A stretch of DNA of 64,000 nt. It comes from Streptomyces celluloflavus (GTDB lineage Bacteria > Actinomycetota > Actinomycetes > Streptomycetales > Streptomycetaceae). Below are positions 1 to 64,000 of this stretch, piece after piece. A program made the position numbers and the translations under genes. The notes beneath the pieces were generated by a model, which saw nothing but the letters and a program-made list of their open reading frames with translations, had not been told where the DNA came from and did not search any database. Each line of letters starts with the position of its first letter. Position 1 is the stretch's first letter. The DNA lies in contig JOEL01000003.1 of assembly GCA_000720995.1 (NCBI GenBank), forward strand, positions 186,001-250,000, read 5' to 3'.

Positions 1-654
1 GACCTGGGACACCGGTGGTGCGTACTGACCGACCACTCCCCCCGGCTCACCATCGCCCACGGGCTGACCGCCGACCGGCTGCGGGAGCAGCTGACGCTGG
101 TGGCGGCCGTGAACGAGCAACTGGCGCCGTTCCGGCTGCTGACCGGGATCGAGTGCGACATCCTCGACGACGGCCGCCTCGACCAGGAGCCGGAACTGCT
201 GGCGGAGCTGGACATGGTGGTGGCCTCGGTGCACTCCAAACTGCGGATGGACGCCGCGGCGATGACCCGGCGGCTGGTGGCGGCGGTCGGCAACCCGCTC
301 GTCGATGTGCTCGGCCACTGCACCGGCCGACAGCTCACCGGCACGCTGCGGCCGCCGTCGCAGTTCGACGCCGGGCTCGTCTTCGCGGCCTGCGCGGCGT
401 ACGACACCGCGGTGGAGATCAACTGCCGTCCGGACCGCCTCGATCCGCCGCGTCCGCTGCTGCGGCAGGCGCTCGACGCGGGCACGCTGTTCGCCATCGA
501 CAGCGACGCCCACGCGCCGGGCCAGCTGGACTGGCAGATCTACGGGTGTGCGCGGGCCGAGGAGTGCGGCGTGCCCGCGGACCGGATCATCAACACCTGG
601 ACGGCCCGCCAGGTGACGGCATGGACCGGCACCGGCAGCACCCCCGGACGCTGA
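1..654 (+). CDS. PHP-domain metal-dependent hydrolase, C-terminal part
   Basis: The reading frame is open from the first base, so the N-terminus lies outside the window. The visible 217 residues begin inside a PHP fold with VLTDHSPRLT, followed by GIECDILDDG, VASVHSKLRM, VLGHCTGR and FAIDSDAHAPGQLDW. These His/Asp/Glu motifs are the metal ligands expected of PHP hydrolases related to the PHP part of DNA polymerase X or histidinol-phosphatase. Substrate is unknown. The C-terminus looks complete. It ends 119 bases before the short ORF and asnB, so cotranscription is possible but not shown. Confidence 0.8.
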   Translation, partial: DLGHRWCVLTDHSPRLTIAHGLTADRLREQLTLVAAVNEQLAPFRLLTGIECDILDDGRLDQEPELLAELDMVVASVHSKLRMDAAAMTRRLVAAVGNPLVDVLGHCTGRQLTGTLRPPSQFDAGLVFAACAAYDTAVEINCRPDRLDPPRPLLRQALDAGTLFAIDSDAHAPGQLDWQIYGCARAEECGVPADRIINTWTARQVTAWTGTGSTPGR

Positions 655-773
655 CGGGGCGTGGGGCGGCACGGCCGCCAGCGTCGCCACCCGCCCCATC
701 TCGCCGTCACACAGGCCCCTGGGGCACCTCTGGCCCCTGTGGTGCGAAACCCGTTATTAGGAGGAATTTACCG

Positions 774-812
774 GTGAGAAACCCCACGCACCCGATTGGC
801 CGCTACGGGTAG
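774..812 (+). CDS. 12-codon upstream ORF (VRNPTHPIGRYG) before asnB
   Basis: A perfect AGGAGG (759-764) sits 9 bases before GTG at 774. The frame encodes VRNPTHPIGRYG and stops with TAG at 810-812. The next gene, asnB, starts 67 bases further on, and a hairpin lies between. A strong ribosome site on so short a frame suggests a regulatory leader peptide or translation-coupled switch; a very short bioactive peptide is an alternative. Only one Asn codon is present, so classical asparagine attenuation by codon stalling is not obvious. No homologue is recognised. Confidence 0.5.
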   Translation: MRNPTHPIGRYG

Positions 813-825
813 TGCGGACCCCTCG

Positions 826-860
826 ACGGAGAGATGGTCGCTACACGCAACCGTCTCCGT
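826..860 (+). promoter_or_regulatory. Leader hairpin between short ORF and asnB
   Basis: ACGGAGA (826-832) pairs with TCTCCGT (854-860), and inner GGT pairs with ACC, giving a stem-loop that ends just before the asnB ribosome site (GAGG at 867-870). There is no U-tract. The position fits control of access to the asnB ribosome site, possibly by ribosomes translating the upstream ORF. This is inference from position and pairing only. Confidence 0.4.
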
Positions 861-879
861 AGGAATGAGGCTGATAGCC

Positions 880-2709
880 GTGTGCGGGATAACCGGATGG
901 ATCTCCTATCGACGTGACCTGACCGCTCACCAGGAATCCGTCGATGCCATGACCGAGACGATGTCCTGCCGTGGACCCGATGCCCGGGGCACCTGGGTGA
1001 CGCCGCGGGCCGCGCTCGGCCACCGGCGGCTCGCCGTCATCGACCTCCCCGGCGGCGCGCAGCCCATGGAGGCGGGCACCGACGACGGCGCGGTCGCGAT
1101 GGTGTACTCCGGTGAGGCGTACAACTACGTGGAGCTGCGCGAGGAGTTACGGCGCCGCGGCCACCGCTTCACGACCGACTCCGACACCGAGGTCGTCCTG
1201 CGCGGCTACCTCCAGTGGGGCGAGGAGGTGGCCGGGAAGCTCAACGGCATGTACGCCTTCGCGATCTGGGACACCCGGACCGAGAAGCTGGTCATGATCC
1301 GCGACCGGATGGGCATCAAGCCCTTCTACTTCTACGAGACGGACGACGGTCTGCTGTTCGGCTCGGAGCCCAAGGCGATCCTCGCCAACCCGCTGGCCAC
1401 CGCGGAGGTCGGCCCGGACGGTCTGCGGGAGATCTTCTCGTTCGCCAAGACTCCCGGGGCCGCGGTGTGGGAGGGGATGCGCGAGCTGCGGCCCGGACAT
1501 GTGGCCGTGCTGGACCGCAACGGCCTGCGTGAGCACGCCTACTGGCAGCTGACGGCGACCGAGCACACGGACAGCCGGCAGGAGACCGTGGCGCACGTCC
1601 GCGAGCTGCTGGAGGACATCATCGCCCGCCAGCTGGTGGCGGATGTGCCGCGCTGCTCGCTGCTCTCCGGCGGCCTCGACTCCTCCGCGATGACCGCGCT
1701 CGCCGCCAAGCAGCTGGGGGAACATGGCGAGACGGTCCGCAGTTTCGCCGTCGACTTCCCCGGCCAGGCCGAGAACTTCCGCGCCGAGGACATCAGCCCC
1801 ACGCAGGACACCCCGTTCGTGCACGCCGTCAAGGACCATGTGCACAGCGACCACAGCGACATCGTGCTGGACGGCGCGGCGCTGTCCGACCCGGCCGTGC
1901 GGCGGGCCGCCGTCGGGGCCCGCGACCTCCCGGTCGGGCTCGGCGACCGGGACAACTCCCTGTTTCTGCTGTTCAAGGCGGTCCGCGAGCAGTCCACCGT
2001 GGCGCTGTCGGGCGAGTCCGCGGACGAGGTGTTCGGCGGCTACCCGTGGTTCCACGACGCACGGCGCGAGGCGGAGACCTTCCCGTGGCTGGCCGGGCTC
2101 GCGCCGCTCGACTTCCGGGGGACGCTCTCCGCCGACCTGGCGGACCGCCTCGACCTCGGTACGTACCTCCACGACAGCTACTCCTCGGCTGTGGCGGACA
2201 CCCCGCTGAAGGACGGCGAGAGCGGGCTGGAGAAGCGGATGCGGCAGGTCTGCTATCTGCATCTGACGCGGATGGTGCAGGCCCTGCTGGACCGCAAGGA
2301 CCGGATGAGCATGGCCGTCGGCCTGGAGGTCCGGGTGCCGTTCTGCGACCACCGGCTGGTGCAGTACGTCTTCAACACCCCGTGGTCCCTCAAGACGTTC
2401 GACGGACGGGAGAAGAGCATCCTGCGGGAGGCCACCCGTGATCTGCTGCCCGAGTCGGTCGTCCAGCGCAAGAAGAGCGGCTACCCCGGCAGCTTCGACC
2501 CGAACTATGTCTCGGCCATCCAGTCGCAGGCCGCCGACCTCCTCTCAGCCGGTCACGCGGCCCTGGACCTCTGCCATCGCGAGAGGCTGCGGGAAGCCTC
2601 GGTGGCCGACGGCGCGACCATCACCACGGGCCAGCGCGCCCAGCTGGAGCGGGCGCTCGACCTGGCGGCCTGGTTCGACCTGCACAAGCCGGTGATCAAA
2701 CTGAACTGA
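880..2709 (+). CDS. asnB: Asparagine synthetase (glutamine-hydrolysing), AsnB family
   Basis: Converts aspartate, glutamine and ATP to asparagine and glutamate, or a related amide transfer in secondary metabolism. The start is GTG at 880 because the next codon gives Cys2 (V-CGITGWISY), the N-terminal nucleophile of class II glutaminases; GAGG lies 9 bases upstream. The N-terminal Ntn domain carries RGPD, GHRRLAVID and SDTEVVL; the synthetase domain carries the pyrophosphate loop LLSGGLDSS, SGESADEVFGGY and KSGYPGSF. At 609 residues it is full length. A bidirectional terminator follows it. Lasso-peptide cyclases are related, but they lack the Cys2 glutaminase centre seen here, so ordinary asparagine synthesis is more likely. 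Confidence 0.93.
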   Translation: MCGITGWISYRRDLTAHQESVDAMTETMSCRGPDARGTWVTPRAALGHRRLAVIDLPGGAQPMEAGTDDGAVAMVYSGEAYNYVELREELRRRGHRFTTDSDTEVVLRGYLQWGEEVAGKLNGMYAFAIWDTRTEKLVMIRDRMGIKPFYFYETDDGLLFGSEPKAILANPLATAEVGPDGLREIFSFAKTPGAAVWEGMRELRPGHVAVLDRNGLREHAYWQLTATEHTDSRQETVAHVRELLEDIIARQLVADVPRCSLLSGGLDSSAMTALAAKQLGEHGETVRSFAVDFPGQAENFRAEDISPTQDTPFVHAVKDHVHSDHSDIVLDGAALSDPAVRRAAVGARDLPVGLGDRDNSLFLLFKAVREQSTVALSGESADEVFGGYPWFHDARREAETFPWLAGLAPLDFRGTLSADLADRLDLGTYLHDSYSSAVADTPLKDGESGLEKRMRQVCYLHLTRMVQALLDRKDRMSMAVGLEVRVPFCDHRLVQYVFNTPWSLKTFDGREKSILREATRDLLPESVVQRKKSGYPGSFDPNYVSAIQSQAADLLSAGHAALDLCHRERLREASVADGATITTGQRAQLERALDLAAWFDLHKPVIKLN

Positions 2710-2725
2710 CACCGCCGCACGGCCC

Positions 2726-2760
2726 GCCGGGGCCGGGGGCGCACCGCCCCCGGCCCCGGC
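2726..2760. terminator. Bidirectional terminator between asnB and cynS
   Basis: Perfect 15-bp inverted repeat: GCCGGGGCCGGGGGC (2726-2740), loop GCACC, right arm 2746-2760. It lies between the converging ends of asnB and cynS and has no U-tract, as is common for Streptomyces terminators. Confidence 0.85.
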
Positions 2761-2772
2761 CTCGGCACGGAA

Positions 2773-3243
2773 TCAGAACGGTTTGATGGGCAGGTACTTA
2801 CCGTCGAGGGTGATGACGGCGCGGGAGCCGCCCTCGGGGTCGTCGACCTTCCGCACATCGAGCTTGAAGTTGACCGCGCTGATGATGCCGTCGCCGAACT
2901 GCTCGTGTATCAGGGCCTTGAGGGTGGTGCCGTAGACCTGGAGCATTTCATGGAAGCGGTAGATCGTCGGGTCCGTGGGGACGCCGCCGGGGATGCTGCC
3001 GCGCAGCGGGATCGTCTGGAGGAGCAGCGCGGCGTCGTCATCGAGACCCAGCCGCTCGGCGACGGCCCGTGAGGCGTCCGCGGGCAGCGCGTGCTGGCCG
3101 AGGACGGCGGCGGTCACGAACGCCACCGACAGGCCGGCGGCGTCGGCCAGCTCCTGCCAGCTGACGTCCTTGCGGGTCTTGGCCTCGACGGCCGCGATGG
3201 CCAGTTCCTGACGGGCCTGCGGGTCGGTCTGCGCATGCACCAT
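2773..3243 (-). CDS. cynS: Cyanate hydratase (cyanase)
   Basis: Decomposes cyanate with bicarbonate to ammonia and CO2. The 156 residues equal the E. coli enzyme length, and the catalytic triad falls at the same numbers: Arg96 and Glu99 in IYRFHEM, and Ser122 in GIISAVNF. The N-terminal half is the HTH-like fold with [11 protein letters not shown]. Start is ATG at 3243; the TTG or GTG alternatives upstream would add a low-complexity extension. The gene appears intact although its probable regulator upstream is broken. It is alone: no CynT carbonic anhydrase or transporter is adjacent. Confidence 0.95.
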
Positions 3244-3481
3244 GGGAGAGAGCCCTTTCGGTGGGTCGATCGGTGGGTGGTGGCGAGGCGGGCGAAGAGC
3301 ATCGCCGGGGTGGGGAACACATCGCGCCGGAAACGCCGGACTCCCCCGGCGAGGACGCACATGGTCACTCCTGCCGGCGGCGCGCCGGCGGGGCCGATGT
3401 GTTCCACCATGCGTGACCGGTACCTATAACACCCAAGCCGCAAACCCTACTTCTGCGATTGCTCCTGCCTATAGCCGACCC
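3244..3481. other. Upstream region of cynS
   Basis: Holds the cynS leader and presumably its promoter, reading leftwards. No clear -10/-35 pair or operator was recognised, and no coding frame here is convincing. Confidence 0.4.
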
Positions 3482-3786
3482 ATGGCCGCGGAACCGCACC
3501 ATCTCGGGTATCCGCTCACGCCGGCCGAGCACGCCGATTTCACCCCCGCCACCGAGGCCCCGCTCATGTCACAGCCGGCCCTCTCCCAGCAGATCAGGCG
3601 GCCCGAACACACCACACAGGCGCAGCCACTCGACCGCTCGGGCCATTCGGTGCTGCCGACCGACACCGGCGCGAGCCACGCCCGCCACGCCTTGCGGGAT
3701 CTGACGGCGGCGAACGCGCCCCCGGCCCGACCCCCACGCCGGCAGTCCACCTCGGGTCGCCGCAACGCTCCGCCGAATCACCCGAG

Positions 3787-3816
3787 TTGGATCTTCCGAT
3801 CGGCAGGGGCTACCCT
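3787..3816 (+). promoter_or_regulatory. Promoter of the acyl-CoA ligase gene
   Basis: TTGGAT (3787-3792), an 18-base spacer and TACCCT (3811-3816) form a plausible sigma70/HrdB-type promoter 77 bases before the ligase start. It is immediately followed by a perfect palindrome placed where the transcript should start. Confidence 0.5.
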
Positions 3817-3817
3817 G

Positions 3818-3844
3818 CTTTTGGTTGCCCGTGGCAACCAAAAG
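3818..3844. promoter_or_regulatory. Perfect 12-bp palindrome, likely operator
   Basis: CTTTTGGTTGCC, spacer CGT, GGCAACCAAAAG: a perfect inverted repeat of 12-bp arms directly downstream of the -10 box, the classic place for a repressor such as MarR or TetR. It lies 49 bases before the ligase start, so it is not a terminator. No repressor gene is adjacent on this strand. Confidence 0.65.
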
Positions 3845-3892
3845 CTCCGCCCGGGTACGTGACCGGGCATGCCCGCCCCAGGAGGAACCGCC

Positions 3893-5434
3893 ATGTCCAC
3901 AGAGGCCCAGATCTTCCCCACGTACGTCACGGAGAACCTCGACGCGCTGGAGCGCGACCCCGGGCACGACGCCTTCTTACACCAGGGACGGCGGGTCACC
4001 GCGGGCGAGTTCCGCGCTCTCGTTTACCGGATGGCCCGTGCGCTGCGCGACCAGGGCATCGACCGCGGGCAGACCGTCACCCTGCTGAGCGGCAACCTGC
4101 CGGAGACGGTCGCCGCGCGTTACGCCGCCAACCTGATCGGCTGCCGGGTCAACGAGCTCTACGGCGGACTCTCGGCCGAGTCCCAGGCCGCCATCGTCCG
4201 CGACGTCGAGACGCGCGCCCTGATCGTCGATCCCCGCTGCGCGGAACGGGCCGCCGAGATCACCGAGTTGGCGCCGGTACCGGCCGTCCTGGTGCTCGGC
4301 CCCACCCAGCTGGGCACGGACCTGCTGGAGCTCGCCGCCGGACACTCCGCGGAGCCGCTCCGCAGCCTGGCGCGAGCGGAGGACGTGTGCACCATCCGCC
4401 ACACCGGCGGCACCACCGGCCACCCCAAGGGAATCTGCAGCACCTTCGGGCAGTCGCGCGGGCTGCGCGCCATGCATCCGCCGGAGCCCGTGGAACGCCG
4501 CCAACTGGTCTGCACCACCCTCGCGCACGCGGCCGGTCTGCTGGCCGACGCCACCCTGGGCGCGGGCGGCACCGTGGTACTGCTCGACGACTTCGACCCG
4601 GCGGCCGTGCTCGCCACCGTCGAACGCGAGCGCATCACCGACCTCTTCCTGCTGCCGCCGCTCCTCTACCAGCTGCTGGACCACCCGGACCTGGCCCGTA
4701 CCGACACCTCCAGCCTGCGCACGCTGGTCTACGGCGGCTGCCAGTCCTCCCCGGCCCGGATCGCCGAGGCGGTACGGGCCTTCGGCCCGGTGCTGCTCCA
4801 GATCTACGGGCAGAACGAAGCCGGCGGCATCAGTGTGCTCACCCCCGCGGACCACGACCCGGGGCGCCCGGACCGGCTGCGCTCCGCGGGGAAGGTGCTG
4901 CCCGGGGTGGAGGTGGCGATCCGCGACGAGCGGGGCCGCGACCTGCCGGCGGGCGAGCACGGCGAGGTCTGCATACGCTCCGCCGGCATCATGAAGGGGT
5001 ACTGGAAGCAGCCCGAGCTGACCGCCGAGGTCCTGCGGGACAGCTGGGTGCACACCGGTGACCTCGGCTTCCTCGACGCCGAGGGCTATCTGACCCTCGT
5101 CGACCGGCTCAAGGACATGATCGTCGTGGTCGGCGGCCATGTGTACACCAGCGAGCTGGAGGAGCTGCTCACCTCCCATCCGCAGGTCCGGCAGAGCGCC
5201 GTCTTCGGAGTCCGCGACGCCGACCGCAGGGAACGCGTGCACGCCGCCGTGGTGCCCGAACCCGGCAGCGGAATCGACGGACAGCTGCTGTGCGGCCTGG
5301 TGCGCGCGGAGCTCGGCGCGATGTACGAACCGGCCGCCGTCACGTTCGTCGACGCGCTGCCGCTGACCGATGCGGGCAAGCCGGACAAGAAGCTGCTGCG
5401 GCGGCAGGCCGAACGGGCGCTCGGCGCCGCCTGA
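3893..5434 (+). CDS. AMP-dependent acyl-CoA synthetase/ligase
   Basis: An adenylate-forming enzyme that activates a carboxylic acid with ATP and usually transfers it to CoA. ATG 3893 follows AGGAGG with good spacing. The 513 residues carry the family motifs in order: P-loop TGGTTGHPKG, the central YGQNEAGG, TGDLGFLDAEGYLTLVDRLKD with the hinge Asp/Arg, and the C-terminal catalytic lysine region TDAGKPDKKLL. Overall it resembles medium/long-chain or aryl-acid CoA ligases, but the substrate cannot be read from the sequence. It is monocistronic between a promoter/operator and a strong terminator. Confidence 0.88.
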   Translation: MSTEAQIFPTYVTENLDALERDPGHDAFLHQGRRVTAGEFRALVYRMARALRDQGIDRGQTVTLLSGNLPETVAARYAANLIGCRVNELYGGLSAESQAAIVRDVETRALIVDPRCAERAAEITELAPVPAVLVLGPTQLGTDLLELAAGHSAEPLRSLARAEDVCTIRHTGGTTGHPKGICSTFGQSRGLRAMHPPEPVERRQLVCTTLAHAAGLLADATLGAGGTVVLLDDFDPAAVLATVERERITDLFLLPPLLYQLLDHPDLARTDTSSLRTLVYGGCQSSPARIAEAVRAFGPVLLQIYGQNEAGGISVLTPADHDPGRPDRLRSAGKVLPGVEVAIRDERGRDLPAGEHGEVCIRSAGIMKGYWKQPELTAEVLRDSWVHTGDLGFLDAEGYLTLVDRLKDMIVVVGGHVYTSELEELLTSHPQVRQSAVFGVRDADRRERVHAAVVPEPGSGIDGQLLCGLVRAELGAMYEPAAVTFVDALPLTDAGKPDKKLLRRQAERALGAA

Positions 5435-5444
5435 CACCGGTCCG

Positions 5445-5481
5445 CGGGCGGCCCCGGCGTCATGCGCGCCGGGGCCGCCCG
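5445..5481. terminator. Bidirectional terminator, ligase / lysR
   Basis: CGGGCGGCCCCGGCG (5445-5459) pairs perfectly over 15 bp with 5467-5481 around a 7-base loop, between the stop of the ligase and the end of the converging lysR gene. Confidence 0.85.
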
Positions 5482-5484
5482 TCC

Positions 5485-6393
5485 TCAGCCCCGGGGAACG
5501 GCCACCGCGCCGAGAGCCGCCAGCACCGGGCGGAACAGCGGATGGGCCTCGGCGCCGCGGCGCACCGCCGCGAAGACACGGCGGGTGGGCGCCACACCGT
5601 CGACCGGGCGCACCACCACCCCCGCGAGGTCCATACCGCGCAGCGCCGAACGCGGGACGAGCGCCACACCCGCCGCGGCCGAGGCGAGCGCGACGACGGC
5701 CCGGAAGTCGTCGGAGGAGTGCTCCAGATCGGGCGCGAAACCGGCGTACTCGCAGGCCAGCACGACCACGTCATGGCAGGGGTTGCCGGGGTACGGGCCG
5801 ATCCACGGGTCTTTCGCGAGGTCGGCCAGCGCCACCCGCGGCGCGCCGGCGAGCCGGTGGCCGACCGGGAGCACGGCGTCGAACGGCTCGGCGTACAGCG
5901 GGACCCGGGTCAGCCGCGGATCGTCCTCGCCGGGGGCGCCGCGGTACTCCACGGCCACCGCCACGTCCACCTGCCGGTCGAGGACCATCAGCAGGCTGGC
6001 GTCGCCCTCGGCGTCCCGGACGCGGACGCGGATACCGGGTGAGGAGGCGGCCAGCTCCGTGATCGCGGGCGCGACGACCAGTCCGATGCCGGTCGCGAAG
6101 GCCGCGACGGTCACCGTGCCCGCCTCGCCCGAGCCGTACGCGGCCAGCTCCGACTCGGCCCGCTCCAGCTGTGCCAGGACGGCGTTGGCGTGGCTGAGCA
6201 GGATCTCGCCCGCGGCGGTCAGCCGGGCGCCGCGGGCACCGCGTTCCACCAGGTGGTGGCCGGTCTCCTGCTCCAGGGCGGCCAACTGCTGCGAGACCGC
6301 CGAGGGCGTGAGATACAGCGCGGCGGCCGCGGCCGTGACGGTGCGGTGGTCAGCCACCGCACGCAGGATGTGCAGCCGCCGCGCTTCGATCAT
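5485..6393 (-). CDS. LysR-family transcriptional regulator
   Basis: 302 residues, normal LysR length. The N-terminal winged helix is clear (LHILRAVADHRTVTAAAAALYLTPSAVSQQLAALEQETG, read as consecutive helix and turn), followed by the linker helix and a two-lobed effector domain ending near residue 295. The start lies 10 bases after the kbl stop on the same strand, so it is very likely the third gene of a tdh-kbl-lysR transcript. That makes it a candidate regulator of threonine use, although LysR genes are more often divergent from their targets. Effector unknown. Confidence 0.88.
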   Translation of the reverse strand: MIEARRLHILRAVADHRTVTAAAAALYLTPSAVSQQLAALEQETGHHLVERGARGARLTAAGEILLSHANAVLAQLERAESELAAYGSGEAGTVTVAAFATGIGLVVAPAITELAASSPGIRVRVRDAEGDASLLMVLDRQVDVAVAVEYRGAPGEDDPRLTRVPLYAEPFDAVLPVGHRLAGAPRVALADLAKDPWIGPYPGNPCHDVVVLACEYAGFAPDLEHSSDDFRAVVALASAAAGVALVPRSALRGMDLAGVVVRPVDGVAPTRRVFAAVRRGAEAHPLFRPVLAALGAVAVPRG

Positions 6394-6403
6394 GCCCCCA
6401 GTG

Positions 6404-7591
<1,188 letters not shown>

Positions 7592-7654
7592 GAGGGGTGT
7601 CTCCAAAGCGGGGAGGGACAGGAGCGGGTGAAGAACGGCGTGGGAAAGGGCGGG

Positions 7655-8683
7655 TCAGGTGGTCCAGTCGAGGATGACCTTGCCGCCGAGGCCGCTCGCC
7701 GCGTCCTCGAAGGCGGCCTCGAAGTCCTGGTGCGGGTACCGGCCGGTGATCACCGGGGAGAGGTCGAGGCCGCCCTCCAGCAGGACGGACATCGCGTACC
7801 AGGTCTCGAACATCTCGCGGCCGTAGATGCCCTTGATCGTGATCATCGAGGTGACGATCCGGGCCCAGTCGACGGGGAACTCCTGGGCGGGCAGGCCGAG
7901 CATCGCGATCCGGCCGCCGTGCGTCATGTTGGAGATCATGTCGCGCATCGCCTCGGGCCGGCCGGACATCTCCAGGCCGATGTCGAAGCCCTCACGCAGG
8001 CCCAGCTCCCGCTGGCCGTCCGCGATCGGGCGCTCGGCGACGTTGAGGGCGAGGCTGACGCCGACCTTGCGGGCCAGCGCCAGGCGCTCCTCGCTGACGT
8101 CGGTGATCACCACATGGCGGGCGCCCGCGTGCCGGGCGACGGCCGCGGCCATGATCCCGATCGGTCCGGCGCCGGTGATCAGGACGTCCTCGCCGACCAG
8201 CGGGAACGACAGCGCGGTGTGCACGGCGTTGCCGAACGGGTCGAAGACGGCGGCGATGTCGAGATCGACGGGGACCCGGTGCACCCACACATTGCCGGCG
8301 GGCAGCGCCACGTACTCGGCGAACGCGCCGTCCCGGCCGACGCCGAGGCCGACCGTGGCGCGGCACAGGTGGCGGCGGCCGGCCAGGCAGTTGCGGCATT
8401 TGCCGCACACCAGATGGCCCTCACCGCTGACCAGGTCGCCTTCCTTGATGTCGGCCACATCACGGCCGGTTGCGACGACCTCGCCGACGAACTCGTGGCC
8501 GAGGGTCAGCGGGGTGGTGATGGCCCGCTGGGCCCAGCCGTCCCAGGAACGGATGTGCAGGTCCGTACCGCAGATCCCGGTGCGCAGGACCTTGATCAGC
8601 ACGTCTCCCGGGCCGATGGCCGGTTCCGGCACGTCCATGAGCCACAGACCGGGCTCCGCCTTCTGCTTGACCAGTGCCTTCAC
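7655..8683 (-). CDS. tdh: L-threonine 3-dehydrogenase
   Basis: Zinc- and NAD-dependent oxidation of L-threonine to 2-amino-3-ketobutyrate, supplying kbl. Motifs: catalytic zinc site GICGTDLHI and GHEFVGEV, structural zinc cluster [15 protein letters not shown], and nucleotide loop [15 protein letters not shown] at 8683 ([14 protein letters not shown]) is chosen because it gives 342 residues (E. coli 341) and has GGAG upstream. A longer frame from ATG 8740 would translate the upstream tandem repeat and is unlikely. Confidence 0.95.
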
Positions 8684-8707
8684 CGCGACGGCTCCCGTAC
8701 CTCGGAT

Positions 8708-8753
8708 TGCTGTGACTTCGGAATGCTGCGACTTCCGCATGCTGTGACCTGCC
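8708..8753. repeat. Three tandem 16-bp repeats upstream of tdh
   Basis: TGCTGTGACTTCGGAA (8708-8723), TGCTGCGACTTCCGCA (8724-8739) and TGCTGTGACCTGCC (8740-8753) follow each other without gaps, ending 25 bases before the tdh start codon on the opposite strand. The regular 16-base period and location suggest a regulator-binding array or a feature of the tdh leader. Confidence 0.6.
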
Positions 8754-8976
8754 GGGCAGGCGCCCGGCTTCGCGATCTACGGCAGGAAATCTTCCGTACC
8801 CCGGCCGTCCGGTCCATCGAGGATTTCTTAACCACGGCCACAGCTGCCCTTCACACCCCACGGGCACCGGGGGTGCCGGGCGGTCACGCGGATGCCCTCA
8901 CCGGCCCCCGGCACGGGTTGTGCCGGTCCTGATCCCGCTCGATGCTGTAGGTACCGAACCGGGCTGGGCTGATGCC

Positions 8977-11382
8977 ATGAACGCTGGGAACGCGGCCGAG
9001 AGCGCCGATTTCCGTGGTCCCCTCGACGTCACCAGGGCGGCCACCGCGGTGCTGGACGCCCGGAGCCTGGTCATCGGCTGGAGCCCGGCGGCCGAGAAGC
9101 TCCTCGGGTACGCGCCCGGGGACGTCATCGGGCGCCCCGTCGACACGTTCCTGGCCCCCGCCCCGGCGGGGGCCGCGCCACCGGGGCCGCTCAACGGCAG
9201 CGAGGCCCGTACGGCGCGGCACCGGGACGGCCGGCCGCTGCGGGTGGCGGTCACGGTCTGCCCACTGGCCGACGGCGGGGCGGGCCCGGCGCGCCTCCTG
9301 GTGCTGACCGGGCTGGACGCGCTGCGCAGATGGGAGTCGTGGCAGGCCATGCTGCACGGGCTGGCCACCCAGTCCCCCGTCGGCCTGGCCATCTACGGCA
9401 CCGATCTCCGTCTGACCTGGTCGAACACCGCCTATGAACGGGAGGTCGGGCAGCCGCTGCCGGAGTACCTCGGCAAGCGGGCCGACGAGCTGTATTCGGC
9501 CGGCGTGTTCGTGACCGAGGGGTATCCGACCACCCTCGACGCCGTCATGCGGTACGTGCTCGCCACCGGTGAGCCGATCCTCGACCTGCACTTCGTCGGC
9601 GAGCCGCCCACCGATCCGGGGACCGATCACGTCTGGTCCTGCTCCTACTACCGGCTCCAGGACGCGGGCGGCACGGTGCTCGGCCTCTGCGAGGAATCCT
9701 TCGACATCACCGACCGCTACCGGACCCAGCGCCGGCTGAACCTCCTGGTGGAGGCCGGCCGGCGGATCGGCACCACCCTCGACATGACCGCCACCGCCCG
9801 GGAGGTCACCGAGGTGGCCGTCCCCGCGTTCGCCACCCTCGTCACCGTCGATCTGGTGCAGGCCGTGCTGGAGGGCGACGAGCCGGGCCCCGGCGACGGG
9901 GCGGCGCCCGTCCTCATGCGTGTCGCGTCCCGCGCCGACCCCCGGTACGGCGACGCGGCGGCGGACGGGCCCGCGCCGCGGCCGCACCCCGTCAGCTATC
10001 CGCCGGGCTCACCCCAGTACCGCAGCCTGTCCTCGGGCGGTCTGGTGCAGGCGGAGCACACCGTCGTCGTGCCGCTGCGGACCGGCGGTACCCCGCTGGG
10101 GGTGGTCACCTTCACCCGGGCCGGGCATCCGGCCTCCTTCGACCGCGACGAAACGGTGCTCGCCGCCGAGCTGGTGGCCCGTACCTCGGTGTGTCTGGAC
10201 AACGCCCGCCGCTTCACACGCGAGCGCCGCGCCGCACTCGCCCTCCAGCGCAATCTGCTGCCCCAGCGGCTGCCCAAGCAGTCCGCGGTCGAGCTGGCCC
10301 ACCGTTATCTGCCCACCGACGCGCGGGCCGGGGTCGGCGGCGACTGGTTCGATGTGATCGCGCTCTCCGGTACCCGGGTCGGGCTGGTCGTCGGCGACGT
10401 GGTCGGGCACGGCCTCCAGGCGGCGGCCACGATGGGCCGGCTGCGGACGACCGTGCAGGCCCTGGCCCGGCTGGATCTGGCGCCCGACGAGTTGCTGGGC
10501 CGGCTGGACGACCTGGTGGGGCAGCCGGCGGCGGACCGGGTCGTGCCCGGTTCCGAGGACCCCGGCGTCGATGACGCGGCCACCGGCGTGACCTGCCTGT
10601 ACGCGGTCTACGATCCGGTCTCGCGGCGCTGCACCATGGCGCGGGCCGGACATCTGCCCCCGGCGATCGTCGATCCCGAGGGCGGGCTGTACTTCCCCGA
10701 TCTGCCGGCCGGGCCGCCGCTGGGGCTGGGGGGCCTGCCGTTCGAGTCGCTGGAGATCGAGCTGGCGGTGGGCAGCCTCGTCGCCCTGTTCACCGACGGG
10801 CTGGTCGAGGCCCGCGACCGTGACATCGATGTGGGCCTGGACATCCTGGGCCGGGTGCTCACCGATCACCGCAGGCCGCTGGAGGAGCTGTGCGACCGGG
10901 CGCTGGCCGCGCTGCTGCCCGGCGGGGCGGGCGCCGACGACTCGGCGCTGCTGCTGGTGCGCACCCGTGAACTGGACGTCCGTCAGATCGCCGGCTGGGA
11001 GCTGCCCGCCGAGCCGGCGGCGGTGGCCCACGCCCGTGAGCTGGCCACCGGCCAACTGCGCGCATGGGGCCTGGAGGAGCTCGCGTACACCACGGAGCTG
11101 GTCGTCAGCGAGCTGGTCACCAACGCCGTCCGGCACGCCGCGGGGCCGCTCCATCTGCGGCTGCTGCGCGATCGGACCCTGCTGACCGAGGTCTCGGACA
11201 CCGGCCACACCTCGCCGCATCTGCGGCACAGCGAGAGCGACGACGAGGGCGGCCGGGGGCTGTTCATCATCGCGCAGCTGGTGCAGCGGTGGGGGACGCG
11301 CTACGCGCCGTACGGCAAGACCATCTGGACGGAACAGTCCTTCCCGCCGGACTATCCCGGCGCCCCGCGCCCGGTGGGCTGA
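8977..11382 (+). CDS. PAS-PAS-GAF-SpoIIE phosphatase with C-terminal ATPase domain
   Basis: A multidomain regulator typical of Streptomyces partner-switching. From the ATG at 8977 (801 residues) it reads: PAS at about 15-100 (WSPAAEKLLGYAPGDVIG), a second PAS at 125-250 (IYGTDLRLTWSNTAYE), GAF at 265-410, a PP2C/SpoIIE serine phosphatase at 420-650 with GGDWFDVIAL, VVGDVVGHG and LFTDGLVEARD, and a HATPase_c anti-sigma-like domain at 670-790 (SELVTNAVRHA, GGRGLFIIAQL). It probably senses a ligand or redox cue and dephosphorylates an anti-anti-sigma factor. A GTG at 8920 would add 19 residues; the exact start is uncertain. Confidence 0.85.
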   Translation: MNAGNAAESADFRGPLDVTRAATAVLDARSLVIGWSPAAEKLLGYAPGDVIGRPVDTFLAPAPAGAAPPGPLNGSEARTARHRDGRPLRVAVTVCPLADGGAGPARLLVLTGLDALRRWESWQAMLHGLATQSPVGLAIYGTDLRLTWSNTAYEREVGQPLPEYLGKRADELYSAGVFVTEGYPTTLDAVMRYVLATGEPILDLHFVGEPPTDPGTDHVWSCSYYRLQDAGGTVLGLCEESFDITDRYRTQRRLNLLVEAGRRIGTTLDMTATAREVTEVAVPAFATLVTVDLVQAVLEGDEPGPGDGAAPVLMRVASRADPRYGDAAADGPAPRPHPVSYPPGSPQYRSLSSGGLVQAEHTVVVPLRTGGTPLGVVTFTRAGHPASFDRDETVLAAELVARTSVCLDNARRFTRERRAALALQRNLLPQRLPKQSAVELAHRYLPTDARAGVGGDWFDVIALSGTRVGLVVGDVVGHGLQAAATMGRLRTTVQALARLDLAPDELLGRLDDLVGQPAADRVVPGSEDPGVDDAATGVTCLYAVYDPVSRRCTMARAGHLPPAIVDPEGGLYFPDLPAGPPLGLGGLPFESLEIELAVGSLVALFTDGLVEARDRDIDVGLDILGRVLTDHRRPLEELCDRALAALLPGGAGADDSALLLVRTRELDVRQIAGWELPAEPAAVAHARELATGQLRAWGLEELAYTTELVVSELVTNAVRHAAGPLHLRLLRDRTLLTEVSDTGHTSPHLRHSESDDEGGRGLFIIAQLVQRWGTRYAPYGKTIWTEQSFPPDYPGAPRPVG

Positions 11383-12251
11383 CCGGGCCGGCGCCCGCTA
11401 CGGCGCCTGTCGTGCGGCGTTTGGGCCGCAGCCCCATGATGGAACCAAGCGCCCGTCCCAGCGCCTGGGCGGACGCGACACGAGGAGGTCCCGTGACGAG
11501 CAATGGCAGGGAAAGCTCGGCCGAACAGCGGCCGAAAGTGCTGTACACCGGTGGCGAGCGGCCCTTCGATCCGGAGGACCTGGTGATGGCATCCGGGCGC
11601 GAGCCCACCCCCGCGAGCCTTGAATGGGCCAGGAATCTCATCGAGGAGGACGGCGCGGCGGCCATCGAGCGCTATCTGCCGTAGCCGCGACCGGCAGACC
11701 ACGGGCTGCTCCCCGGGCGCCGCCGTCGCGGACGGTGCACCACGGCGCAGTACGAAGCGGGCCATGCGGAGCCCGGGGACCGGCTCGAAGTCGGCGGCGC
11801 GGGTGAATCCGAGCCGCCGGTACAGCGTGACGGCCGGCTGGTTGGCGGCGCCGGTCGTCACCACCATGTCGCGGTCCGGGGCGATCTCGTGCATCAGGTG
11901 GTCCAGCAGCCGGGTTGCCAGACCGCGGCGGAACCACGCGGGGTCCACGCAGACCCGGTCGATCTCGACGGCCCCGGTCGGTGGCCCCTCGTCCTGCCAG
12001 GCCACGAACGCGGCAACCGTCCCCGCGGCGGGCACCGCGCCGAGCCAGCGCAGCGGACGCGCCCGCAGCTCCGCCAGGCTCTCCCGGAGCGCCGGGATAC
12101 CGTCGAAGCCGATGAGTCCGGCCTCGACGGCGTAGGCACTGCGGCCGGTGCGGTGCACGGCGGCGGCGGTCGGCCCGTCGGTCAGATCCAGCTCGCGTAT
12201 CGGCGGGACGGGCCGGGCATCCGGTGCGGGCGAGTGGGTGATCTTCGGCAT
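11352..12251 (-). CDS. GNAT-family N-acetyltransferase with long antisense tail
   Basis: Residues 1-170 form a normal GNAT fold: the substrate side IRELDLTDGPTAAAV, the acetyl-CoA loop VDPAWFRRGLATRLLDHL and the last strand NQPAVTLYRRLGFTRA. The usual stop is missing, and the frame runs another ~125 residues, antisense across the 63-aa gene and 31 bases into the end of the phosphatase gene. The tail is Arg/Gly-rich and looks non-domain. Either the natural stop was lost or the tail is translated. The start at ATG 12251 has only a weak ribosome site. Confidence 0.7.
   Translation of the reverse strand: MPKITHSPAPDARPVPPIRELDLTDGPTAAAVHRTGRSAYAVEAGLIGFDGIPALRESLAELRARPLRWLGAVPAAGTVAAFVAWQDEGPPTGAVEIDRVCVDPAWFRRGLATRLLDHLMHEIAPDRDMVVTTGAANQPAVTLYRRLGFTRAADFEPVPGLRMARFVLRRGAPSATAAPGEQPVVCRSRLRQIALDGRRAVLLDEIPGPFKARGGGLAPGCHHQVLRIEGPLATGVQHFRPLFGRAFPAIARHGTSSCRVRPGAGTGAWFHHGAAAQTPHDRRRSGRRPGQPTGRGAPG
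11493..11684 (+). CDS. Small conserved-looking acidic protein, function unknown
   Basis: GTG 11493 follows AGGAGG with ideal spacing. The 63 residues include VLYTGGERPFDPEDLVMASG and ASLEWARNLIEEDG, ending in AIERYLP. It is acidic with a helical second half and no membrane segment. It starts 110 bases after the phosphatase and may be cotranscribed. Its whole length is antisense to the extended tail of the acetyltransferase gene on the other strand. No function is recognised. Confidence 0.7.
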   Translation: MTSNGRESSAEQRPKVLYTGGERPFDPEDLVMASGREPTPASLEWARNLIEEDGAAAIERYLP

Positions 12252-12480
12252 TGGGCGATGCTAGCCCGCCGGATTTCCGCGGGCGTCGGCCGCCGCCGCG
12301 GGGCGGGACCGGAGGCGGGGCGGGTCGGTGCGCCGGCGGTCCGCCCGCCGGAGGAGAAGGTGCCGGACCTCGGCTCTCCTCGTGTCGGGCCCACCTCCGG
12401 ATGGCCGCCGTACAGCCGTCCCGCCCCGCCCCGGGCCCCGGCACCCGGCTGCCCGGCCGGGGCCACGGTGACGGCCCGCC

Positions 12481-13377
12481 CTACCCGAGTTCGAGGCTGG
12501 TGACGCCGTAGGTGTACTCCTCCCGGACCGGCGGGACCGGGCCGGTGTACATGCGGATGGTGTGCGAGCGCGGGGTCAGGCCGCGGGCCGTGGCGAGCGC
12601 CTGGGCGTCGCGCCGGGGTTCGGGGATGTCGAGGCTGACCTCGTCGTCCGGGCCGAGGTGGGCGGTGAGGCTGTCGAAGAGCGCCTCGGCGTCGCCGGGG
12701 GTGTCGGCGAAGAGCGGGCCGATGCGGTGGCCGTCGCGCGCGGACCTGATCACTCCGTAGCCGGTGATCCGGCCGTCGCGCAGGCGGACGCGGGCGGTGT
12801 GGCCGTCGGCGGTGAGCCAGCGCGCGAGGAAGGCCCGCCGCTCGGCGGGGAAGCAGCGCAGGTCGTACGCGGCGATCCCGTCGAGGAGGGCCGGATCGAG
12901 GCGGGACGCGTCGACGGGCACGATGCCCGATGGCGTTGAGGCGGTGCCGTCGGGGCGCTCGGGGCGTCCCCCGTACCGGAGGGTCTCGTAGGCCGCGGTG
13001 AACCCGGCCCGCCGGTAGGTCGCTTGCTGGGCGGGCACCGCGTCGAGCCCGACGGTCCGCCCGTCGGCGTGCGGGAAGGCGGCGCGCCAGGTGGCCAGTC
13101 CCCGCCCCTGCCGGCGGTGGGCGGGGTGGACGAGGTAGTAGCCGAGGAACGCGAACTGTGCGGAGTAGTTGACGACCGAGACCGCGGAGACCGGCCGGTC
13201 GTCCAGGCTGCCGATGAAGAAACCGGCCGGGTCGGTGGGGTGGAAGCAGGCCGTATCGCCGTGTCCGGGGTTCCACCCTTCTTCGGCGGCCCACTCCTCC
13301 ACCTGGCGCCAGGCGTCCAAGGAGGCGGTGGTGACGGTGAGTTCACCGGTGTGCGGGGCTGTGTCGTGCGGGTGCAT
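12481..13377 (-). CDS. GNAT acetyltransferase with YitH-like C-terminal domain
   Basis: 298 residues. The N-terminal GNAT half has ACFHPTDPAGFFIGSLDD, LGYYLVHPAHRRQGRGLATW (the acetyl-CoA loop RRQGRG) and AQQATYRRAGFTAAYET. The C-terminal half resembles the second acetyltransferase-like domain of YitH/HolE-type proteins (RCFPAERRAFLARWL, RIGPLFADTPGDAEALF). The substrate is unknown, although such two-domain proteins often act on small metabolites. It precedes a same-strand GNAT gene by 229 bases. Start ATG 13377 has an AAGGGA-type site upstream. Confidence 0.82.
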   Translation of the reverse strand: MHPHDTAPHTGELTVTTASLDAWRQVEEWAAEEGWNPGHGDTACFHPTDPAGFFIGSLDDRPVSAVSVVNYSAQFAFLGYYLVHPAHRRQGRGLATWRAAFPHADGRTVGLDAVPAQQATYRRAGFTAAYETLRYGGRPERPDGTASTPSGIVPVDASRLDPALLDGIAAYDLRCFPAERRAFLARWLTADGHTARVRLRDGRITGYGVIRSARDGHRIGPLFADTPGDAEALFDSLTAHLGPDDEVSLDIPEPRRDAQALATARGLTPRSHTIRMYTGPVPPVREEYTYGVTSLELG

Positions 13378-13488
13378 GGCGGGGTGCGTCCCTTCTGGTC
13401 TGCTGCGGGCGGCGGGATCGGGGGCGACGGCGGGCAGGCCACCGGCCCACCGGTCGGTGGCCGGTGGGCCGGTGGCCTGCGCGCGCGG

Positions 13489-15027
13489 TCAGATCAGGTC
13501 CATGGCGGCCACTTCGTCGGGGCGGCCGTAGCTGACCGGGCCCTGGAAGCGCCGGCGGGCGGTGGTGAACCACCAGACCGTGGCGATGAGCAGCACCACG
13601 CCCAGGGCGATCGGTGCGTAGTTGAACGATTCGGCGGTGATCGGGGACGCCTGCGGCAGCATGAACAGCACGTTGCTGATGACGATCCAGGCCACCGCGA
13701 TGGCCGCGACGGGCTTGCCCCAGCGTCCCAGGTTCCACGGTCCGGCCTGGAAGTCGTCCAGCCGCAGCCGCAGGAAGATCGGCACGCCGTAGGCGAGGAA
13801 GAGCCCGACGACATTGATGCTCACCACGGCGGTGAAGGCGGTGTGCGACCACCAGCCGGGCAGGACCAGTACCAGAGGGCAGGCGGCGGCGAGCCAGACG
13901 GCCTTGACGGGGGTACGGGTGCGGGCCGACACCGAATGCCACCAGCGGGAACCGGGCATCGCGCCGTCCCGGGAGAAGGCGAAGATCTGCCGGGTATTGC
14001 TGGTCATGTTCGCCAGACCGCAGAACAGCATGGCGCCGATCACGATCAGCAGGAGGAACTTGGCGGTGCCCACGCCGAGTGCGTCGATGAGAATCTGCAC
14101 CGGCGGCGCCGACGCGCTCGCGGCGTGGCCGTAGTCACGGATCGCGTAGATCAGGGCGAGCATGAGGACCAGTCCGGCGAGCGCGGAGTAGAGGATCGCG
14201 CGCATGATGCCCCTGGGGGCGTTGACGGTTGCCTTCACGGTTTCCTCGGACATGTGGAAACTGCCGTCGAAGCCGGTGAACGTCCAGCTGGTGACGAGCA
14301 GTCCCAGCATTCCGCCGTAAAGCCCGTTGGTGAAACCGGTGTTGTTCACGAAGTGGGTGACGAACGAGGGCGACTGGTGGTGCGCGGGGATCAGCGTCAG
14401 GGCGGCGACGATGACCACCATGCCGATCAGCAGCCACCACACGGATATCCGGTTCACCACCGCAACCAGCCGTACCGTATACGTGTTGGCCAGCCCCTGG
14501 AGGAGCAGGATTGCCGCGGTGATGCCGACGGTCTGCTGGGGTGTCGGCTCATAGGACGGCCACTGCATCACGATGAATGCCTGAATGAAGGTGGCGGCGG
14601 CGAAGTTGGTCGCGGCCGTACCGCCCACCTGCCCGACGAAGTTCAGCCAGCCGGTATACCAGGACCAGGCGCCGCGGTGCCGCTTGGCGAGCTTGCCCGC
14701 GGAGAAGTAGAGCGCGCCGCTGGTCGGGTAGGCGGAGGCGATCTCGCCCATCGCGGCGCCGACGAACAGCACCATGATCGACACGCCGATCCAGCCGAAG
14801 ACAAGAATCCGCGGACCGCCGGCCCCCATACCGAAACCGAAGGAGGAGAAGATCCCGGAAATGATGTTGATGATGGTGAAAGAGATGGCGAAATTGTCGA
14901 ATGCGCGGAATCTTCGGGTGAGTTTCCGCGGATATCCCATCGCATGGAGTGTCGCGTCGTCATCGAGAGCGACGGCGTCCGCGTCCCGGGAGTTCTGCAC
15001 ACGTGGGGGGGACGTACGCTGAGCCAC
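13489..15027 (-). CDS. APC-family amino acid / GABA permease
   Basis: A 512-residue membrane protein with about 12 hydrophobic segments. After a polar N-terminus it has MGYPRKLTRRFRAFDNFAIS, a signature of the amino acid/choline/GABA transporter branch, then the glycine-rich first helix IISGIFSSFGFGMGAGGP and VTSWTFTGFDGSFHMSEET. GTG 15027 has AAAGG 8 bases upstream. It is a proton- or sodium-coupled importer by family, and the amino acid transported cannot be read. It precedes the acetyltransferases by 111 bases on the same strand. Confidence 0.88.
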   Translation of the reverse strand: MAQRTSPPRVQNSRDADAVALDDDATLHAMGYPRKLTRRFRAFDNFAISFTIINIISGIFSSFGFGMGAGGPRILVFGWIGVSIMVLFVGAAMGEIASAYPTSGALYFSAGKLAKRHRGAWSWYTGWLNFVGQVGGTAATNFAAATFIQAFIVMQWPSYEPTPQQTVGITAAILLLQGLANTYTVRLVAVVNRISVWWLLIGMVVIVAALTLIPAHHQSPSFVTHFVNNTGFTNGLYGGMLGLLVTSWTFTGFDGSFHMSEETVKATVNAPRGIMRAILYSALAGLVLMLALIYAIRDYGHAASASAPPVQILIDALGVGTAKFLLLIVIGAMLFCGLANMTSNTRQIFAFSRDGAMPGSRWWHSVSARTRTPVKAVWLAAACPLVLVLPGWWSHTAFTAVVSINVVGLFLAYGVPIFLRLRLDDFQAGPWNLGRWGKPVAAIAVAWIVISNVLFMLPQASPITAESFNYAPIALGVVLLIATVWWFTTARRRFQGPVSYGRPDEVAAMDLI

Positions 15028-15224
15028 AACCGTAACCTTTCTGCTCTGGCGGGTGAGACGTTAATGGCGTGAGCTGGTCGAACTTTTCGAGCGGACAGCA
15101 GGACTCCGGCACTGGATACGCAGTCGTGCTGCCGGTACGCGTCAACGTCAGGCTTTCCGGGCCTTTTCGAGCCTTTCCGGCCCTGCGGTTCTTTCGGCAC
15201 CGGCCGCGCTGACACCGACGCGGT

Positions 15225-16181
15225 TCAGGGGGCGCTGGGAATCGGAAGTCCGCAGGAACGCCGCGCTTTGGTCAATTGCTCCTCGGGATCACCGAACACA
15301 CTCCAGGGCATGCGCGAGGCGTACGGCCCCATGGCCGTGAACACCTCCCGCGCCTCGAACTCGCGCTTCGCCATGAAGAGCGCGTGCCCCAGATACGCCA
15401 GGTCCAGCACCGGGGCGAACCGGTAACCGGCCACCTGCGGGAACCAGTTGTGGTGGATGCCCAGCGCGGTGGTGATCCACTGGGGTTGCTCCCACGTCCG
15501 GTCCGCCAGCAGCGCCGACGGGTTGTAGTCCTCGACCAGCGCCACCAGCGGCAGCAGTCGCAGCGGCGAGGAGGCCGGCGCCCGCTGGCTCAGGAACGCC
15601 GAGACGTCCCAGCTCGCGCTCGACGAACCGCCGTAGCGGGTGAAGAAGAACGACAGGAACCGATGGTGCGCCTCCCGGTGCCAGGGGTCGAGCCGGAGGA
15701 TGTGCGCGAACAGGTACCACGGACCGGTCGGCGCGGTGAGCAGCCCCTGCGGGGCCGGGTCCTGCGGCCGGTTGAGGCGGGTCAGCGCCAGCTGGGCGAC
15801 CCACGGGGTGGGGTCCGTGGGCAGCAGTTGGGCGGCCCGTTCGCACGCCGTCTGCGCTATCCGCACCAGGGCGTCCTGCCGGCGGTCGCGGGCGTCGGCC
15901 ATGTGCAGCGCCCGGAGCATCGCCACCCGGGCCCACAGCAGGGCGGCCTCCGGGCTCGGCTCCTCCGCTAACCAGCGCTCCGCCAGATCCGAACCCGCCG
16001 CCTCCGAGGCGAGCACCAGGGAACGGTGGGCCCGCACCTCGAAATCCTCGCGCGTCTCCCGGAGGACCTCGTGCGCGCTGAAGTAGCGGCCGGCCCTGAT
16101 GTCCATGCACGCGCTCGCCAACTGCCGGTCATTGGCCGCTGGACTCCATACGTACTGCCCCTCGAAAGCGCCAGCCGCCAT
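15225..16181 (-). CDS. Unrecognised 318-aa helical protein (TPR-like)
   Basis: ATG 16181 follows GGGAGGGG. The 318 residues are rich in Ala, Leu and Trp with repeated amphipathic helices (ACERAAQLLPTDPTPWVAQL, LGHALFMAKREFEAREVF), which suggests a TPR-like superhelix; about six short helical pairs can be counted. There is no signal peptide, membrane segment or catalytic motif. Streptomyces genomes carry similar proteins annotated only as hypothetical. It is the nearest gene downstream of the MFS exporter on this strand, separated by a 409-base gap. Confidence 0.7.
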   Translation of the reverse strand: MAAGAFEGQYVWSPAANDRQLASACMDIRAGRYFSAHEVLRETREDFEVRAHRSLVLASEAAGSDLAERWLAEEPSPEAALLWARVAMLRALHMADARDRRQDALVRIAQTACERAAQLLPTDPTPWVAQLALTRLNRPQDPAPQGLLTAPTGPWYLFAHILRLDPWHREAHHRFLSFFFTRYGGSSSASWDVSAFLSQRAPASSPLRLLPLVALVEDYNPSALLADRTWEQPQWITTALGIHHNWFPQVAGYRFAPVLDLAYLGHALFMAKREFEAREVFTAMGPYASRMPWSVFGDPEEQLTKARRSCGLPIPSAP

Positions 16182-16590
16182 GATCCCCTCCCGATCCTGA
16201 AGGCGTCATCCCACCCGCATACATTCCGACCGCGCCGAATTCGGCAGGATCCCTTCCGGAGATCCATGCGGCAGCGGGCCACACCCTACTCACCATCAAG
16301 ACGTAGCGAAAATAGTCGCCGGGTATATCAGGTTCCACACCATTTAGCCGCTATGGGATTACGGCGGAAACGGCGCTCTCTCCGTACCGTCCGAGATCCA
16401 CCGCCGCACTGTTCACCGGGGCACCGGGAGGCTGTTTGGCATATTCATTCCTTCACGCAACCATCACAACTGAAACAGCGTCAGAAGCGGCGCCGGGACC
16501 GGCCGCGGGCGCCGGACGGCACCACCGCCACGCAATCGCGCGAGCACCGCCGCGCGCCCCGGCACAGCCCCGCCGCCCCGGCACCTCCCG
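16182..16590. other. 409-base gene-free interval
   Basis: Lies between the start of the 318-aa gene and the end of the MFS gene, both on the minus strand. The part near 16300-16380 is less GC-rich than its surroundings and probably holds the promoter of the 318-aa gene. No operator, RNA gene or convincing coding frame was seen. Confidence 0.4.
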
Positions 16591-18075
16591 TCACCGGACA
16601 GCGCCCCGCGGCCGCATCAACCGCAGCGCCGACAGCCCGCCGCCGACCCCGATGACGCCCGCGAGGAGGAACACCGCGTCGAGGCCGGCCGCGTACGCCC
16701 CGGGCGGGGCGCCGTCGCCGGTGCCGGGCACATACCGCTGGAACACGGTGCCGAGCAGTGCGATGCCCAGGGCGAGGCCGAGTTGGCGGGCGCTGTTGGC
16801 GGCCGCGGCGGCCGCGCCGCTGTGTTCCGGGGGCGCCGCGGACATCGCGAGAGCCGGCAGGACGGGCGAGACGAGTCCCGCGCCGACGCCGGTGAGCACC
16901 AGCCCCGGCAGCAGCACCGGCCAGGAGGAACCGGGCTGGACGGCGAGCAGCGCCAGGTCGCCGACGCCGGTGAGCACCGTGCCACCGCCGATGGCCCACC
17001 GCGCGGGGATCCGGCGCAGGGCGCCGCCGGCCAGCGCGGAGGTGGCGAAGAAGGCCGCCGGCTGGACGGTGATGACCAGCGAGGTGGCCAGCGAACCGAG
17101 GCGGACGCCGTTCTGCAGCCAGAGCGAGAGCACCGGCAGGAAGCCGAAGGCGGCCAGGTAGTAGCCGCAGGCCGCGATCAGCAGACCGTTGAAGGCGGGC
17201 GTGCGGAGCAGCGCGAGCGGCAGCATCGGATGCGTCGCGGCGCGCTCCGCCAGGAGGAACGCGAGCAGCGCGCACGCCCCGACGGCGAAGGCGAGCAGCG
17301 TCGAGGGATCCGCCCAGCCCCGCTCGCCGCCGCGGACGCAGCCGAAGGTGATGCCCGTCGCGGCCAGCGTGAAGGTCACGATCCCGGGCCAGTCGATACG
17401 GGCCGGTGTGCGGGCGTCGCGCACCAGGACCTTGACGGACAGTACGAGGGTGGCGGCGCAGACCGGTACCGCTCCGTAGAAGATCCACGGCCAGGACAGG
17501 AACTGGGTGAGCAGCCCGCCCAGGACGTTGCCGACTCCGGCCGCCGCACCGGCGACCGCGCCCCAGACGGCGAATGCCCGCGCCCGGTCGCGCCCGTGAT
17601 AGGTGAGGCCGATCAGCGGCAGCAGCGTGCCGAACATCGCGGCGCCCGCGACCCCTTGGACGGCGCGGGCCGCGATGAGGACCTGCGCGTTCGGGGCCAG
17701 ACCGCACCCGAGGGTGGCGAGCGTGAAGACGGCGAGGCCGACCACGTACAGGCGCTTGCGTCCGAAGGCATCCCCCAGGGAGCCCATGCCGAGCAGCAGC
17801 CCGGCCAGGGCCAGCGTGTAGACGTCGACGATCCATTGCAGAGCGCCGAACCCCGCATGCAGATCGTCGGCCATGCGCGGCAGCGCCACCGTCACGATCG
17901 TCGCGTAGACGAGCAGCAGGAACGTGCCGAGGCAGGTGGCGACGAGCGGCAGCCAGCGGCCCGGTGCGGGCTTCGCCGGGGACGCCGGGGGCTGTTCGGG
18001 CGGGGTCGCGGGCCGTCCCGGCGCCGGCTGCGCGCCGGAGCCGGGCCCCTGGCCGGCCAGTGGTGAGTGATCCAT
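16591..18075 (-). CDS. MFS drug-exporter family transporter (DHA2-type, 14 TM)
   Basis: 494 residues with about 14 hydrophobic segments after a Pro/Ala-rich cytoplasmic N-terminus of 40 residues. Motif A is present (GMGSLGDAFGRKRLYVVGL), and motif C-like glycines lie in AVAGAAAGVGNVLGG. By family it is a proton-coupled multidrug or secondary-metabolite exporter. ATG 18075 has GGTGG upstream. It is divergent from the CGNR-type gene, whose possible start overlaps it, so the shared short region probably controls both. Confidence 0.88.
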   Translation of the reverse strand: MDHSPLAGQGPGSGAQPAPGRPATPPEQPPASPAKPAPGRWLPLVATCLGTFLLLVYATIVTVALPRMADDLHAGFGALQWIVDVYTLALAGLLLGMGSLGDAFGRKRLYVVGLAVFTLATLGCGLAPNAQVLIAARAVQGVAGAAMFGTLLPLIGLTYHGRDRARAFAVWGAVAGAAAGVGNVLGGLLTQFLSWPWIFYGAVPVCAATLVLSVKVLVRDARTPARIDWPGIVTFTLAATGITFGCVRGGERGWADPSTLLAFAVGACALLAFLLAERAATHPMLPLALLRTPAFNGLLIAACGYYLAAFGFLPVLSLWLQNGVRLGSLATSLVITVQPAAFFATSALAGGALRRIPARWAIGGGTVLTGVGDLALLAVQPGSSWPVLLPGLVLTGVGAGLVSPVLPALAMSAAPPEHSGAAAAAANSARQLGLALGIALLGTVFQRYVPGTGDGAPPGAYAAGLDAVFLLAGVIGVGGGLSALRLMRPRGAVR

Positions 18076-18622
18076 GGAGCCACCCTGCTGTAATGGTCTT
18101 ATACAACTGAACCCTTACGGGGAGGACCCGGTCCGCTTTGTGGTCGAGCTCACCAACACACCGCCGGCCGACGCGGCGGAACTGGCCGAGCGCTGCGTCG
18201 CGGCGGGCCTGGTCCTGGACCGCCCGGTACGGGACGCGGACCTGACCGAGGTACGGGACTTCCTCCGCCGCTGGGCGGAGGTCGTCGACGCCACCACGGA
18301 CGAGCGCCGCGCGGCCCTGCTCAACGCCCTGCTGTCGGACGCCGCCGCGCACCCCCGGCTGACCGACCACGCCGACGGCGGCTGGCACATCCACTACCGC
18401 GAGGACGATCTGAGCCTGGCCGGACTGCTGCGCGCGGTGGTCTCGGTCGGCACCGCACTGCATCTGACCGGTCTGGGCATGCACCGGCTGGGCCGCTGCG
18501 CGCTGGCCGAATGCGACCACGCTTACGCGGACTTCAGCCGGGCCGGCCGGCAGCGGTACTGCTCACCCGCCTGCGCCAACCGCGACGCGGTACGCCGCCA
18601 CCGCGCCCGGCGGTCCACCTGA
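18074..18622 (+). CDS. CGNR zinc-finger / ABATE-domain protein
   Basis: The N-terminal part is an ABATE-type stress-regulator domain (LNPYGEDPVRFVVEL at the start, then RDFLRRWAEVVDATTDERR). The C-terminus has the CGNR-like zinc finger RCALAECDHAYADFSRAGRQRYCSPACANRDAVRRHR. This is likely a transcription factor controlling the divergent exporter. The start is unclear: ATG 18074 gives 182 residues and overlaps the exporter start by two bases, while GTG 18140 would cut into the conserved LIQLNPYGEDPVR region. A non-ATG start in between is possible. Confidence 0.75.
   Translation: MEPPCCNGLIQLNPYGEDPVRFVVELTNTPPADAAELAERCVAAGLVLDRPVRDADLTEVRDFLRRWAEVVDATTDERRAALLNALLSDAAAHPRLTDHADGGWHIHYREDDLSLAGLLRAVVSVGTALHLTGLGMHRLGRCALAECDHAYADFSRAGRQRYCSPACANRDAVRRHRARRST
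18089..18108. promoter_or_regulatory. Possible operator in MFS/CGNR divergent region
   Basis: TGTAATGGTCTTATACA contains the inverted pair TGTA...TACA around 9 bases and overlaps the region from which both divergent genes must be expressed. The AT-rich TTATAC could also be a -10 element. Recognition is by symmetry only. Confidence 0.35.
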
Positions 18623-18710
18623 CCCGATCGCGGCGCCGAATACGACACCGGACATCGCCACCGGGCCTGGCACGCGGCCCGAACGAGGCTGGGCCCCGGC
18701 CCGCCCGGGA

Positions 18711-18744
18711 GGGACCAAAGTCCCCACCCCGGGACCAAAGTCAC
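18711..18744. promoter_or_regulatory. Two DevR/OsdR-like boxes upstream of nrdDG
   Basis: GGGACCAAAGTCCC (18711-18724) matches 13 of 14 positions of the core of the DevR/DosR consensus (GGGACTWWAGTCCC); GGGACCAAAGTCAC (18731-18744) matches 12. Their starts are exactly 20 bases apart, two helical turns, as for paired DevR sites. OsdR is the Streptomyces counterpart in hypoxia and development. The boxes stand upstream of the probable promoter, the position for activation. Confidence 0.65.
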
Positions 18745-18790
18745 CCAACATCTGGTGTCGGCGTGTCGCTCTACGCACCAGATGTAGTGT
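18743..18790. promoter_or_regulatory. Pair of NrdR-like boxes
   Basis: ACCCAACATCTGGTGT (18743-18758) and GCACCAGATGTAGTGT (18775-18790) match 11 and 12 of 16 positions of the NrdR consensus (ACACWATATATWGTGT type). Their starts are 32 bases apart, the roughly three-turn spacing found at NrdR-controlled RNR promoters. The second box covers the likely -10 region (TAGTGT at 18785-18790), which fits repression. Confidence 0.6.
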
Positions 18791-18792
18791 TG

Positions 18793-19000
18793 CGGCTGCC
18801 GGTTCGGCGACGCCCCTCGGGCCGTCGCCGAGGCAAGAGGGAACCCGGTGGGAATCCGGGACTGCCCCGCAGCGGTGAGCGGTAACGACCGCCGTCATCG
18901 AGCACTGGGTGTGCGCACCGTCGCACGCGGCCCGGGAAGCGACGGCCAGTAGGAGGACACCCGGATGTCCGTGACCACGAGTCCGAAGACCTGCCGGCCA
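18793..19000 (+). ncRNA. Cobalamin riboswitch
   Basis: The conserved parts occur in order: GGAACCCGGTGGGAATCCGG, then ACTGCCCCGCAGCGGTGA (the B12 box and its neighbour), CACTGGGTG, CCCGGGAAGCGACGGCCAGT and GAGTCCGAAGACCTGCCGGC at the 3' end. The outer helix can form between GCCGG near 18796 and CCGGC at 18993-18997. It lies directly upstream of nrdD and should lower nrdDG expression when adenosylcobalamin is plentiful, as known for other B12-independent RNRs in Streptomyces. Confidence 0.95.
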
Positions 19001-19053
19001 CGCCGCACACGTCCGTGCGCGGCGGATTCCCGATGCCTCGTGGGAGGGCTGAC

Positions 19054-20841
19054 GTGACCGCAGTCGACGCCGTCGATACCGTGACCGAATACCTGGAGCG
19101 CCGTGACTGGCGCGTCAACGCCAACGCCAATCAGGGCTATTCGCTGGGCGGCCTGATCCTCAACACGGCGGGCAAGCTCATCGCCAACTACTGGCTGGAC
19201 CAGGTCTATCCGCCCGCCGTCGGCCACGCCCACCGGACCGGCGAACTGCACATCCACGATCTCGACATGCTCTCCGGCTACTGCGCGGGCTGGTCGCTGC
19301 GCACCCTGCTCGCCGAGGGACTGGGCGGGGTACCGGGCCAGATCGACTCGGCCCCGCCGCGCCACTTCTCGTCCGCCGTGGGCCAGATCGTCAACTTCCT
19401 GGGCACGTTGCAGAACGAATGGGCCGGCGCCCAGGCGTTCAGCTCCTTCGACACCTGCATGGCGCCCTACGTCCGCCTCGACGCGATGACGTACGAGCAG
19501 GTCAGGCAGTGCATCCAGGAAATGGTGCACAACCTGAACGTACCGGCCCGCTGGGGCACCCAGACGCCGTTCACCAACCTCACCTTCGACTGGACCTGCC
19601 CCGCCGACCTGCGCGCGGAGGTACCCGTCATCGGCGGCGAAGAGGCGCCCTTCACCTACGGGGACCTCCAGGCGGAGATGGACCTGATCAACCGCGCGTA
19701 CATCGAGGTCATGACCGAGGGCGACGCCTCGGGACGGGTCTTCACCTTCCCCATCCCCACGTACAACATCACCGCGGACTTCCCCTGGGAGAGCGAGAAC
19801 GCCGAGCGGCTGTTCGCCATGACCGCCAAGTACGGGCTGCCGTACTTCCAGAACTTCATCAACTCCGAGCTGTCCCCGCACCAGATCCGCTCGATGTGCT
19901 GCCGCCTCCAGCTGGACCTCACCGAACTGCTCAAACGCGGCAACGGGCTCTTCGGCAGCGCGGAACAGACCGGTTCGCTGGGTGTGGTCACCGTCAACTG
20001 CGCACGTCTGGGCCATCTGCACGCCGGCGACGAGGCCGCGCTCCTCACCGACCTCGACCGGCTCCTGGAACTCGCCCGGGACAGCCTGGAGATCAAGCGC
20101 GTCACCGTGCAGGGGCTGATCGACGACGGTCTCTACCCGTACACCAAGCGCTATCTCGGAACGCTGCGCAACCACTTCTCGACCATCGGCGTCAACGGCA
20201 TCAACGAAATGATCCGCAACTTCACCGCAGACGCCCACGACATCACCAGCCCCGAAGGCCACGCGCTGGCGGTACGGCTGCTGGACCACATACGGGCCCG
20301 GATGGTGACGTTCCAGGAGGAGACCGGCCACCTCTACAACCTGGAGGCCACCCCCGCCGAAGGCGCCACCTACCGGTTCGCCAAGGAGGACCGCCGCCGC
20401 TTCCCCGGCATCCGGCAAGCGGGCACGGCCGACCGCCCCTACTACACCAACTCCTCCCAGCTGCCCGTCGGCTGGACCGACGACCCGTTCCAGGCCCTGG
20501 AGATGCAGGACGAACTCCAGCGCAAGTACACCGGCGGCACCGTGCTGCACCTGTACATGTCCGAGCGGATCTCCACCGCCGACGCCTGCCGGCGCCTCGT
20601 ACGCCGGTCACTGGAACGCTTCTCGCTCCCCTATCTCACGGTCACCCCGGCCTTCTCCCTCTGCCCCGGACACGGCTATCTGTCCGGCGAGCACACCACC
20701 TGCCCGCGGTGCGGCGAAGACTGCGAGGTATGGACCCGGGTCATGGGCTACCACCGCCCCGTCTCCTCCTTCAACATCGGCAAGAAGGGCGAGCACGCCG
20801 AACGCCTGCCCTTCCGCGAGGCCGCCGGGGCCGGCGCGTGA
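19054..20841 (+). CDS. nrdD: Anaerobic (class III) ribonucleoside-triphosphate reductase
   Basis: A glycyl-radical enzyme reducing ribonucleoside triphosphates to deoxyribonucleotides without oxygen. GTG 19054 follows GGGAGG; an upstream in-frame ATG is less favourable. The 595 residues resemble compact NrdD proteins of the Thermotoga type: the frame begins straight with the barrel (DWRVNANANQGYSLGGLI, HIHDLDMLSGYC, FSSFDTCMAPY), so an N-terminal ATP-cone is absent. The C-terminus has the four-Cys zinc site (CPGHGY and CPRCGEDC) and the radical glycine, Gly565, in WTRVMGYHRP. It overlaps nrdG by four bases. Confidence 0.93.
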   Translation: MTAVDAVDTVTEYLERRDWRVNANANQGYSLGGLILNTAGKLIANYWLDQVYPPAVGHAHRTGELHIHDLDMLSGYCAGWSLRTLLAEGLGGVPGQIDSAPPRHFSSAVGQIVNFLGTLQNEWAGAQAFSSFDTCMAPYVRLDAMTYEQVRQCIQEMVHNLNVPARWGTQTPFTNLTFDWTCPADLRAEVPVIGGEEAPFTYGDLQAEMDLINRAYIEVMTEGDASGRVFTFPIPTYNITADFPWESENAERLFAMTAKYGLPYFQNFINSELSPHQIRSMCCRLQLDLTELLKRGNGLFGSAEQTGSLGVVTVNCARLGHLHAGDEAALLTDLDRLLELARDSLEIKRVTVQGLIDDGLYPYTKRYLGTLRNHFSTIGVNGINEMIRNFTADAHDITSPEGHALAVRLLDHIRARMVTFQEETGHLYNLEATPAEGATYRFAKEDRRRFPGIRQAGTADRPYYTNSSQLPVGWTDDPFQALEMQDELQRKYTGGTVLHLYMSERISTADACRRLVRRSLERFSLPYLTVTPAFSLCPGHGYLSGEHTTCPRCGEDCEVWTRVMGYHRPVSSFNIGKKGEHAERLPFREAAGAGA

Positions 20842-21488
20842 TACGGATCGGCGGCTGGTCCCGGCTCTCCACCTGCGACTGGCCGGGCCGGCTGGTCACC
20901 ACCGTCTTCTGCCAGGGCTGCCCGTGGCGCTGCGGCTACTGCCACAACCCGGAGCTGCTGCCGGTCCGCGCGGCGGCACCGGTGCCCTGGCGGACGGTCA
21001 CCGACCACCTGACCCGGCGCCGCGGACTGCTGGACGGCGTCGTCTTCTCGGGCGGCGAGCCCCTGCTCCAGCCGGACCTGGCGACCGCCCTGCGCGAGGT
21101 CCGCGCGCTCGGCTTCGCCACCGGACTGCACACGGGCGGCGCCTTCCCGCGCCGCTTCGCACAGCTCCTCGCGGCCGGCCTGGTGGACTGGGTCGGCTTC
21201 GACGTGAAGGCCACCCCCGACGCGTACGAGAAGGTCACCGGCGTCCGCAACAGCGCCCGGCCCGCGCAGCGCAGCCTGCGCCTGCTGCTCGACTCCGGCA
21301 CCGCGCACCAGCTCCGTACGACGGTCGATCCGGCCCTCCTCGACGAGGCGGAGTTCACCGCTCTCGAACGGTGGCTGGCCGCACAGGGCGCCCGTGGACA
21401 CGTCCGCCAGGAGGCCCGGCCCGAGGGCCAGTCCGTCGGTCCGCGGCCCTCCCCCACGGCGGAGCGGGCCAGGAGGCCGGGCGGCTGA
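20838..21488 (+). CDS. nrdG: Class III RNR activating radical-SAM protein
   Basis: Generates the glycyl radical on NrdD from S-adenosylmethionine and an iron-sulfur cluster. GTG 20838 overlaps the nrdD stop (GTGA), indicating translational coupling. Motifs: the cluster ligands CPWRCGYC (CX3CX2C), the SAM-binding GGE in VVFSGGEPLLQP, and VDWVGFDVKATPDAYEKVTG. The last ~30 of its 216 residues are a Pro/Arg-rich tail not expected of the family and may be dispensable. Confidence 0.92.
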   Translation: MIRIGGWSRLSTCDWPGRLVTTVFCQGCPWRCGYCHNPELLPVRAAAPVPWRTVTDHLTRRRGLLDGVVFSGGEPLLQPDLATALREVRALGFATGLHTGGAFPRRFAQLLAAGLVDWVGFDVKATPDAYEKVTGVRNSARPAQRSLRLLLDSGTAHQLRTTVDPALLDEAEFTALERWLAAQGARGHVRQEARPEGQSVGPRPSPTAERARRPGG

Positions 21489-22268
21489 TCCCGCTCGGCG
21501 GCGGTACGGGGCGGGACGGCCGTCGGTGGGGCCGGTCGGATGGCCGTCGGCCGGGCCGGCAGGTGGCGTCCGTACGGGGTGATCCGCACCATGTCGCGTC
21601 GGCGGTTCGCGGGGCCGGGTTACGGCTCCCGCCGCCCCCGCGCTGTTGTCCCGGCCCATAGTGGTCGGGACAGCAGTCCCTACGCCCGCCCCTCGCGGAT
21701 GGCCGGCCACGGCCGCCGCGGCTCCGGCGTCCGGCGTCCGGCGAGCACCCCGGCACCCCGGCACCCCGGCACCCCGGCACCCCGGCACCCGGGCACCCCG
21801 GCACCCCGGCACCCCGGCATCAACGGCCCCACCGGACCCGGAGCCACGTCGCTCAGACACCCCGATCACCTGCGAAGTGTCCGTCGCGTCCCTCCTATCC
21901 CTCGTATCCCTATCGACTCCTTTCGGCCGCTTTTCCTGCCCACGCGCCCACCGCCCTCGTATGCCTGTCGCACACCCCTCGCGCGCACCCTGGCGGCTCT
22001 GGCGCGCCGCCACCCCGACCAGCCTGTCGCCGCACGGCGGACCCCCGGCGCGAAATCAAGTCAAGGTCAACCCCTCGCACCGGAAGCTACTTTCCGGAAT
22101 CAGACGATCACATGTAGCGTTCATTCGGACCGAAGCTACGACTGCGTCGCCACGTCACGGCCGGGAGGACGCGGGGCCGTGGGCGTTGCGGCACATCCCG
22201 CTCCGCCCGTCGGACACCACCATGTCTGTCCGTACACGCCTGCTTTGCAAGAGGAATGGGCCCAGACC
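21489..22268. other. 780-base gene-free interval with repeats
   Basis: Contains an octamer tandem repeat (21746-21817). The stretch from about 22040 to 22140 has lower GC and short symmetric elements (GGAAGCTACTTTCC) that probably carry the promoter of the winged-helix gene. The long open frames across it on both strands follow the repeat and look non-coding. Confidence 0.5.
21746..21817. repeat. Nine tandem copies of CACCCCGG
   Basis: The octamer CACCCCGG is repeated nine times without gaps; the sixth copy is CACCCGGG. It is flanked on the left by two copies of a GCGTCCG-like unit. It lies in an intergenic space and could vary in copy number by slippage. Confidence 0.9.
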
Positions 22269-22817
22269 ATGTTTCTGCACTCCTCGACGACCCTCACCGC
22301 GCAGTCGGCGGCCGAGTACCGCCGGCCGACGGATGCCGGGCCCGGCGACGAGCCCGCCTGGGCGGTCGACCGGCTCCCGGACGGCAAGTGGCAACTGACC
22401 CTGCGCGACCTGGAACCCGTATCGGTCCGCCGGCTCCCCTCGGACGAGGTCCGCATCATCCTGGCACCGGCACACACCGAACCGGCCCGCACCGTGGCAG
22501 CCACCGGTCTCCCGCATACCGCCGACGCCCCGCCGGACCCGATCCAGATCAACGCCGCGGCCCGGACCGTATCCGTCGAAGGACACCAGCTCCTCCTGCC
22601 GCGGCTCGAATTCGATCTGCTCGCCCACCTCGTCCGGCACCCGCACCGCGCCTACACCCGACAGCAGCTGATGGCCGCCGTCTGGCCGGACTCCCGGTCC
22701 AGCACCCGCACCGTCGATGTGCACATCGCCCGGCTGCGCCGCCGCCTGGGACCGCGCCGCCGCGCATCCATCACCACGGTGTTCGGCATCGGCTACAAGT
22801 ACCTGCCCCTCCCGTAG
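22269..22817 (+). CDS. Winged-helix (OmpR-type) DNA-binding protein without receiver
   Basis: 182 residues. The C-terminal ~95 form a PhoB/OmpR winged helix: INAAARTVSVEGHQLLLPRLEFDLLAHL, TRQQLMAAVWPD, TVDVHIARLRRRLG and TVFGIGYKYLPLP. The N-terminal half has no phospho-acceptor receiver fold; it is a short beta-rich region of unknown role. It is an orphan regulator of the type common in Streptomyces. ATG 22269 is preceded by GAGG at an unusually long distance, so the start is moderately sure. It stands alone between two long intergenic regions. Confidence 0.78.
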   Translation: MFLHSSTTLTAQSAAEYRRPTDAGPGDEPAWAVDRLPDGKWQLTLRDLEPVSVRRLPSDEVRIILAPAHTEPARTVAATGLPHTADAPPDPIQINAAARTVSVEGHQLLLPRLEFDLLAHLVRHPHRAYTRQQLMAAVWPDSRSSTRTVDVHIARLRRRLGPRRRASITTVFGIGYKYLPLP

Positions 22818-23453
22818 CCCATGCTTCACGTCCCCGTAGGCCGTAGGCCCGTATGCCTGTAGGCCATGGGCAACCGGACTCGGCTCACGGGTACGGCACA
22901 TGACACACGGCACACGGCACCGATCACCGGCGCGCAGCGGGTCCCGTACGGCCGTCCCCCCCCCGGAGACCAGCCCCGGCTGGACGGCACGATCAGCGGC
23001 AGTACGACGACCGAGGGCACCTGACCGGGCATGGCATCGGCCCGGCCCCCTCGCCTAACCTCGCCTCGTCCCGACGATGCGCCTTCAGACTGCCGCAGTC
23101 GGCCGGCCGCGCCGAGGATCCCCATCTCGCCGCCCTGCCCGGAACTTCCTCACGCTCGCGACAGACGGCACACCCCTGCCTCACAGGGTCCCGGGAGCGC
23201 GATCGAACGCCAACAGATTGCTTTCCTCCATTTCGTTGTCCGCCTGACCGGCTGCACAGGATCACCCGCGCCCTGCCTCCTGCGCACATGTTTGTGGGAC
23301 TGATCTGCGGTGAAAGGTGGTCAGTGGAGACGGCAGGCCCGCCCGGACCGGCCGATCAGTCATACGGCAGAGTCGATACGGGCCAGTCAACACGCGCTCC
23401 TCGGTGCCTGATGGGTGCCGTTTTGTCAGGTGGGCAGGGAAAGGGTGCTGAGC
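22818..23453. other. 636-base gene-free interval
   Basis: Begins with imperfect GTAGGCC and CACACGGCA repeats after the winged-helix gene and contains a run of eight C near 22964. The last 150 bases presumably carry the promoter of the DUF574 gene. No coding frame on either strand is convincing and no RNA element was recognised. Confidence 0.4.
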
Positions 23454-24296
23454 ATGGTGGAGCCGGAAGACTGGATGGCCGCAGCCAGTAAGCCACCGGT
23501 CGAGCTGCACACCGACAGGCCCCACGCGGCGCGCGTCTACGACCTTCTGCTCGGCGGCAAGACCAACTATCCCGCCGACCGCGAGGCGGCGAAGGCAACG
23601 CTCGCCGTCCTGCCCAACGCCGCCATGATCGCCCGGCAGAACCGGTCCTTCATGCACAGGGCGGCTCGCTATCTGACCGTGGAAGCCGGTATCCGGCAGT
23701 TCCTCGACATCGGCACCGGGATTCCGACGTCGCCCAACCTGCACGAGATCGTCCAGTCGATCGCTCCGCAGTCCCGGATCGTGTACGCGGACAACGACCC
23801 CATCGTGCTGGCTCACTCACGCGCCTTGCACACCAGCCACCCCGAGGGACGTACCGCCTACGTCCAGGCCGACCTGTGCTCTCCGGAGAGCATCCTCGAC
23901 GACCCGCGACTTCGACAGACCCTCGACCTGACCCAGCCCGTCGCGCTGACACTCCTGGCCGTGCTCCACTGGCTGCCCGCCGAACACGACCCGTACGCCA
24001 TCGTCCGCCAGATCCTCCGGGCATTTCCCGCCGGCAGCTATCTGGCACTGACCTACGTGACGAACGACTTCGACCCCAGCGCGCTACGGGACGTCTCCGA
24101 CACGTTCCGGGCCAGGGGTTCCCATGTGAACGCACGCAGAAAGGACGAGGTACTGCGGTTCTTCGACGGCATGGAGCTGGTCGAGCCCGGCCTCCAGGTC
24201 GTCCAGCGATGGCGCCCGGACCCCACAGACCTCGGCGCGGACGCCATCGCCGACACCGACATCCCCCTCTACGCAGGCGTCGCCCGCACGAGCTGA
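23454..24296 (+). CDS. SAM-dependent methyltransferase, DUF574 family
   Basis: 280 residues, a normal length for this actinobacterial family. The signature RVYDLLLGGKTNYPADREAA follows the N-terminus, then the SAM-binding loop FLDIGTGIPTSPNLHEI, the acidic IVYADNDPIV and the strand VALTLLAVLHWLPAE. Many paralogues occur in each Streptomyces genome and the physiological substrate is not known. ATG 23454 has GGAAAGGG 8 bases upstream; an in-frame GTG 13 codons earlier is possible. Confidence 0.9.
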   Translation: MVEPEDWMAAASKPPVELHTDRPHAARVYDLLLGGKTNYPADREAAKATLAVLPNAAMIARQNRSFMHRAARYLTVEAGIRQFLDIGTGIPTSPNLHEIVQSIAPQSRIVYADNDPIVLAHSRALHTSHPEGRTAYVQADLCSPESILDDPRLRQTLDLTQPVALTLLAVLHWLPAEHDPYAIVRQILRAFPAGSYLALTYVTNDFDPSALRDVSDTFRARGSHVNARRKDEVLRFFDGMELVEPGLQVVQRWRPDPTDLGADAIADTDIPLYAGVARTS

Positions 24297-24469
24297 AGCA
24301 CGGTACGCGAAAGCCCAGTTGCTGCCCATACCGCTCCGCACTCCGCATGCGCTCTGTGTGCGGGGCGATGCCGGAGTTACCCAGGTCGTCCCCCGTGCGC
24401 ACTCCGCGTGCGGAATCACCGTTGCACCGCCGGATCCCCGCGGTGTGGGGCATAATCTTTGGGCCGTCC
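24297..24469. other. Interval between DUF574 gene and MarR relic
   Basis: Contains two similar stretches, CGCACTCCGCATGCG (about 24339) and CGCACTCCGCGTGCGG (about 24398), spaced about 60 bases, which suggests a small duplication. No gene was seen. Confidence 0.35.
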
Positions 24470-24686
24470 GCCCCTGCCCTCATCCGGGCGCCGCCCGTGG
24501 TCATCGGCTGGTCGCCGAGGCCCTCGCCGACGAGGGTCCGCGGACACGGAACGGCTCGGCGACGAGGCGAACGACGAACTGACCGCCGCCCTGACCCCCG
24601 TCGAGCGCGAACAGCTCATCGGCCTCCTCACCCGCATCATTCAGCCGGAAGAGCCCTGCCGCGGCACGAGGCACACCGGTCCATAG
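24470..24686 (+). pseudogene. Remnant of a MarR-family regulator (C-terminal part)
   Basis: One frame gives RLVAEALADEGPR, like the MarR wing SRLVALTDEGR. A second frame then continues with ADTERLGDEANDELTAALTP and VEREQLIGLLTRIIQ, which matches the C-terminal dimerisation helix of MarR proteins. The shift between frames near 24540 and the absence of the helix-turn-helix show a truncated, frameshifted relic. Confidence 0.55.
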
Positions 24687-24807
24687 CGGCACGGCGGCCC
24701 GTCACACGGCATCGGAAGAACCCCGGGAACCCCACACAGGCAGCCGCGAGGCGACGATCCATCGCCCCGTCGAGGTTCCGAGCCGAGTCAGTGGCCGTCG
24801 GCCGCAC

Positions 24808-25374
24808 TCACCACGTACGCGTCGTAGCGGCGGAGGCGGGGGCGTCGTCGCGCGAAGGGGGTGAGACGGCCGCCCAGACCGCCTTGCCGCCGACATTGGG
24901 GGTGGTCCAACCCCAGGATGCGCTCAGGTAGTTGACGATATGCAGGCCGCGGCCGGACTGGGACAGGTGGTCGGGCTTCCTCAGCACCGGGACGGCTGTG
25001 CTGTGGTCGCAGACCGTGCACAGGACGGTCCGACCGCGTCGCAGCAGACCCAGCCAGACCGGGCGGCGATCAGCACGGTGGGCCGGAGGGTGTACCAGGC
25101 CGTACTGGAGCGCGTTGCTCAGGAGCTCGGACACGATGAGGGTCGCGTTGTCGATGAGCGGATTCAGCCCCCAGCCGCTGAGGGTGGACCAGGTGAACCG
25201 ACGGCCCTCGCCGGCCGCCTGCCCGTCGGCCATCAGGGCGCAGGCCGCGAACCCGGTGGCTCCCCGCATGCTCGCTTCGTCTCCCAGGGCGTCGGGCGAC
25301 GCCTGCGCCGGCCAGTGGCCGTCGGCCGTTCCGGGTAAGTGGGCATGGGTGTTTCCGGCCCGGTGGGGTGTCAT
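24808..25374 (-). CDS. Anti-sigma-like HATPase_c protein
   Basis: 188 residues with a GHKL ATPase fold: the N-box LIVSELLSNALQYG, VCDHSTAVP, and the G-box QSGRGLHIVNYLS, ending near KAVWAAV. No kinase dimerisation domain, so it resembles the RsbW/SpoIIAB-like single-domain proteins abundant in Streptomyces. ATG 25374 has GGAG 6 bases upstream. It is divergent from the DUF397 gene and shares an operator-rich region with it; in Streptomyces such ATPases often accompany XRE/DUF397 pairs. Confidence 0.85.
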   Translation of the reverse strand: MTPHRAGNTHAHLPGTADGHWPAQASPDALGDEASMRGATGFAACALMADGQAAGEGRRFTWSTLSGWGLNPLIDNATLIVSELLSNALQYGLVHPPAHRADRRPVWLGLLRRGRTVLCTVCDHSTAVPVLRKPDHLSQSGRGLHIVNYLSASWGWTTPNVGGKAVWAAVSPPSRDDAPASAATTRTW

Positions 25375-25453
25375 CACGATCTCCGTGGAGCCTCTCAGGC
25401 AGTCGTCACGAACGGGTGATTCGGGGCCACTATCCCCTGCGACGGCTAGTGCT

Positions 25454-25518
25454 GCAACTGCATCTGCAATTACAGTTGCCGCCAACGTAATTGCACCGGT
25501 AAGTGCATATGCAATTGC
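25454..25518. promoter_or_regulatory. Dense palindrome array between ATPase and DUF397 genes
   Basis: GCAACTG (25454-25460) is inverted at 25473-25479; TGCAATTAC (25465-25473) is inverted as GTAATTGCA at 25487-25495; TGCATATGCA (25504-25513) and GCAATTGC (25511-25518) are perfect palindromes. The stretch is AT-rich for this genome and lies in the divergent promoter region, so a cooperative regulator site is likely. Confidence 0.6.
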
Positions 25519-25569
25519 GTACCAGGTAAGTGCCTGTTCAGGCACGTGTGTTCGCAAGGGAGCGACGTG

Positions 25570-25806
25570 ATGCAGAAGATCGACAACGGAGTTCAGTCGG
25601 ACCGGATCGCAGGAGCGGTCTGGACGAAGAGTCTGCACAGCGCCCCGGGAGGCAACTGCGTCGAGGTTGCCCAGCTTCCGGACGGGGAGATCGCGGTGCG
25701 CAACTCGCGTTTCCCTCAAGGGCCCGCGCTGATCTACACGCGGGCGGAGCTGGCCGCGTTCATCGACGGGGCAAAGGACGGCGAGTTCGACGCGCTGGTG
25801 AGCTAG
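25570..25806 (+). CDS. DUF397 protein
   Basis: 78 residues with the family pattern WTKSLHSAPGGNCVEVA, then IAVRNSRFPQGPALIYTRAE and a final helix LAAFIDGAKDGEFD. DUF397 proteins pair with XRE/DUF5753 regulators in Streptomyces and have been described as atypical toxin-antitoxin-like or developmental modules. ATG 25570 has GGGAG upstream. The likely partner, at 26858, is about 1 kb away, beyond a transposase remnant and an acetyltransferase gene. Confidence 0.9.
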   Translation: MQKIDNGVQSDRIAGAVWTKSLHSAPGGNCVEVAQLPDGEIAVRNSRFPQGPALIYTRAELAAFIDGAKDGEFDALVS

Positions 25807-25865
25807 GGCCGCATCGGGCGGCATCCGCTTCGACCGCGGCGGCTCGTGGGCCACCGTCTTCGGCA

Positions 25866-25995
25866 GGGGCGGTTTCGCCAGTTGAGGTAGCGGTGGATCA
25901 CACCGCCCCGTTCCTGACGGGTGGCGTGGTCGGTGCCGTCAAGGGTGATGTAGCACAAGGGCGGTGAACTGGGCCTCGACGACGTCGAGTCGGCA
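25866..25995 (-). pseudogene. Frameshifted C-terminal remnant of an IS630-type transposase
   Basis: Reading leftwards, one frame gives DVVEAQFTAL and, after a frameshift with a stop (TGA), the next gives YITLDGTDHATRQERG followed by IHRYLNWRNR. Joined, these match the C-terminal end of IS630-family transposases common in Streptomyces (EAQFTALRYF, LDGTDH, MIRRYIIWRN). The DDE core is missing and no terminal repeats were found, so this is an old deletion scar. Confidence 0.65.
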
Positions 25996-26175
25996 CCTGA
26001 TGGTCGGGGTGCAGGAGATCTCGAAGTTGTTCGTCTTGGCCCAGTCACTGAATTATTTGAGACGCCGGAGTCTTCTTTCTGATCACGTACGGGAAAAAGC
26101 TGTCACAAGTGATCGCTATCCGGATGTCCGTGGTTGGCGTGCGTGCGGATAACGGCGGCGCTTCACGACATGGGG
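25996..26175. other. Interval right of the transposase remnant
   Basis: Noticeably lower GC than the surroundings (26030-26110). It may be residual insertion-element DNA. No gene, terminal inverted repeat or target duplication was recognised. Confidence 0.35.
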
Positions 26176-26655
26176 TCATTGCACCCCGGTAAGGACCAGT
26201 TCGCCGACTACCTGATCACCGCTCTTCTCTCCCGTCGGGTGAAATCCGAGCCTCAGGTAGAACCCCTCGGGCCCGCGTTCTCCCGGCGCCCAGGTCATCG
26301 TTGCCCGCGTCAGCCCGCGCCTTCGGACCTCCTCGCATACGGACTCCACGGCGAATCGGCCGTATCCCCGGCCTTGTTGGCCTGCGGCGATGTTCAGCCG
26401 CCAGAGTCCGGAGCGCGGCCTGTCGTCCGGATCGTCCGGATGAAAGCGGACCGAGAAGAAGCCCATGACGAAGCCCACGAGTTGCTCACCGTCGAAGATC
26501 AGTCGAGGCCAGGCGATCCCCGGTTGCGCGTACGCCTCGGCGAGTGACCAGGCGACCGGAGCCACGAAGCCCTCCTGATCGGGCCGCACCTTCAGCCGGC
26601 AGGCGGCTTCGACGTTGTCCGGCGTGATCTTCTCCAGGCGAAGTGATGAGGACAT
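26176..26655 (-). CDS. GNAT acetyltransferase, polyamine (BltD/SpeG-like) type
   Basis: 159 residues. It shows the sequence style of Bacillus BltD and related spermidine/spermine acetyltransferases: KITPDNVEAACRLKVRPDQEGFVAP, YAQPGIAWPRLIFDGEQLVGFVMGF, the acetyl-CoA loop AGQQGRGYGRFAVE and a final PEGFYLRLGFHPTGE. It probably acetylates polyamines or similar amines in the cytoplasm. ATG 26655 has no strong ribosome site. It sits between the DUF397 and XRE genes on the opposite strand. Confidence 0.82.
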   Translation of the reverse strand: MSSSLRLEKITPDNVEAACRLKVRPDQEGFVAPVAWSLAEAYAQPGIAWPRLIFDGEQLVGFVMGFFSVRFHPDDPDDRPRSGLWRLNIAAGQQGRGYGRFAVESVCEEVRRRGLTRATMTWAPGERGPEGFYLRLGFHPTGEKSGDQVVGELVLTGVQ

Positions 26656-26857
26656 CCCGGCACCCTAACCGGCCGCCCCCGAGCGCTTGAGAGGTCACGC
26701 TTCGGCCGAGTACGCCTCGTTGGGCAAGGTATGCGCCCCGTCGGCTACCCGGGCGGTCGTTCGGTCGTCCGCGGTCAGGGCCGTCCTCGGCGGGTTCCTG
26801 TGGATGGCGACCGGGTGGGAGAATGGCCCACCCGCACAGACACCGACGGGAGTTTGC

Positions 26858-27769
26858 ATGTCCGCCATGATGCGGCCGAGTACTGAGCTGTCGATACGGC
26901 GTTACCTCGATGCGCCACAGGTCCGGCCGACGGCCCTGCGTATCGTGCTGGGCACCCAGCTGCGGAGGTTGCGGAAGGAACGCGACATCTCCCGTGAGGA
27001 TGCGGGCAAGGCGATCCGGGGCTCCCACGGCAAGATCACTCGCCTGGAACGAGGGCAGGTCAGCTGCAAGGAACGCGACCTGAGCGATCTGCTCACCCTC
27101 TACAAGGTGCTGGACGAAGCGGAGCGAGCCGACTATTTCGAGCTGGCCCGCCAGGCCAACACCTCCGGCTGGTGGCACCAGTACAACGACGTGCTGGAGG
27201 ACTGGTTCGAGCTGCACATCGGCCTGGAGGAAGCGGCGTCACTGATCCGCACCTATGAAGTGCAGTTCCTCCCGGGCCTGTTGCAGACGCAGGAGTACGC
27301 CCGCGCGGTCAGCCGGCTGGGCTACCCGAGCGCCTCGGAAGACCGGCTCGACCGCCTGGTGGAGCTCCGGATGAAGCGGCAGGAGCTCTTGACCCGCCCG
27401 GATGCGCCCAAGGTCTGGGCGGTGGTGGACGAAGCCGCTGTGCGTCGCCCCTTCGGCGGCCGGGAGGGCATGCGCGCCCAGCTGGAGCATCTGCTGAAGG
27501 TGGCGGAACTGCCGAATGTGACGCTTCAGGTGGCCCCGTTCAGCGTCGGCGCGAACGCGGCGGCCGGGGCTCCGATCACCATCCTGCGGTTCAGCGAGCC
27601 GGACCTGCCGGACAAGGTCTATCTGGAGCAGCTGACGGGCGCGATCTATCTGGACAAGCAGGATGCCGTCGACCAGTACACGTTGATCATGGACCGGCTG
27701 TGCGCCGAGGCGGACCCGCCGGAGGAGACCGACGCCTTCCTCAAGAAGCTGCTGCATCAGTTGGTCTGA
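26858..27769 (+). CDS. XRE-family regulator with DUF5753 domain
   Basis: 303 residues. The helix-turn-helix is near residues 28-85 (LGTQLRRLRKERDISREDAG, SHGKITRLERGQV), followed by the DUF5753 domain (LIRTYEVQFLPGLLQTQEYA, VAELPNVTLQVAPF, TGAIYLDKQDAVDQY). This is the usual partner of DUF397 proteins. ATG 26858 has CGGGAG 6 bases upstream; a second ATG four codons on is possible. Confidence 0.92.
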   Translation: MSAMMRPSTELSIRRYLDAPQVRPTALRIVLGTQLRRLRKERDISREDAGKAIRGSHGKITRLERGQVSCKERDLSDLLTLYKVLDEAERADYFELARQANTSGWWHQYNDVLEDWFELHIGLEEAASLIRTYEVQFLPGLLQTQEYARAVSRLGYPSASEDRLDRLVELRMKRQELLTRPDAPKVWAVVDEAAVRRPFGGREGMRAQLEHLLKVAELPNVTLQVAPFSVGANAAAGAPITILRFSEPDLPDKVYLEQLTGAIYLDKQDAVDQYTLIMDRLCAEADPPEETDAFLKKLLHQLV

Positions 27770-27792
27770 CCGCTGCAGCGGTGGCGCCGTGG

Positions 27793-27827
27793 CGGCATGC
27801 GGCGTGCCGTCGGCGCGCATTGCGCCG
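27793..27827. terminator. Weak hairpins between XRE and sigma-like genes
   Basis: Two short stems in tandem: CGGCA (27793-27797) with TGCCG (27805-27809), and CGGCGC (27811-27816) with GCGCCG (27822-27827), in the gap between converging genes. They are plausible as a weak bidirectional terminator. Confidence 0.4.
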
Positions 27828-27895
27828 AGAGCACGCATCGTACTGAGGGGAACATCGGGCGGTGGCGCGCCGTCGCGGTGGGAGGGGGCGGCGCC

Positions 27896-28501
27896 TCACA
27901 GCGCGTATGCGCACTTCTCCGGTGTGGCGGAGCGGGATATGACGTCCGCGGCGTAGGAGAGGAAGGGGCGCCGGAGGCGGCAGCCGAGGTCCTCACCCAG
28001 CCGCCGCTGTGCCGCGCGCAGGCTGTACGCGACGGCGGCCCGGTCACTGCCCATGAGATCGGCGACTTGGTCACTGGTGAGGTCCAGGAGGTAACGCAGC
28101 ACCGCGACATCTGCCTGCCCCTCGGGCAACGCCCGGTAGACGAGTCCCAGCAGAGCCCTGGCCGGGCGTGGCCCTGTCTGCTGCTGCCGTTCGCAGTCGG
28201 AGATGCGCCGTTTGAGGGCACGCCAGGCGATCTCCGCCGGGCAAGGACTGCTCAGCACATGGGGCCAGATGATCGCCAGGTCCCCCAGGCCGGCCCGCAC
28301 GGTCGCCTCGGCGTGGCCCCGATCGGCCAGGCGCAGGCGGGCGTACTTGAGGAACAGCTCATAGCGCAGTTCGCAGAAGGCGGTGAAGTCGATGGGCAGC
28401 GCGACGAGGTGGGCGGGCGCCGCCGGATAGCCGGTGCGCGCTGCCCGTTGGGGCTGCGGCCGTGTGATGGCCCGGTGGGCAGGGCCGTGCCGGTACGTCA
28501 T
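27896..28501 (-). CDS. Sigma-70 region 4-like (ECF-type) protein
   Basis: 201 residues. The C-terminal half resembles sigma region 4: LVYRALPEGQADVAVLRYLLDLTSDQVADLMGSDRAAVAYSLRAAQRRL. The N-terminal half (FCELRYELFLKYARLRLADRG) is like the start of sigma region 2 but shorter and without a clear core-binding motif. It may be an atypical ECF factor or a sigma-derived DNA-binding protein. ATG 28501 has AGGAAG 3 bases upstream. It is transcribed in the same direction as the zinc-ribbon HTH gene 100 bases upstream, so an operon is possible. Confidence 0.72.
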   Translation of the reverse strand: MTYRHGPAHRAITRPQPQRAARTGYPAAPAHLVALPIDFTAFCELRYELFLKYARLRLADRGHAEATVRAGLGDLAIIWPHVLSSPCPAEIAWRALKRRISDCERQQQTGPRPARALLGLVYRALPEGQADVAVLRYLLDLTSDQVADLMGSDRAAVAYSLRAAQRRLGEDLGCRLRRPFLSYAADVISRSATPEKCAYAL

Positions 28502-28601
28502 GGTCTTCCTATGGGCGTCGGTCGCGAGAAGCCGTTGGCACCGGCCGTCCCGGCCTGGGCGGGCCGTTGTTCGCGAGTGACGGGTGGCAACAGCTGTGGG
28601 G

Positions 28602-29630
28602 TCACGTGGCGGGCATCCGGCCGCCGGCCTCGCCGTCGGGGACGGTGACGAGCCGGTCCCACAGCGCGCAGACCTCATCGGAGCGTCCTTGCAGGCAGGC
28701 GGCGTGCGCATGGGCCACCGGCCAGGCGAACGAGGTGATGCTCCGGCCCGCCGGGCGCTCGAACGTACCGTCTTCGGTGAACGCACCGAGCCGGCCGACC
28801 GCCTGATCCATCCGCTGCATGGCCGCCTGCATCAGGGTGGCCGCCTCCGTGAGGTCCGCACGCCGCGAGGGGCCCTCGCCCTCCGCGGCATTTCCGTAAA
28901 CCTGGTCCCACAACGGCCTGATCATCTCCAGGTCGCCGTCGCAGGCGAGGGTGAACCGCTCGGCGACCTTCCAGGACGGGCGGCGTTCACCACTGAGCAG
29001 CCGGGACACATAGGACGGGGAGATACCGATCTCACGCGCGAGTGCGCGCACGGATTTCGTCGACCCGCGCTGGAGACCGGACAGCGCGCCGGCCAGTTCC
29101 CGGCCTGGTGGCCCGCTCTCACCGCCGGCGGCCGCCTGGGGTGGCGGCGCAGCGGAGTTCGGGGACCGCGGGCGGCTGCCGCGCTTCGCCCGCTGCTCCA
29201 GGGCGCGTTCCACCTGGCCGGCCGACCAACGGTTCCGGGCCGCGTCACCGCTGACGCCCAGGACCTCACCGACCGACTCCCAGTTGGCCCCGTACTCGCG
29301 GGCCTGCCGCACCAGCACGGCACCGAGATCGTGCACGTCCCGCACCAGCGCCGCGTACAGCTCCAGCACCTGCAGCTGCTGGGACGGGTCGAACGTGCGG
29401 GACCGGCGGTGCAATCGCTGGGACCGGCGCAGGACGGCCTCGCCGATCCGCACCACGGCAGCGTCGTGTTCCGCCGGGACGGCCCGGACGGCATGGGATG
29501 TCCTGCCGCGGAACGCCGCGGTGCGGCAGGCGTCCTTGCAGTACTCGGGTGGACGGCCACGGGGACTGCGGCGGGTGAACGAGGTGCCGCAGTGTCGGCA
29601 GGTGCGGGTGAGCGAGTTCTTGCTAGCCAT
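28602..29630 (-). CDS. Zinc-ribbon plus XRE-like DNA-binding protein
   Basis: 342 residues. The N-terminus carries a zinc-ribbon, TCRHCGTSFTRRSPRGRPPEYCKDAC, of the type seen in RepSA/replication-associated or regulatory Streptomyces proteins. A first DNA-recognition-like segment follows (GANWESVGEVLGVSGDAARNRW), then a Pro/Gly linker and an XRE helix-turn-helix near 200-260 (VRALAREIGISPSYVSRLLSGERRPSW). The C-terminal ~100 residues are helical and unrecognised. ATG 29630 has GAGG upstream; a frame-extending start 5 codons earlier is less likely. It is a probable regulator. Confidence 0.75.
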   Translation of the reverse strand: MASKNSLTRTCRHCGTSFTRRSPRGRPPEYCKDACRTAAFRGRTSHAVRAVPAEHDAAVVRIGEAVLRRSQRLHRRSRTFDPSQQLQVLELYAALVRDVHDLGAVLVRQAREYGANWESVGEVLGVSGDAARNRWSAGQVERALEQRAKRGSRPRSPNSAAPPPQAAAGGESGPPGRELAGALSGLQRGSTKSVRALAREIGISPSYVSRLLSGERRPSWKVAERFTLACDGDLEMIRPLWDQVYGNAAEGEGPSRRADLTEAATLMQAAMQRMDQAVGRLGAFTEDGTFERPAGRSITSFAWPVAHAHAACLQGRSDEVCALWDRLVTVPDGEAGGRMPAT

Positions 29631-29691
29631 CGGAAACCTCGACAAGGGGTTCTCGTTCAGGGGGAAGGCCAGGAGTGCTGTTGCCGAATTT

Positions 29692-29700
29692 CGTTACGTA
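29692..29700. promoter_or_regulatory. CGTTACGTA motif upstream of the zinc-ribbon HTH gene
   Basis: The nonamer CGTTACGTA lies about 62 bases before the ATG of the zinc-ribbon HTH gene and recurs inside the perfect palindrome at 30214-30225 upstream of the 90-aa gene, which suggests one regulator for both. Confidence 0.4.
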
Positions 29701-29814
29701 TCCGGCCGCGATCTGCGAAGGGACGGCGAAACGACTGACTGTCCGTCGGTTCCCGGTGGCGGCCCCGGCCGTGGCCGGCACGGCGTTCGGCACACATGTG
29801 GCGGCGGGGAGGGT

Positions 29815-30087
29815 TTACACCGCGCCGGCCCTGCGATGGTGAATCGTGACGCGCTGCGCGGCCGACGCGGCGAACCGCTGCAGCGGGAGGGTCGCCGGAA
29901 CCGCGGGGGCACCGGAGAGGAGAACGATGTGCGCCACCGGGCGGACGAGGAGGGCACCCCCTCGCATGTTGACCGATCCGTCGACAACGCCACCACGGCT
30001 GCGGCCCGTCTGCGTAAAGGTGTTACCTTCGAACCCGCTGCTGAGCGAGCGATGTGTGAGCCCAACAGTCTTCGGGTCACGGGGCAT
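29815..30087 (-). CDS. 90-aa protein of unknown function
   Basis: ATG 30087 has a strong AGAGGAGAAC ribosome site. The 90 residues begin MPRDPKTVGLTHRSLSSGFE and contain a hydrophobic stretch (LLVRPVAHIVLLSGAPAVPA), possibly membrane-inserted, then a basic C-terminus. No family is recognised. A stem-loop in its leader and an operator-rich region upstream suggest it is a regulated real gene, but coding is supported only by the ribosome site. Confidence 0.5.
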   Translation of the reverse strand: MPRDPKTVGLTHRSLSSGFEGNTFTQTGRSRGGVVDGSVNMRGGALLVRPVAHIVLLSGAPAVPATLPLQRFAASAAQRVTIHHRRAGAV

Positions 30088-30126
30088 CAAGTTCTCCTCT
30101 GACTCGTCGAGATGGAAGAAAACGGC

Positions 30127-30165
30127 AGGGCCCTGGTTCTCGGTTGCTAGGCCACCCAGGGCCCT
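30127..30165 (-). promoter_or_regulatory. Leader hairpin / paired AGGGCCCTGG sites
   Basis: AGGGCCCTGG (30127-30136) pairs perfectly with CCAGGGCCCT (30156-30165) across a 19-base loop, 40-78 bases before the 90-aa gene. It could be an RNA hairpin in the leader or two protein sites, since AGGGCCCT is itself palindromic. Confidence 0.5.
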
Positions 30166-30213
30166 TCCGCTGCGTTGACCCTAACCGCTGATCCGCACGG
30201 AGCGCGAACACAG

Positions 30214-30382
30214 CGTTACGTAACGGAATTGTTTTTCGGATGATCCAAATAAGACCCGAGACGGACAGCTGAACGGTCAAAAACGGTCACCGTTCGACCT
30301 CTTTCGGGCCACGGAGACGCGTACGGCCATCTGCCGACGCATACAGCCATGTACGGACACGTACAGGCATGTACAGACACGT
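30214..30382. repeat. Operator/iteron-like region: two palindromes and three 20-bp repeats
   Basis: CGTTACGTAACG (30214-30225) is a perfect 12-bp palindrome. AACGGTCACCGTT (30282-30294) is a 13-base palindrome. From 30323 to 30382 a 20-base unit is repeated three times: copies two and three (30343-30362, 30363-30382; core CATGTACRGACACGT) agree at 18 of 20 positions and the first at about 13. Such arrays occur at plasmid origins and at promoters of HTH repressors. Confidence 0.65.
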
Positions 30383-30731
30383 AACGGCAGCAGGCGCCGG
30401 GGCGCATGCGGAAGCGAGCCGCGGCCCCACACTCGGGGCGGCGGCTCGGTCCAGGGATTCGGTCGCCAAAGCGGCTGTCGTGAGGCCCTGTTGAGGCGTG
30501 GTAGCTATGGGCGATGCCGAACGAAGCCCTTGACCCGATAGGTCATCGCCCGTCCGGTCCCCGGCGGGCGGTGCGGGCTGCTCGACCCGCCGATCGTGAA
30601 CACGGCGGGCGGAGCGGGGACTTCAGTGAGGAAGAAGGCGGGCACGATGGTCTTCCGCGCAGGCGGCCATGGGAATGGAGACGCGTGCGCGGTGTGGTGG
30701 TGTGGGAGGGGCGGGCGGTGACGGCGCTCGG
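30383..30731. other. 349-base interval before the oxidoreductase gene end
   Basis: No gene recognised. The minus-strand frame ending near 30505 has no family resemblance and is probably noise. The oxidoreductase gene ends at 30732, reading leftwards into this region, and no strong terminator hairpin was seen. Confidence 0.35.
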
Positions 30732-31763
30732 TTACGGGACGAGGACGACCTTTCCGGCGACGGTGCCCGACTCGGCCAGGCGGAGCGCTTCGGCGGCGCG
30801 GGTCAGGGGGAGTTCGGCGGCGACCTGGGCGGTGATCTCGCCGTTGCGCAGGGCCGTGAACACCTGGGTGAGGTCGGCGCGCAGACGGGACCGGAAGCGG
30901 TTCTTGGCGAGGGTGCGGCCGGCCCAGATGTTGAAGAAGTAGGCGCGGCGCCCGTTGGGCAGCCGGTTCCACAGCCATACCCGGCCCAGGAGTTTGAGCA
31001 CGGGCCACTGTCCCGACCCCGTGCCGTCGCGGGTGGCGGCGCTCCCGTAGGAGAGGAGGGTGCCGCCGGGGGCGAGGAGGTGCCAGGAGTCGGTGATACC
31101 GCGCCCGCCGACGTGGTCGAAGACGGCGTCCACCCCGTCGGGGGCGAGTTCCCGGACACGTCCAGGGACGTCGCCGCCCCGGTAGTCGACGGGCTCCACC
31201 CCGAGGGCGCGCAGTCCGTCGTGGTGGCGGGCGGCGGCGGTGCCGATCACCCGGGCGCCGGCGCTGCGCGCCAGTTGGACCAGGATCGATCCGACTCCGC
31301 CGTTGGCGCCGTGGACGAGGACGGTCTGGCCGGCGCGCACGCGGGCCTTGCGGTGCAGCATCTGCCAGGCGGTGATGCCGTTGACGACCGCGGTCTCGGC
31401 TTCGGCCGCGCTCACGCCGGCGGGCACCGCCACCACGTCGGCGGCGTCGAGTACCACGTGGCTGGCCCAGCCCCCGGTCTTGGTCAGGGCGGCCACCCGC
31501 TGGCCGGCCAGGTCCCGGCCGACGCCTTCGCCGACGGCCAGCACCGTGCCGACCAGGTCGTATCCGGGGACGAAGGGGAACGGCGGCTGGTCGTAGTACC
31601 GGCCGCGGCGCATCTGCTGCTCGGCGAAGGACACTCCGGTCGCCTCCATGGCGATCACGACCTGTCCGCCCGCCGGTGACGGCACCGGGCCGTAGCGGAG
31701 CTCAAGGCCCTCCGGCTCGACCTTGCCCGGCAGGACCACCTCGACGCGCTCGACGGTGCTCAT
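30732..31763 (-). CDS. Quinone-oxidoreductase-like MDR-family NADPH enzyme
   Basis: 343 residues of the medium-chain dehydrogenase/reductase family without zinc ligands. N-terminal GroES-like domain (ATGVSFAEQQMRRGRYYDQP, FVPGYDLVGTVLAVGEGV) and Rossmann domain with VLVHGANGGVGSILVQLA; C-terminal LPLTRAAEALRLAESG. It probably reduces quinones, enones or similar electrophiles. ATG 31763 has GGAG 6 bases upstream. It is divergent from a TetR gene and probably controlled by it through the palindrome between them. Confidence 0.88.
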   Translation of the reverse strand: MSTVERVEVVLPGKVEPEGLELRYGPVPSPAGGQVVIAMEATGVSFAEQQMRRGRYYDQPPFPFVPGYDLVGTVLAVGEGVGRDLAGQRVAALTKTGGWASHVVLDAADVVAVPAGVSAAEAETAVVNGITAWQMLHRKARVRAGQTVLVHGANGGVGSILVQLARSAGARVIGTAAARHHDGLRALGVEPVDYRGGDVPGRVRELAPDGVDAVFDHVGGRGITDSWHLLAPGGTLLSYGSAATRDGTGSGQWPVLKLLGRVWLWNRLPNGRRAYFFNIWAGRTLAKNRFRSRLRADLTQVFTALRNGEITAQVAAELPLTRAAEALRLAESGTVAGKVVLVP

Positions 31764-31802
31764 CACGATCTCCAGTGCGTTTGATGTATTTATTTTCGTT
31801 AG

Positions 31803-31818
31803 ATGCTGTAACTAGCAT
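31803..31818. promoter_or_regulatory. Palindrome in oxidoreductase/TetR divergent region
   Basis: ATGCT (31803-31807), six bases, AGCAT (31814-31818), within the AT-rich divergent promoter region (31780-31825). This is a likely TetR operator controlling both genes. Confidence 0.5.
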
Positions 31819-31935
31819 GAGTGCCTATGGGGAAGGTGTCAAGCGGTCGGGCCGCGCGGCCGCGAAGGGGTGTGCCGTAAGTGATAGCCTCTCGCTCCCT
31901 GATGGCGCGGTAGCGAGAAGTGCGAGGTGGCGGTC

Positions 31936-32598
31936 ATGACCGGGAGCCCGGCGACCCCCCGTGAGCGGTACCGGCAGCAGGTGCGCGCGGAGGTCAAGGA
32001 GCGGGCCTGGGGGCAGATCGCCGAGGCCGGCGCGTCCGCGCTCTCCCTGAACGCGATCGCCAGGCAGATGGGCATGAGCGGACCGGCCCTGTACCGGTAC
32101 TTCGCCAGCCGTGACGAGCTGATCACCGAGCTCATCAGGGACGCCTACCGCAGCCTCGCCGACACCTTCCGGGACACCGGCTCCCCCGAAGGCACCCACC
32201 CGGCCGCGTTGGCGCAGGCCCTACGCCGCTGGGCGCTCGACGACCCGCAGCGCTACTTCCTCGTGTACGGCACCCCGGTGCCCGGCTATCACGCGCCGCA
32301 GGACATCACCGGGATCGCGTCGGAGATCATGTCGACGCTGCTCGACGCCTGGATGGCGGCAGGTCCGGGGGAAGCCCCGGCAGGTGCGGCGGGCGCCCTC
32401 GACGAGTACCTGGCGGACCATCGCCCCTGGGCCACCGGACACCCGGCCGCGCCGCCCGCGGTCCTCCGCCGCGCCCTGACCTTCTGGAGCCGCCTCCACG
32501 GCATGTTGTCCCTGGAACTGGCGGGCCACTTCACCGGGATGGAGCTGGACCCGGAGCTGTTCTTCGCGGCCGAGGTGGACGCCCTGAGCGCCCGCTGA
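31936..32598 (+). CDS. TetR-family transcriptional regulator
   Basis: 220 residues. N-terminal TetR helix-turn-helix: ARQMGMSGPALYRYFASRDELITELI, preceded by AWGQIAEAGASALSLNAI. The C-terminal domain has the WHG-type pattern RRALTFWSRLHGMLSLELAGHF. ATG 31936 has GAGG 8 bases upstream; GTG 31927 is possible. Probable repressor of the divergent oxidoreductase. Confidence 0.9.
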   Translation: MTGSPATPRERYRQQVRAEVKERAWGQIAEAGASALSLNAIARQMGMSGPALYRYFASRDELITELIRDAYRSLADTFRDTGSPEGTHPAALAQALRRWALDDPQRYFLVYGTPVPGYHAPQDITGIASEIMSTLLDAWMAAGPGEAPAGAAGALDEYLADHRPWATGHPAAPPAVLRRALTFWSRLHGMLSLELAGHFTGMELDPELFFAAEVDALSAR

Positions 32599-32710
32599 AC
32601 GGACGCTCCCCCGGCCGGATCGGATCGTCCGCACGGCACGTCCGAGGCGATTTCAGGAGTGACGGGCAGTCAGGGTGAGGCGCCGCGCACGCACTCCGGG
32701 GTCACCGCCG

Positions 32711-34178
32711 TCAGGGGCCGGCGGGTGGGAGGCGGAGCTCCAGCAGGGCGCCGCGCGGGCTCGGTGCCACGCGCAGGGTGCCGCCGTGGGCCTGTGCGAT
32801 CTCGCGGGCGATGGCCAGGCCCAGTCCGGTGCCGCCGCTGCCGCGGTTGCGGTCCGCCTCCAGCCTGGTGAACCGCTCGAAGACCTGCTCGGCCGCCTCG
32901 GGCCGGATACCGGCCCCGTCGTCTGCGACGCGGAGCACGGCGGTGCCGTCCGCCGGATCGGTTCCGGTGGTGACCTGGACCTCGGAGTCCGCGAACCGTT
33001 CGGCGTTGTCGAGGAGGTTCGCCAGCAGCCGCTCCAGTTGGCCGCGGTCCCCGCGTACGGGCACCGGGTCGTCGCCGTCCAGGCGCAGCGGGACCCGGGC
33101 GGAGCGGCGCCGGGCGATCTCCTCCGCCGCGAGCAGGGACAGGTCTACGAGGTGGGCGGGCGGCGGCCGTTGGGCGTCGAGGCGGGCCAGCAGGAGCAGG
33201 TCGGCGGCGATCCGTTCCAGGCGCAAGGTGCTGTGCAGCGTCTGCCGGAGGGAGGCCGTGGTTTCGGGGTCGGGCCGGCGGAGCAGCGCCAGTTCCAGTT
33301 CGGCGCGGGCCGCGGCGATGGGGTTGCGCAATTCGTGCGAGGCGTCGGCGACGAACTGCCGCTGCCGGGTGACCGAGCGTTCGAGGCGTTCCAGGGTGTC
33401 GTTGACGGTCCGGGCCAGCCGGGTGATCTCGTCCTGGCCGCCCGGGGCGGGGACGCGGCGGCCGAGCCGGTGCGCGGTGACGGCCGCCAGCTCCGCGCGG
33501 ATGGCCTCGACCGGGCGCAGCGCGGCACCGGTCACGGACCAGGCGATGAGGCCGGTGAGCAGGACCACCAGCGGGCCGCCGGCCAGGAGCGTGACGGCGA
33601 GCGCGCGGCCGGCGTCGGCCACGTCGTTGAGCATGGTCAGCGCGTAGACGTAGTGTCCGCCGGCCGCCGAGGGGGTGCGGACGACGGCGACCACGCTGTC
33701 ATGGCTGGTCAGCACCTGGTCGGCGGAGAACACCCGGACCGCCGAGTCGCTGCCGGCGGCGGGCCGGAAGTCCGCCAGCCGGGCGGCTCGGGCGGCGGGT
33801 GCGGGAGCGGTGCTGGCCACCGGGTGGCCGTGGGCGTCCAGGACGAGGACCGCGTCGACCCCGCCGGCCGGCTCCGGCAGCGGCACGGGGTGCACCGGGG
33901 AGGCGGCGGGGAAGGTGGTGATCTTGCGGGCGGCGAGTTCGGTGCGGGCGCCGGCGTTGTCCAGAAGGTTGCCGCGCAAGGTGAGATAGAGCCAGCCGCC
34001 GCCGGCGGTGAGGGCGAGCACCATCGTCAGCGCTGCGGCCACCGTCGTACGGGCCCGCAGCGTGCGGGGCCACGGCGGACGGGGCCGGGACAGGCGGGAC
34101 CGGAACCCATGGGGCCGGAACGTACGGGGGCGGCGCGGCCGCTCGGAGGCCGGCGGCGGAGCGGGGACGCGTGCCGGG

Positions 34179-34189
<11 letters not shown>
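32711..34189 (-). CDS. Two-component sensor histidine kinase
   Basis: 492 residues. A basic N-terminus is followed by a membrane segment (TTVAAALTMVLALTAGGGWLYL), an extracytoplasmic sensor of about 110 residues, a second membrane segment (LLAGGPLVVLLTGLIAWSV), a HAMP domain, the H-box FVADASHELRNPIAAARAE and the ATPase N, G1 and G2 boxes (LLANLLDNAERFA, VADDGAGI, GGTGLGLAI). It overlaps the response regulator gene by 11 bases, so the two are translated together. The signal is unknown. Confidence 0.93.
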
Positions 34190-34856
<667 letters not shown>

Positions 34857-35505
34857 CGCTTAAATATCGCATGCCCCGGCATATGGTTTGCGCATGCCTC
34901 CGGCCGTGCGGTGGCGTATTGCACGCACCGGGCGGGACGTTCCTTCATGACGGTCTCCGCTCCCGGCGGCGCGGGCGTTCCGGGGCCGACGGGCGCGGTC
35001 ATTTACCATTTCCTTCGGCGGACCACGAAGAGGAATTCACCGGAGATCTTCGGCCTTTCTCGCAGCGCACCGGATTCCCCTTTTCACGGGTTCCCCGCAC
35101 TGCCGGCTCCCCTCCGGAAGCCGACGCGGAGTCCCCGCTCTCCGCTGCCGGTCAGCGGTGGCCGCCACCTGGTCAGAGGCGGTCGCACCCGCGCCGTCCC
35201 GTGTGCGGCGGAGCATCACCCCCTCATGATGCCCAACACTTCCTGAAGGAAGTCTGAACTTGCTGAATTTCTCTTCAGGTTTCCTTCCGGGACGGCCGGC
35301 CGCTGCCGCTTTCCGGTGAAATCCGAGAGGTCACGGGGGCTTTCCGTATGCGGTTTGACCGGGCCGCGCGCCATGTGCCATGGTTTTTCCCGTTGCCGAG
35401 TCGGCCGCTCACTGGAATGCGGGCCGGCGTTCAGGCAATTGCCGTGGCGTACCGCAGAGCATGACGAGCTCGCGCGTACCGAAGCAACCGGAGGAGGTGG
35501 TCGTT
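34857..35505. other. Long intergenic region upstream of the ABC transporter
   Basis: 649 bases between the response regulator start and the 15-codon ORF. Short frames across it have no family resemblance. A repeated CTGAA cluster at 35243-35278 is the only structured element recognised. Confidence 0.45.
35243..35278. promoter_or_regulatory. CTGAA repeat cluster
   Basis: CTGAA occurs at 35243, 35254 and 35263 (spacings 11 and 9) and inverted as TTCAG at 35274-35278. Direct repeats near one helical turn apart suit an OmpR-type regulator. A response regulator gene is nearby, so this could be one of its targets. Confidence 0.4.
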
Positions 35506-35553
35506 GTGCTGTACGGCGATCCTCCTAGTTGCGCATTCCGCCGTTACCGGTAA
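35506..35553 (+). CDS. 15-codon upstream ORF (VLYGDPPSCAFRRYR)
   Basis: GGAGGAGG (35490-35497) lies 8 bases before GTG 35506; the frame encodes VLYGDPPSCAFRRYR and stops at TAA 35551-35553. A short hairpin (GCCGTT 35540-35545 with AACGGC 35553-35558) spans the stop. It stands about 260 bases before the ABC transporter permease. The strong ribosome site and hairpin suggest a leader peptide, perhaps for transport-related attenuation. It contains one Cys and three Arg codons near the end. No relative is recognised. Confidence 0.45.
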   Translation: MLYGDPPSCAFRRYR

Positions 35554-35811
35554 ACGGCATTCGCCGATTCCGGTGACCGACGTGCCGCACGGCGGCCGAT
35601 GTCCGCAGGGTGGCCGATGTCCGCAGCGGCGCCCGGCCGCCGCTGCCGACTGCTGCCTGACGCGGGCCGCGCGCCGGTCCGCCCCGCGCGCCGTCTGCTG
35701 CCTCAGCTCTCCTCCGCTCTCCCCGCTCTTCCCGTCCCGGGCCGCGCCCGGCGGTGCCGCACCGCGCCGCCGCCGTCCTGCGCCATGCCCGCAACACCTC
35801 TCGGGTACCCC

Positions 35812-37545
35812 ATGTCGAAACTCCGTCAGTTTCCCTCCCGCAGCGCCCTGCGCGTTGCCCGTATGCGCCCCGTCGACGTGCTGGTGCTGTTCGGCATCGT
35901 CGCGGTCTTCTATCTCGTGGTCCGGGTCGGTGCCACGGCCGACCAGCCCTTCGACGCCGGCAAACCGCCGGTCGTCTCCACCGATCCGGGCGACCTGCCC
36001 TACTACGCCGCGCGCTCCCTGCTGCGGATGTTCGCCGGGCTGGTGCCCGCCGTGCTCTTCACCTTCGTGTTCGGCACCTGGGCCGCCCGCTCCCGGCGCG
36101 CGGCCAAGGTGATCGTGCCGGCCATCGACATCCTCCAGTCCGTACCGGTCCTGACGTTCCTCAGCATCACCGTCACCGGTTTCATCGCGCTCTTCCCGCA
36201 CTCCACGCTGGGCCTGGAGTTCGCTTCGATCTTCGCCGTGTTCACGGCGCTGGTGTGGAACATGGCGATGGCCTTCTACCAGTCGCTGACCACGCAGTCC
36301 AAGGAACTGGACGAGGCGGCCCGGCTGATGCGGCTCACCCGCTGGCAGCGGTTCTGGAAGGTGGACGTGCCCAGCGGCATGATCGCCCAGGTCTGGAACG
36401 GCATGATCAGCTTCGGCGCGGCGTGGTTCGCGCTCTCCGCCTCCGAGACGATCAGCGTCAACGGCAACGACAACGCGCTGCCGGGCGTGGGCTCTTACGT
36501 GACGCAGGCGCTCGGCAACGGCGAGGGATGGCGCGTCGCGCTGGCCATCGTCGTCATGATCACGATGGTCATGTCCGTCAACTTCTTCTTCTGGCGGCCG
36601 GTCACCGCCTGGGCCGAGCGGTTCCGCACCGAGGACTGCGAGATCGCCGAGCAGCCGCGCAGCTGGTTCCTGGAGCTGCTGCGGCGCTCCACCGTGCCGA
36701 CGCGGCTGGGCAGCGTCCTGCGCCCGGCCGGTGAGCGCCTGGACCGTGCCATGCGGGTGCTCGGCACCAGCCCCGGGCATCTGCGCCACGATCCGGTCCG
36801 CCGCAAGCGGGCCGACCTCGTCTTCACCGTGCTCTACGCGGTGGCCGTCGTGGCGATCGTCGCGAAGGCGTGCTCCTACGTGCTGGACAACGTCCCGGTC
36901 GGCGAGGTCGGCGAGGCGGCCTGGCTCGCCCTGATCACCTACGGCCGGGTCATCGTCCTGGTGGTCTTCTCGACCGTGGTGTGGGTGCCGGTCGGCGTGT
37001 GGATCGGGATGAACCCCAAGGTCAACCGGATCGCGCAGCCGATCGTGCAGGTACTGGCCTCCTTCCCGTCGAACTTCCTCTTCCCGCTGGCCGTCATCGT
37101 GCTGGGCGCCTCCGGCATCTCCCTGAACTGGGGCTCCATCGCCCTGATGGCACTGGGAGCCCAGTGGTACGTGCTGTTCAACGTCATCGCGGGCGCCAGC
37201 GCCATCCCCGGCGATCTGCGCGAGGCCGCCGCCGACCTGGGCGTACGCGGCCTGCTGCGCTGGAAGACGCTGATCATCCCGGCGATCCTGCCCTCGTACA
37301 CCACCGGCGCGCTCACCGCCTCCGGCGGCGCCTGGAACGCCTCCATCCCCGGCGAGCTGGTCACCTACGGCACCACGACGCTGACCGCGGTCGGCATCGG
37401 CGCCTACATCACCCAGGCCACCGACGCCAACGACTTCGCCCGCAACTTCCTCGGCGCGGTCCTGATGAGCGTCTACGTCGTCATCATCAACCGGCTGTTC
37501 TGGCGCCGGCTGTACCGCTTCGCCCAGCGGCGCTGCGCGCTGTGA
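35812..37545 (+). CDS. ABC transporter permease, two fused domains (nitrate/sulfonate type)
   Basis: 577 residues containing two binding-protein-dependent transport permease domains in one chain: EAA-like loops QSKELDEAARLMRLTRWQRFWKVD in the first half and AIPGDLREAAADLGVRGLLRWK in the second. About 11 hydrophobic segments. Family resemblance is to the nitrate/sulfonate/taurine branch. ATG 35812 is chosen because the conserved part starts here; its ribosome site is weak and other starts are possible upstream. It is followed after 47 bases by the ATPase. No substrate-binding protein gene is near. Confidence 0.82.
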   Translation: MSKLRQFPSRSALRVARMRPVDVLVLFGIVAVFYLVVRVGATADQPFDAGKPPVVSTDPGDLPYYAARSLLRMFAGLVPAVLFTFVFGTWAARSRRAAKVIVPAIDILQSVPVLTFLSITVTGFIALFPHSTLGLEFASIFAVFTALVWNMAMAFYQSLTTQSKELDEAARLMRLTRWQRFWKVDVPSGMIAQVWNGMISFGAAWFALSASETISVNGNDNALPGVGSYVTQALGNGEGWRVALAIVVMITMVMSVNFFFWRPVTAWAERFRTEDCEIAEQPRSWFLELLRRSTVPTRLGSVLRPAGERLDRAMRVLGTSPGHLRHDPVRRKRADLVFTVLYAVAVVAIVAKACSYVLDNVPVGEVGEAAWLALITYGRVIVLVVFSTVVWVPVGVWIGMNPKVNRIAQPIVQVLASFPSNFLFPLAVIVLGASGISLNWGSIALMALGAQWYVLFNVIAGASAIPGDLREAAADLGVRGLLRWKTLIIPAILPSYTTGALTASGGAWNASIPGELVTYGTTTLTAVGIGAYITQATDANDFARNFLGAVLMSVYVVIINRLFWRRLYRFAQRRCAL

Positions 37546-37592
37546 CCCGCCGCCCCCGCCACCACCACACCACTCCCCTCAGGAGCCACCCC

Positions 37593-38900
37593 GTGAACAC
37601 CCCCGTCATCACCGTGACCAACCTCCACAAGGACTTCGCCGGCCCCACCGGGGGCATACTCCCGGTCCTCCATGACATCAACTTCACCCTGAACGAAGGG
37701 GAAGTCGTCGCCCTCCTGGGCAAGTCCGGCTCGGGCAAGTCGACCCTGCTGCGCCATGTCGCCGGGCTGCTGGCCCCCACCAGCGGCACCGTCCACTACC
37801 GCGGCGCACCCGTGACCGGCCCCAACCCGGGCACCGCCATGCTCTTCCAGTCCTTCGCCCTGATGCCCTGGCTGACGGTCCAGCAGAACGTCGAACTCGG
37901 CCTCCAGGCACGGGGCATATCGCTCATCGAGCGCCGCGGCCGGGCCCTGCGGGCCATCGACATGGTCGGCCTGGACGGTTTCGAGAACGCCTACCCCAAG
38001 GAGCTCTCCGGCGGGATGCGCCAGCGCGTCGGCTTCGCCCGCGCCCTGGTCGTGGAGCCGGACGTGCTGCTGATGGACGAGCCGTTCTCCGCCCTGGACG
38101 TGCTGACCGCGCAGACTCTCCGCAACGAGCTGCTGGCCCTGCTCGCCCACCCGGACACCGCCACCCGCACCGTCCTCCTGGTCACCCACTCCATCGAGGA
38201 GGCCGTCCAGCTCGCCGACCGCATCCTCGTGCTGGACACCAACCCCGGCACCCTCAAGGCCGAGCTGCGGGTGGCGCTGCCGCGCCCCCGTGACCGTCGC
38301 GTCCGCGGCTTCGAGGCCCTCGTCGAGGAGGCGTACGAGGCCCTGACGGGCGAGCGTGCCCAGGCCCCGTCCCCCCTCGTCGAACACGATCCGCTGCGCG
38401 CCGCCGCACCCCTCCCGCACGCCAACGTCGAATCGCTCACCGGCCTGCTGGAGGACCTGGACACCCGCGGCGGCGCCGTGGATCTGGCCGTACTGGCCGA
38501 CGCCCTGTCCTACGAGGTCGACGATCTGATGCCGCTCGTCGAGGCCGCCGAGCTGCTCCGCTACGCCCGGGTCGGCTCCGGCAGGCTCCATCTGACCACC
38601 GCCGGCCGGGGTTTCGCGCGCGCGGACATCCTGCCCCGCAAGCCCCTCTTCGCCGCCGCCGCGCTCGCCAACATCCCCCTCATCGCCACCATCCGGACCC
38701 TCCTCATGGCCTCCGACAGCGGCCGTCTGCGCGAGCCGTACCTGATCGACCGGCTGTGCGGGAACGTCTCGGAGCGCGATGCGCAGCAGCAGTTGCGGAC
38801 CGCGATCACCTGGGGCCGGTACGCCGAACTCTTCGAGTACGACGCCGAGGACCGCGTGCTGCTGCTGCCCGCGGAGTACCGCCGCGCGAGCGCCGCCTGA
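37593..38900 (+). CDS. ABC transporter ATPase with AAA-associated C-terminal domain
   Basis: 435 residues. Residues 1-255 form a full ATPase: Walker A LLGKSGSGKST, Q-loop LFQSFALMPWL, signature ELSGGMRQRVGFARAL, Walker B VLLMDEPFSALD and switch His in VTHSIEEA. Residues ~285-430 are the additional domain annotated as AAA-associated in nitrate/sulfonate-like transporters (SLTGLLEDLDTRGGAVDLAVLADALSYEVDDLMPLVEAAELL). GTG 37593 has AGGAG 7 bases upstream. It forms the transporter with the fused permease. Confidence 0.9.
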   Translation: MNTPVITVTNLHKDFAGPTGGILPVLHDINFTLNEGEVVALLGKSGSGKSTLLRHVAGLLAPTSGTVHYRGAPVTGPNPGTAMLFQSFALMPWLTVQQNVELGLQARGISLIERRGRALRAIDMVGLDGFENAYPKELSGGMRQRVGFARALVVEPDVLLMDEPFSALDVLTAQTLRNELLALLAHPDTATRTVLLVTHSIEEAVQLADRILVLDTNPGTLKAELRVALPRPRDRRVRGFEALVEEAYEALTGERAQAPSPLVEHDPLRAAAPLPHANVESLTGLLEDLDTRGGAVDLAVLADALSYEVDDLMPLVEAAELLRYARVGSGRLHLTTAGRGFARADILPRKPLFAAAALANIPLIATIRTLLMASDSGRLREPYLIDRLCGNVSERDAQQQLRTAITWGRYAELFEYDAEDRVLLLPAEYRRASAA

Positions 38901-38987
38901 ACCGGGCGCGCCCCCGCGGCGCGTCCGATGCGGACGCGGCCCGTCCGCCCCGCCGATCCCGCCGATCACTTCCGGAGGTGGCATCCC

Positions 38988-39185
38988 ATGACCACGCAGT
39001 ACCTTCCCCGCCCGCGCCCCGTGGCCGGGCGGGCCCCGGCACGCACCCTGATACGCGCCCTGCGTGCCGCGTTCGTCCGGCGTCTGCTCGGCGCGTCCAC
39101 CGAGGCCCGCCGCCCGGCCGCCGCGCCCGCGCCCGTCCGCCGTCCGCTGCCGTCCTGCCAGGAGCGCCACGATGACCACGCGTGA
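38988..39185 (+). CDS. 65-aa basic protein of unknown function
   Basis: ATG 38988 has CGGAGGT 9-10 bases upstream. The protein is Arg/Ala/Pro-rich (RALRAAFVRRLLGASTEARR in the middle), with no recognised domain. It overlaps the next small gene by 14 bases. Position between the ATPase and the membrane protein suggests the same operon. It may be a spurious frame, because the composition is what chance would give in such DNA. Confidence 0.4.
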   Translation: MTTQYLPRPRPVAGRAPARTLIRALRAAFVRRLLGASTEARRPAAAPAPVRRPLPSCQERHDDHA

Positions 39186-39372
39186 GACCGTCCGAACGGC
39201 CTTCGTACTGGCCGGGTTTCCGGCCCTCCTGCTGGCCGTTGTCGCCCTCGTCCCGTCGGAGGCGTCCCGCTTCCTCTGCGCGGCGCTGCTCGGCGCCTCG
39301 GTGACGGCGGTGTGCTTCGCCCTCACGGGCCGGCATCTGCTGTCCCGGCGGAAAGGAGGCGGCAGGTCGTGA
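39172..39372 (+). CDS. Small two-helix membrane protein
   Basis: ATG 39172 with AGGAG upstream. The 66 residues include two hydrophobic segments (AFVLAGFPALLLAVVALV and FLCAALLGASVTAVCFAL) and a basic tail. The stop overlaps the start of the next gene (GTGA), which indicates translational coupling. No family is recognised. Confidence 0.65.
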   Translation: MTTRETVRTAFVLAGFPALLLAVVALVPSEASRFLCAALLGASVTAVCFALTGRHLLSRRKGGGRS

Positions 39373-40517
39373 CGGAGCGTGGGCGGGACACCGGCCGCGC
39401 CGGCGCGGGTGGCACGGCCGGCTCGGGCGAGCCAGGCGACCCAGGCAGCTCGGACGGTACGGACGGGACGGGGCGCTCGGACGGTGCGGACGGCGAGGGT
39501 GCCGCCGTGCAGCGACCGGTTCGCCGGAAGGGTACGGGGACGGCCACCGGGCGGCCGACGGCGGGCGGTCCGGCGAACCGTCCCCGGTACGGCCTGCGCA
39601 TCGCCGTCCCCGCCCTTCTCCTCACCGGGCTCCTGGCCTTCCCCGGCTTGCTGCCCAACACTCCGGGCCACCTAGGGAGCCTGGCCGAGACGGCGCTGCC
39701 GTGGGTCGGCGCCGCCGTCCTCCCCCTCCTCGGGTGGGCGGCGGTGCGCCGCTCGCCCGCGGGGGTGGCCGCCGCCCTGATACCGGCGGTGACCTGGTCC
39801 TGCCTGTTCCTTCCGGGACTGTTCCCCGCACCGGACACCGGCCGGGCCGACTTCCACGCCCTGACCCTCAACGTCGGCGGCGACCGCACCTCCCCCGAGG
39901 CCGTCGCCCGGAAGGTCATCGCCACCGGCGCGGACGTCGTGGCCCTGGAGAAGGTGCCCCCGTCGGCCATGCGCGCGTACGAGCGGGCACTGGGCGCGAC
40001 CTACCGCCACCACGCGGTCCACAACACCCTCGGCCTGTGGTCCCGTTACCCGCTGCACGGAGTCGACGCCCTGCATCTGGGCGGCGCATGGCCGCACGCC
40101 ATCCGGGCGGTCGCCCGCACACCCGGCGGGGACACCGCCTTCTACGCGGTCCGCCTGCCGTCCGTCCGGCTGCGCGCGGACCAGGGCTTCGCCGTCAAGG
40201 CCCGGAACGCGAGCGCGGCCGCCCTCGCCGACCACGTCTCCCGGGATCCGGCCGCGCGCCTGGTACTGCTCGGCGACCTCAACGGCAGCCTCCGCGACCG
40301 GGACCTGGCCCCGCTGGCGCGCCACCTCACCTCGGCCCAGGAGGAGGCCGGCCGGGGCTTCGGCTTCACCTGGCCCGCGCCGTTCCCTCTCGTCCGCATC
40401 GACCACGTCCTGCTGCGCGGCCTCACCGCGACCACGACCACCGTGCTCCCCGACCTGGGCAGCGACCACCGCCCGGTCCTCACCGGGCTGAGCGGTGCCG
40501 GGGGACGTACGGGCTGA
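39369..40517 (+). CDS. Membrane-anchored endonuclease/exonuclease/phosphatase (EEP) domain protein
   Basis: 382 residues: a Gly/Asp/Arg-rich disordered N-terminus, three membrane segments at about 80-160 (IAVPALLLTGLLAFPGLL, WVGAAVLPLLGWAAV, AALIPAVTWSCLFLPGLF) and an extracytoplasmic EEP domain with FHALTLNVGGD, VVALEKVP, LLGDLNGSLRDR, RIDHVLLRGL and GSDHRPV as metal and catalytic residues. The topology puts the hydrolase outside the membrane. The substrate (nucleic acid, phosphoinositide-like or other phosphodiester) is unknown. GTG 39369 overlaps the preceding stop. Confidence 0.82.
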   Translation: MTERGRDTGRAGAGGTAGSGEPGDPGSSDGTDGTGRSDGADGEGAAVQRPVRRKGTGTATGRPTAGGPANRPRYGLRIAVPALLLTGLLAFPGLLPNTPGHLGSLAETALPWVGAAVLPLLGWAAVRRSPAGVAAALIPAVTWSCLFLPGLFPAPDTGRADFHALTLNVGGDRTSPEAVARKVIATGADVVALEKVPPSAMRAYERALGATYRHHAVHNTLGLWSRYPLHGVDALHLGGAWPHAIRAVARTPGGDTAFYAVRLPSVRLRADQGFAVKARNASAAALADHVSRDPAARLVLLGDLNGSLRDRDLAPLARHLTSAQEEAGRGFGFTWPAPFPLVRIDHVLLRGLTATTTTVLPDLGSDHRPVLTGLSGAGGRTG

Positions 40518-40541
40518 GCGGGGGCGGAGGAGGCGGGGCCC

Positions 40542-40580
40542 GTTTCCCGCCGAGCCGGTTTCATCAGCTCGGCGGGGAAC
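40542..40580. terminator. Bidirectional terminator, EEP gene / cell-wall hydrolase
   Basis: GTTTCCCGCCGAGC (40542-40555) pairs with GCTCGGCGGGGAAC (40567-40580), 13 of 14 bp plus one G-T wobble, between converging genes. Confidence 0.8.
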
Positions 40581-40659
40581 GGCAGATCCGCGATCGAGGG
40601 TGCGTCACTCCCCCGTGGCACCGCACGCCATATACGGCGTCCGCGGCAGACCGGCTACC

Positions 40660-42000
40660 TCAGCGGAAGAGCCGCTTCCAGGTTTCCGGGCCGGGGTAGC
40701 CGTCGGCGTCGGCGCCGCTCCAGCCCTGGGCCCGCTGGAAGGCCTCCACGTTCCTGCGGTCGGACTCGGACCATTTGGGGCCGGGGCCTTGGGAGTAGTG
40801 CTTGCCGAAGCCCTTCTTCACCAGCTGCTTCCCGAGCTGGGTGACATAGTCGTTGTTCACCCCCGGACGGAAGTACTTGGTCCCGGGAAAGGCGGAGGCA
40901 CTGCCGCCGCTGCCACCGGTCGCGCCGCCACCACCACCGGTCGCGCCGCCGATGCTCTTGCCCTTGCCCTCGACCAGGTAGCTCCAGGTGGCCTTGCCGG
41001 GGATACCGTCGGCATCCGCGCCGCTCCAGCCCTGGGCCTTCTGGAACGCCTGGGTGGCCTTGCGGTCGGATTCGGACCACTTCGGGCCGGGGCCCTGCGA
41101 GTAGAACGACCCGCCACCACGCTTGACCAGCATCTGGCCGAGCTTGGTGACATGCGCGTTGTTGGCGCCGGGGCCGAAGGCGGACGCGCCGGGGAACGCG
41201 GTACTGCTGCTGCCGCCACCGCCCGGCTGACCGCCGTTGCCCGACTCCCCGCCCGACGTGGTGACGTTCTTGTAGCGGTACGGAACGTACTTGGCGGAGT
41301 TGGAGGTGTAGGCGTAGGGGATGGTCCGCTTGACCGCGCCCATGCCCGCGGCGCTCTCCATGACCACGTACCGGGTGTGCGAACTGTCGGTCCAGCCGGC
41401 GAAGAGCACCACGTGCGAGCCCTTCTGGGGGTTCGCCGGGTTGTGGTAGAGCAGCATGTCGCCGGGTTGCAGCGCGTCCTTGGAGATCCGCACGCCCCAG
41501 TTGTGGATGTCGCCGGTCCAGTGGTTGGCGGACAGTCCCCAGGCCATCGAGATGAAGCCGGAGCAGTCCTGCCGGTAGCCGTCCGACCAGTAGCCGTTCC
41601 ACACGTACGGCACCCGTGCGTCGACCCAGGTCTGGGCGCGGGCGAGGATCTGCTGCCGGGTCAGCGACATGTCGTGGGTCGCCATGCGGCTGAGGCTGGG
41701 CCTGCCGCCGAGCGGGCCCGGCTGCCCCTGCGGGTTCTCGTTGCCCGAGGCCGCGGTGGCGGATGCCTTCAGGCCGGCGGCGGAGGCCGACGACGCCGAC
41801 GGGGCTAGGGCCGTCGCCGAAGACGCCGCGAACGAGGCTCCGGCCCCGCCCAGCAAGGTGGCCCCGGTCAGGGTGGCGACCGCGGCGATACGGCGGCCGT
41901 GTGCGGCGCGGCAGGCGGCGTCCGGGACGTTCCGGAGCCGGCACCCGGGGCAGGTGCACGCTTCGACACGTATGTCCTCGAAGGCGGGGGCGGCCGTCAT
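40660..42000 (-). CDS. Secreted NlpC/P60-like hydrolase with two peptidoglycan-binding domains
   Basis: 446 residues. After a Cys-bearing N-terminus (CTCPGCRLRN) there is a membrane/signal segment (HGRRIAAVATLTGATLLGGA) ending at GASFAAS. The catalytic domain has DCSGFISMAWGL (nucleophile Cys) and HVVLFAGWTDSSHTRYVVME (His), as in NlpC/P60-type peptidases. Two C-terminal peptidoglycan-binding repeats follow, each with YSQGPGPKWSESDR and QGWSGADADG. It probably cleaves peptidoglycan cross-links during growth or spore germination. ATG 42000 has GAGG 7 bases upstream and overlaps the stop of the upstream small ORF. Confidence 0.87.
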   Translation of the reverse strand: MTAAPAFEDIRVEACTCPGCRLRNVPDAACRAAHGRRIAAVATLTGATLLGGAGASFAASSATALAPSASSASAAGLKASATAASGNENPQGQPGPLGGRPSLSRMATHDMSLTRQQILARAQTWVDARVPYVWNGYWSDGYRQDCSGFISMAWGLSANHWTGDIHNWGVRISKDALQPGDMLLYHNPANPQKGSHVVLFAGWTDSSHTRYVVMESAAGMGAVKRTIPYAYTSNSAKYVPYRYKNVTTSGGESGNGGQPGGGGSSSTAFPGASAFGPGANNAHVTKLGQMLVKRGGGSFYSQGPGPKWSESDRKATQAFQKAQGWSGADADGIPGKATWSYLVEGKGKSIGGATGGGGGATGGSGGSASAFPGTKYFRPGVNNDYVTQLGKQLVKKGFGKHYSQGPGPKWSESDRRNVEAFQRAQGWSGADADGYPGPETWKRLFR

Positions 42001-42200
42001 CGGGTGCCTCGCTTCCCGCAGCGGCTGCCGGGGCGCTCCCCGGTGACGCTGTCCAGGTGGCCCGTACCGCGGCAGGCGGCCGGACGGTTCCGGTCGGTGG
42101 AGTGGGTGTGGTGGGGCGCGATCCGTCCGCCGGCCCCGGCAAACGCGTGAGGGGCGGCGGCGACCGCACCCACCGCGGTTGGCGTAGCAAAGCCAGACAT
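41997..42200 (-). CDS. 67-aa small ORF coupled to the hydrolase
   Basis: ATG 42200 follows GAGGTGAG with good spacing. The 67 residues start MSGFATPTAVGAVAAAPHAF, with a hydrophobic alanine-rich stretch and a basic Cys/Arg-rich end. Its TGA overlaps the ATG of the hydrolase (ATGA), so translational coupling is likely. It has no known family. It could be a leader peptide whose translation sets hydrolase synthesis or a small secreted partner. Confidence 0.5.
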   Translation of the reverse strand: MSGFATPTAVGAVAAAPHAFAGAGGRIAPHHTHSTDRNRPAACRGTGHLDSVTGERPGSRCGKRGTR

Positions 42201-42321
42201 CTAGCTCACCTCGCAGTCCAATGAGCGCGCGCGGCCCCGGCCCTGGGGAAGGCCGGCGCCGCGCACATCCATGATGATCATGATCCGGATCAATACTGGA
42301 ATGTCTGGAAAGCGGAAAAAA

Positions 42322-42335
42322 GGGACTTTAGTCCT
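42322..42335. promoter_or_regulatory. DevR/OsdR-like box upstream of the hydrolase operon
   Basis: GGGACTTTAGTCCT matches 13 of 14 positions of the core DevR consensus and lies about 122 bases before the 67-aa ORF, in an AT-rich stretch between two minus-strand genes. It could also act as a short hairpin after DUF3224. Confidence 0.45.
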
Positions 42336-42423
42336 TTTGTTGGCTGATTACGTGATGTGGGGTGTCCGGTAAGCGGTCGGATGCCGACGGCACCGGGGTG
42401 CCGGCCACCGCCTTGACCTGCCG

Positions 42424-42828
42424 TCAGCCCAGGTCGTAGGCGAAGGTGTAGGCACAGGACGGTTCGCCGTGCCGGGCGGTGAAGCTGCCGGTGCCGCGGA
42501 GCCCGGCCAGCTCCCCCGTACCCGTTCCGGACACCACCTCGAAGGTGCAGACGGTGCCGTCGGCGTCGAACAAACCGCGTTCCTCGACGACGAACGTGCC
42601 CTCGCACCCGTCGAGCCGGCCGGCCAGCACCTCCATGCCGGTGAACGTACCGGTCGTCTCCGTGCCGTAGGCGATGGTGTATTCGCAGGTGGTGTCGGTG
42701 GCCTCGATACCGCCGGTGAAGGTGTTGGTGACGGAGGCGTGGCCGAGTCTCGGGTACCGCTCGCTCGGACCGACCTCGCGCTCCTCCCAGTTGGCGTAGG
42801 TGAAATGGCCGCTGGTCTGCCTGGGCAT
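42424..42828 (-). CDS. DUF3224 protein
   Basis: 134 residues, family length. Sequence features: SGHFTYANWEEREVG, HASVTNTFTGGIEATDTTCEYTIAYG, GTFTGMEVLAGRLDG and FTARHGEPSCAYTFAYDLG, the lipocalin-like beta-barrel pattern of DUF3224. The function is unknown. ATG 42828 has GGAGG 8 bases upstream. It is divergent from the WYL regulator and shares its palindromic operator. Confidence 0.9.
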   Translation of the reverse strand: MPRQTSGHFTYANWEEREVGPSERYPRLGHASVTNTFTGGIEATDTTCEYTIAYGTETTGTFTGMEVLAGRLDGCEGTFVVEERGLFDADGTVCTFEVVSGTGTGELAGLRGTGSFTARHGEPSCAYTFAYDLG

Positions 42829-42887
42829 GGGGGTGTCCTCCCGGTCAGCGCACGGGCTCTCCCGTGCGGTGTGTGACCAGCCTGTCC

Positions 42888-42918
42888 GCCGTACCTGACA
42901 CCTTCTGTCAGGTACGGC
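42888..42918. promoter_or_regulatory. Perfect 13-bp inverted repeat between DUF3224 and WYL genes
   Basis: GCCGTACCTGACA, spacer CCTTC, TGTCAGGTACGGC. It is the clear candidate operator for the adjacent WYL-domain regulator controlling both divergent genes. Confidence 0.75.
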
Positions 42919-42941
42919 GGGGCAATGACCACAATGACCTC

Positions 42942-43913
42942 ATGCGCGCCGACCGGCTTCTCTCCCTGCTTCTGCTCCTCCAGAACCGCGGGCGGATGAC
43001 CGCGCCCGCGCTCGCCGCGGAGCTGGAGGTGTCGGTCCGTACGGTCTACCGGGACATCGAGGCGCTCGGCGCGTCGGGCGTCCCGGTCCTCACCGACCGC
43101 GGACCGGCCGGCGGCTACCGGCTGATGGACGGGTACCGCACCCGGCTGACCGGGTTCACCGACGCCGAGGCCGACTCGCTCTTCCTCGCCGGAGCCCCCG
43201 GGCCGGCCCGCGACCTGGGCCTCGGCGCGGTGCTGACGACCGCCCGGTTGAAGCTCCAGGCCGCGCTCCCGGCCGAACTGGCGGAGCGGACGCGGCGCGT
43301 TCAGGACCGGTTCCATCTGGACGCGCCGGCCTGGTTCCGGGACGCCGACCCGGTTCCGTATCTGGCGCCGGTCGCGCAGGCGGTGTGGGAACAGCGGGTG
43401 CTGCGTGCGCACTACCGGCGCTGGGGCGGCGAGGTGCACCGGGAACTGCACCCGCTCGGCATCGTCCTCAAGGGCGGTATCTGGTACCTGGTGGCGCTGG
43501 CGGAGGAGGCGGTACGGACCTATCGGATATCGCGGCTGCTGGCCGTGGACACCACGGGAGAGGTCTTCGAGCGGCCGGCCGGATTCGATCTGGCCGCCTA
43601 CTGGGAGGAGTCCGCCCAGCGCCTGACGGCCATGCTGCACCAGGGAACCGCGCGACTGCGGATCTCACCCCGGGCGCAGCGGCTGCTGCCCATGCAGTTC
43701 GGTGCGGCGGGCACCCGGGCCCTGGACGGCGCCGGGCCACCGGACCACGAAGGCTGGGTGCACGTGGAGCTGCCGGTGGAAACGGAGGCCGTCGCGGTCG
43801 GCGACCTGCTCAGGCTCGGCGCGGAGGCAGAGGTACTCGGCCCTCCCGAGCTACGACAGGCCATCGCCCAGGCCGTAGCCGTCCTGGCACACCGCTATGC
43901 GGCAGGGCCTTGA
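42942..43913 (+). CDS. YafY-type HTH/WYL-domain regulator
   Basis: 323 residues. DeoR-like helix-turn-helix at the N-terminus (MTAPALAAELEVSVRTVYRDIEAL), followed by a WYL domain (RRWGGEVHRELHPLGIVLKGGIWYLVALA, TYRISRLLAVDTTGEVFERP) and a C-terminal WCX-like part. The WYL domain probably binds a ligand. ATG 42942 has no ribosome site, and the operator is only 24 bases upstream. It probably represses its own and the DUF3224 promoter. Confidence 0.9.
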   Translation: MRADRLLSLLLLLQNRGRMTAPALAAELEVSVRTVYRDIEALGASGVPVLTDRGPAGGYRLMDGYRTRLTGFTDAEADSLFLAGAPGPARDLGLGAVLTTARLKLQAALPAELAERTRRVQDRFHLDAPAWFRDADPVPYLAPVAQAVWEQRVLRAHYRRWGGEVHRELHPLGIVLKGGIWYLVALAEEAVRTYRISRLLAVDTTGEVFERPAGFDLAAYWEESAQRLTAMLHQGTARLRISPRAQRLLPMQFGAAGTRALDGAGPPDHEGWVHVELPVETEAVAVGDLLRLGAEAEVLGPPELRQAIAQAVAVLAHRYAAGP

Positions 43914-43944
43914 AGCGGCAGCGCCTTGAACTCGGACCGGTGCC

Positions 43945-43994
43945 GGCTCAGCCCGTACCGCCGGGACGGCCGGTGTGATCGGGAGGGCTGAGCC
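43945..43994. terminator. Terminator between WYL gene and secreted-protein gene
   Basis: GGCTCAGCCC (43945-43954) pairs perfectly with GGGCTGAGCC (43985-43994); the 30-base loop is GC-rich and can form an inner stem. Located between converging genes. Confidence 0.6.
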
Positions 43995-44039
43995 GCCGGA
44001 AGGGCCGGGCAGAATGCGCGAAGTGCCCTGCCCTCAGGG

Positions 44040-44354
44040 TCAGTTGTCGTTCTTGATGTTGGGGTAGGCCGCGCTGTACCCGTTCGGGCAGTAGAGCTTG
44101 TCGCTCCCGTCCCCGGTGTGCCACTGCCCCTGGACCGTTATCCGGATCGAGGGCGCGGCGTTGTTCTGGCAGACCAGCTGCAGCTGCCAGTGGTTCTTCG
44201 GAGCTGTGGTCTGGCAGTTGGCCGACCCCCAGTTCGGCCCCTGATCGGTGAAGCAGTACGACGTCTGCGGAGCCGCCGATGCGCCGGGCGCCACCACCGC
44301 TCCCGCCGTCAGCATGACCGTTCCCGCCGCCAGTACCGTTGCCCATCTCCGCAT
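44040..44354 (-). CDS. Small secreted protein with four cysteines
   Basis: 104 residues. Signal peptide (RRWATVLAAGTVMLTAGAVV, cleavage near ASA-AP). The mature ~76 residues contain four Cys (SYCF, ANCQ, LVCQ, LYCP), probably two disulfides, and aromatic-rich segments. No enzymatic motif. ATG 44354 has GGAG about 5 bases upstream. The role is unknown; small secreted Cys proteins of this style are common in Streptomyces. Confidence 0.78.
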   Translation of the reverse strand: MRRWATVLAAGTVMLTAGAVVAPGASAAPQTSYCFTDQGPNWGSANCQTTAPKNHWQLQLVCQNNAAPSIRITVQGQWHTGDGSDKLYCPNGYSAAYPNIKNDN

Positions 44355-44598
44355 GTCGTCTCCGCCCTCTCCTCGTCACCCCTGGCGTGTACGTGCCACA
44401 GCATGCCAGTGACTGGGGACTATGCCCCCGTCAGCGACAGAAATGGCAGGAACATGCACTGGGCCAACGGGTCGCTCCCGGCATGCGGGGGCGAAGAGCG
44501 GTCACCCCGGCCCGGGTCTGCCGGTTCGGGGAAAAGAGTTCCGTGCCCGAGGCCCTGACCTGGGCAATGAACTCTGTCTCACGCTCGGGCAACAGTGG

Positions 44599-45921
44599 TC
44601 AGCCGGGCGGGAGATGGAACAGTTCACGGACACGGCCGATAAGAAGGGGGGTGCCGAGGACCGTGACGAGACCGCCGGCCCCGACGAGTTCGGTGGCGTG
44701 GCGGACGGCGTCAGCGGTCTCCTGCCGTACGTACAGTTCCCGGCGTGCCGCCAAGGCGGTGCGCATCGCGTCCGGGGCCGCTTCGTTGGGGTGTCCGACC
44801 CGGGTCAGTACCACTGGCCAGTCAGCGGGCAGCGGCTCAAGCATGGTTGCCACGTTCTTGTACCGGAGGGTTCCGAAGACGAGGGCCGTGCGCTCGGCGG
44901 CGCGGGATTCTCGCAGGATTTCCGGGGCCACGGTGGCTGCACCCTGGTGGTTGGCGGCCACGTCGAGCAGCAGGCGGCCGGTCCAGGAACCGAGGCGAGC
45001 CGGTGCCAGCAGTTCGAGGCGGCCGGGCCAGCGGGTCGCGGCAAGGCCGCTGCGCAGGGCCTCCTCCGGGATGCCACGGATCAGTCCTCGTTCGGCCAGC
45101 AAGTCGACGCCGGCTACCGCAAGCGCCAGATTGTGATGCTGGTGTTCTCCGCGGAGCGGACAGGGCAATTCCCGGTGGACGGCATGCGGGGTGACGACGT
45201 CCAGCACGGTGCGGCCATCGCGGGCCATGCGTGGCCGGTAGCGGACTTCCCGGTGGATGCGCCAGACGGTCAGCTCCGTGTGGTTGCGGAGGACGGCATC
45301 TATGGCCTCGGCAGCCTCCTCGGGCAGCTCGCCGAGCACTACATGGTCGCCGTCTCGCACAATGCCTGCCTTGTTCCGTGCGATCTCGCCCAGGGTGTTT
45401 CCCAGCAGATGCTCGTGGTCCAGTCCCACTCCGGTGATGACCTTCACTCCGGGGTCGAAGCAGTTGACCGCGGTGCGCCGGCCGCCGATGCTCGCTTCCA
45501 TGACGGCCAAGTCCACTTCCGAGCGGGCGAAATGAACCGCGGCTGCGGCTGCGTGCACTGCTCCTGCATTGACCAGAAGGCCCGTACTTTTCAGGGTGTC
45601 GTCGACCTGCGCGAAGGCTCGGTGACATGCGGTGGGAGAGATGGGCACTCCGTTGATGCGGATGCGTTCGGTGACCCGCTGCAGGTGCGGGCTGGGCATG
45701 CTGCCGATCCGCAGCCCGGCCGCAGCCAACGCTGCGACGGCGAACGCGCAGGTCGAACCCTTCCCGTTGGTCCCGACAACGGTCATGCCCCGCAGGTTGC
45801 GTCCCGGGTCACCAAGGGCTTTGAGAAGTTGGGGCATCGCACCGGTGCCCGCTCCGTTGAACTGATATCGACCGGTGATCTCTTCACAGGCCAGTTCTTC
45901 TCTTGTTGCCAACCGTGCCAC
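44599..45921 (-). CDS. FolC-like Mur-ligase family protein
   Basis: About 440 residues resembling folylpolyglutamate/dihydrofolate synthase: P-loop VVGTNGKGSTC, SPHLQRVTERIRINGVPIS, GVGLDHEHLLGNTLGEIARNKAGI and LVFGTLRYKNVATMLEPL. The family joins amino acids or peptides to a carboxylate with ATP. The start is uncertain: GTG 45921 (VARLATREELA) has no spaced ribosome site, while TTG 45972 overlaps the stop of the upstream MobA-like gene (TTGA) and would suggest coupling. A dedicated cofactor or secondary-metabolite role rather than folate is possible because of its partner. Confidence 0.8.
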   Translation of the reverse strand: MARLATREELACEEITGRYQFNGAGTGAMPQLLKALGDPGRNLRGMTVVGTNGKGSTCAFAVAALAAAGLRIGSMPSPHLQRVTERIRINGVPISPTACHRAFAQVDDTLKSTGLLVNAGAVHAAAAAVHFARSEVDLAVMEASIGGRRTAVNCFDPGVKVITGVGLDHEHLLGNTLGEIARNKAGIVRDGDHVVLGELPEEAAEAIDAVLRNHTELTVWRIHREVRYRPRMARDGRTVLDVVTPHAVHRELPCPLRGEHQHHNLALAVAGVDLLAERGLIRGIPEEALRSGLAATRWPGRLELLAPARLGSWTGRLLLDVAANHQGAATVAPEILRESRAAERTALVFGTLRYKNVATMLEPLPADWPVVLTRVGHPNEAAPDAMRTALAARRELYVRQETADAVRHATELVGAGGLVTVLGTPLLIGRVRELFHLPPG

Positions 45922-45968
45922 CTCGCAACCAGTGTGGGGAGGGGGATGAATTCGTGCTCGAAATGTGG

Positions 45969-46580
45969 TCAACCGGCGTCCGGCTTCAGGATGGCCCGAG
46001 CGAGAGCTACCACCTCCCATGTGTCGCAGTCGATGGACACTCCGCCGATATCAGGCACGTACCGCAGGACAAGAGAATGGGTCAGTACACGGATCGGCAG
46101 GCCCGTCAGCACTCCGTGCCGAGCGAGGGCCAGCGCAAGACCTCGTCGCACAGCCGCGGTCCGATACGCGGCGAACAGCGGATTGTCCCGCCCCTGCGTC
46201 TCCAGCATGACCGCGCCCTCGGTCCCGGAACCAGCCGCCTGACGCAGCAACTCCGTGACCGTCTCCTGCCGTACGAAGGGAAGATCCGCGGCCAGCACCA
46301 CCACGAACGGTGCGCGCACCCAGCGCACTCCCGCAGCCAGCGCCGCGAGCGGCCCGCCGCGCACCGGACTCTCCTGCACATGATGTACGGGGCGGACGGT
46401 GGCCCGGTGCGGGCCCACCACCATCGTCCGCCCCGCCCCGCCGCATGCCTGAAGTGCCCGATCGAGCAACGACATGCCACCAACGGACACCATCGGCTTG
46501 TCCGCCCCGCCCAGACGCCGGGCTCGCCCGCCCGCCAGCACCACCGCGTCGTAGCACTCACCCGTGTCGTCCGCGGACAT
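45969..46580 (-). CDS. MobA-like nucleotidyltransferase
   Basis: 203 residues from ATG 46580 (a longer frame starts at 46676). Motifs: the N-terminal loop VVLAGGRARRLGGADKPMV, the GGPLAALAAGV segment, AADLPFV with the metal Asp and a NPLFAAYRTAAV region, as in molybdopterin guanylyltransferase MobA. It would transfer GMP (or CMP/AMP) to a phosphate on a cofactor. It lies immediately upstream of the FolC-like gene, and the overlap suggests one operon. The combination implies joint action on one molecule. Confidence 0.82.
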   Translation of the reverse strand: MSADDTGECYDAVVLAGGRARRLGGADKPMVSVGGMSLLDRALQACGGAGRTMVVGPHRATVRPVHHVQESPVRGGPLAALAAGVRWVRAPFVVVLAADLPFVRQETVTELLRQAAGSGTEGAVMLETQGRDNPLFAAYRTAAVRRGLALALARHGVLTGLPIRVLTHSLVLRYVPDIGGVSIDCDTWEVVALARAILKPDAG

Positions 46581-46999
46581 CTCCTCACCGCTGTCGAGGA
46601 GAGAACTCCTTACCGCCCTGTCGCCACCACGCACACAAGCCCCATTCCGCCTTGCCTGGATACGCGAAGGCGTCATTGCCGTTCGGAGAATCGAAGGCTC
46701 GGCTCAAGGCAGGATCGGGCCTGTGAGGTAGAGATTCCACCTGTTCCTGGCCAATCTCGACGGCCCCGGCGCACCGGTGCACGCAGCCTTCGAGACAAGC
46801 CCGGCATCGGCCTGATGATGGCGACTACCGCAACACACCGCGTAACCAACACACCGAACAGTTCACTGCGCTACCGAAGTGCCACCTGACCTCTTTCGTG
46901 CACTACTCAACTATTCACCGCTGTTCAGCAGAGTCCGACCTGAGAGGTACAGACATTCATCCTTCATGATGACCAAAAGCGATGTTCGCGGACATTTCA
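46581..46999. other. Interval upstream of MobA-like and MmpS-like genes
   Basis: Lower GC towards 46880-46980, where divergent promoters for the two genes probably lie. A longer N-terminal frame of the MobA-like gene reaches into it (to 46676). No other gene or clear operator was recognised. Confidence 0.4.
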
Positions 47000-47440
47000 A
47001 TGGATGACATGAGTCGTAGAAAGAGTGGCTTCGGGTGTGGCGCACTGACGGTGGTGGCCGCACTCGTGGTGCTGGCCGGCGCCTACACCCAGCGGGACGC
47101 CCTCACGGGCAAAGCCTGGAACGTCACCTACCGTGCCGTAGGCAGCAAGACCGAGCCGGTATCGGTGACGTACCAGGACACCCAGAGCCGCTACCTCTGG
47201 GGCGACCGGTCCCTCAAGGAGCACGTCGAGAAGGGCGTACGTACCGGGTGGTCCCGCGAGGTGATCCTGGCGGCGGACCGGCAGGCCAAAATCACGGTCA
47301 CGCCCGCCCCCGGCGCGACCGCCCGCTGCCAGATCCTCCTGGACGGCAAAAAGCCTCTGGCCGAGAGCAGCTCCCCCGCACCCGGGCAGCCCGCGGTCTG
47401 CATCGCAGACCTCAAGGGGTCGAAGAACCTCTGGGAATGA
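47000..47440 (+). CDS. MmpS-like membrane protein
   Basis: 146 residues: a short basic N-terminus (MSRRKSGFGCG), one membrane segment (GALTVVAALVVLAGAY) and an outside domain with VTYRAVGSKTEPVSVTYQD, SREVILA and a Cys pair (ARCQILLDGK, AVCIADLKG). This pattern matches MmpS/MmpL-accessory proteins of actinobacteria. Three candidate starts exist (46982, 47000, 47009); 47000 is chosen for its GGA at a normal distance. No MmpL transporter is adjacent. Confidence 0.65.
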   Translation: MDDMSRRKSGFGCGALTVVAALVVLAGAYTQRDALTGKAWNVTYRAVGSKTEPVSVTYQDTQSRYLWGDRSLKEHVEKGVRTGWSREVILAADRQAKITVTPAPGATARCQILLDGKKPLAESSSPAPGQPAVCIADLKGSKNLWE

Positions 47441-47441
47441 G

Positions 47442-47505
47442 GACCGACGTCGGTCGCAGTGCGGACCACCGGGTGACCACCCCCTGACAGCGGCCCCCCT
47501 GACAG
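47442..47505. promoter_or_regulatory. Palindrome and direct repeats upstream of the surface-protein gene
   Basis: GACCGACGTCGGTC (47442-47455) is a perfect 14-bp palindrome just after the MmpS-like stop. CCCCTGACAG occurs at 47481-47490 and 47496-47505, 15 bases apart, followed by a possible -10 TATGCT near 47524. Possible activator sites for the ALF gene. Confidence 0.4.
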
Positions 47506-47574
47506 GGACATTTCGCACTCACCTATGCTTTACGCGATATTTAATAATCCTTTTCTGGGAAAGTGGGGGTACGC

Positions 47575-48672
47575 GTGAAGCTGTCGCGTATTTCATCCGT
47601 TGTCGCGGCTGCCGCAATAGCGCCTGCCGTCCTGTTCGCCTCTCCGGCGGTCGCCGCCGACACCGCCACATCGCCGGCCAGCTCCGCCCCTGATACCACA
47701 CCGGACGCGAAGCCGGACACGCAAGGGAACGCGAAGGCCGACGAGAACAACCGCTTCGCCATCCTCAAGATCATCGACAAGTCCAAGCCCGGCAGCCGGG
47801 TCTACGAAGCCGCGCAGGCCGCCATGAACGGCTCCCCCGAGGACCGCGTGCGTTTCCTCGACGAAGGCTACGAACTGGCCCAGTTCGCGGACGACAAGCT
47901 GCGCACCGCTCAGATCTTGAGCATCGGCGGGAAGGGCGTGCGGAGGGAGGCCGGCGAAGCGCTGAAGAAAGGCACTCACGAAGCCCTCCGCCAGTTCCTG
48001 GAGGTCGGCCAATATCAGGCGCGCGACGAGGACAACGCTGTCGAAATCACCAGCATGCTCGTCACGGCCAAGCCCGGAAGCGTGCTCTACGACGCGATAC
48101 AGGAGGCCCTGGACGGCAGCCCCGAGGAGCGCACGCGCTTCCTCGAGGTGGGCCAGCACGCAGCCCGCGAGACCGACGACCGCATCCGCGCCACCCGCAT
48201 CGCCATGACCGGCGGCCCCCATGTCAAGGAAGCCGCCAAGAAGGCGCTGCGAAGCGGCAAGGCCGAGGACATCCGCCGCTTCCTGGACGTCGGCCAGTAC
48301 GAGGCCCGCAAGCTGGACGAGGCCGAGGCCGCCAAGGGCAAGGACAAGAACAAGGACAACGGGAACGCCAAGGACAGCCAGGAGTCCAAGGAGGGACAAG
48401 GGGCCAAGGACGGCAAGGACAGCAAGAACGGCAAGGCGATCGACGGCGACGAGCAGAAGCGGGACGGCGCCAAGGAACCCAAGGAGTCCAACGGCACCAC
48501 CGGCGTCCAGCCCGCCGTAGCGACCTCCAGCACCGGCTCCTCGGACGTCCAGCTGGCCTCCACCGGCGCCGGCTCGACCACCCCCTGGGTCATCGGCGGC
48601 AGCGCCGTCGCCCTCACCGCCGGCGCCGGCCTGATGCTGACCGCTCGCCGCCGCGCCTCCAGCGAGAACTGA
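47575..48672 (+). CDS. ALF-repeat surface protein with LAxTG sortase motif
   Basis: 365 residues. Signal peptide (ISSVVAAAAIAPAVLFA, cleavage near AVAAD); then ALF-type repeats of ~45 residues each: RVRFLDEGYELAQFADDKLR, LRQFLEVGQYQARDEDNA, TRFLEVGQHAARETDDRIRA and IRRFLDVGQYEARKLDEA. A long Lys/Asp/Gly-rich wall-spanning linker follows. The C-terminus is LASTG, a hydrophobic segment (WVIGGSAVALTAGAGLML) and ARRRAS, a class E sortase signal. It should be covalently linked to peptidoglycan. GTG 47575 is chosen; an upstream start four codons earlier is possible. Confidence 0.88.
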   Translation: MKLSRISSVVAAAAIAPAVLFASPAVAADTATSPASSAPDTTPDAKPDTQGNAKADENNRFAILKIIDKSKPGSRVYEAAQAAMNGSPEDRVRFLDEGYELAQFADDKLRTAQILSIGGKGVRREAGEALKKGTHEALRQFLEVGQYQARDEDNAVEITSMLVTAKPGSVLYDAIQEALDGSPEERTRFLEVGQHAARETDDRIRATRIAMTGGPHVKEAAKKALRSGKAEDIRRFLDVGQYEARKLDEAEAAKGKDKNKDNGNAKDSQESKEGQGAKDGKDSKNGKAIDGDEQKRDGAKEPKESNGTTGVQPAVATSSTGSSDVQLASTGAGSTTPWVIGGSAVALTAGAGLMLTARRRASSEN

Positions 48673-48701
48673 CACCGAACGCCGGCCCCCATACAGGAAG
48701 A

Positions 48702-48741
48702 GGCCGGGGCGGCCGCCCGCACAGGGGCTGCCGCCCCGGCC
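48702..48741. terminator. Bidirectional terminator, ALF gene / methyltransferase
   Basis: GGCCGGGGCGGC (48702-48713) pairs perfectly with 48730-48741 across a 16-base loop, between converging genes. Confidence 0.8.
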
Positions 48742-48789
48742 ACACCTCGCCCGGCGGACGCCTCGGGGAACGGCTGTTGACGCTCCTTG

Positions 48790-49446
48790 TCAACGGTGGT
48801 GCCATACGAGCGTGTAGCGCCAGAACAGCCGACGGCGCAGTCGCGCGTCGGGCAGGATCGCTTGGGCCTCCCGGACGATGTCGGGGAAGCTCATGTCCGC
48901 GGGTCGGGTCGTGGCCGTCATCGCGACCGGGCGAGGTGCCGTGCGACCCCGGTTCTTGAGCCAGCCCGTGATGGCGTTGAGTGGGCTGGCCACGGCTCCG
49001 AGCAGGTAGTCGCCCGGAGTCGTCGGACGGGACAGCCCGAGAATCACGAGGGTTCCGCCGGGCGCCAGGTGGCGGCGGAAGACGGTGAGAGCAGCCGTGA
49101 ACGGCAGATGGTGGATCGCGGCGACGCAGGTGATGACGTCGTAGGAGTCCGCGGGGATCCCGGTCAGCGCGTCCGCGGCGGTGAAGGTGGCGGGAGTTCC
49201 CTGAGAGGTCAACTCCTGTGCCTGGGTGGTGATCTCCGGGTCGGAGTCGATGCCGTGCGCCGTGCCGGCGCGCCCGGCCAAGAGCCTGGCCAGGTCGCCG
49301 CTGCCGGAGCCGACGTCCAGGGCACTGTCGAAGCGTTGGGGGAGCTGCCGCAGGATCCAGGGGTGGTAGTGGGCGTTGTGGTCCCAAGGGTGGGCGGCAT
49401 TGAACTGGTCGAGAGCCCGGAGGGCGCGGTGCGGCAGTGTCGTCAT
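48790..49446 (-). CDS. Class I SAM-dependent methyltransferase
   Basis: 218 residues. Motif I ALDVGSGSGDLARLLAG, motif II GIDSDPEIT, post-motif DVITCVAAIHHLPF and LAPGGTLVILGL; the fold is a standard Methyltransf_11/25. ATG 49446 has GGAG 7 bases upstream. The substrate is unknown and the neighbours give no pathway clue. Confidence 0.85.
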   Translation of the reverse strand: MTTLPHRALRALDQFNAAHPWDHNAHYHPWILRQLPQRFDSALDVGSGSGDLARLLAGRAGTAHGIDSDPEITTQAQELTSQGTPATFTAADALTGIPADSYDVITCVAAIHHLPFTAALTVFRRHLAPGGTLVILGLSRPTTPGDYLLGAVASPLNAITGWLKNRGRTAPRPVAMTATTRPADMSFPDIVREAQAILPDARLRRRLFWRYTLVWHHR

Positions 49447-50290
49447 GCCGTCACTCCATCAAGTTCCTGTTGCCTGCGGCACTTCGATGGCTGATCGACT
49501 GCGGTCGCGGTGGGGGCAGTTGCCGGATTCGCCGAGCGGGTCGCGGGGCTGACGCGTCGGCGCTGCCGGCGGACCGGACGGCTGGGATCGGCACCGGCCG
49601 GGGCGGGCCCGGCGGGCATGGCCAGTCGGCCGCGCGTGCGGAGCCGACAGGACCACCCCCGCCGGACTCCCGTATACATCTGTCGGTCGCATCGTGCGGA
49701 ACGTTCGACATCTGCCGATTGATGTCGCCGACCGGCACTACGCACCATGGAGAGGCGGCTTCCCCGCTCCGCAACGTCCCGTGTGGTGCCCACGATGTGA
49801 CACGGCAGGTATCTCTATGTTTCGCGCGCGAAGAATCTGCCGGGAAAACGGATCCCGGCTTCGGTGCCGCGACTGGCCAAGGCCGGAAGCCCGCAAAGCC
49901 CGCAGGCCCTCCCCCGTCATCACCGCGGAGACATCCTCGACTTCGCCCGTGGTGCCCCACGCACAGCGGATTTCCTCGATACCCCTCGCGCCGCTTCGTA
50001 CCGGTAGTCGCCCCGTCGAAGATATGCGGGCGTGGCGCATACGCGAGGGCACAGAACGCCCCGCCCTGCGCCTCGGTCTCACGCTCACGCGCCTTTCCGG
50101 AGTTCACGGAATGGGGCCGGCTTCCAGGCAAGGGACCGGAGGACGGCGCAGGCGCTCAACGCGGCGACGGTGGCGAAGCCTGACACCGTCGCGGAATTCT
50201 CCATGACGGCAGAACCACCGCAGCAGGAACAACTTATTCATTCCTCACCATTCACCTGGCCGCACAGCGCTGCGGCGGAAAGGACGGCCC
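49447..50290. other. 844-base interval without recognised genes
   Basis: Several medium-length frames overlap here on both strands, but none shows a domain, a good ribosome site or family resemblance. The last ~100 bases (50190-50280) are lower in GC and probably carry the promoter of the first GGT-like gene. A short stem (GTCGGC...GCCGAC) near 49626-49650 was seen. Confidence 0.4.
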
Positions 50291-52063
50291 ATGGACCGTC
50301 GGCCGGCCAACAGGAAAGAGCGGGCACACCGGAGCGAGGGGGCGTTCCCCGACCTCACGTCGGCGAGTTGGGGCCCGGGTGAGCGCGACCGGTTCGTCGC
50401 CTCGCAGCAGGCATCTCGTACCGGCGCCGCCACGGCGTCCGGCAGGAACGGCGCCGTGACCGTCGCCCACGGTTCGTACGCGGCGCGCGCCGGGCTGGAG
50501 GCGATGAAGCAGGGCGGCAACGCCGTCGACGCGGCGCTGACGACCGCACTGACCCAGGTGGCCCTGACCGCTGGGGCTCCGATCAGCTACTTCGGCATCA
50601 TGTCGCTCGTCTGCTTCGAGGCGAAGACGGGCCGGGTGCACACCATGAACGCGGAATGGAACACGGTCGCCGGCGAGACCGACCCGCTCTCCATCCCCGG
50701 CGGCCTCGACTTCTCGTCGACCGAGTCGCTGCTCGGCCGGGGTCGGCCGAGCGGCCGTACGGCGCTGGTCGGCGGGTTCATGAAGGGCGTCGACGCCGCT
50801 CACTCCCGGTTCGGGAAACTGCCCTTCGCCAGTCTCTTCCAGCCGGCGGTCGAGGTCGCCGAGCGGGGCATACCGGTCGACGAGGGCCTCGCGTGGATGT
50901 ACGCGCTGCGCCGGGACGATCTGGCCCGGCTGCCGGAGACCCGGGAAGCGCTCCTGAAGGCCGACGGGTCCGCCTACCGGCAGGGCGACATCCTGCGTCA
51001 GCCCCGGCTGGCGCAGACGCTGCGGCTGGTCGCCGAGCACGGCAGCGACTACATGTACCAGGGGCCCTGGGCGGCGAAGCTGATCTCCGCCGTCCAGGCC
51101 GAGGGCGGCAGGATGACGCTCCAGGACCTCGCCGACTACGAGGTGACCTGGGCCGACGCGCTCGTGGCCGAGGTCGGCGACGGCTACTCCCTCGCGACCT
51201 CGCCCTGGCCCAACGCGGGCGGCGTCGCCCTGATCGAGGCGCAGCATCTCGCCCACGCCGCCGGACTCGTCCGGGGCCCGCACTTCACCGAGTCGTCGGA
51301 GGCGCTGCGGAAGGCCCTCGACATCACTCAGATGCAGATGGTGGGACACGTCTCCCCGGAGGACGCCGGAAAGCTCTTCCCCGGTCTCGATCTCTCCCCC
51401 GAGGCCCGGGTCACGCGGGCGCACGCGGAGAAGCTGTGGGCGCTCCTCAAGGACGGCTCTCCGCTTTCCGGATGGAAGCGCACCTCGCCGATGCACTCCG
51501 ACGACGTGGTCGCGGCGGATGCCGAGGGCAATATCGTCGCCGTCACGCACTCGATCAACTGTGCCCTGTGGGGCAGGACGGCACTCAATATCGACGGCAT
51601 CTCGATCGGTGACCCCGCCTCGTACCAGCAGGCGCAGGTGGCGGCGGTTCCCCCGGGCGGGCGGCTGCCGGCGCCCACCGAGACGGGTGTCGTCCTGCGG
51701 GACGGCAGGGCGGTCCTGGGTTTCGCCTCCATGGGGGCGGGGCTTCATCAGCGCACGTTCCAGGGCCTGTTGAACTACCTGCACTTCGGCATGACCGTCG
51801 AGGACGCGGTCAACACCCCGGACTTCTTCGCTCCGGCGACCGATCCCACCACCTTCGAGGCCACCGCCGTCTTCCCCGCCGGGAAGTTCGACCCCGCGGT
51901 CCTGAAGGGCACGGGAGTCGCCTGGCGGGAGGCCGCGGCCGAGGATGAGCACGCCCTCCTCGGCGGGGAGGGCTACTGGGTCGCGGTGGAACGCTCCCCG
52001 GAGACCGGCGTGATCAGCGCCGCCTCCCACAACGGCCACAACAGCGACGCGGTGGCGTTCTGA
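50291..52063 (+). CDS. Gamma-glutamyltransferase family protein 1 (predicted Ser nucleophile)
   Basis: 590 residues of the Ntn-hydrolase GGT fold: GNAVDAALTTALTQVALTAG, VGGFMKGVDAAHSRFGKLPF, and the autocleavage region PMHSDDVVAADAEGNIVAVT, where the family usually has TTHxSVVD. Counting back 7 from the conserved Asp puts Ser, not Thr, at the nucleophile position. It has no signal peptide, so it probably acts inside the cell on a gamma-glutamyl, oxamate or acyl-amide substrate. ATG 50291 has AGGA 6 bases upstream. A strong terminator follows it. Confidence 0.85.
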   Translation: MDRRPANRKERAHRSEGAFPDLTSASWGPGERDRFVASQQASRTGAATASGRNGAVTVAHGSYAARAGLEAMKQGGNAVDAALTTALTQVALTAGAPISYFGIMSLVCFEAKTGRVHTMNAEWNTVAGETDPLSIPGGLDFSSTESLLGRGRPSGRTALVGGFMKGVDAAHSRFGKLPFASLFQPAVEVAERGIPVDEGLAWMYALRRDDLARLPETREALLKADGSAYRQGDILRQPRLAQTLRLVAEHGSDYMYQGPWAAKLISAVQAEGGRMTLQDLADYEVTWADALVAEVGDGYSLATSPWPNAGGVALIEAQHLAHAAGLVRGPHFTESSEALRKALDITQMQMVGHVSPEDAGKLFPGLDLSPEARVTRAHAEKLWALLKDGSPLSGWKRTSPMHSDDVVAADAEGNIVAVTHSINCALWGRTALNIDGISIGDPASYQQAQVAAVPPGGRLPAPTETGVVLRDGRAVLGFASMGAGLHQRTFQGLLNYLHFGMTVEDAVNTPDFFAPATDPTTFEATAVFPAGKFDPAVLKGTGVAWREAAAEDEHALLGGEGYWVAVERSPETGVISAASHNGHNSDAVAF

Positions 52064-52176
52064 ACCGTCGCGGCCCAGGCCGAACGACCGTGCCCCAGCA
52101 CGTCGTCCGCACCGGCCGGCCCCCGGAGCGCTTGACCGCCGGGCCCGGCCACCCCGGCGGCCCGTCCCCGGTGGCA

Positions 52177-52224
52177 CGGCCCACCGCGGCGCCACCGCTC
52201 ACCCGGTGGCGCCGCGGTGGGCCG
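52177..52224 (+). terminator. 20-bp perfect terminator between the two GGT-like genes
   Basis: The left arm (52177-52196, beginning CGGCCCACCGCGG) pairs perfectly with 52205-52224 across an 8-base loop, 114 bases after the first gene and 123 before the second. The two paralogues are therefore likely separate transcripts. Confidence 0.85.
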
Positions 52225-52346
52225 GGTACGCGGCGGCCGGGCGACAGATGTCGCCCCGCGCCGTACAAGCCGCGACACCTGCCGCTGTCGGCGCCGGGGG
52301 CGGGTGGGCAACAGTGGCCGGAACGCCGGAACTTCAGGGAGGGTAT

Positions 52347-54014
52347 GTGACCAGCACCATTGACGGCCCGCACACCGTACGTGGCCGGGTCGGGCCCAAG
52401 GCCACCGTCACCGGCAAGCGCGCGGTCGCGTCGAGCCAGCACCCGATCGTGACGACGGTCCTGCTCGACACGTTGCGGGCCGGGGGCAACGCGATCGACG
52501 CGGCGATCGCGGGCAGCCTGGTCCAGGCCGTCGTGCAGCAGGACATGACCAACCATGCGGGTACGGTCTCCGCCCTGGTGTACGAGGCCGCAACCGGTCA
52601 GGTGCACGAGCTCAACAGCATCGGCACGATCGTGCCGGGGCTGCCGCGCTTCGCGCCCGTCCCCGCGGGCAAGGGACTGTTCGCGAGCTTCCCGGGCGGA
52701 CCCATCGCGGTGACACCCGGCTTCATGCCGGGGCTGAAGGCGCTCCACGACCGGTTCGCCACGAGGTCCTGGGCGCAGGCGTGCGAGGCCGCCGTGCACT
52801 GGGCGGAGCAGGGCCACCCGGTCACCTCGTTCGAGCACCTGGTCCGGGCGCAGACCGTGGACTTCTTCCTCTACACCCCCTCGGGGCGTCGGCACTTCGC
52901 CCCGGACGGGCACCTGCCGCAGGTCGGCGACCGCTGGCGGTCCGCCGAACTGGCCGGGACGATGCGCCGCCTGGCGGCCGACGGGCCGGACCACTTCATC
53001 ACCGGTGAGTGGGCCCGGGACTTCGTGACCCGGGGCAATGAACTCGGCTGGCCCGTACGGCTGGAGCATCTCGCCGCGATACCCCCGCGCTGGTCCGCGG
53101 GCTACCGGTGGGAGCACAACGGGCACACCGTCGTGCAGCAGTCGCCGCCCGAACGGCAGGGCGTGTTCTGCCGGATCGTGCTCGGGATCCTCCAGGAGCT
53201 CGACATCGTGTCGCTCGGGCACTGGTCGCAGTCCGCGGAGGCGCTCTACTACCTCGCGCACGCGCTGCGCCGGGCGAGCCTGGAGACGGGGCTGCTCAAC
53301 GATCCCGCCGTCTTCGACGACGCGAGCGCCGCGATGACCTCGAAGCAGCTCATCGCCGGTTTCGCAGACATCCTGCGCCACGCCAAGGCCCGTGTCGATC
53401 TGACCGAGCATGTGCGGCTCGTCCGCGGCAACCCCGCCGTGGCCGCCTCGGGCGCCGCCGAGCAGCCGGTCGGCAGCTGCGAGCTCAGCGTGGTGGACGG
53501 GGCCGGCAACTGGGTGCAGATGATGAACACCCTCCAGAGCGGGGGCATCCCCGGTGAGGTGGTCGGCGGTGTGCCGATGGTCGGCAGCCACCAGATGAAC
53601 GGTCTGGGGTCACCCTTCGAGGGCTGGCACAGCGGCGGCGGACGGCCGCGCTCCACCCTGTCCAGCACCATGGTGCTGCGCGACGGTGCGCCGTGGCTCG
53701 CGCTCGGCTCACCGGGCAATGTGCACTGCACGGTCCCCCAACTGCTGTCGAACATCCTCGACTTCGGCATGCGCCCGTACGACGCGGACGACGCGCCGCG
53801 CTGTCTGCCGTACGAGGACGACCACACCATCTCGGTGGAGAGCCGCGTCGCACCCGAGGTGGTCACGGGACTCGCCCGCCTCGGTGTGCTGGTCAACCCG
53901 CTGCCGGAATACGACTACCACATGGGCACGTACCAGATGAGCTGGCGGCAGGAGGACGGTGCCCTCGGCGCGTGCAGCGGTCCGCGCCGCGAGGGGGTGG
54001 CCGACGGCCTGTGA
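52347..54014 (+). CDS. Gamma-glutamyltransferase family protein 2 (predicted Ser/Cys nucleophile)
   Basis: 555 residues, same fold as its neighbour but clearly diverged: GNAIDAAIAGSLVQAVVQQD, VTPGFMPGLKALHDRFATRSW, and VGSCELSVVDGAGNWVQMM, where Ser (followed by Cys) occupies the nucleophile position instead of TT. RSTLSSTMVLRDGAPWLALGSPG follows, as in GGTs. GTG 52347 has GGGAGG 4-5 bases upstream (an ATG two bases earlier is followed directly by a stop). Intracellular by the absence of a signal peptide. The pair may form a heteromeric or sequential system. Confidence 0.85.
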   Translation: MTSTIDGPHTVRGRVGPKATVTGKRAVASSQHPIVTTVLLDTLRAGGNAIDAAIAGSLVQAVVQQDMTNHAGTVSALVYEAATGQVHELNSIGTIVPGLPRFAPVPAGKGLFASFPGGPIAVTPGFMPGLKALHDRFATRSWAQACEAAVHWAEQGHPVTSFEHLVRAQTVDFFLYTPSGRRHFAPDGHLPQVGDRWRSAELAGTMRRLAADGPDHFITGEWARDFVTRGNELGWPVRLEHLAAIPPRWSAGYRWEHNGHTVVQQSPPERQGVFCRIVLGILQELDIVSLGHWSQSAEALYYLAHALRRASLETGLLNDPAVFDDASAAMTSKQLIAGFADILRHAKARVDLTEHVRLVRGNPAVAASGAAEQPVGSCELSVVDGAGNWVQMMNTLQSGGIPGEVVGGVPMVGSHQMNGLGSPFEGWHSGGGRPRSTLSSTMVLRDGAPWLALGSPGNVHCTVPQLLSNILDFGMRPYDADDAPRCLPYEDDHTISVESRVAPEVVTGLARLGVLVNPLPEYDYHMGTYQMSWRQEDGALGACSGPRREGVADGL

Positions 54015-54117
54015 GCCGGGTCCGCCGCGGAACCACCGAGAACCGGCACCGGCGGACGGTTCGGCCGGGACGGCACCCGTTGGTGCACCTTGTTCTCGTC
54101 GTCCGGCGGCCGGTGTC

Positions 54118-54852
54118 TCATCCGCGCTCGCGGAGGTACGCCTCCAGTTCGGCGGCCCCGGTCAGCAGCGCCCGCCCGCGGGCGGAGAGCCGGCCGCGCC
54201 AGTCGGACAGCGCGGCCTCCAGCGGCGCCGGTCCGCCGGCCGCCCGCACCTGGGTGATCAGCGGGGCGATCTGCTCCAACAGGTAGCCGCCCCGCCTGAG
54301 TTGGTGGACCAGCCGGGCGTCCCGTACGTCGGCCTCGTCGTAGACGCGGTACCCGGTCAACGGGTCGCGGCGCGGGCGCACCAGCCCGGCGCCCTCCCAT
54401 TTGCGCAGCGTCGCGGGCCGGATTCCGAGCGTGTCCGCCAGCGGCCCGATGAACGTGCCGCCGGGCCCGGACACCGCCGCGTCGGGTGCGGACCCGGTGG
54501 TGGGCGCCAGGTCGCGGAGGGCGCGTTCCACGGCCTGGAGGGTCCGCCGGTCGTCCAGCAACTGGGCGTGGCTCTCGTCGATGAGGCGGCACGCCTCGTC
54601 GACCGCGCCCCGGTTCACGGCCCGCATGACCGACGTCGCCGTCCGGTGGCCGTGGCCGGGCAGCAGGGCGAGGAACGCGCCCAGGGCCATCGCGTGCAGC
54701 GACGTATAGGCGCGGTATCCGCTGGGTGTGCGTGCGGCGGCCGGGAGGATGCCGGCCTCCTCGTAGTTCCTGATGGCCTGCGTGGACAGACCGTGCCCGC
54801 GCGCCAGGTCAACCGGCCTGAGCCGTCCGCCGTTTTGAAGGTTTCGTCCCAC
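54118..54852 (-). CDS. MerR-family regulator with two HTH segments (TioE-like)
   Basis: 244 residues. The N-terminal MerR helix-turn-helix (RPVDLARGHGLSTQAIRNYEEAGILPAA, SGYRAYTSLHAMAL) is followed by a second MerR-like HTH near residue 135 (ADTLGIRPATLRKWEGAGLVRP, TGYRVYDEADVRDARLVHQLR), as in TioE/TipAL-type proteins that bind antibiotics. It is divergent from the erythromycin-esterase-like gene, with the palindrome between them. GTG 54852 lacks a ribosome site, so a leaderless start is possible. Confidence 0.8.
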   Translation of the reverse strand: MGRNLQNGGRLRPVDLARGHGLSTQAIRNYEEAGILPAAARTPSGYRAYTSLHAMALGAFLALLPGHGHRTATSVMRAVNRGAVDEACRLIDESHAQLLDDRRTLQAVERALRDLAPTTGSAPDAAVSGPGGTFIGPLADTLGIRPATLRKWEGAGLVRPRRDPLTGYRVYDEADVRDARLVHQLRRGGYLLEQIAPLITQVRAAGGPAPLEAALSDWRGRLSARGRALLTGAAELEAYLRERG

Positions 54853-54889
54853 GGGCCCGACGATATCGCGGACAAGTTTCCACCGAAGG

Positions 54890-54907
54890 TTCAACGATAC
54901 CGTTGAA
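54890..54907. promoter_or_regulatory. MerR-type palindrome between regulator and esterase genes
   Basis: TTCAACG, ATAC, CGTTGAA is a 7-bp inverted repeat ending 3 bases before the ATG of the esterase-like gene, within the shared promoter region. Confidence 0.65.
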
Positions 54908-54910
54908 GGC

Positions 54911-56131
54911 ATGGCTACTGACATCAAGGACACCGTCCATGCCGTCGAGGCCGCCGCCGTCATGGGGCTGCTGCCGGCCCGGCCGCGGCTGCTCGCCCTG
55001 GGCGAGCCCACCCACCGCGAGGACACGCTGCTCGATCTGCGCAACGAACTCTTCCGGCAACTCGTCGAGCAGGAGGGCTACCGGACGATCGCGATCGAGA
55101 GCGACTGCCTGGCGGGCCTGACCGTGGACGACTACGTCACCTCGGGCACGGGCACCCTCGGCGAGGTCGTGGAGCGGGGAATCAGCCACGGCTGGGGCGC
55201 CTCCGCGGCCAACCGTGAGCTCGTGCGCTGGATGCGCGCCTACAACGTCCGCGCCGCCAACGACGGCCGGCCCGCGTCCGAGCGGCTCCGCTTCGCCGGT
55301 TTCGACGGCCCGCTGGAGATCACCCACGCCGCGAGCCCCCGGCAGGCCCTCACCGCGCTCCACGGCTACCTCGCGGCCCGGGTGGACGCGGACCTGCTCC
55401 CCTGTACCGCGGAAACTCTCGACCGCCTGCTCGGCGCCGACGACCGGTGGACCGACCCCGCCGCGATGATGGATCCGTCCCAATCCACGGGGCGGTCGGC
55501 AGAGGCCGGCCAACTGCGGCTGCTCGCCGACGATCTGGTGGCGCTGCTCGACGCGCAGACGCCGCATCTGATCACGGCGGACTCGCCGGACGCCTGGGAC
55601 CGGGCGCGCCTGTACGGGCGCACCGCGACCGGCCTGCTGCGCTACCACCACTGGATGGCCGACACCTCACCGGCCCGCATGACACAACTTGCCGGTGTCC
55701 GGGACCAGATGATGGCTCACAACCTCCTCGCCATCGCCGGACGGGGCCCGGCACTCGTCCACGCCCACAACAGCCATCTCCAACGGGCCAAGAGCTCGAT
55801 GCGGATGGGCGGGAGGCCGCTGGAGTGGTGGGGCGCCGGTGCGCTGGTGAGCGCCCGGCTCGGCGAGGAGTACGCCTTCGTGGCCACGGCCCTCGGCACG
55901 ATCCGGCACCAGGGCGTGGACACCCCGCCGCCGGACACCGTCGAAGGGCTCCTGTACGCGCTCCCGGAGGACCGCTGCGTCATCGACGCCCCGCGGCTTG
56001 CCACCGCCCTCGGCGACACGCCGCCCGCGCCCCGCGTCTCCCCCTGGTTCGGCTACGCCCCGCTCGACCCGGCCCACTTGGCGGACAGCGACGGCATCGT
56101 GTTCGTCAAGGACGTGCCTCGGGAACGGTAG
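54911..56131 (+). CDS. Erythromycin-esterase-like hydrolase
   Basis: 406 residues. Family features: LLALGEPTHREDTLLDLRNE (the Glu/His pair), IAIESDCLAGLTVDDYVTSG, HGWGAS, and ALVHAHNSHLQRAKSSM (His). Members include EreA/EreB macrolide esterases and many proteins of unknown substrate, and the fold uses Glu/His for hydrolysis. The adjacent TioE-like regulator and operator suggest induction by an antibiotic or toxic lactone. ATG 54911 has no ribosome site, and the palindrome stops just before it. Substrate unproved. Confidence 0.85.
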   Translation: MATDIKDTVHAVEAAAVMGLLPARPRLLALGEPTHREDTLLDLRNELFRQLVEQEGYRTIAIESDCLAGLTVDDYVTSGTGTLGEVVERGISHGWGASAANRELVRWMRAYNVRAANDGRPASERLRFAGFDGPLEITHAASPRQALTALHGYLAARVDADLLPCTAETLDRLLGADDRWTDPAAMMDPSQSTGRSAEAGQLRLLADDLVALLDAQTPHLITADSPDAWDRARLYGRTATGLLRYHHWMADTSPARMTQLAGVRDQMMAHNLLAIAGRGPALVHAHNSHLQRAKSSMRMGGRPLEWWGAGALVSARLGEEYAFVATALGTIRHQGVDTPPPDTVEGLLYALPEDRCVIDAPRLATALGDTPPAPRVSPWFGYAPLDPAHLADSDGIVFVKDVPRER

Positions 56132-56373
56132 GGCTTGCCCGGGGAATCTTGGTGGGGCCCGGCGCCGGACGGAAGTGTTCGGCGGCCGGGGTTGACGGGC
56201 GGCGGGCACAGGCCCGTCCCGTCACCCGTCCGGGGGTACTTGCGGCGCTCGTGGGCGAACGCGGTCCGGTCTGCGTGTGAGCAAAACCGGATGAGGCAAG
56301 GCGCCACTTGCAGGGCGCTCTCCGGGCGTACCGGCCCAGGCGAGCGCCGCAGGTCCGGTGAGAGGCAGGACAG

Positions 56374-56670
56374 ATGAAGATTCGCAGGCTCGCGGTCTCC
56401 GGCATCGTCGGTGCCGTCGCGTTCGGCACCCTGGTATGCGTCGCCCCCACGGCGCAGGCAGCTTCGGTGCCGGCGGCGGGTACGTGTTCGGACGCGGTGC
56501 GCATCACCAAGCAGCATCTGGCGCAGGCCGGTGCCCCGACCGGCGCCAACGATTGGCAGTCCGTACGCAACGCCGCACAGAACTTCGTGAACAGCCACCC
56601 CGGCGGCGGCTCCGGCGTCGAGGCGCTGAAGAACGACGTCAACGACCTGAACAGGCTGTGCGCGCCCTAA
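56374..56670 (+). CDS. Small secreted protein
   Basis: 98 residues. Signal peptide (LAVSGIVGAVAFGTLVCVAP, cleavage near AQA-AS). The mature ~68 residues are hydrophilic with two Cys (GTCSDA and RLCAP), likely one disulfide, and a helical QSVRNAAQNFVNSH. ATG 56374 has GAGG 9-10 bases upstream. No domain is recognised. It is independent of the phenolic-lipid genes that follow on the other strand. Confidence 0.78.
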   Translation: MKIRRLAVSGIVGAVAFGTLVCVAPTAQAASVPAAGTCSDAVRITKQHLAQAGAPTGANDWQSVRNAAQNFVNSHPGGGSGVEALKNDVNDLNRLCAP

Positions 56671-56704
56671 CCGGGATCTCCGCCGCCGGGCGCGGGCCGT
56701 GTCC

Positions 56705-57718
56705 TCACTGAAGGGCGTGCACCGCCGCCGCGAAGACGGCCGGCAGCCTGGCCGCGGTCGGTACGATCCGCCGGGCGGCGGCGGGATGGCCGCTCGCCCG
56801 GACGAGTGCCTCCGTCAGCAGCCGGTGGCGGCGCGACAGACGGCGCCACCGGCTCTCGTACGCCTCCGGGCGGCCCGCCGCCAGGCAGCGGACGGCGGCG
56901 GCCGCCGATGCGAGGGCGAGGGCGATGCCCTCACCGGTGAGGGCATCGACGTAGCCCGCCGCGTCACCCACGAGCAGCACCCGGCCCGCGGTGCGGCGGG
57001 CGACCCGCTGACGGAGCGGGCCGGCCCCGCGTACCGCGCCGTCCGGGGGGCCGGCCAGGAGCGGCGCCAAATGGGGGAAACCGAGCAGCAGGTCGTCGAA
57101 GCCGCGCCGGGCCGTGCCGAGTACGGCCACGCCGACCAACTCCTCGCCGACCGGGGTCACATACGCCTCACCGCAACGGGACCAGTGCACCTCGATGAAG
57201 TCCGACCACGGTGCCACGCGGTAGTGCCGCCGCAGGCCGTAGCGCCGGGGACGGGGGTCGGGCAGGTCCAGGCCGAGGGCGCGCCGGACGGGTGAGTGGA
57301 GGCCGTCCGCGGCGACCAGCCAGCGCGCCCGCAGGCCCGCGGCGTATACCCGGTCGGCGCTCTGGCGTACCTCGCCGACCCGGCCGGGCAGGATCGTGAC
57401 GCCGGCTTCGGCGGCCCGCCGGGACAGCGCGGCGTGCAGCACCGTACGGCGCACGCCCAGCCCGGTGCCGCCGCGGAAGGACGCCTGCGCGCGGTGCGCT
57501 CCGTCCAGGTAGCGGACACCGCGCAGCGGGTGGCCGGTGACCTCTGCGCCCAGGTCGGTCAGGGCGCGTACCCCGCCGGGCATGATGCCCTCGCCGCACG
57601 CCTTGTCCACCGGTGTGCCGCGCGGTTCGACCACCACCGTCTCCATCCCGGCCCGCGCCGCGTGCACGGCGGTGGCCAGCCCGGCCGGTCCGCCGCCCGC
57701 GATCAGCAGGTCGATCAC
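56705..57718 (-). CDS. FAD-dependent oxidoreductase (geranylgeranyl-reductase/SrsC-like)
   Basis: 337 residues. N-terminal dinucleotide site LLIAGGGPAGLATAVHAARAG and the second FAD motif VLLVGDAAGYVDALTGEGIA, with the CGEGIMPGG segment typical of the geranylgeranyl-reductase-like group. In Streptomyces griseus, srsC encodes the hydroxylase that turns alkylresorcinols into quinones, and this gene is third in the same order. GTG 57718 overlaps the methyltransferase stop (GTGA). Likely role: oxidation of the polyketide lipid head group. Confidence 0.82.
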   Translation of the reverse strand: MIDLLIAGGGPAGLATAVHAARAGMETVVVEPRGTPVDKACGEGIMPGGVRALTDLGAEVTGHPLRGVRYLDGAHRAQASFRGGTGLGVRRTVLHAALSRRAAEAGVTILPGRVGEVRQSADRVYAAGLRARWLVAADGLHSPVRRALGLDLPDPRPRRYGLRRHYRVAPWSDFIEVHWSRCGEAYVTPVGEELVGVAVLGTARRGFDDLLLGFPHLAPLLAGPPDGAVRGAGPLRQRVARRTAGRVLLVGDAAGYVDALTGEGIALALASAAAAVRCLAAGRPEAYESRWRRLSRRHRLLTEALVRASGHPAAARRIVPTAARLPAVFAAAVHALQ

Positions 57719-58272
57719 TGTCCCGAGTCCGGGGTAACGGCCGGTGCACGCAGGCCCGTTGACATGCGGCTGCGGACGAGTGCCCGGTTCTCGCACCGGA
57801 TCCGTACGGTCAGCAGCGCGGCGTTGAGGACGCCGAAGGCGAGTGCGGTCAGCCAGGCCCCGCGCACCAGGGGCAGGGCGAGCCCTTCCGCCACCACGGC
57901 CACGTAGTTGGGGTGGCGCAGCCGGCGGTACGGGCCCGCGCTCACCAGGGGCAGACCGGGCACGACGAGGACGCGGGTGTTCCAGCGCGGTCCCAGGGTG
58001 CGGATGCACCACCAGCGCAGCGCCTGCGCGGCGGCCACGACGGCGGTCATCGTCCAGCCCAGTACGGCGTCGAACGGCCGGCCGGCCGTCCACGCTTCCA
58101 CCAGGCAGCCGGCCAGCAGTCCGCAGTGCAGGGCGACCATGGCCGGATAGTGCCGGTGTCCGGCCTCGATGGCGCCGTGGGCCAGGCTCCAGCGGGTGTT
58201 GCGGCGCGCGACGGCGAGTTCGGCGATCCGCTCGGCGCCGACGGCGAGCACCAGCAGGGTGTACCAGATCAT
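57715..58272 (-). CDS. Isoprenylcysteine-type carboxyl/phenol methyltransferase (SrsB-like)
   Basis: 185 residues with five or so membrane segments and the ICMT-family C-terminus: RTLGPRWNTRVLVVPGLPLV, GPYRRLRHPNYVAVVAEGLALPLV and IRCENRAL. SAM-dependent membrane methyltransferase; homologues SrsB methylate alkylresorcinols. ATG 58272 has GGAGGGACGGGGACAC upstream. It lies second after the type III PKS, 130 bases upstream, and overlaps the flavoprotein gene by four bases. Confidence 0.85.
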   Translation of the reverse strand: MIWYTLLVLAVGAERIAELAVARRNTRWSLAHGAIEAGHRHYPAMVALHCGLLAGCLVEAWTAGRPFDAVLGWTMTAVVAAAQALRWWCIRTLGPRWNTRVLVVPGLPLVSAGPYRRLRHPNYVAVVAEGLALPLVRGAWLTALAFGVLNAALLTVRIRCENRALVRSRMSTGLRAPAVTPDSGQ

Positions 58273-58289
58273 GTGTCCCCGTCCCTCCG

Positions 58290-58350
58290 GGTCAGGTGTC
58301 CGCCGTCCCGCCGGAGCGGGAGTCCGCCGTGCCGTCGCATCAGGTGTCCG
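58290..58350. repeat. Imperfect repeat between PKS and methyltransferase genes
   Basis: The stretch CAGGTGTCCGCCGTCC occurs at about 58291-58306 and 58340-58355, with a third similar GAGTCCGCCGTGCC between. On the minus strand this would read as a GRRTPD-like repeat if translated, but it lies in the 130-base gap before the methyltransferase start, so it is more likely a leader repeat. Confidence 0.45.
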
Positions 58351-58402
58351 CCGTCCGGTCGGTTCGGTTCGGGTGTCCCCTTCCTGCCAGCCGTCCCCCT
58401 CC

Positions 58403-59458
58403 CTACCAGCGCAGCAGCACCAGTTCGGAGCAGAACCCGGGCCCCATGGCGAGCAGCAGCCCCGGGGTACCGGCGGGTGGCCGGCGCTCGGCCAACGTGT
58501 CGCGCAGTACGTGCAGCACGGACGCGGAGGAGAGGTTGCCCACGTCCGCCAGTGAGCGGCGGCTGAGGTCGAGGGCGCCGTCGGGGAGGGCAAGGGATTC
58601 GGCCAACGCGTCCAGCACCTTCGGGCCGCCGGGGTGGCAGACCCAGGCGGTGATGTCCGCGCGGCGCAGCCCGTGGTCGGCGAGGAAGGCGTCGACGTCG
58701 GCGGCGAGGTTCTCCCGTACGAGCTCGGGGATGCCGGCGCCCAGTACGACGCGGAAACCGGAGCCGGAGATGCCCCACCCCATCGCGTCCTCGGTGCCGG
58801 GGTAGAGCTGGCTGCGGCCGGCCACCACGGTCGGCCCGCCGGCCACCGCCCGGCGCGTACCGCAGGCGACGACGGCGGCCGCGCCGTCCCCGAAGAGTCC
58901 GGTGGCGATGAGGTTGGCCGGTGCCGTGTCGGCGCGCTGGAGGGTGAGCGTGCACAGTTCCACCGACAGCAGTACCGCCACGTCATCGGGCCTGCCGAGC
59001 AGGTAGTCGTGCAGCCGGGCGAGGCCCGCGGCCCCCGCCGCACAGCCCAGGCCGAAGACCGGCAGCCGTTTGACGTCCCGGCGCAGCCCGAGCCGGCCCA
59101 CCAGGCGCGCGTCGACGGACGGCGCGGCGATACCGGTCACCGAGGTGAACATCAGCAGATCGACGTCGCGCGGTGAGAGCCCCGCCGTGTCCAGCGCCGC
59201 GCCGACGGCGTCGGCGCCGAGGTCCACCGCGGTGGTGATGAAGGTGTCGTTGGCGGCGCCGAAGTCGCCGAGGCCGGCATACCGGTCGAGCGGCAGCGTC
59301 ATATGGCGGGCGCGTACCCCCACTCGCCGGTGCATCCGGTAGAGGGCGCGGTGGTCGGCCCCGACGGGCAGACAGGTCCGGGCGACCATGTCCGTGATCT
59401 CACGTTGGGCGTACCGGTGCGGGGCCAGCACTCCGTGGACGGCTGCGATGTGGGTCAT
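58403..59458 (-). CDS. Type III polyketide synthase (phenolic lipid type)
   Basis: 351 residues, chalcone/stilbene synthase fold. Catalytic triad: Cys in FGLGCAAGAAGLARLHDYLL, His in AWVCHPGGPKVLDAL and Asn in DVGNLSSASVLHVL; also GFCSELVLLRW at the C-terminus. It condenses malonyl-CoA units onto an acyl starter. The neighbours (ICMT-type methyltransferase, flavoprotein) match the order of the alkylresorcinol operon srsABC, so a fatty-acid-derived resorcinol is the likely product; a tetrahydroxynaphthalene synthase is an alternative. ATG 59458 starts a normal-length protein. Confidence 0.9.
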   Translation of the reverse strand: MTHIAAVHGVLAPHRYAQREITDMVARTCLPVGADHRALYRMHRRVGVRARHMTLPLDRYAGLGDFGAANDTFITTAVDLGADAVGAALDTAGLSPRDVDLLMFTSVTGIAAPSVDARLVGRLGLRRDVKRLPVFGLGCAAGAAGLARLHDYLLGRPDDVAVLLSVELCTLTLQRADTAPANLIATGLFGDGAAAVVACGTRRAVAGGPTVVAGRSQLYPGTEDAMGWGISGSGFRVVLGAGIPELVRENLAADVDAFLADHGLRRADITAWVCHPGGPKVLDALAESLALPDGALDLSRRSLADVGNLSSASVLHVLRDTLAERRPPAGTPGLLLAMGPGFCSELVLLRW

Positions 59459-59747
59459 CTGCGGTCCGGGGTCGGGAGAGGGGTCACCCCGCGACACATG
59501 CCCCTGGCCGCGGCCGCCCGACACCGCGCCCCTGCCGAAGTCGCCCGTCCGGCCGCAGCCGCGGTCCGCGGGGGCCTCCGAGGCGGCACGGGCGACGGGT
59601 GGGCGGCCCGCGCGTCCGGCCGCGGTCCGCCCGGATCACGTCGGCGGTGCCGGACCGCGGGGCCCGGCGCGCCTCGTCACACCTCCGGTCCGGGCCGGCG
59701 GCATGGCGCTGCGCCCCGGCCGTGGTGCGCATACCTAGCATGACCGC

Positions 59748-60668
59748 GTGGATGCCATGGACCGGGCGGGCACCGCCGACCGGGCGCCGGACGCCGGCGC
59801 GGCGGCGCGGGGTCCGTGTGCGCCGGACCGCCGCGGGCCACGGGCGGCGGGTGCGGTGTGCTCGTTGCTGAGGGCCTGTCACCCGGGGCCGGCCGCGGCG
59901 GTCACGCTCCTGACGGGCGGGCTGGCAGTGGCCGCCGGGCGGACCGGACCCGGAGTGCTGCTGGTGGTCGCCGCGGTGCTGGCGGGGCAGTTGTCGGTCG
60001 GCTGGAGCAATGACGCGGTGGACGCCGCCCGCGACACCGCCGTCGGCCGGCGCACCAAGGCGGTGGTGGCGGGCGCGGTGACCGCGGGTGCCGTACGGAC
60101 CGCGGCAGGTGCCGCCCTCGCGCTCTGCCTGCCGCTCTCCTTCGCCTGCGGGCCGCTCGCGGGGGCGGTGCATCTGGCCGGGGTCGGCGCGGGCTGGGCG
60201 TACAACCTGGGGCTGAAGTCGACCGTGCTGTCCTGGCTGCCGTACGCCGCGGGGTTCGCCTCGCTCCCCGCCTTCGTGGTGCTGGGCCTGCCGGGCCGGC
60301 CCTGGCCGCCGTGGTGGACGGTCCTCGGGGCCGCGCTGCTCGGGGTCGGCGCGCATCTGGCCAATGTGCTGCCGGACATCGCCGACGACCTGGCCACGGG
60401 GGTGCACGGCTGGCCGCAGCGGCTGGGCCGGCACCGGTCGGGCCTGCTGCTGCCGGTACCGCTGGTGGCGGCGACCGCGGTGCTGGCGTTCGGGCGGCCC
60501 GGCCCGGCCGGTGCCGCCGGGCCGTTCGCCGTGGCCGCGGCGGTGATCGTGGCGGCCGGCGGGGCGCTGCTGGGCCGGACCCGGCCGAAGGTGCCGTTCG
60601 CCGCGGCGGTCGTCGTCGCGGCGGTCGGCGTCGTCCTGCTGCTGCGGCAGGGCATGGCCACCGGCTGA
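59748..60668 (+). CDS. UbiA-family prenyltransferase
   Basis: 306 residues, eight or nine membrane segments. First Asp-rich motif NDAVDAARD, second DIADDLATG, as in UbiA enzymes that attach isoprenyl groups to aromatic acceptors. Divergent from the PKS operon, it may prenylate the PKS product or act in quinone biosynthesis. GTG 59748 is preceded by TAGCAT 6 bases upstream and no ribosome site, so a leaderless message is plausible; ATG 59757 is an alternative start. Confidence 0.83.
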   Translation: MDAMDRAGTADRAPDAGAAARGPCAPDRRGPRAAGAVCSLLRACHPGPAAAVTLLTGGLAVAAGRTGPGVLLVVAAVLAGQLSVGWSNDAVDAARDTAVGRRTKAVVAGAVTAGAVRTAAGAALALCLPLSFACGPLAGAVHLAGVGAGWAYNLGLKSTVLSWLPYAAGFASLPAFVVLGLPGRPWPPWWTVLGAALLGVGAHLANVLPDIADDLATGVHGWPQRLGRHRSGLLLPVPLVAATAVLAFGRPGPAGAAGPFAVAAAVIVAAGGALLGRTRPKVPFAAAVVVAAVGVVLLLRQGMATG

Positions 60669-60946
60669 GGTACGGCGGTCGGCCACCGCGCCACGGCGGT
60701 GCGGGCACGTCGCCCGGCGGACCACCGTTGCGCTACGCGTACAAGGCCCCGGTGAGGGGAGGCGATGCGGAACCGGGAGGGGCGGGACGGGCACCGGGCC
60801 GTCGGTCCGTACGGGGTCGGCGTGCGCCGCCTCGTCCGGTCCCCGCCCGCCACCGGGAGACGGCGGGGCCGCACGTCGGGCAACGAGGACGGCCACCGCC
60901 GTCCCGGCCGTCACCATCGGCGCGCGGTCAGCGTGCGGCGCAGCAC

Positions 60947-62587
60947 TCAGCCGGTGCCGTCGGTATCGCGATAAGTCGGGCGGCCCGCGAGCCAGGTGCC
61001 CAGGACGCGGATGTGCCGGATCCGCATCGGATCGACGGTGCGTGGGTCGTCCGACAGCCAGACCAGATCCGCGGGGGTGCCGGGCGCCAGCCGGGTGCGG
61101 TCGTCGGCGTATGCCTGGTGGGCCACGCCGGAGGTGTAAGCGTCGAGTGCCTGGCCGGCCGTCAGCCGCTGATGGGCCGTCCAGCCGTCGCGGGGCTCGC
61201 CGTCGAAGGTGCGGCGGGTCACCGCGACCTGGATACCGGCCAGCGGCTCGTGGGAGGAGACGGGCCAGTCGCTGCCGAAGGAGAGCCGCGTCCCCGCGCG
61301 CGCCAGATCCCCCATCGGGTACTGCAACGCCGCGCGCGCCGCACCCAGCCGCGGAATGCTCAACTCGGTCTGGAGCGGGTCCAGTTGGGCCCAGAGCGGT
61401 TCGAAGTTCGCGATCACGCCCAGGGCCGCGAAGCGCGGCAGGTCGACGGGGTCGGCGAGCTGCACATGGGTGATCACCGGGCGCCGGTCCCAGGCCGGGT
61501 TGGCCGCCACCGCGGCGGCGATCGCGTCGAGGGCGGTGCGTACGCCCGCGTCGCCGATGGCGTGGAGGTGCACCTGGAACCCGTCGGCGTCGAAGGCGCG
61601 GACGGCCGCGGCGAGTTCCGCCGCGGGCCAGACCGGCATACCGCAGGTGTGCGGGGCGTCCCGGTACGGCGCCAGCACCGCCGCGGTACCGCCCTCGATG
61701 ACGCCGTCGCAGAAGAACTTCACGGTGCGCGCGGAGAGCAGGGCGCTGCCCGCGGCCTCGACCCGCCACCGGACCGCGGCGAACGGTGCCCGCTGCGCGC
61801 GCCAGCGGTCGGGGTCGGCGCGCTGGGCGAGGTTCACCCGGAACGCCAGGGCGTCGCGCCAGGCCGCCTCCAGGTACGGACGCACCATCTCCGGTTCGAC
61901 CCAGGCGTCCTGGACCCAGGTCAGCCCCGCTCGGGCGTAGTGCGCGCCGGCCACCCGCAGCGCCTGGACCAGTTCGTCCACCGGCCGTGCGGGGAGCCTG
62001 TCGAGGACGAGGTCGCAGGCGTGCCACTCGCGCAGGGTGCCCATGGGGGTGCCGTCGGGGCGCCGGACTATCCGGCCGAGCGGCGGGTCGGGCGTCGTCC
62101 CGTCGACCCCGGCCCGGCGCAGCGCCTCGGTGTTGCACCACACCGTGTGGTAGTCGTCCGCGCGCAGGACGGCCGGCCGGTCGGGTACGGCCGCGTCCAG
62201 CCAGCGGGCGTCGAACTCGCCGTCGGGCGCGAGCGCCGGGTCGTAGGAGGCGCCGACGATCCACTCCTCGTCCGGGTGCGCGGCGGCCCAGCGCCCGACC
62301 TCGGAGACGACCGCGTCGACCGTCGCCAGCCCCTTGATCCGCGGTCCCGCCTCCTCCAGACCGCCGAACATCGGGTGGGCGTGGCCGTCCCCGAAGGCCG
62401 CCGTGAGCAACCCGCCGCCGAGGTCGACCAGTTCCGTGGCGGCCGGCGCCATGGCCTCGGCCTGCGCGCCGAGTGCGACCACCCTGCCGTCGCGTACGGC
62501 GAGCGCGGTGCTGTCGCCGCGGCCGTCCGCGCCGTCGCCGGTACGTACCGTCCCCCGGAAGAGCAGGGTCCCCGTCGTGGCTGCCAT
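60947..62587 (-). CDS. Amidohydrolase (YtcJ/amidohydrolase-3 family)
   Basis: 546 residues, TIM-barrel metal-dependent hydrolase with metal ligands GDGHAHPMFGG, VHLHAIGDAGVRTALDAI, ITHVQLAD and SFGSDWPVSS. The family hydrolyses N-acyl, formamide or cyclic amide bonds; the substrate is unknown. It is a probable operon with the permease gene upstream, which may import its substrate. ATG 62587 has AGGA about 11 bases upstream. Confidence 0.88.
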   Translation of the reverse strand: MAATTGTLLFRGTVRTGDGADGRGDSTALAVRDGRVVALGAQAEAMAPAATELVDLGGGLLTAAFGDGHAHPMFGGLEEAGPRIKGLATVDAVVSEVGRWAAAHPDEEWIVGASYDPALAPDGEFDARWLDAAVPDRPAVLRADDYHTVWCNTEALRRAGVDGTTPDPPLGRIVRRPDGTPMGTLREWHACDLVLDRLPARPVDELVQALRVAGAHYARAGLTWVQDAWVEPEMVRPYLEAAWRDALAFRVNLAQRADPDRWRAQRAPFAAVRWRVEAAGSALLSARTVKFFCDGVIEGGTAAVLAPYRDAPHTCGMPVWPAAELAAAVRAFDADGFQVHLHAIGDAGVRTALDAIAAAVAANPAWDRRPVITHVQLADPVDLPRFAALGVIANFEPLWAQLDPLQTELSIPRLGAARAALQYPMGDLARAGTRLSFGSDWPVSSHEPLAGIQVAVTRRTFDGEPRDGWTAHQRLTAGQALDAYTSGVAHQAYADDRTRLAPGTPADLVWLSDDPRTVDPMRIRHIRVLGTWLAGRPTYRDTDGTG

Positions 62588-62692
62588 GTCAGCTGGTTCC
62601 TCTCGGTGTCGCGGTGTCGCACCGGCAGCGGTGCCGTGTGGCGTACGGTGCGCCGCTTTGCGACAGGAGTGAAGTGCCGCGTCGCGGCGGGC

Positions 62693-62721
62693 GGCGCCAC
62701 ACCACGGTGGTGTGTGGTGCC
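62693..62721 (-). terminator. Hairpin after the APC permease gene
   Basis: An imperfect inverted repeat (GGCGCCACACCAC with GTGGTGTGTGGTGCC) lies just past the permease stop on the minus strand, before the amidohydrolase start. It may terminate or attenuate transcription from the permease into the amidohydrolase. Confidence 0.5.
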
Positions 62722-62726
62722 GGAGG

Positions 62727-64000
62727 TCAGCCGCGTTCGGCGTCCACCGTGGTGAGCAGCGCGTACCGCTGCGGGTCGCGGCGCCGGATGCGCAGCGCGA
62801 CGGCCAGTCCGGCGGCGAACGCGAGCGGCAGGGGGACGAGGAGCGCGGCGTTGATCCCGGCCGAAGCGCCGGTCAGCAGGCCGAGGTTGCGGCACACCAG
62901 GACGATCAGCACGGCGAGCCCGGCGCCGGCCAGCAGTGGCGCCGCCACCACCCGCCAGGCGGGCAGCCCCCGGCGGTCGCGGCGGAAGAAGCCGTACACG
63001 GCGAGCGCGGCGAGCGCCTGCATGATCATGATGCCCAGGATGCCGGTGCCGTTGGTCCACAGGAAGGTGACGGCGTACGGGTCCGCTCCGGTGGCGATGG
63101 TGGCCAGCACCCCGGCGAGCCCGAGCGCGGACTGGAGGAGGACCGCGGCGGCCGGCGATCTGGTCCCCGCCGTCACGGTGCCGAGGCGGCGGGGCAGCAG
63201 TCCCTCGCGGCCCAGGGCGTAGAAGTAGCGGGTGGCGCCGTTGTGGAAGGCGAGGACGGCGGCGAACGCGCTGCTGATGACGAGCAGATGCATGGCGTCA
63301 GCGGCCCAGGCGCCGGCGAACCGCTCGGTGGCGGTGAAGACCATGTCGGTGCCGCCCGCGCCGTTCGCCACCGCCTGCACCCGGTCCGCGCCGAAGGCGT
63401 TGATGATCGTCCAGACCGTGAAGGTGTAGAAGAGCGCGAGGAAGCCGACGGCGATATACGTCGCGCGCGGCACCGAACGCTCCGGCCGGCGCACCTCCTC
63501 GGCGTAGATCGCGGTCGCCTCGAAGCCGATGAACGCGCCGACGGCGAGCACGAACATGCCGCCCACGCCCGCGTTGGCGAGGTGCTCGGGCGAGAGCGCG
63601 CCGAGCCGGGGGCCGTCGGGCCCGCCGCCGTGCGCGAACACCCCCGCCTCGAACACCAGCAGGACCAGCACTTCGAGGGCGAGCGCGACGCCGAGCACCT
63701 TGGCGCTGAGGGTGACCTTGAGATAGCCGAGGGCGCCGATGGCGGCCAGCCCCGAGAGCGCCCAGACCCACCAGGAGACGCGGACGCCCGTCAGCTCGTG
63801 GAAGCCGGACTCGGTGAACCAGCCGAAGACGGCGAGCAGTCCGACCTCGATGGCGTTGTACGCGAGGAGCGCCACATAGGCCGAGCCCACCCCGACGGCC
63901 CGGCCGAGACCGCGGCCGATGTACGCGTAGAACGCGCCGGCGTTGCGGACGTACCGGCTCATCGCGGTGAAACCGGCGGCGAAGACGATGAGCAGCAGAC
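62727..64000 (-). CDS. APC-family permease, N-terminus outside window
   Basis: The frame is open to the end of the window; the visible 424 residues contain about nine to ten membrane segments: LLLIVFAAGFTAM, SAYVALLAYNAIEVGLLA, and the APC-like motif VGAFIGFEATAIYAEEVRRPERSVPRA, then FHNGATRYFYALGREGLLP. The C-terminus is complete. It transports an amino acid or amine by family. Same strand as the amidohydrolase, 139 bases upstream of it. Confidence 0.85.
   Translation of the reverse strand, partial: LLLIVFAAGFTAMSRYVRNAGAFYAYIGRGLGRAVGVGSAYVALLAYNAIEVGLLAVFGWFTESGFHELTGVRVSWWVWALSGLAAIGALGYLKVTLSAKVLGVALALEVLVLLVFEAGVFAHGGGPDGPRLGALSPEHLANAGVGGMFVLAVGAFIGFEATAIYAEEVRRPERSVPRATYIAVGFLALFYTFTVWTIINAFGADRVQAVANGAGGTDMVFTATERFAGAWAADAMHLLVISSAFAAVLAFHNGATRYFYALGREGLLPRRLGTVTAGTRSPAAAVLLQSALGLAGVLATIATGADPYAVTFLWTNGTGILGIMIMQALAALAVYGFFRRDRRGLPAWRVVAAPLLAGAGLAVLIVLVCRNLGLLTGASAGINAALLVPLPLAFAAGLAVALRIRRRDPQRYALLTTVDAERG

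Follow-up and report, generated by a model that had tools for sequence, protein, structure and literature searches.

The window (the whole 64,000-nucleotide stretch of Streptomyces celluloflavus DNA analyzed here) contains nrdD and nrdG, and both a series of putative control elements and a long leader precede the first of these genes. NrdD scores above the curated cut-offs of TIGR02487 and NF006126 and NrdG above that of TIGR02495, which places the pair in the class III (anaerobic) ribonucleotide reductases (RNRs). The parts of the locus are the following, in coordinates of the window:

18711..18724, no strand assigned: distal DevR-type box GGGACCAAAGTCCC, its half-sites forming a perfect palindrome
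18731..18744, no strand assigned: proximal DevR-type box GGGACCAAAGTCAC, beginning 12 bp 5′ of NrdR box 1
18743..18758, no strand assigned: NrdR box 1, ACCCAACATCTGGTGT
18775..18790, no strand assigned: NrdR box 2, GCACCAGATGTAGTGT, with a 16-bp spacer to box 1
18785..18790, plus strand: TAGTGT within NrdR box 2, a candidate -10 element, invariant in 8/8 Streptomyces loci
18785..19012, plus strand: cobalamin (B12) riboswitch aptamer, RF00174, full model length, 84.8 bits
19035..19049, plus strand: GCCTCGTGGGAGGGC, ribosome-binding region plus a short complementary CCTC arm, invariant in 8/8 Streptomyces loci
19054..20841, plus strand: nrdD, class III (anaerobic) RNR of 595 aa, GTG start at 19054 (TIGR02487, NF006126)
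20838..21488, plus strand: nrdG, radical-SAM activase (TIGR02495)

The starts of the two DevR-type boxes are 20 bp apart and those of the NrdR boxes 32 bp, and the proximal DevR-type 14-mer shares 2 bp with NrdR box 1. This proximal box is imperfect: its right half, GTCAC, is common to the NrdR box. An initial annotation, made from the letters alone, had claimed a pair of DevR/OsdR-like boxes 20 bases apart, a pair of NrdR-like boxes 32 bases apart that overlaps the former, and a complete cobalamin riboswitch ahead of nrdDG. All of these elements are confirmed between 18711 and 19053: the DevR-type boxes at 18711 and 18731, the NrdR boxes at 18743 and 18775 with the 2-bp overlap, and the riboswitch as a match to model positions 1–189 of 189 (E 1.9e-19), its 84.8 bits standing far above the gathering score of 31.5.

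Class III reductase genes are rare in the genus, nrdD being present in 6 of 392 Streptomyces genomes, the window's own included. A megablast search against plasmids matched 6 records, none from Streptomyces, and a distant plasmid search counted 18 Streptomyces records, none of them among the 20 matches listed. A domain scan of the window's NrdD did not find the ATP-cone (PF03477), a common, not obligatory, feature of class III enzymes; the one other NrdD scanned, from Actinotalea (L012), has it.

The genome search for an NrdR gene that the initial annotation had proposed located nrdR beside nrdJ, the gene of a class II RNR (C28); an NrdR box closely precedes nrdR-nrdJ, and by domain scan the NrdR protein consists of Zn_ribbon_NrdR and an ATP-cone. 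A class I nrdA-type gene (C51) is preceded by weak NrdR-type boxes, matching at 12 and 10 of 16 positions, and by a borderline riboswitch (31.8 bits, gathering score 31.5). Within the 300–400 bp searched 5′ of nrdR-nrdJ and of the nrdA-type gene no DevR-type box is present (best match 10/14), so that among the three RNR operons the hypoxia-type layer lies on class III alone. As for the vitamin itself, CobG of the oxygen-dependent B12 route is encoded, with a score above cut-off, and so is CbiD of the anaerobic route (C60 and C37). The idea that B12 is made solely by the oxygen-dependent route, anoxia itself thereby relieving the riboswitch, is not supported because CbiD is present alongside CobG.

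RF00174 scores above its gathering threshold in 8/8 Streptomyces nrdD loci, and the nrdDG leader is predicted to be an adenosylcobalamin-responsive riboswitch that would act in the direction proposed below. In Streptomyces the riboswitch leader extends close to the nrdD start codon. Folding points to GCCTCGTGGGAGGGC as a possible expression platform acting on translation, with a direction of switching that we infer; among the eight Streptomyces leaders and that of Kineosporia, open and closed states were not resolved in all, and folding gave no clear B12-free open state. A consensus scan of the region found neither a sigma-70 promoter nor a terminator, and TAGTGT in NrdR box 2 is put forward, by inference only, as a candidate -10 element.

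The main support for the boxes comes from conservation. Eight distinct Streptomyces nrdD loci—the window's own, L009, L010, L011 (= L107), L105, L106, L108, and L109—were obtained from the 392-genome genus sample and three named genomes. In 8/8 of them the proximal DevR-type site (score 11–14 of 14) begins exactly 12 bp 5′ of NrdR box 1, with 32 bp between the starts of the two NrdR boxes, counts that are not independent, as the eight NrdD proteins form one related group (a single change on the tree accounts for all eight, on a branch with support 63/1). A distal DevR-type site of at least 11/14 is found 20–34 bp 5′ of the proximal one in 7/8 loci; L106 has none, its single DevR-type box being imperfect. 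Across the eight loci the boxes are better conserved than the sequence separating the two NrdR boxes: mean pairwise identity reaches 0.82 in the proximal site and 0.77 in each of the NrdR boxes, against 0.48 in that spacer (0.80, 0.76, 0.76, and 0.56 when four representatives are compared). The single 12-bp register of the proximal box in all eight loci constitutes strong evidence for the predicted sites. Spacers of 15–17 bp gave the strongest NrdR binding in the available text of PMC12051234, and the 16-bp spacer of the 8/8 loci falls within this range, so that the spacing is that expected of an NrdR site.

Evidence for the DevR-type box from the genome as a whole is weaker. Exact GGGACYWWRGTCCC occurs at 9 places, and with at most one mismatch at 29 places versus 13 for the reversed control. 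The search patterns for both regulators were adapted from what we take to be their consensus sequences, GGGAC-N4-GTCCC presumably being that of DevR. The NrdR pattern, with at most 2 mismatches, has 4 sites in the 8.68-Mb genome versus 2 for its control; two of the four are the nrdDG pair and one is the site just upstream of nrdR-nrdJ. In the window, GGGACNNNNGTCCC with at most 2 mismatches is found 67 times, which is rarer than in shuffles (mean 110), and its perfect matches number two, at 18711 and 21667. The latter, a second perfect GGGAC-N4-GTCCC palindrome (GGGACAGCAGTCCC, 21667–21680), lies downstream of nrdG, where short GC-rich repeats, by eye RHPGTPAP-like units in the reading frames, extend from ~21680 to 21790. 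A further DevR-type box of the window, GGGACTTTAGTCCT at 42322–42335, is flanked by the genes of a DUF3224 protein and an NlpC/P60 protein.

Elsewhere in the genome, exact GGGACYWWRGTCCC is located 107 bp upstream of narG (C23), which is represented by a partial protein that matches the NCBIfam narG model below its cut-off. The same sequence is also found at the genes for a NarL-type regulator (C16, discussed below), a Na:alanine symporter (C26), and an S13-like H2TH protein (C2), and some of its other places show no clear gene family. One-mismatch sites include a pyridoxamine-oxidase-like gene beside the DevR paralog on C17 (see below) and a class II aldolase gene.

Beyond the genus, 80 nrdD loci with up to 900 bp of upstream sequence were compared, 19 of them titled actinobacteria (16 non-Streptomyces) and 61 others. 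A match to GGGACYNNRGTCCC at 13 or more of 14 positions is present upstream of 13/19 actinobacterial loci (10/16 non-Streptomyces) versus 1/61 others—a group in which some upstreams are short (e.g., L069, ~100 bases), which reduces the chance of a match, and in which L015 is counted by its title, Proteobacteria, yet groups with actinobacterial NrdD in the tree. At 12 or more of 14 the counts are 17/19 and 5/61. Nineteen palindromes with permuted half-sites reached at most 3/19 at the stricter threshold and up to 11/19 at the looser one. The DevR-type box lies 41–43 bp 5′ of NrdR box 1 in 9/16 non-Streptomyces loci and at 55 and 57 bp in L020 and L024; L012 and L016 were left out of the spacing comparison since their scripted NrdR pair is probably spurious. 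In a class-level sample of four further loci besides the window's own, L128 has the box and three loci of one genus are without it.

A plus-strand riboswitch is found upstream of nrdD in 3/16 non-Streptomyces loci (L017, L027, and L053), none of which has a DevR-type box at 13/14 or better, and hence in this sample the full three-element stack is seen solely in Streptomyces. In L017, from Kineosporia, a degenerate AGGACCAACATCCT near NrdR box 1 can be called neither way, and in Actinotalea fermentans a cobalamin riboswitch upstream of nrdD lies on the opposite strand (L012:2222-2364, minus). To judge from this small sample, actinobacterial nrdDG may at first have been under DevR-type and NrdR control, the B12 riboswitch being a later addition. 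Since L027, L053, and Propionibacterium (Cutibacterium) acnes have riboswitches too, this layer has probably been gained or lost more than once.

Two close candidates for the DevR-family regulator are encoded in the genome. The search for an OsdR/DevR gene, likewise proposed at the outset, yielded a close DevR/OsdR relative at C23:70373-71077 (best PDB match 3c3w, DevR, E 2.1e-78). A histidine kinase with two GAF domains, the first of them a match to the DevS GAF (2vzw, E 7.6e-46), is encoded ~2.7 kb from it. The features of a DevR/DosR-type regulon are present at the level of sequence, namely GGGAC-N4-GTCCC-type palindromes upstream, an encoded DevR-family regulator, and an encoded DevS-like GAF kinase. 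A second DevR paralog, an orphan, is located on C17 (3c3w, E 6.5e-74) and adjoins genes encoding, by eye, E1/E2-type dehydrogenase subunits; assuming synteny with the bkd genes, we take it to be the probable ortholog of SCO3818. The orphan SCO3818 is phosphorylated by OsdK, as described in the available parts of PMC5069765 and PMC9739842. Strict searches across 61 genomes sampled from the genus recovered the paralog in 45/61 and the OsdR type in 41/61.

The two regulators differ in the palindromes found at their loci. Among the 30 best-scoring loci of each search, which are mutually related, perfect GGGAC-N4-GTCCC is present in 22/30 of the orphan-paralog loci versus 0/30 of the OsdR-type loci, and perfect GGGCC-N4-GGCCC in 2/30 versus 22/30; permuted-motif controls reach at most 4/30 and 8/30, respectively. 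With one mismatch allowed the separation is largely lost (GGGAC, 29 paralog and 11 OsdR-type loci; GGGCC, 27 and 28), and the controls rise likewise. The recognition helix reads LAEKTIKNYVS in 30/30 best-scoring paralogs, as compared with LAEKTVKNYVS in DevR; H or N occupies the place of the Tyr in 28/28 readable OsdR-type proteins among the best 30, two of which were not read.

OsdR (the SCO0204 type), which the initial annotation had named, is an unlikely yet still serious candidate for the activator of nrdDG. A close relative is encoded with a DevS-like kinase nearby, some sites published for S. coelicolor are of mixed form, for example AGGGACCTTCGGCCCC, which precedes narG2, and the proximal site of L105 fits OsdR well (matrix score 12.74), so that the regulator assigned may differ between species. 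Scored with a matrix derived from 25 OsdR sites in the literature, however, the nrdDG boxes of the window reach 10.09 and 3.32 and fall below every one of those sites, whose minimum is 11.66; of 276,283 positions scanned, 39 equal or beat the former score and 820 the latter. Both boxes are thus a poor match to the motif of the OsdR regulon, and perfect GGGAC-N4-GTCCC is missing from all 30 best OsdR-type loci, which carry a different perfect palindrome. Moreover, a close OsdR-type match (at least 76%) is missing from G257 and G763, both of which have nrdD and the box; the 61–63% paralog is present in these two and in the remaining nrdD genomes (nine handles for eight distinct genomes, TBY4 appearing twice). 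The naming of OsdR is therefore not upheld. Being of the GGGAC type and poor in OsdR matrix score, the boxes are assigned to the orphan paralog, which appears, with moderate confidence, the likelier regulator.

A different NarL-family response regulator might bind the boxes instead, for which the third such protein found, L092 (C16), is the obvious example: a perfect DevR-type box, GGGACTTTGGTCCC, stands 146 bp upstream of the start of its own gene, and its best PDB match is again DevR (E 2e-38). This match is far weaker than that of the two paralogs, though, and its recognition helix, QASVKTYVS, departs from that of DevR, which makes such an assignment very improbable. By eye, the L092 gene adjoins NRPS genes. 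Hardly more probable is the possibility that the NrdR boxes and the riboswitch function alone, as in described nrdAB and nrdDG leaders, and that the DevR-type palindromes reflect chance or another GC-rich motif. The genome is GC-rich, sites with at most one mismatch are only about twice as frequent as the control, and the window holds fewer near-matches than its shuffles do. Chance is nevertheless hard to reconcile with the fixed 12-bp register in Streptomyces, with the excess of the box at actinobacterial nrdD loci over the other loci and over permuted half-sites, and with its occurrence before nrdD in genera where no riboswitch was found there.

It seems probable, on the preferred reading, that nrdDG is an anaerobic reserve RNR under three stacked controls exerted by a DevR-family regulator, NrdR, and a B12 riboswitch. 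A phosphorylated DevR-family response regulator would bind the two GGGAC-type boxes and activate transcription at low oxygen or NO; the likelier activator would be the orphan paralog, fed by the DevS-like GAF kinase (OsdK) with its predicted heme/oxygen signal, rather than OsdR. NrdR with dATP and ATP would bind both of its boxes across the promoter and repress. Repressor and activator are probably mutually exclusive at the proximal site because NrdR box 1 overlaps it. In the leader, the riboswitch would lower expression when adenosylcobalamin, the cofactor of NrdJ, is available, via GCCTCGTGGGAGGGC at the ribosome-binding site. A reasonable logical reading is that expression would be gated by low oxygen and short dNTP supply and scarce B12. 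The repair program for oxygen-starved mycelium or spores that the initial annotation also proposed goes beyond what these results support.

A wider proposal, which we advance tentatively and hold to be possible rather than probable, is that Streptomyces divided an ancestral DevR dormancy response between two regulons with distinct codes: OsdR would use GGGCC-N4-GGCCC, and the OsdK-fed orphan would retain GGGAC-N4-GTCCC, the code of mycobacterial type, to drive genes of anaerobic maintenance, among them nrdDG and probably narG. The proximal site of nrdDG, fused to an NrdR box, would form an activator/repressor gate before the B12 riboswitch that requires hypoxia together with low dATP and low B12. 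If true, oxygen, deoxynucleotide supply, and a vitamin would all be sensed at one promoter, a compact natural gate in a genus for which aerobic culture is the rule. A little-understood orphan DevR paralog would gain a predicted DNA code and its first predicted targets, and the supply of DNA precursors to mycelium without oxygen would become a directly testable question. A two-code split of DevR paralogs was not met in the literature, where the search on this point was limited to SCO3818.

The nrdAB(S) class Ia operon of S. coelicolor carries a B12 riboswitch and resembles the window in that NrdR sites are followed by the riboswitch on a B12-independent RNR; the nrdA-type gene of the window's genome is a weaker likeness of this arrangement. 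In contrast to nrdDG, nrdAB(S) encodes an oxygen-requiring class Ia enzyme, and the copy in the window's genome is without a DevR-type box (best 10/14). NrdR binding at the S. coelicolor operon is documented in the accessible portion of PMC9110341. For the nrdDG leader of P. acnes, published work annotates a cobalamin riboswitch and predicts two NrdR boxes (PMC3848588). Besides this class III operon with its riboswitch and NrdR pair, P. acnes shares with the window's genome the possession of a class II RNR. Its NrdR boxes, however, are located a long way 3′ of the promoter in use there, those of the window directly precede the riboswitch, and the available text of PMC3848588 does not mention a DevR-type box. 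The initial annotation's claim that such integrated control is undescribed accordingly holds in part: riboswitch and NrdR boxes on nrdDG had been published, and a DevR-type box in addition to them was not encountered in the literature searched. Literature searches combining DosR, NrdD, and hypoxia, or NrdD, DevR, and dormancy, returned no paper.

Control of an RNR by DevR/DosR is itself known from M. tuberculosis, where nrdZ belongs to the DosR regulon (PMC4428469). In that case the enzyme is of class II and B12-dependent, and the accessible part of the same source does not mention an NrdR/riboswitch stack. S. coelicolor OsdKR and SCO3818 share with the system proposed here a DevS-like kinase, DevR-family regulators, and nitrate reductase among the predicted targets, but the OsdR motif given in the available parts of PMC5069765 and PMC9739842 is of the GGGCC type, and in the main text of PMC5069765 the terms "nrd" and "ribonucleotide" occur 0 times. 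The three-element combination, not met as such in the literature searched, is a variant built from individually known parts.
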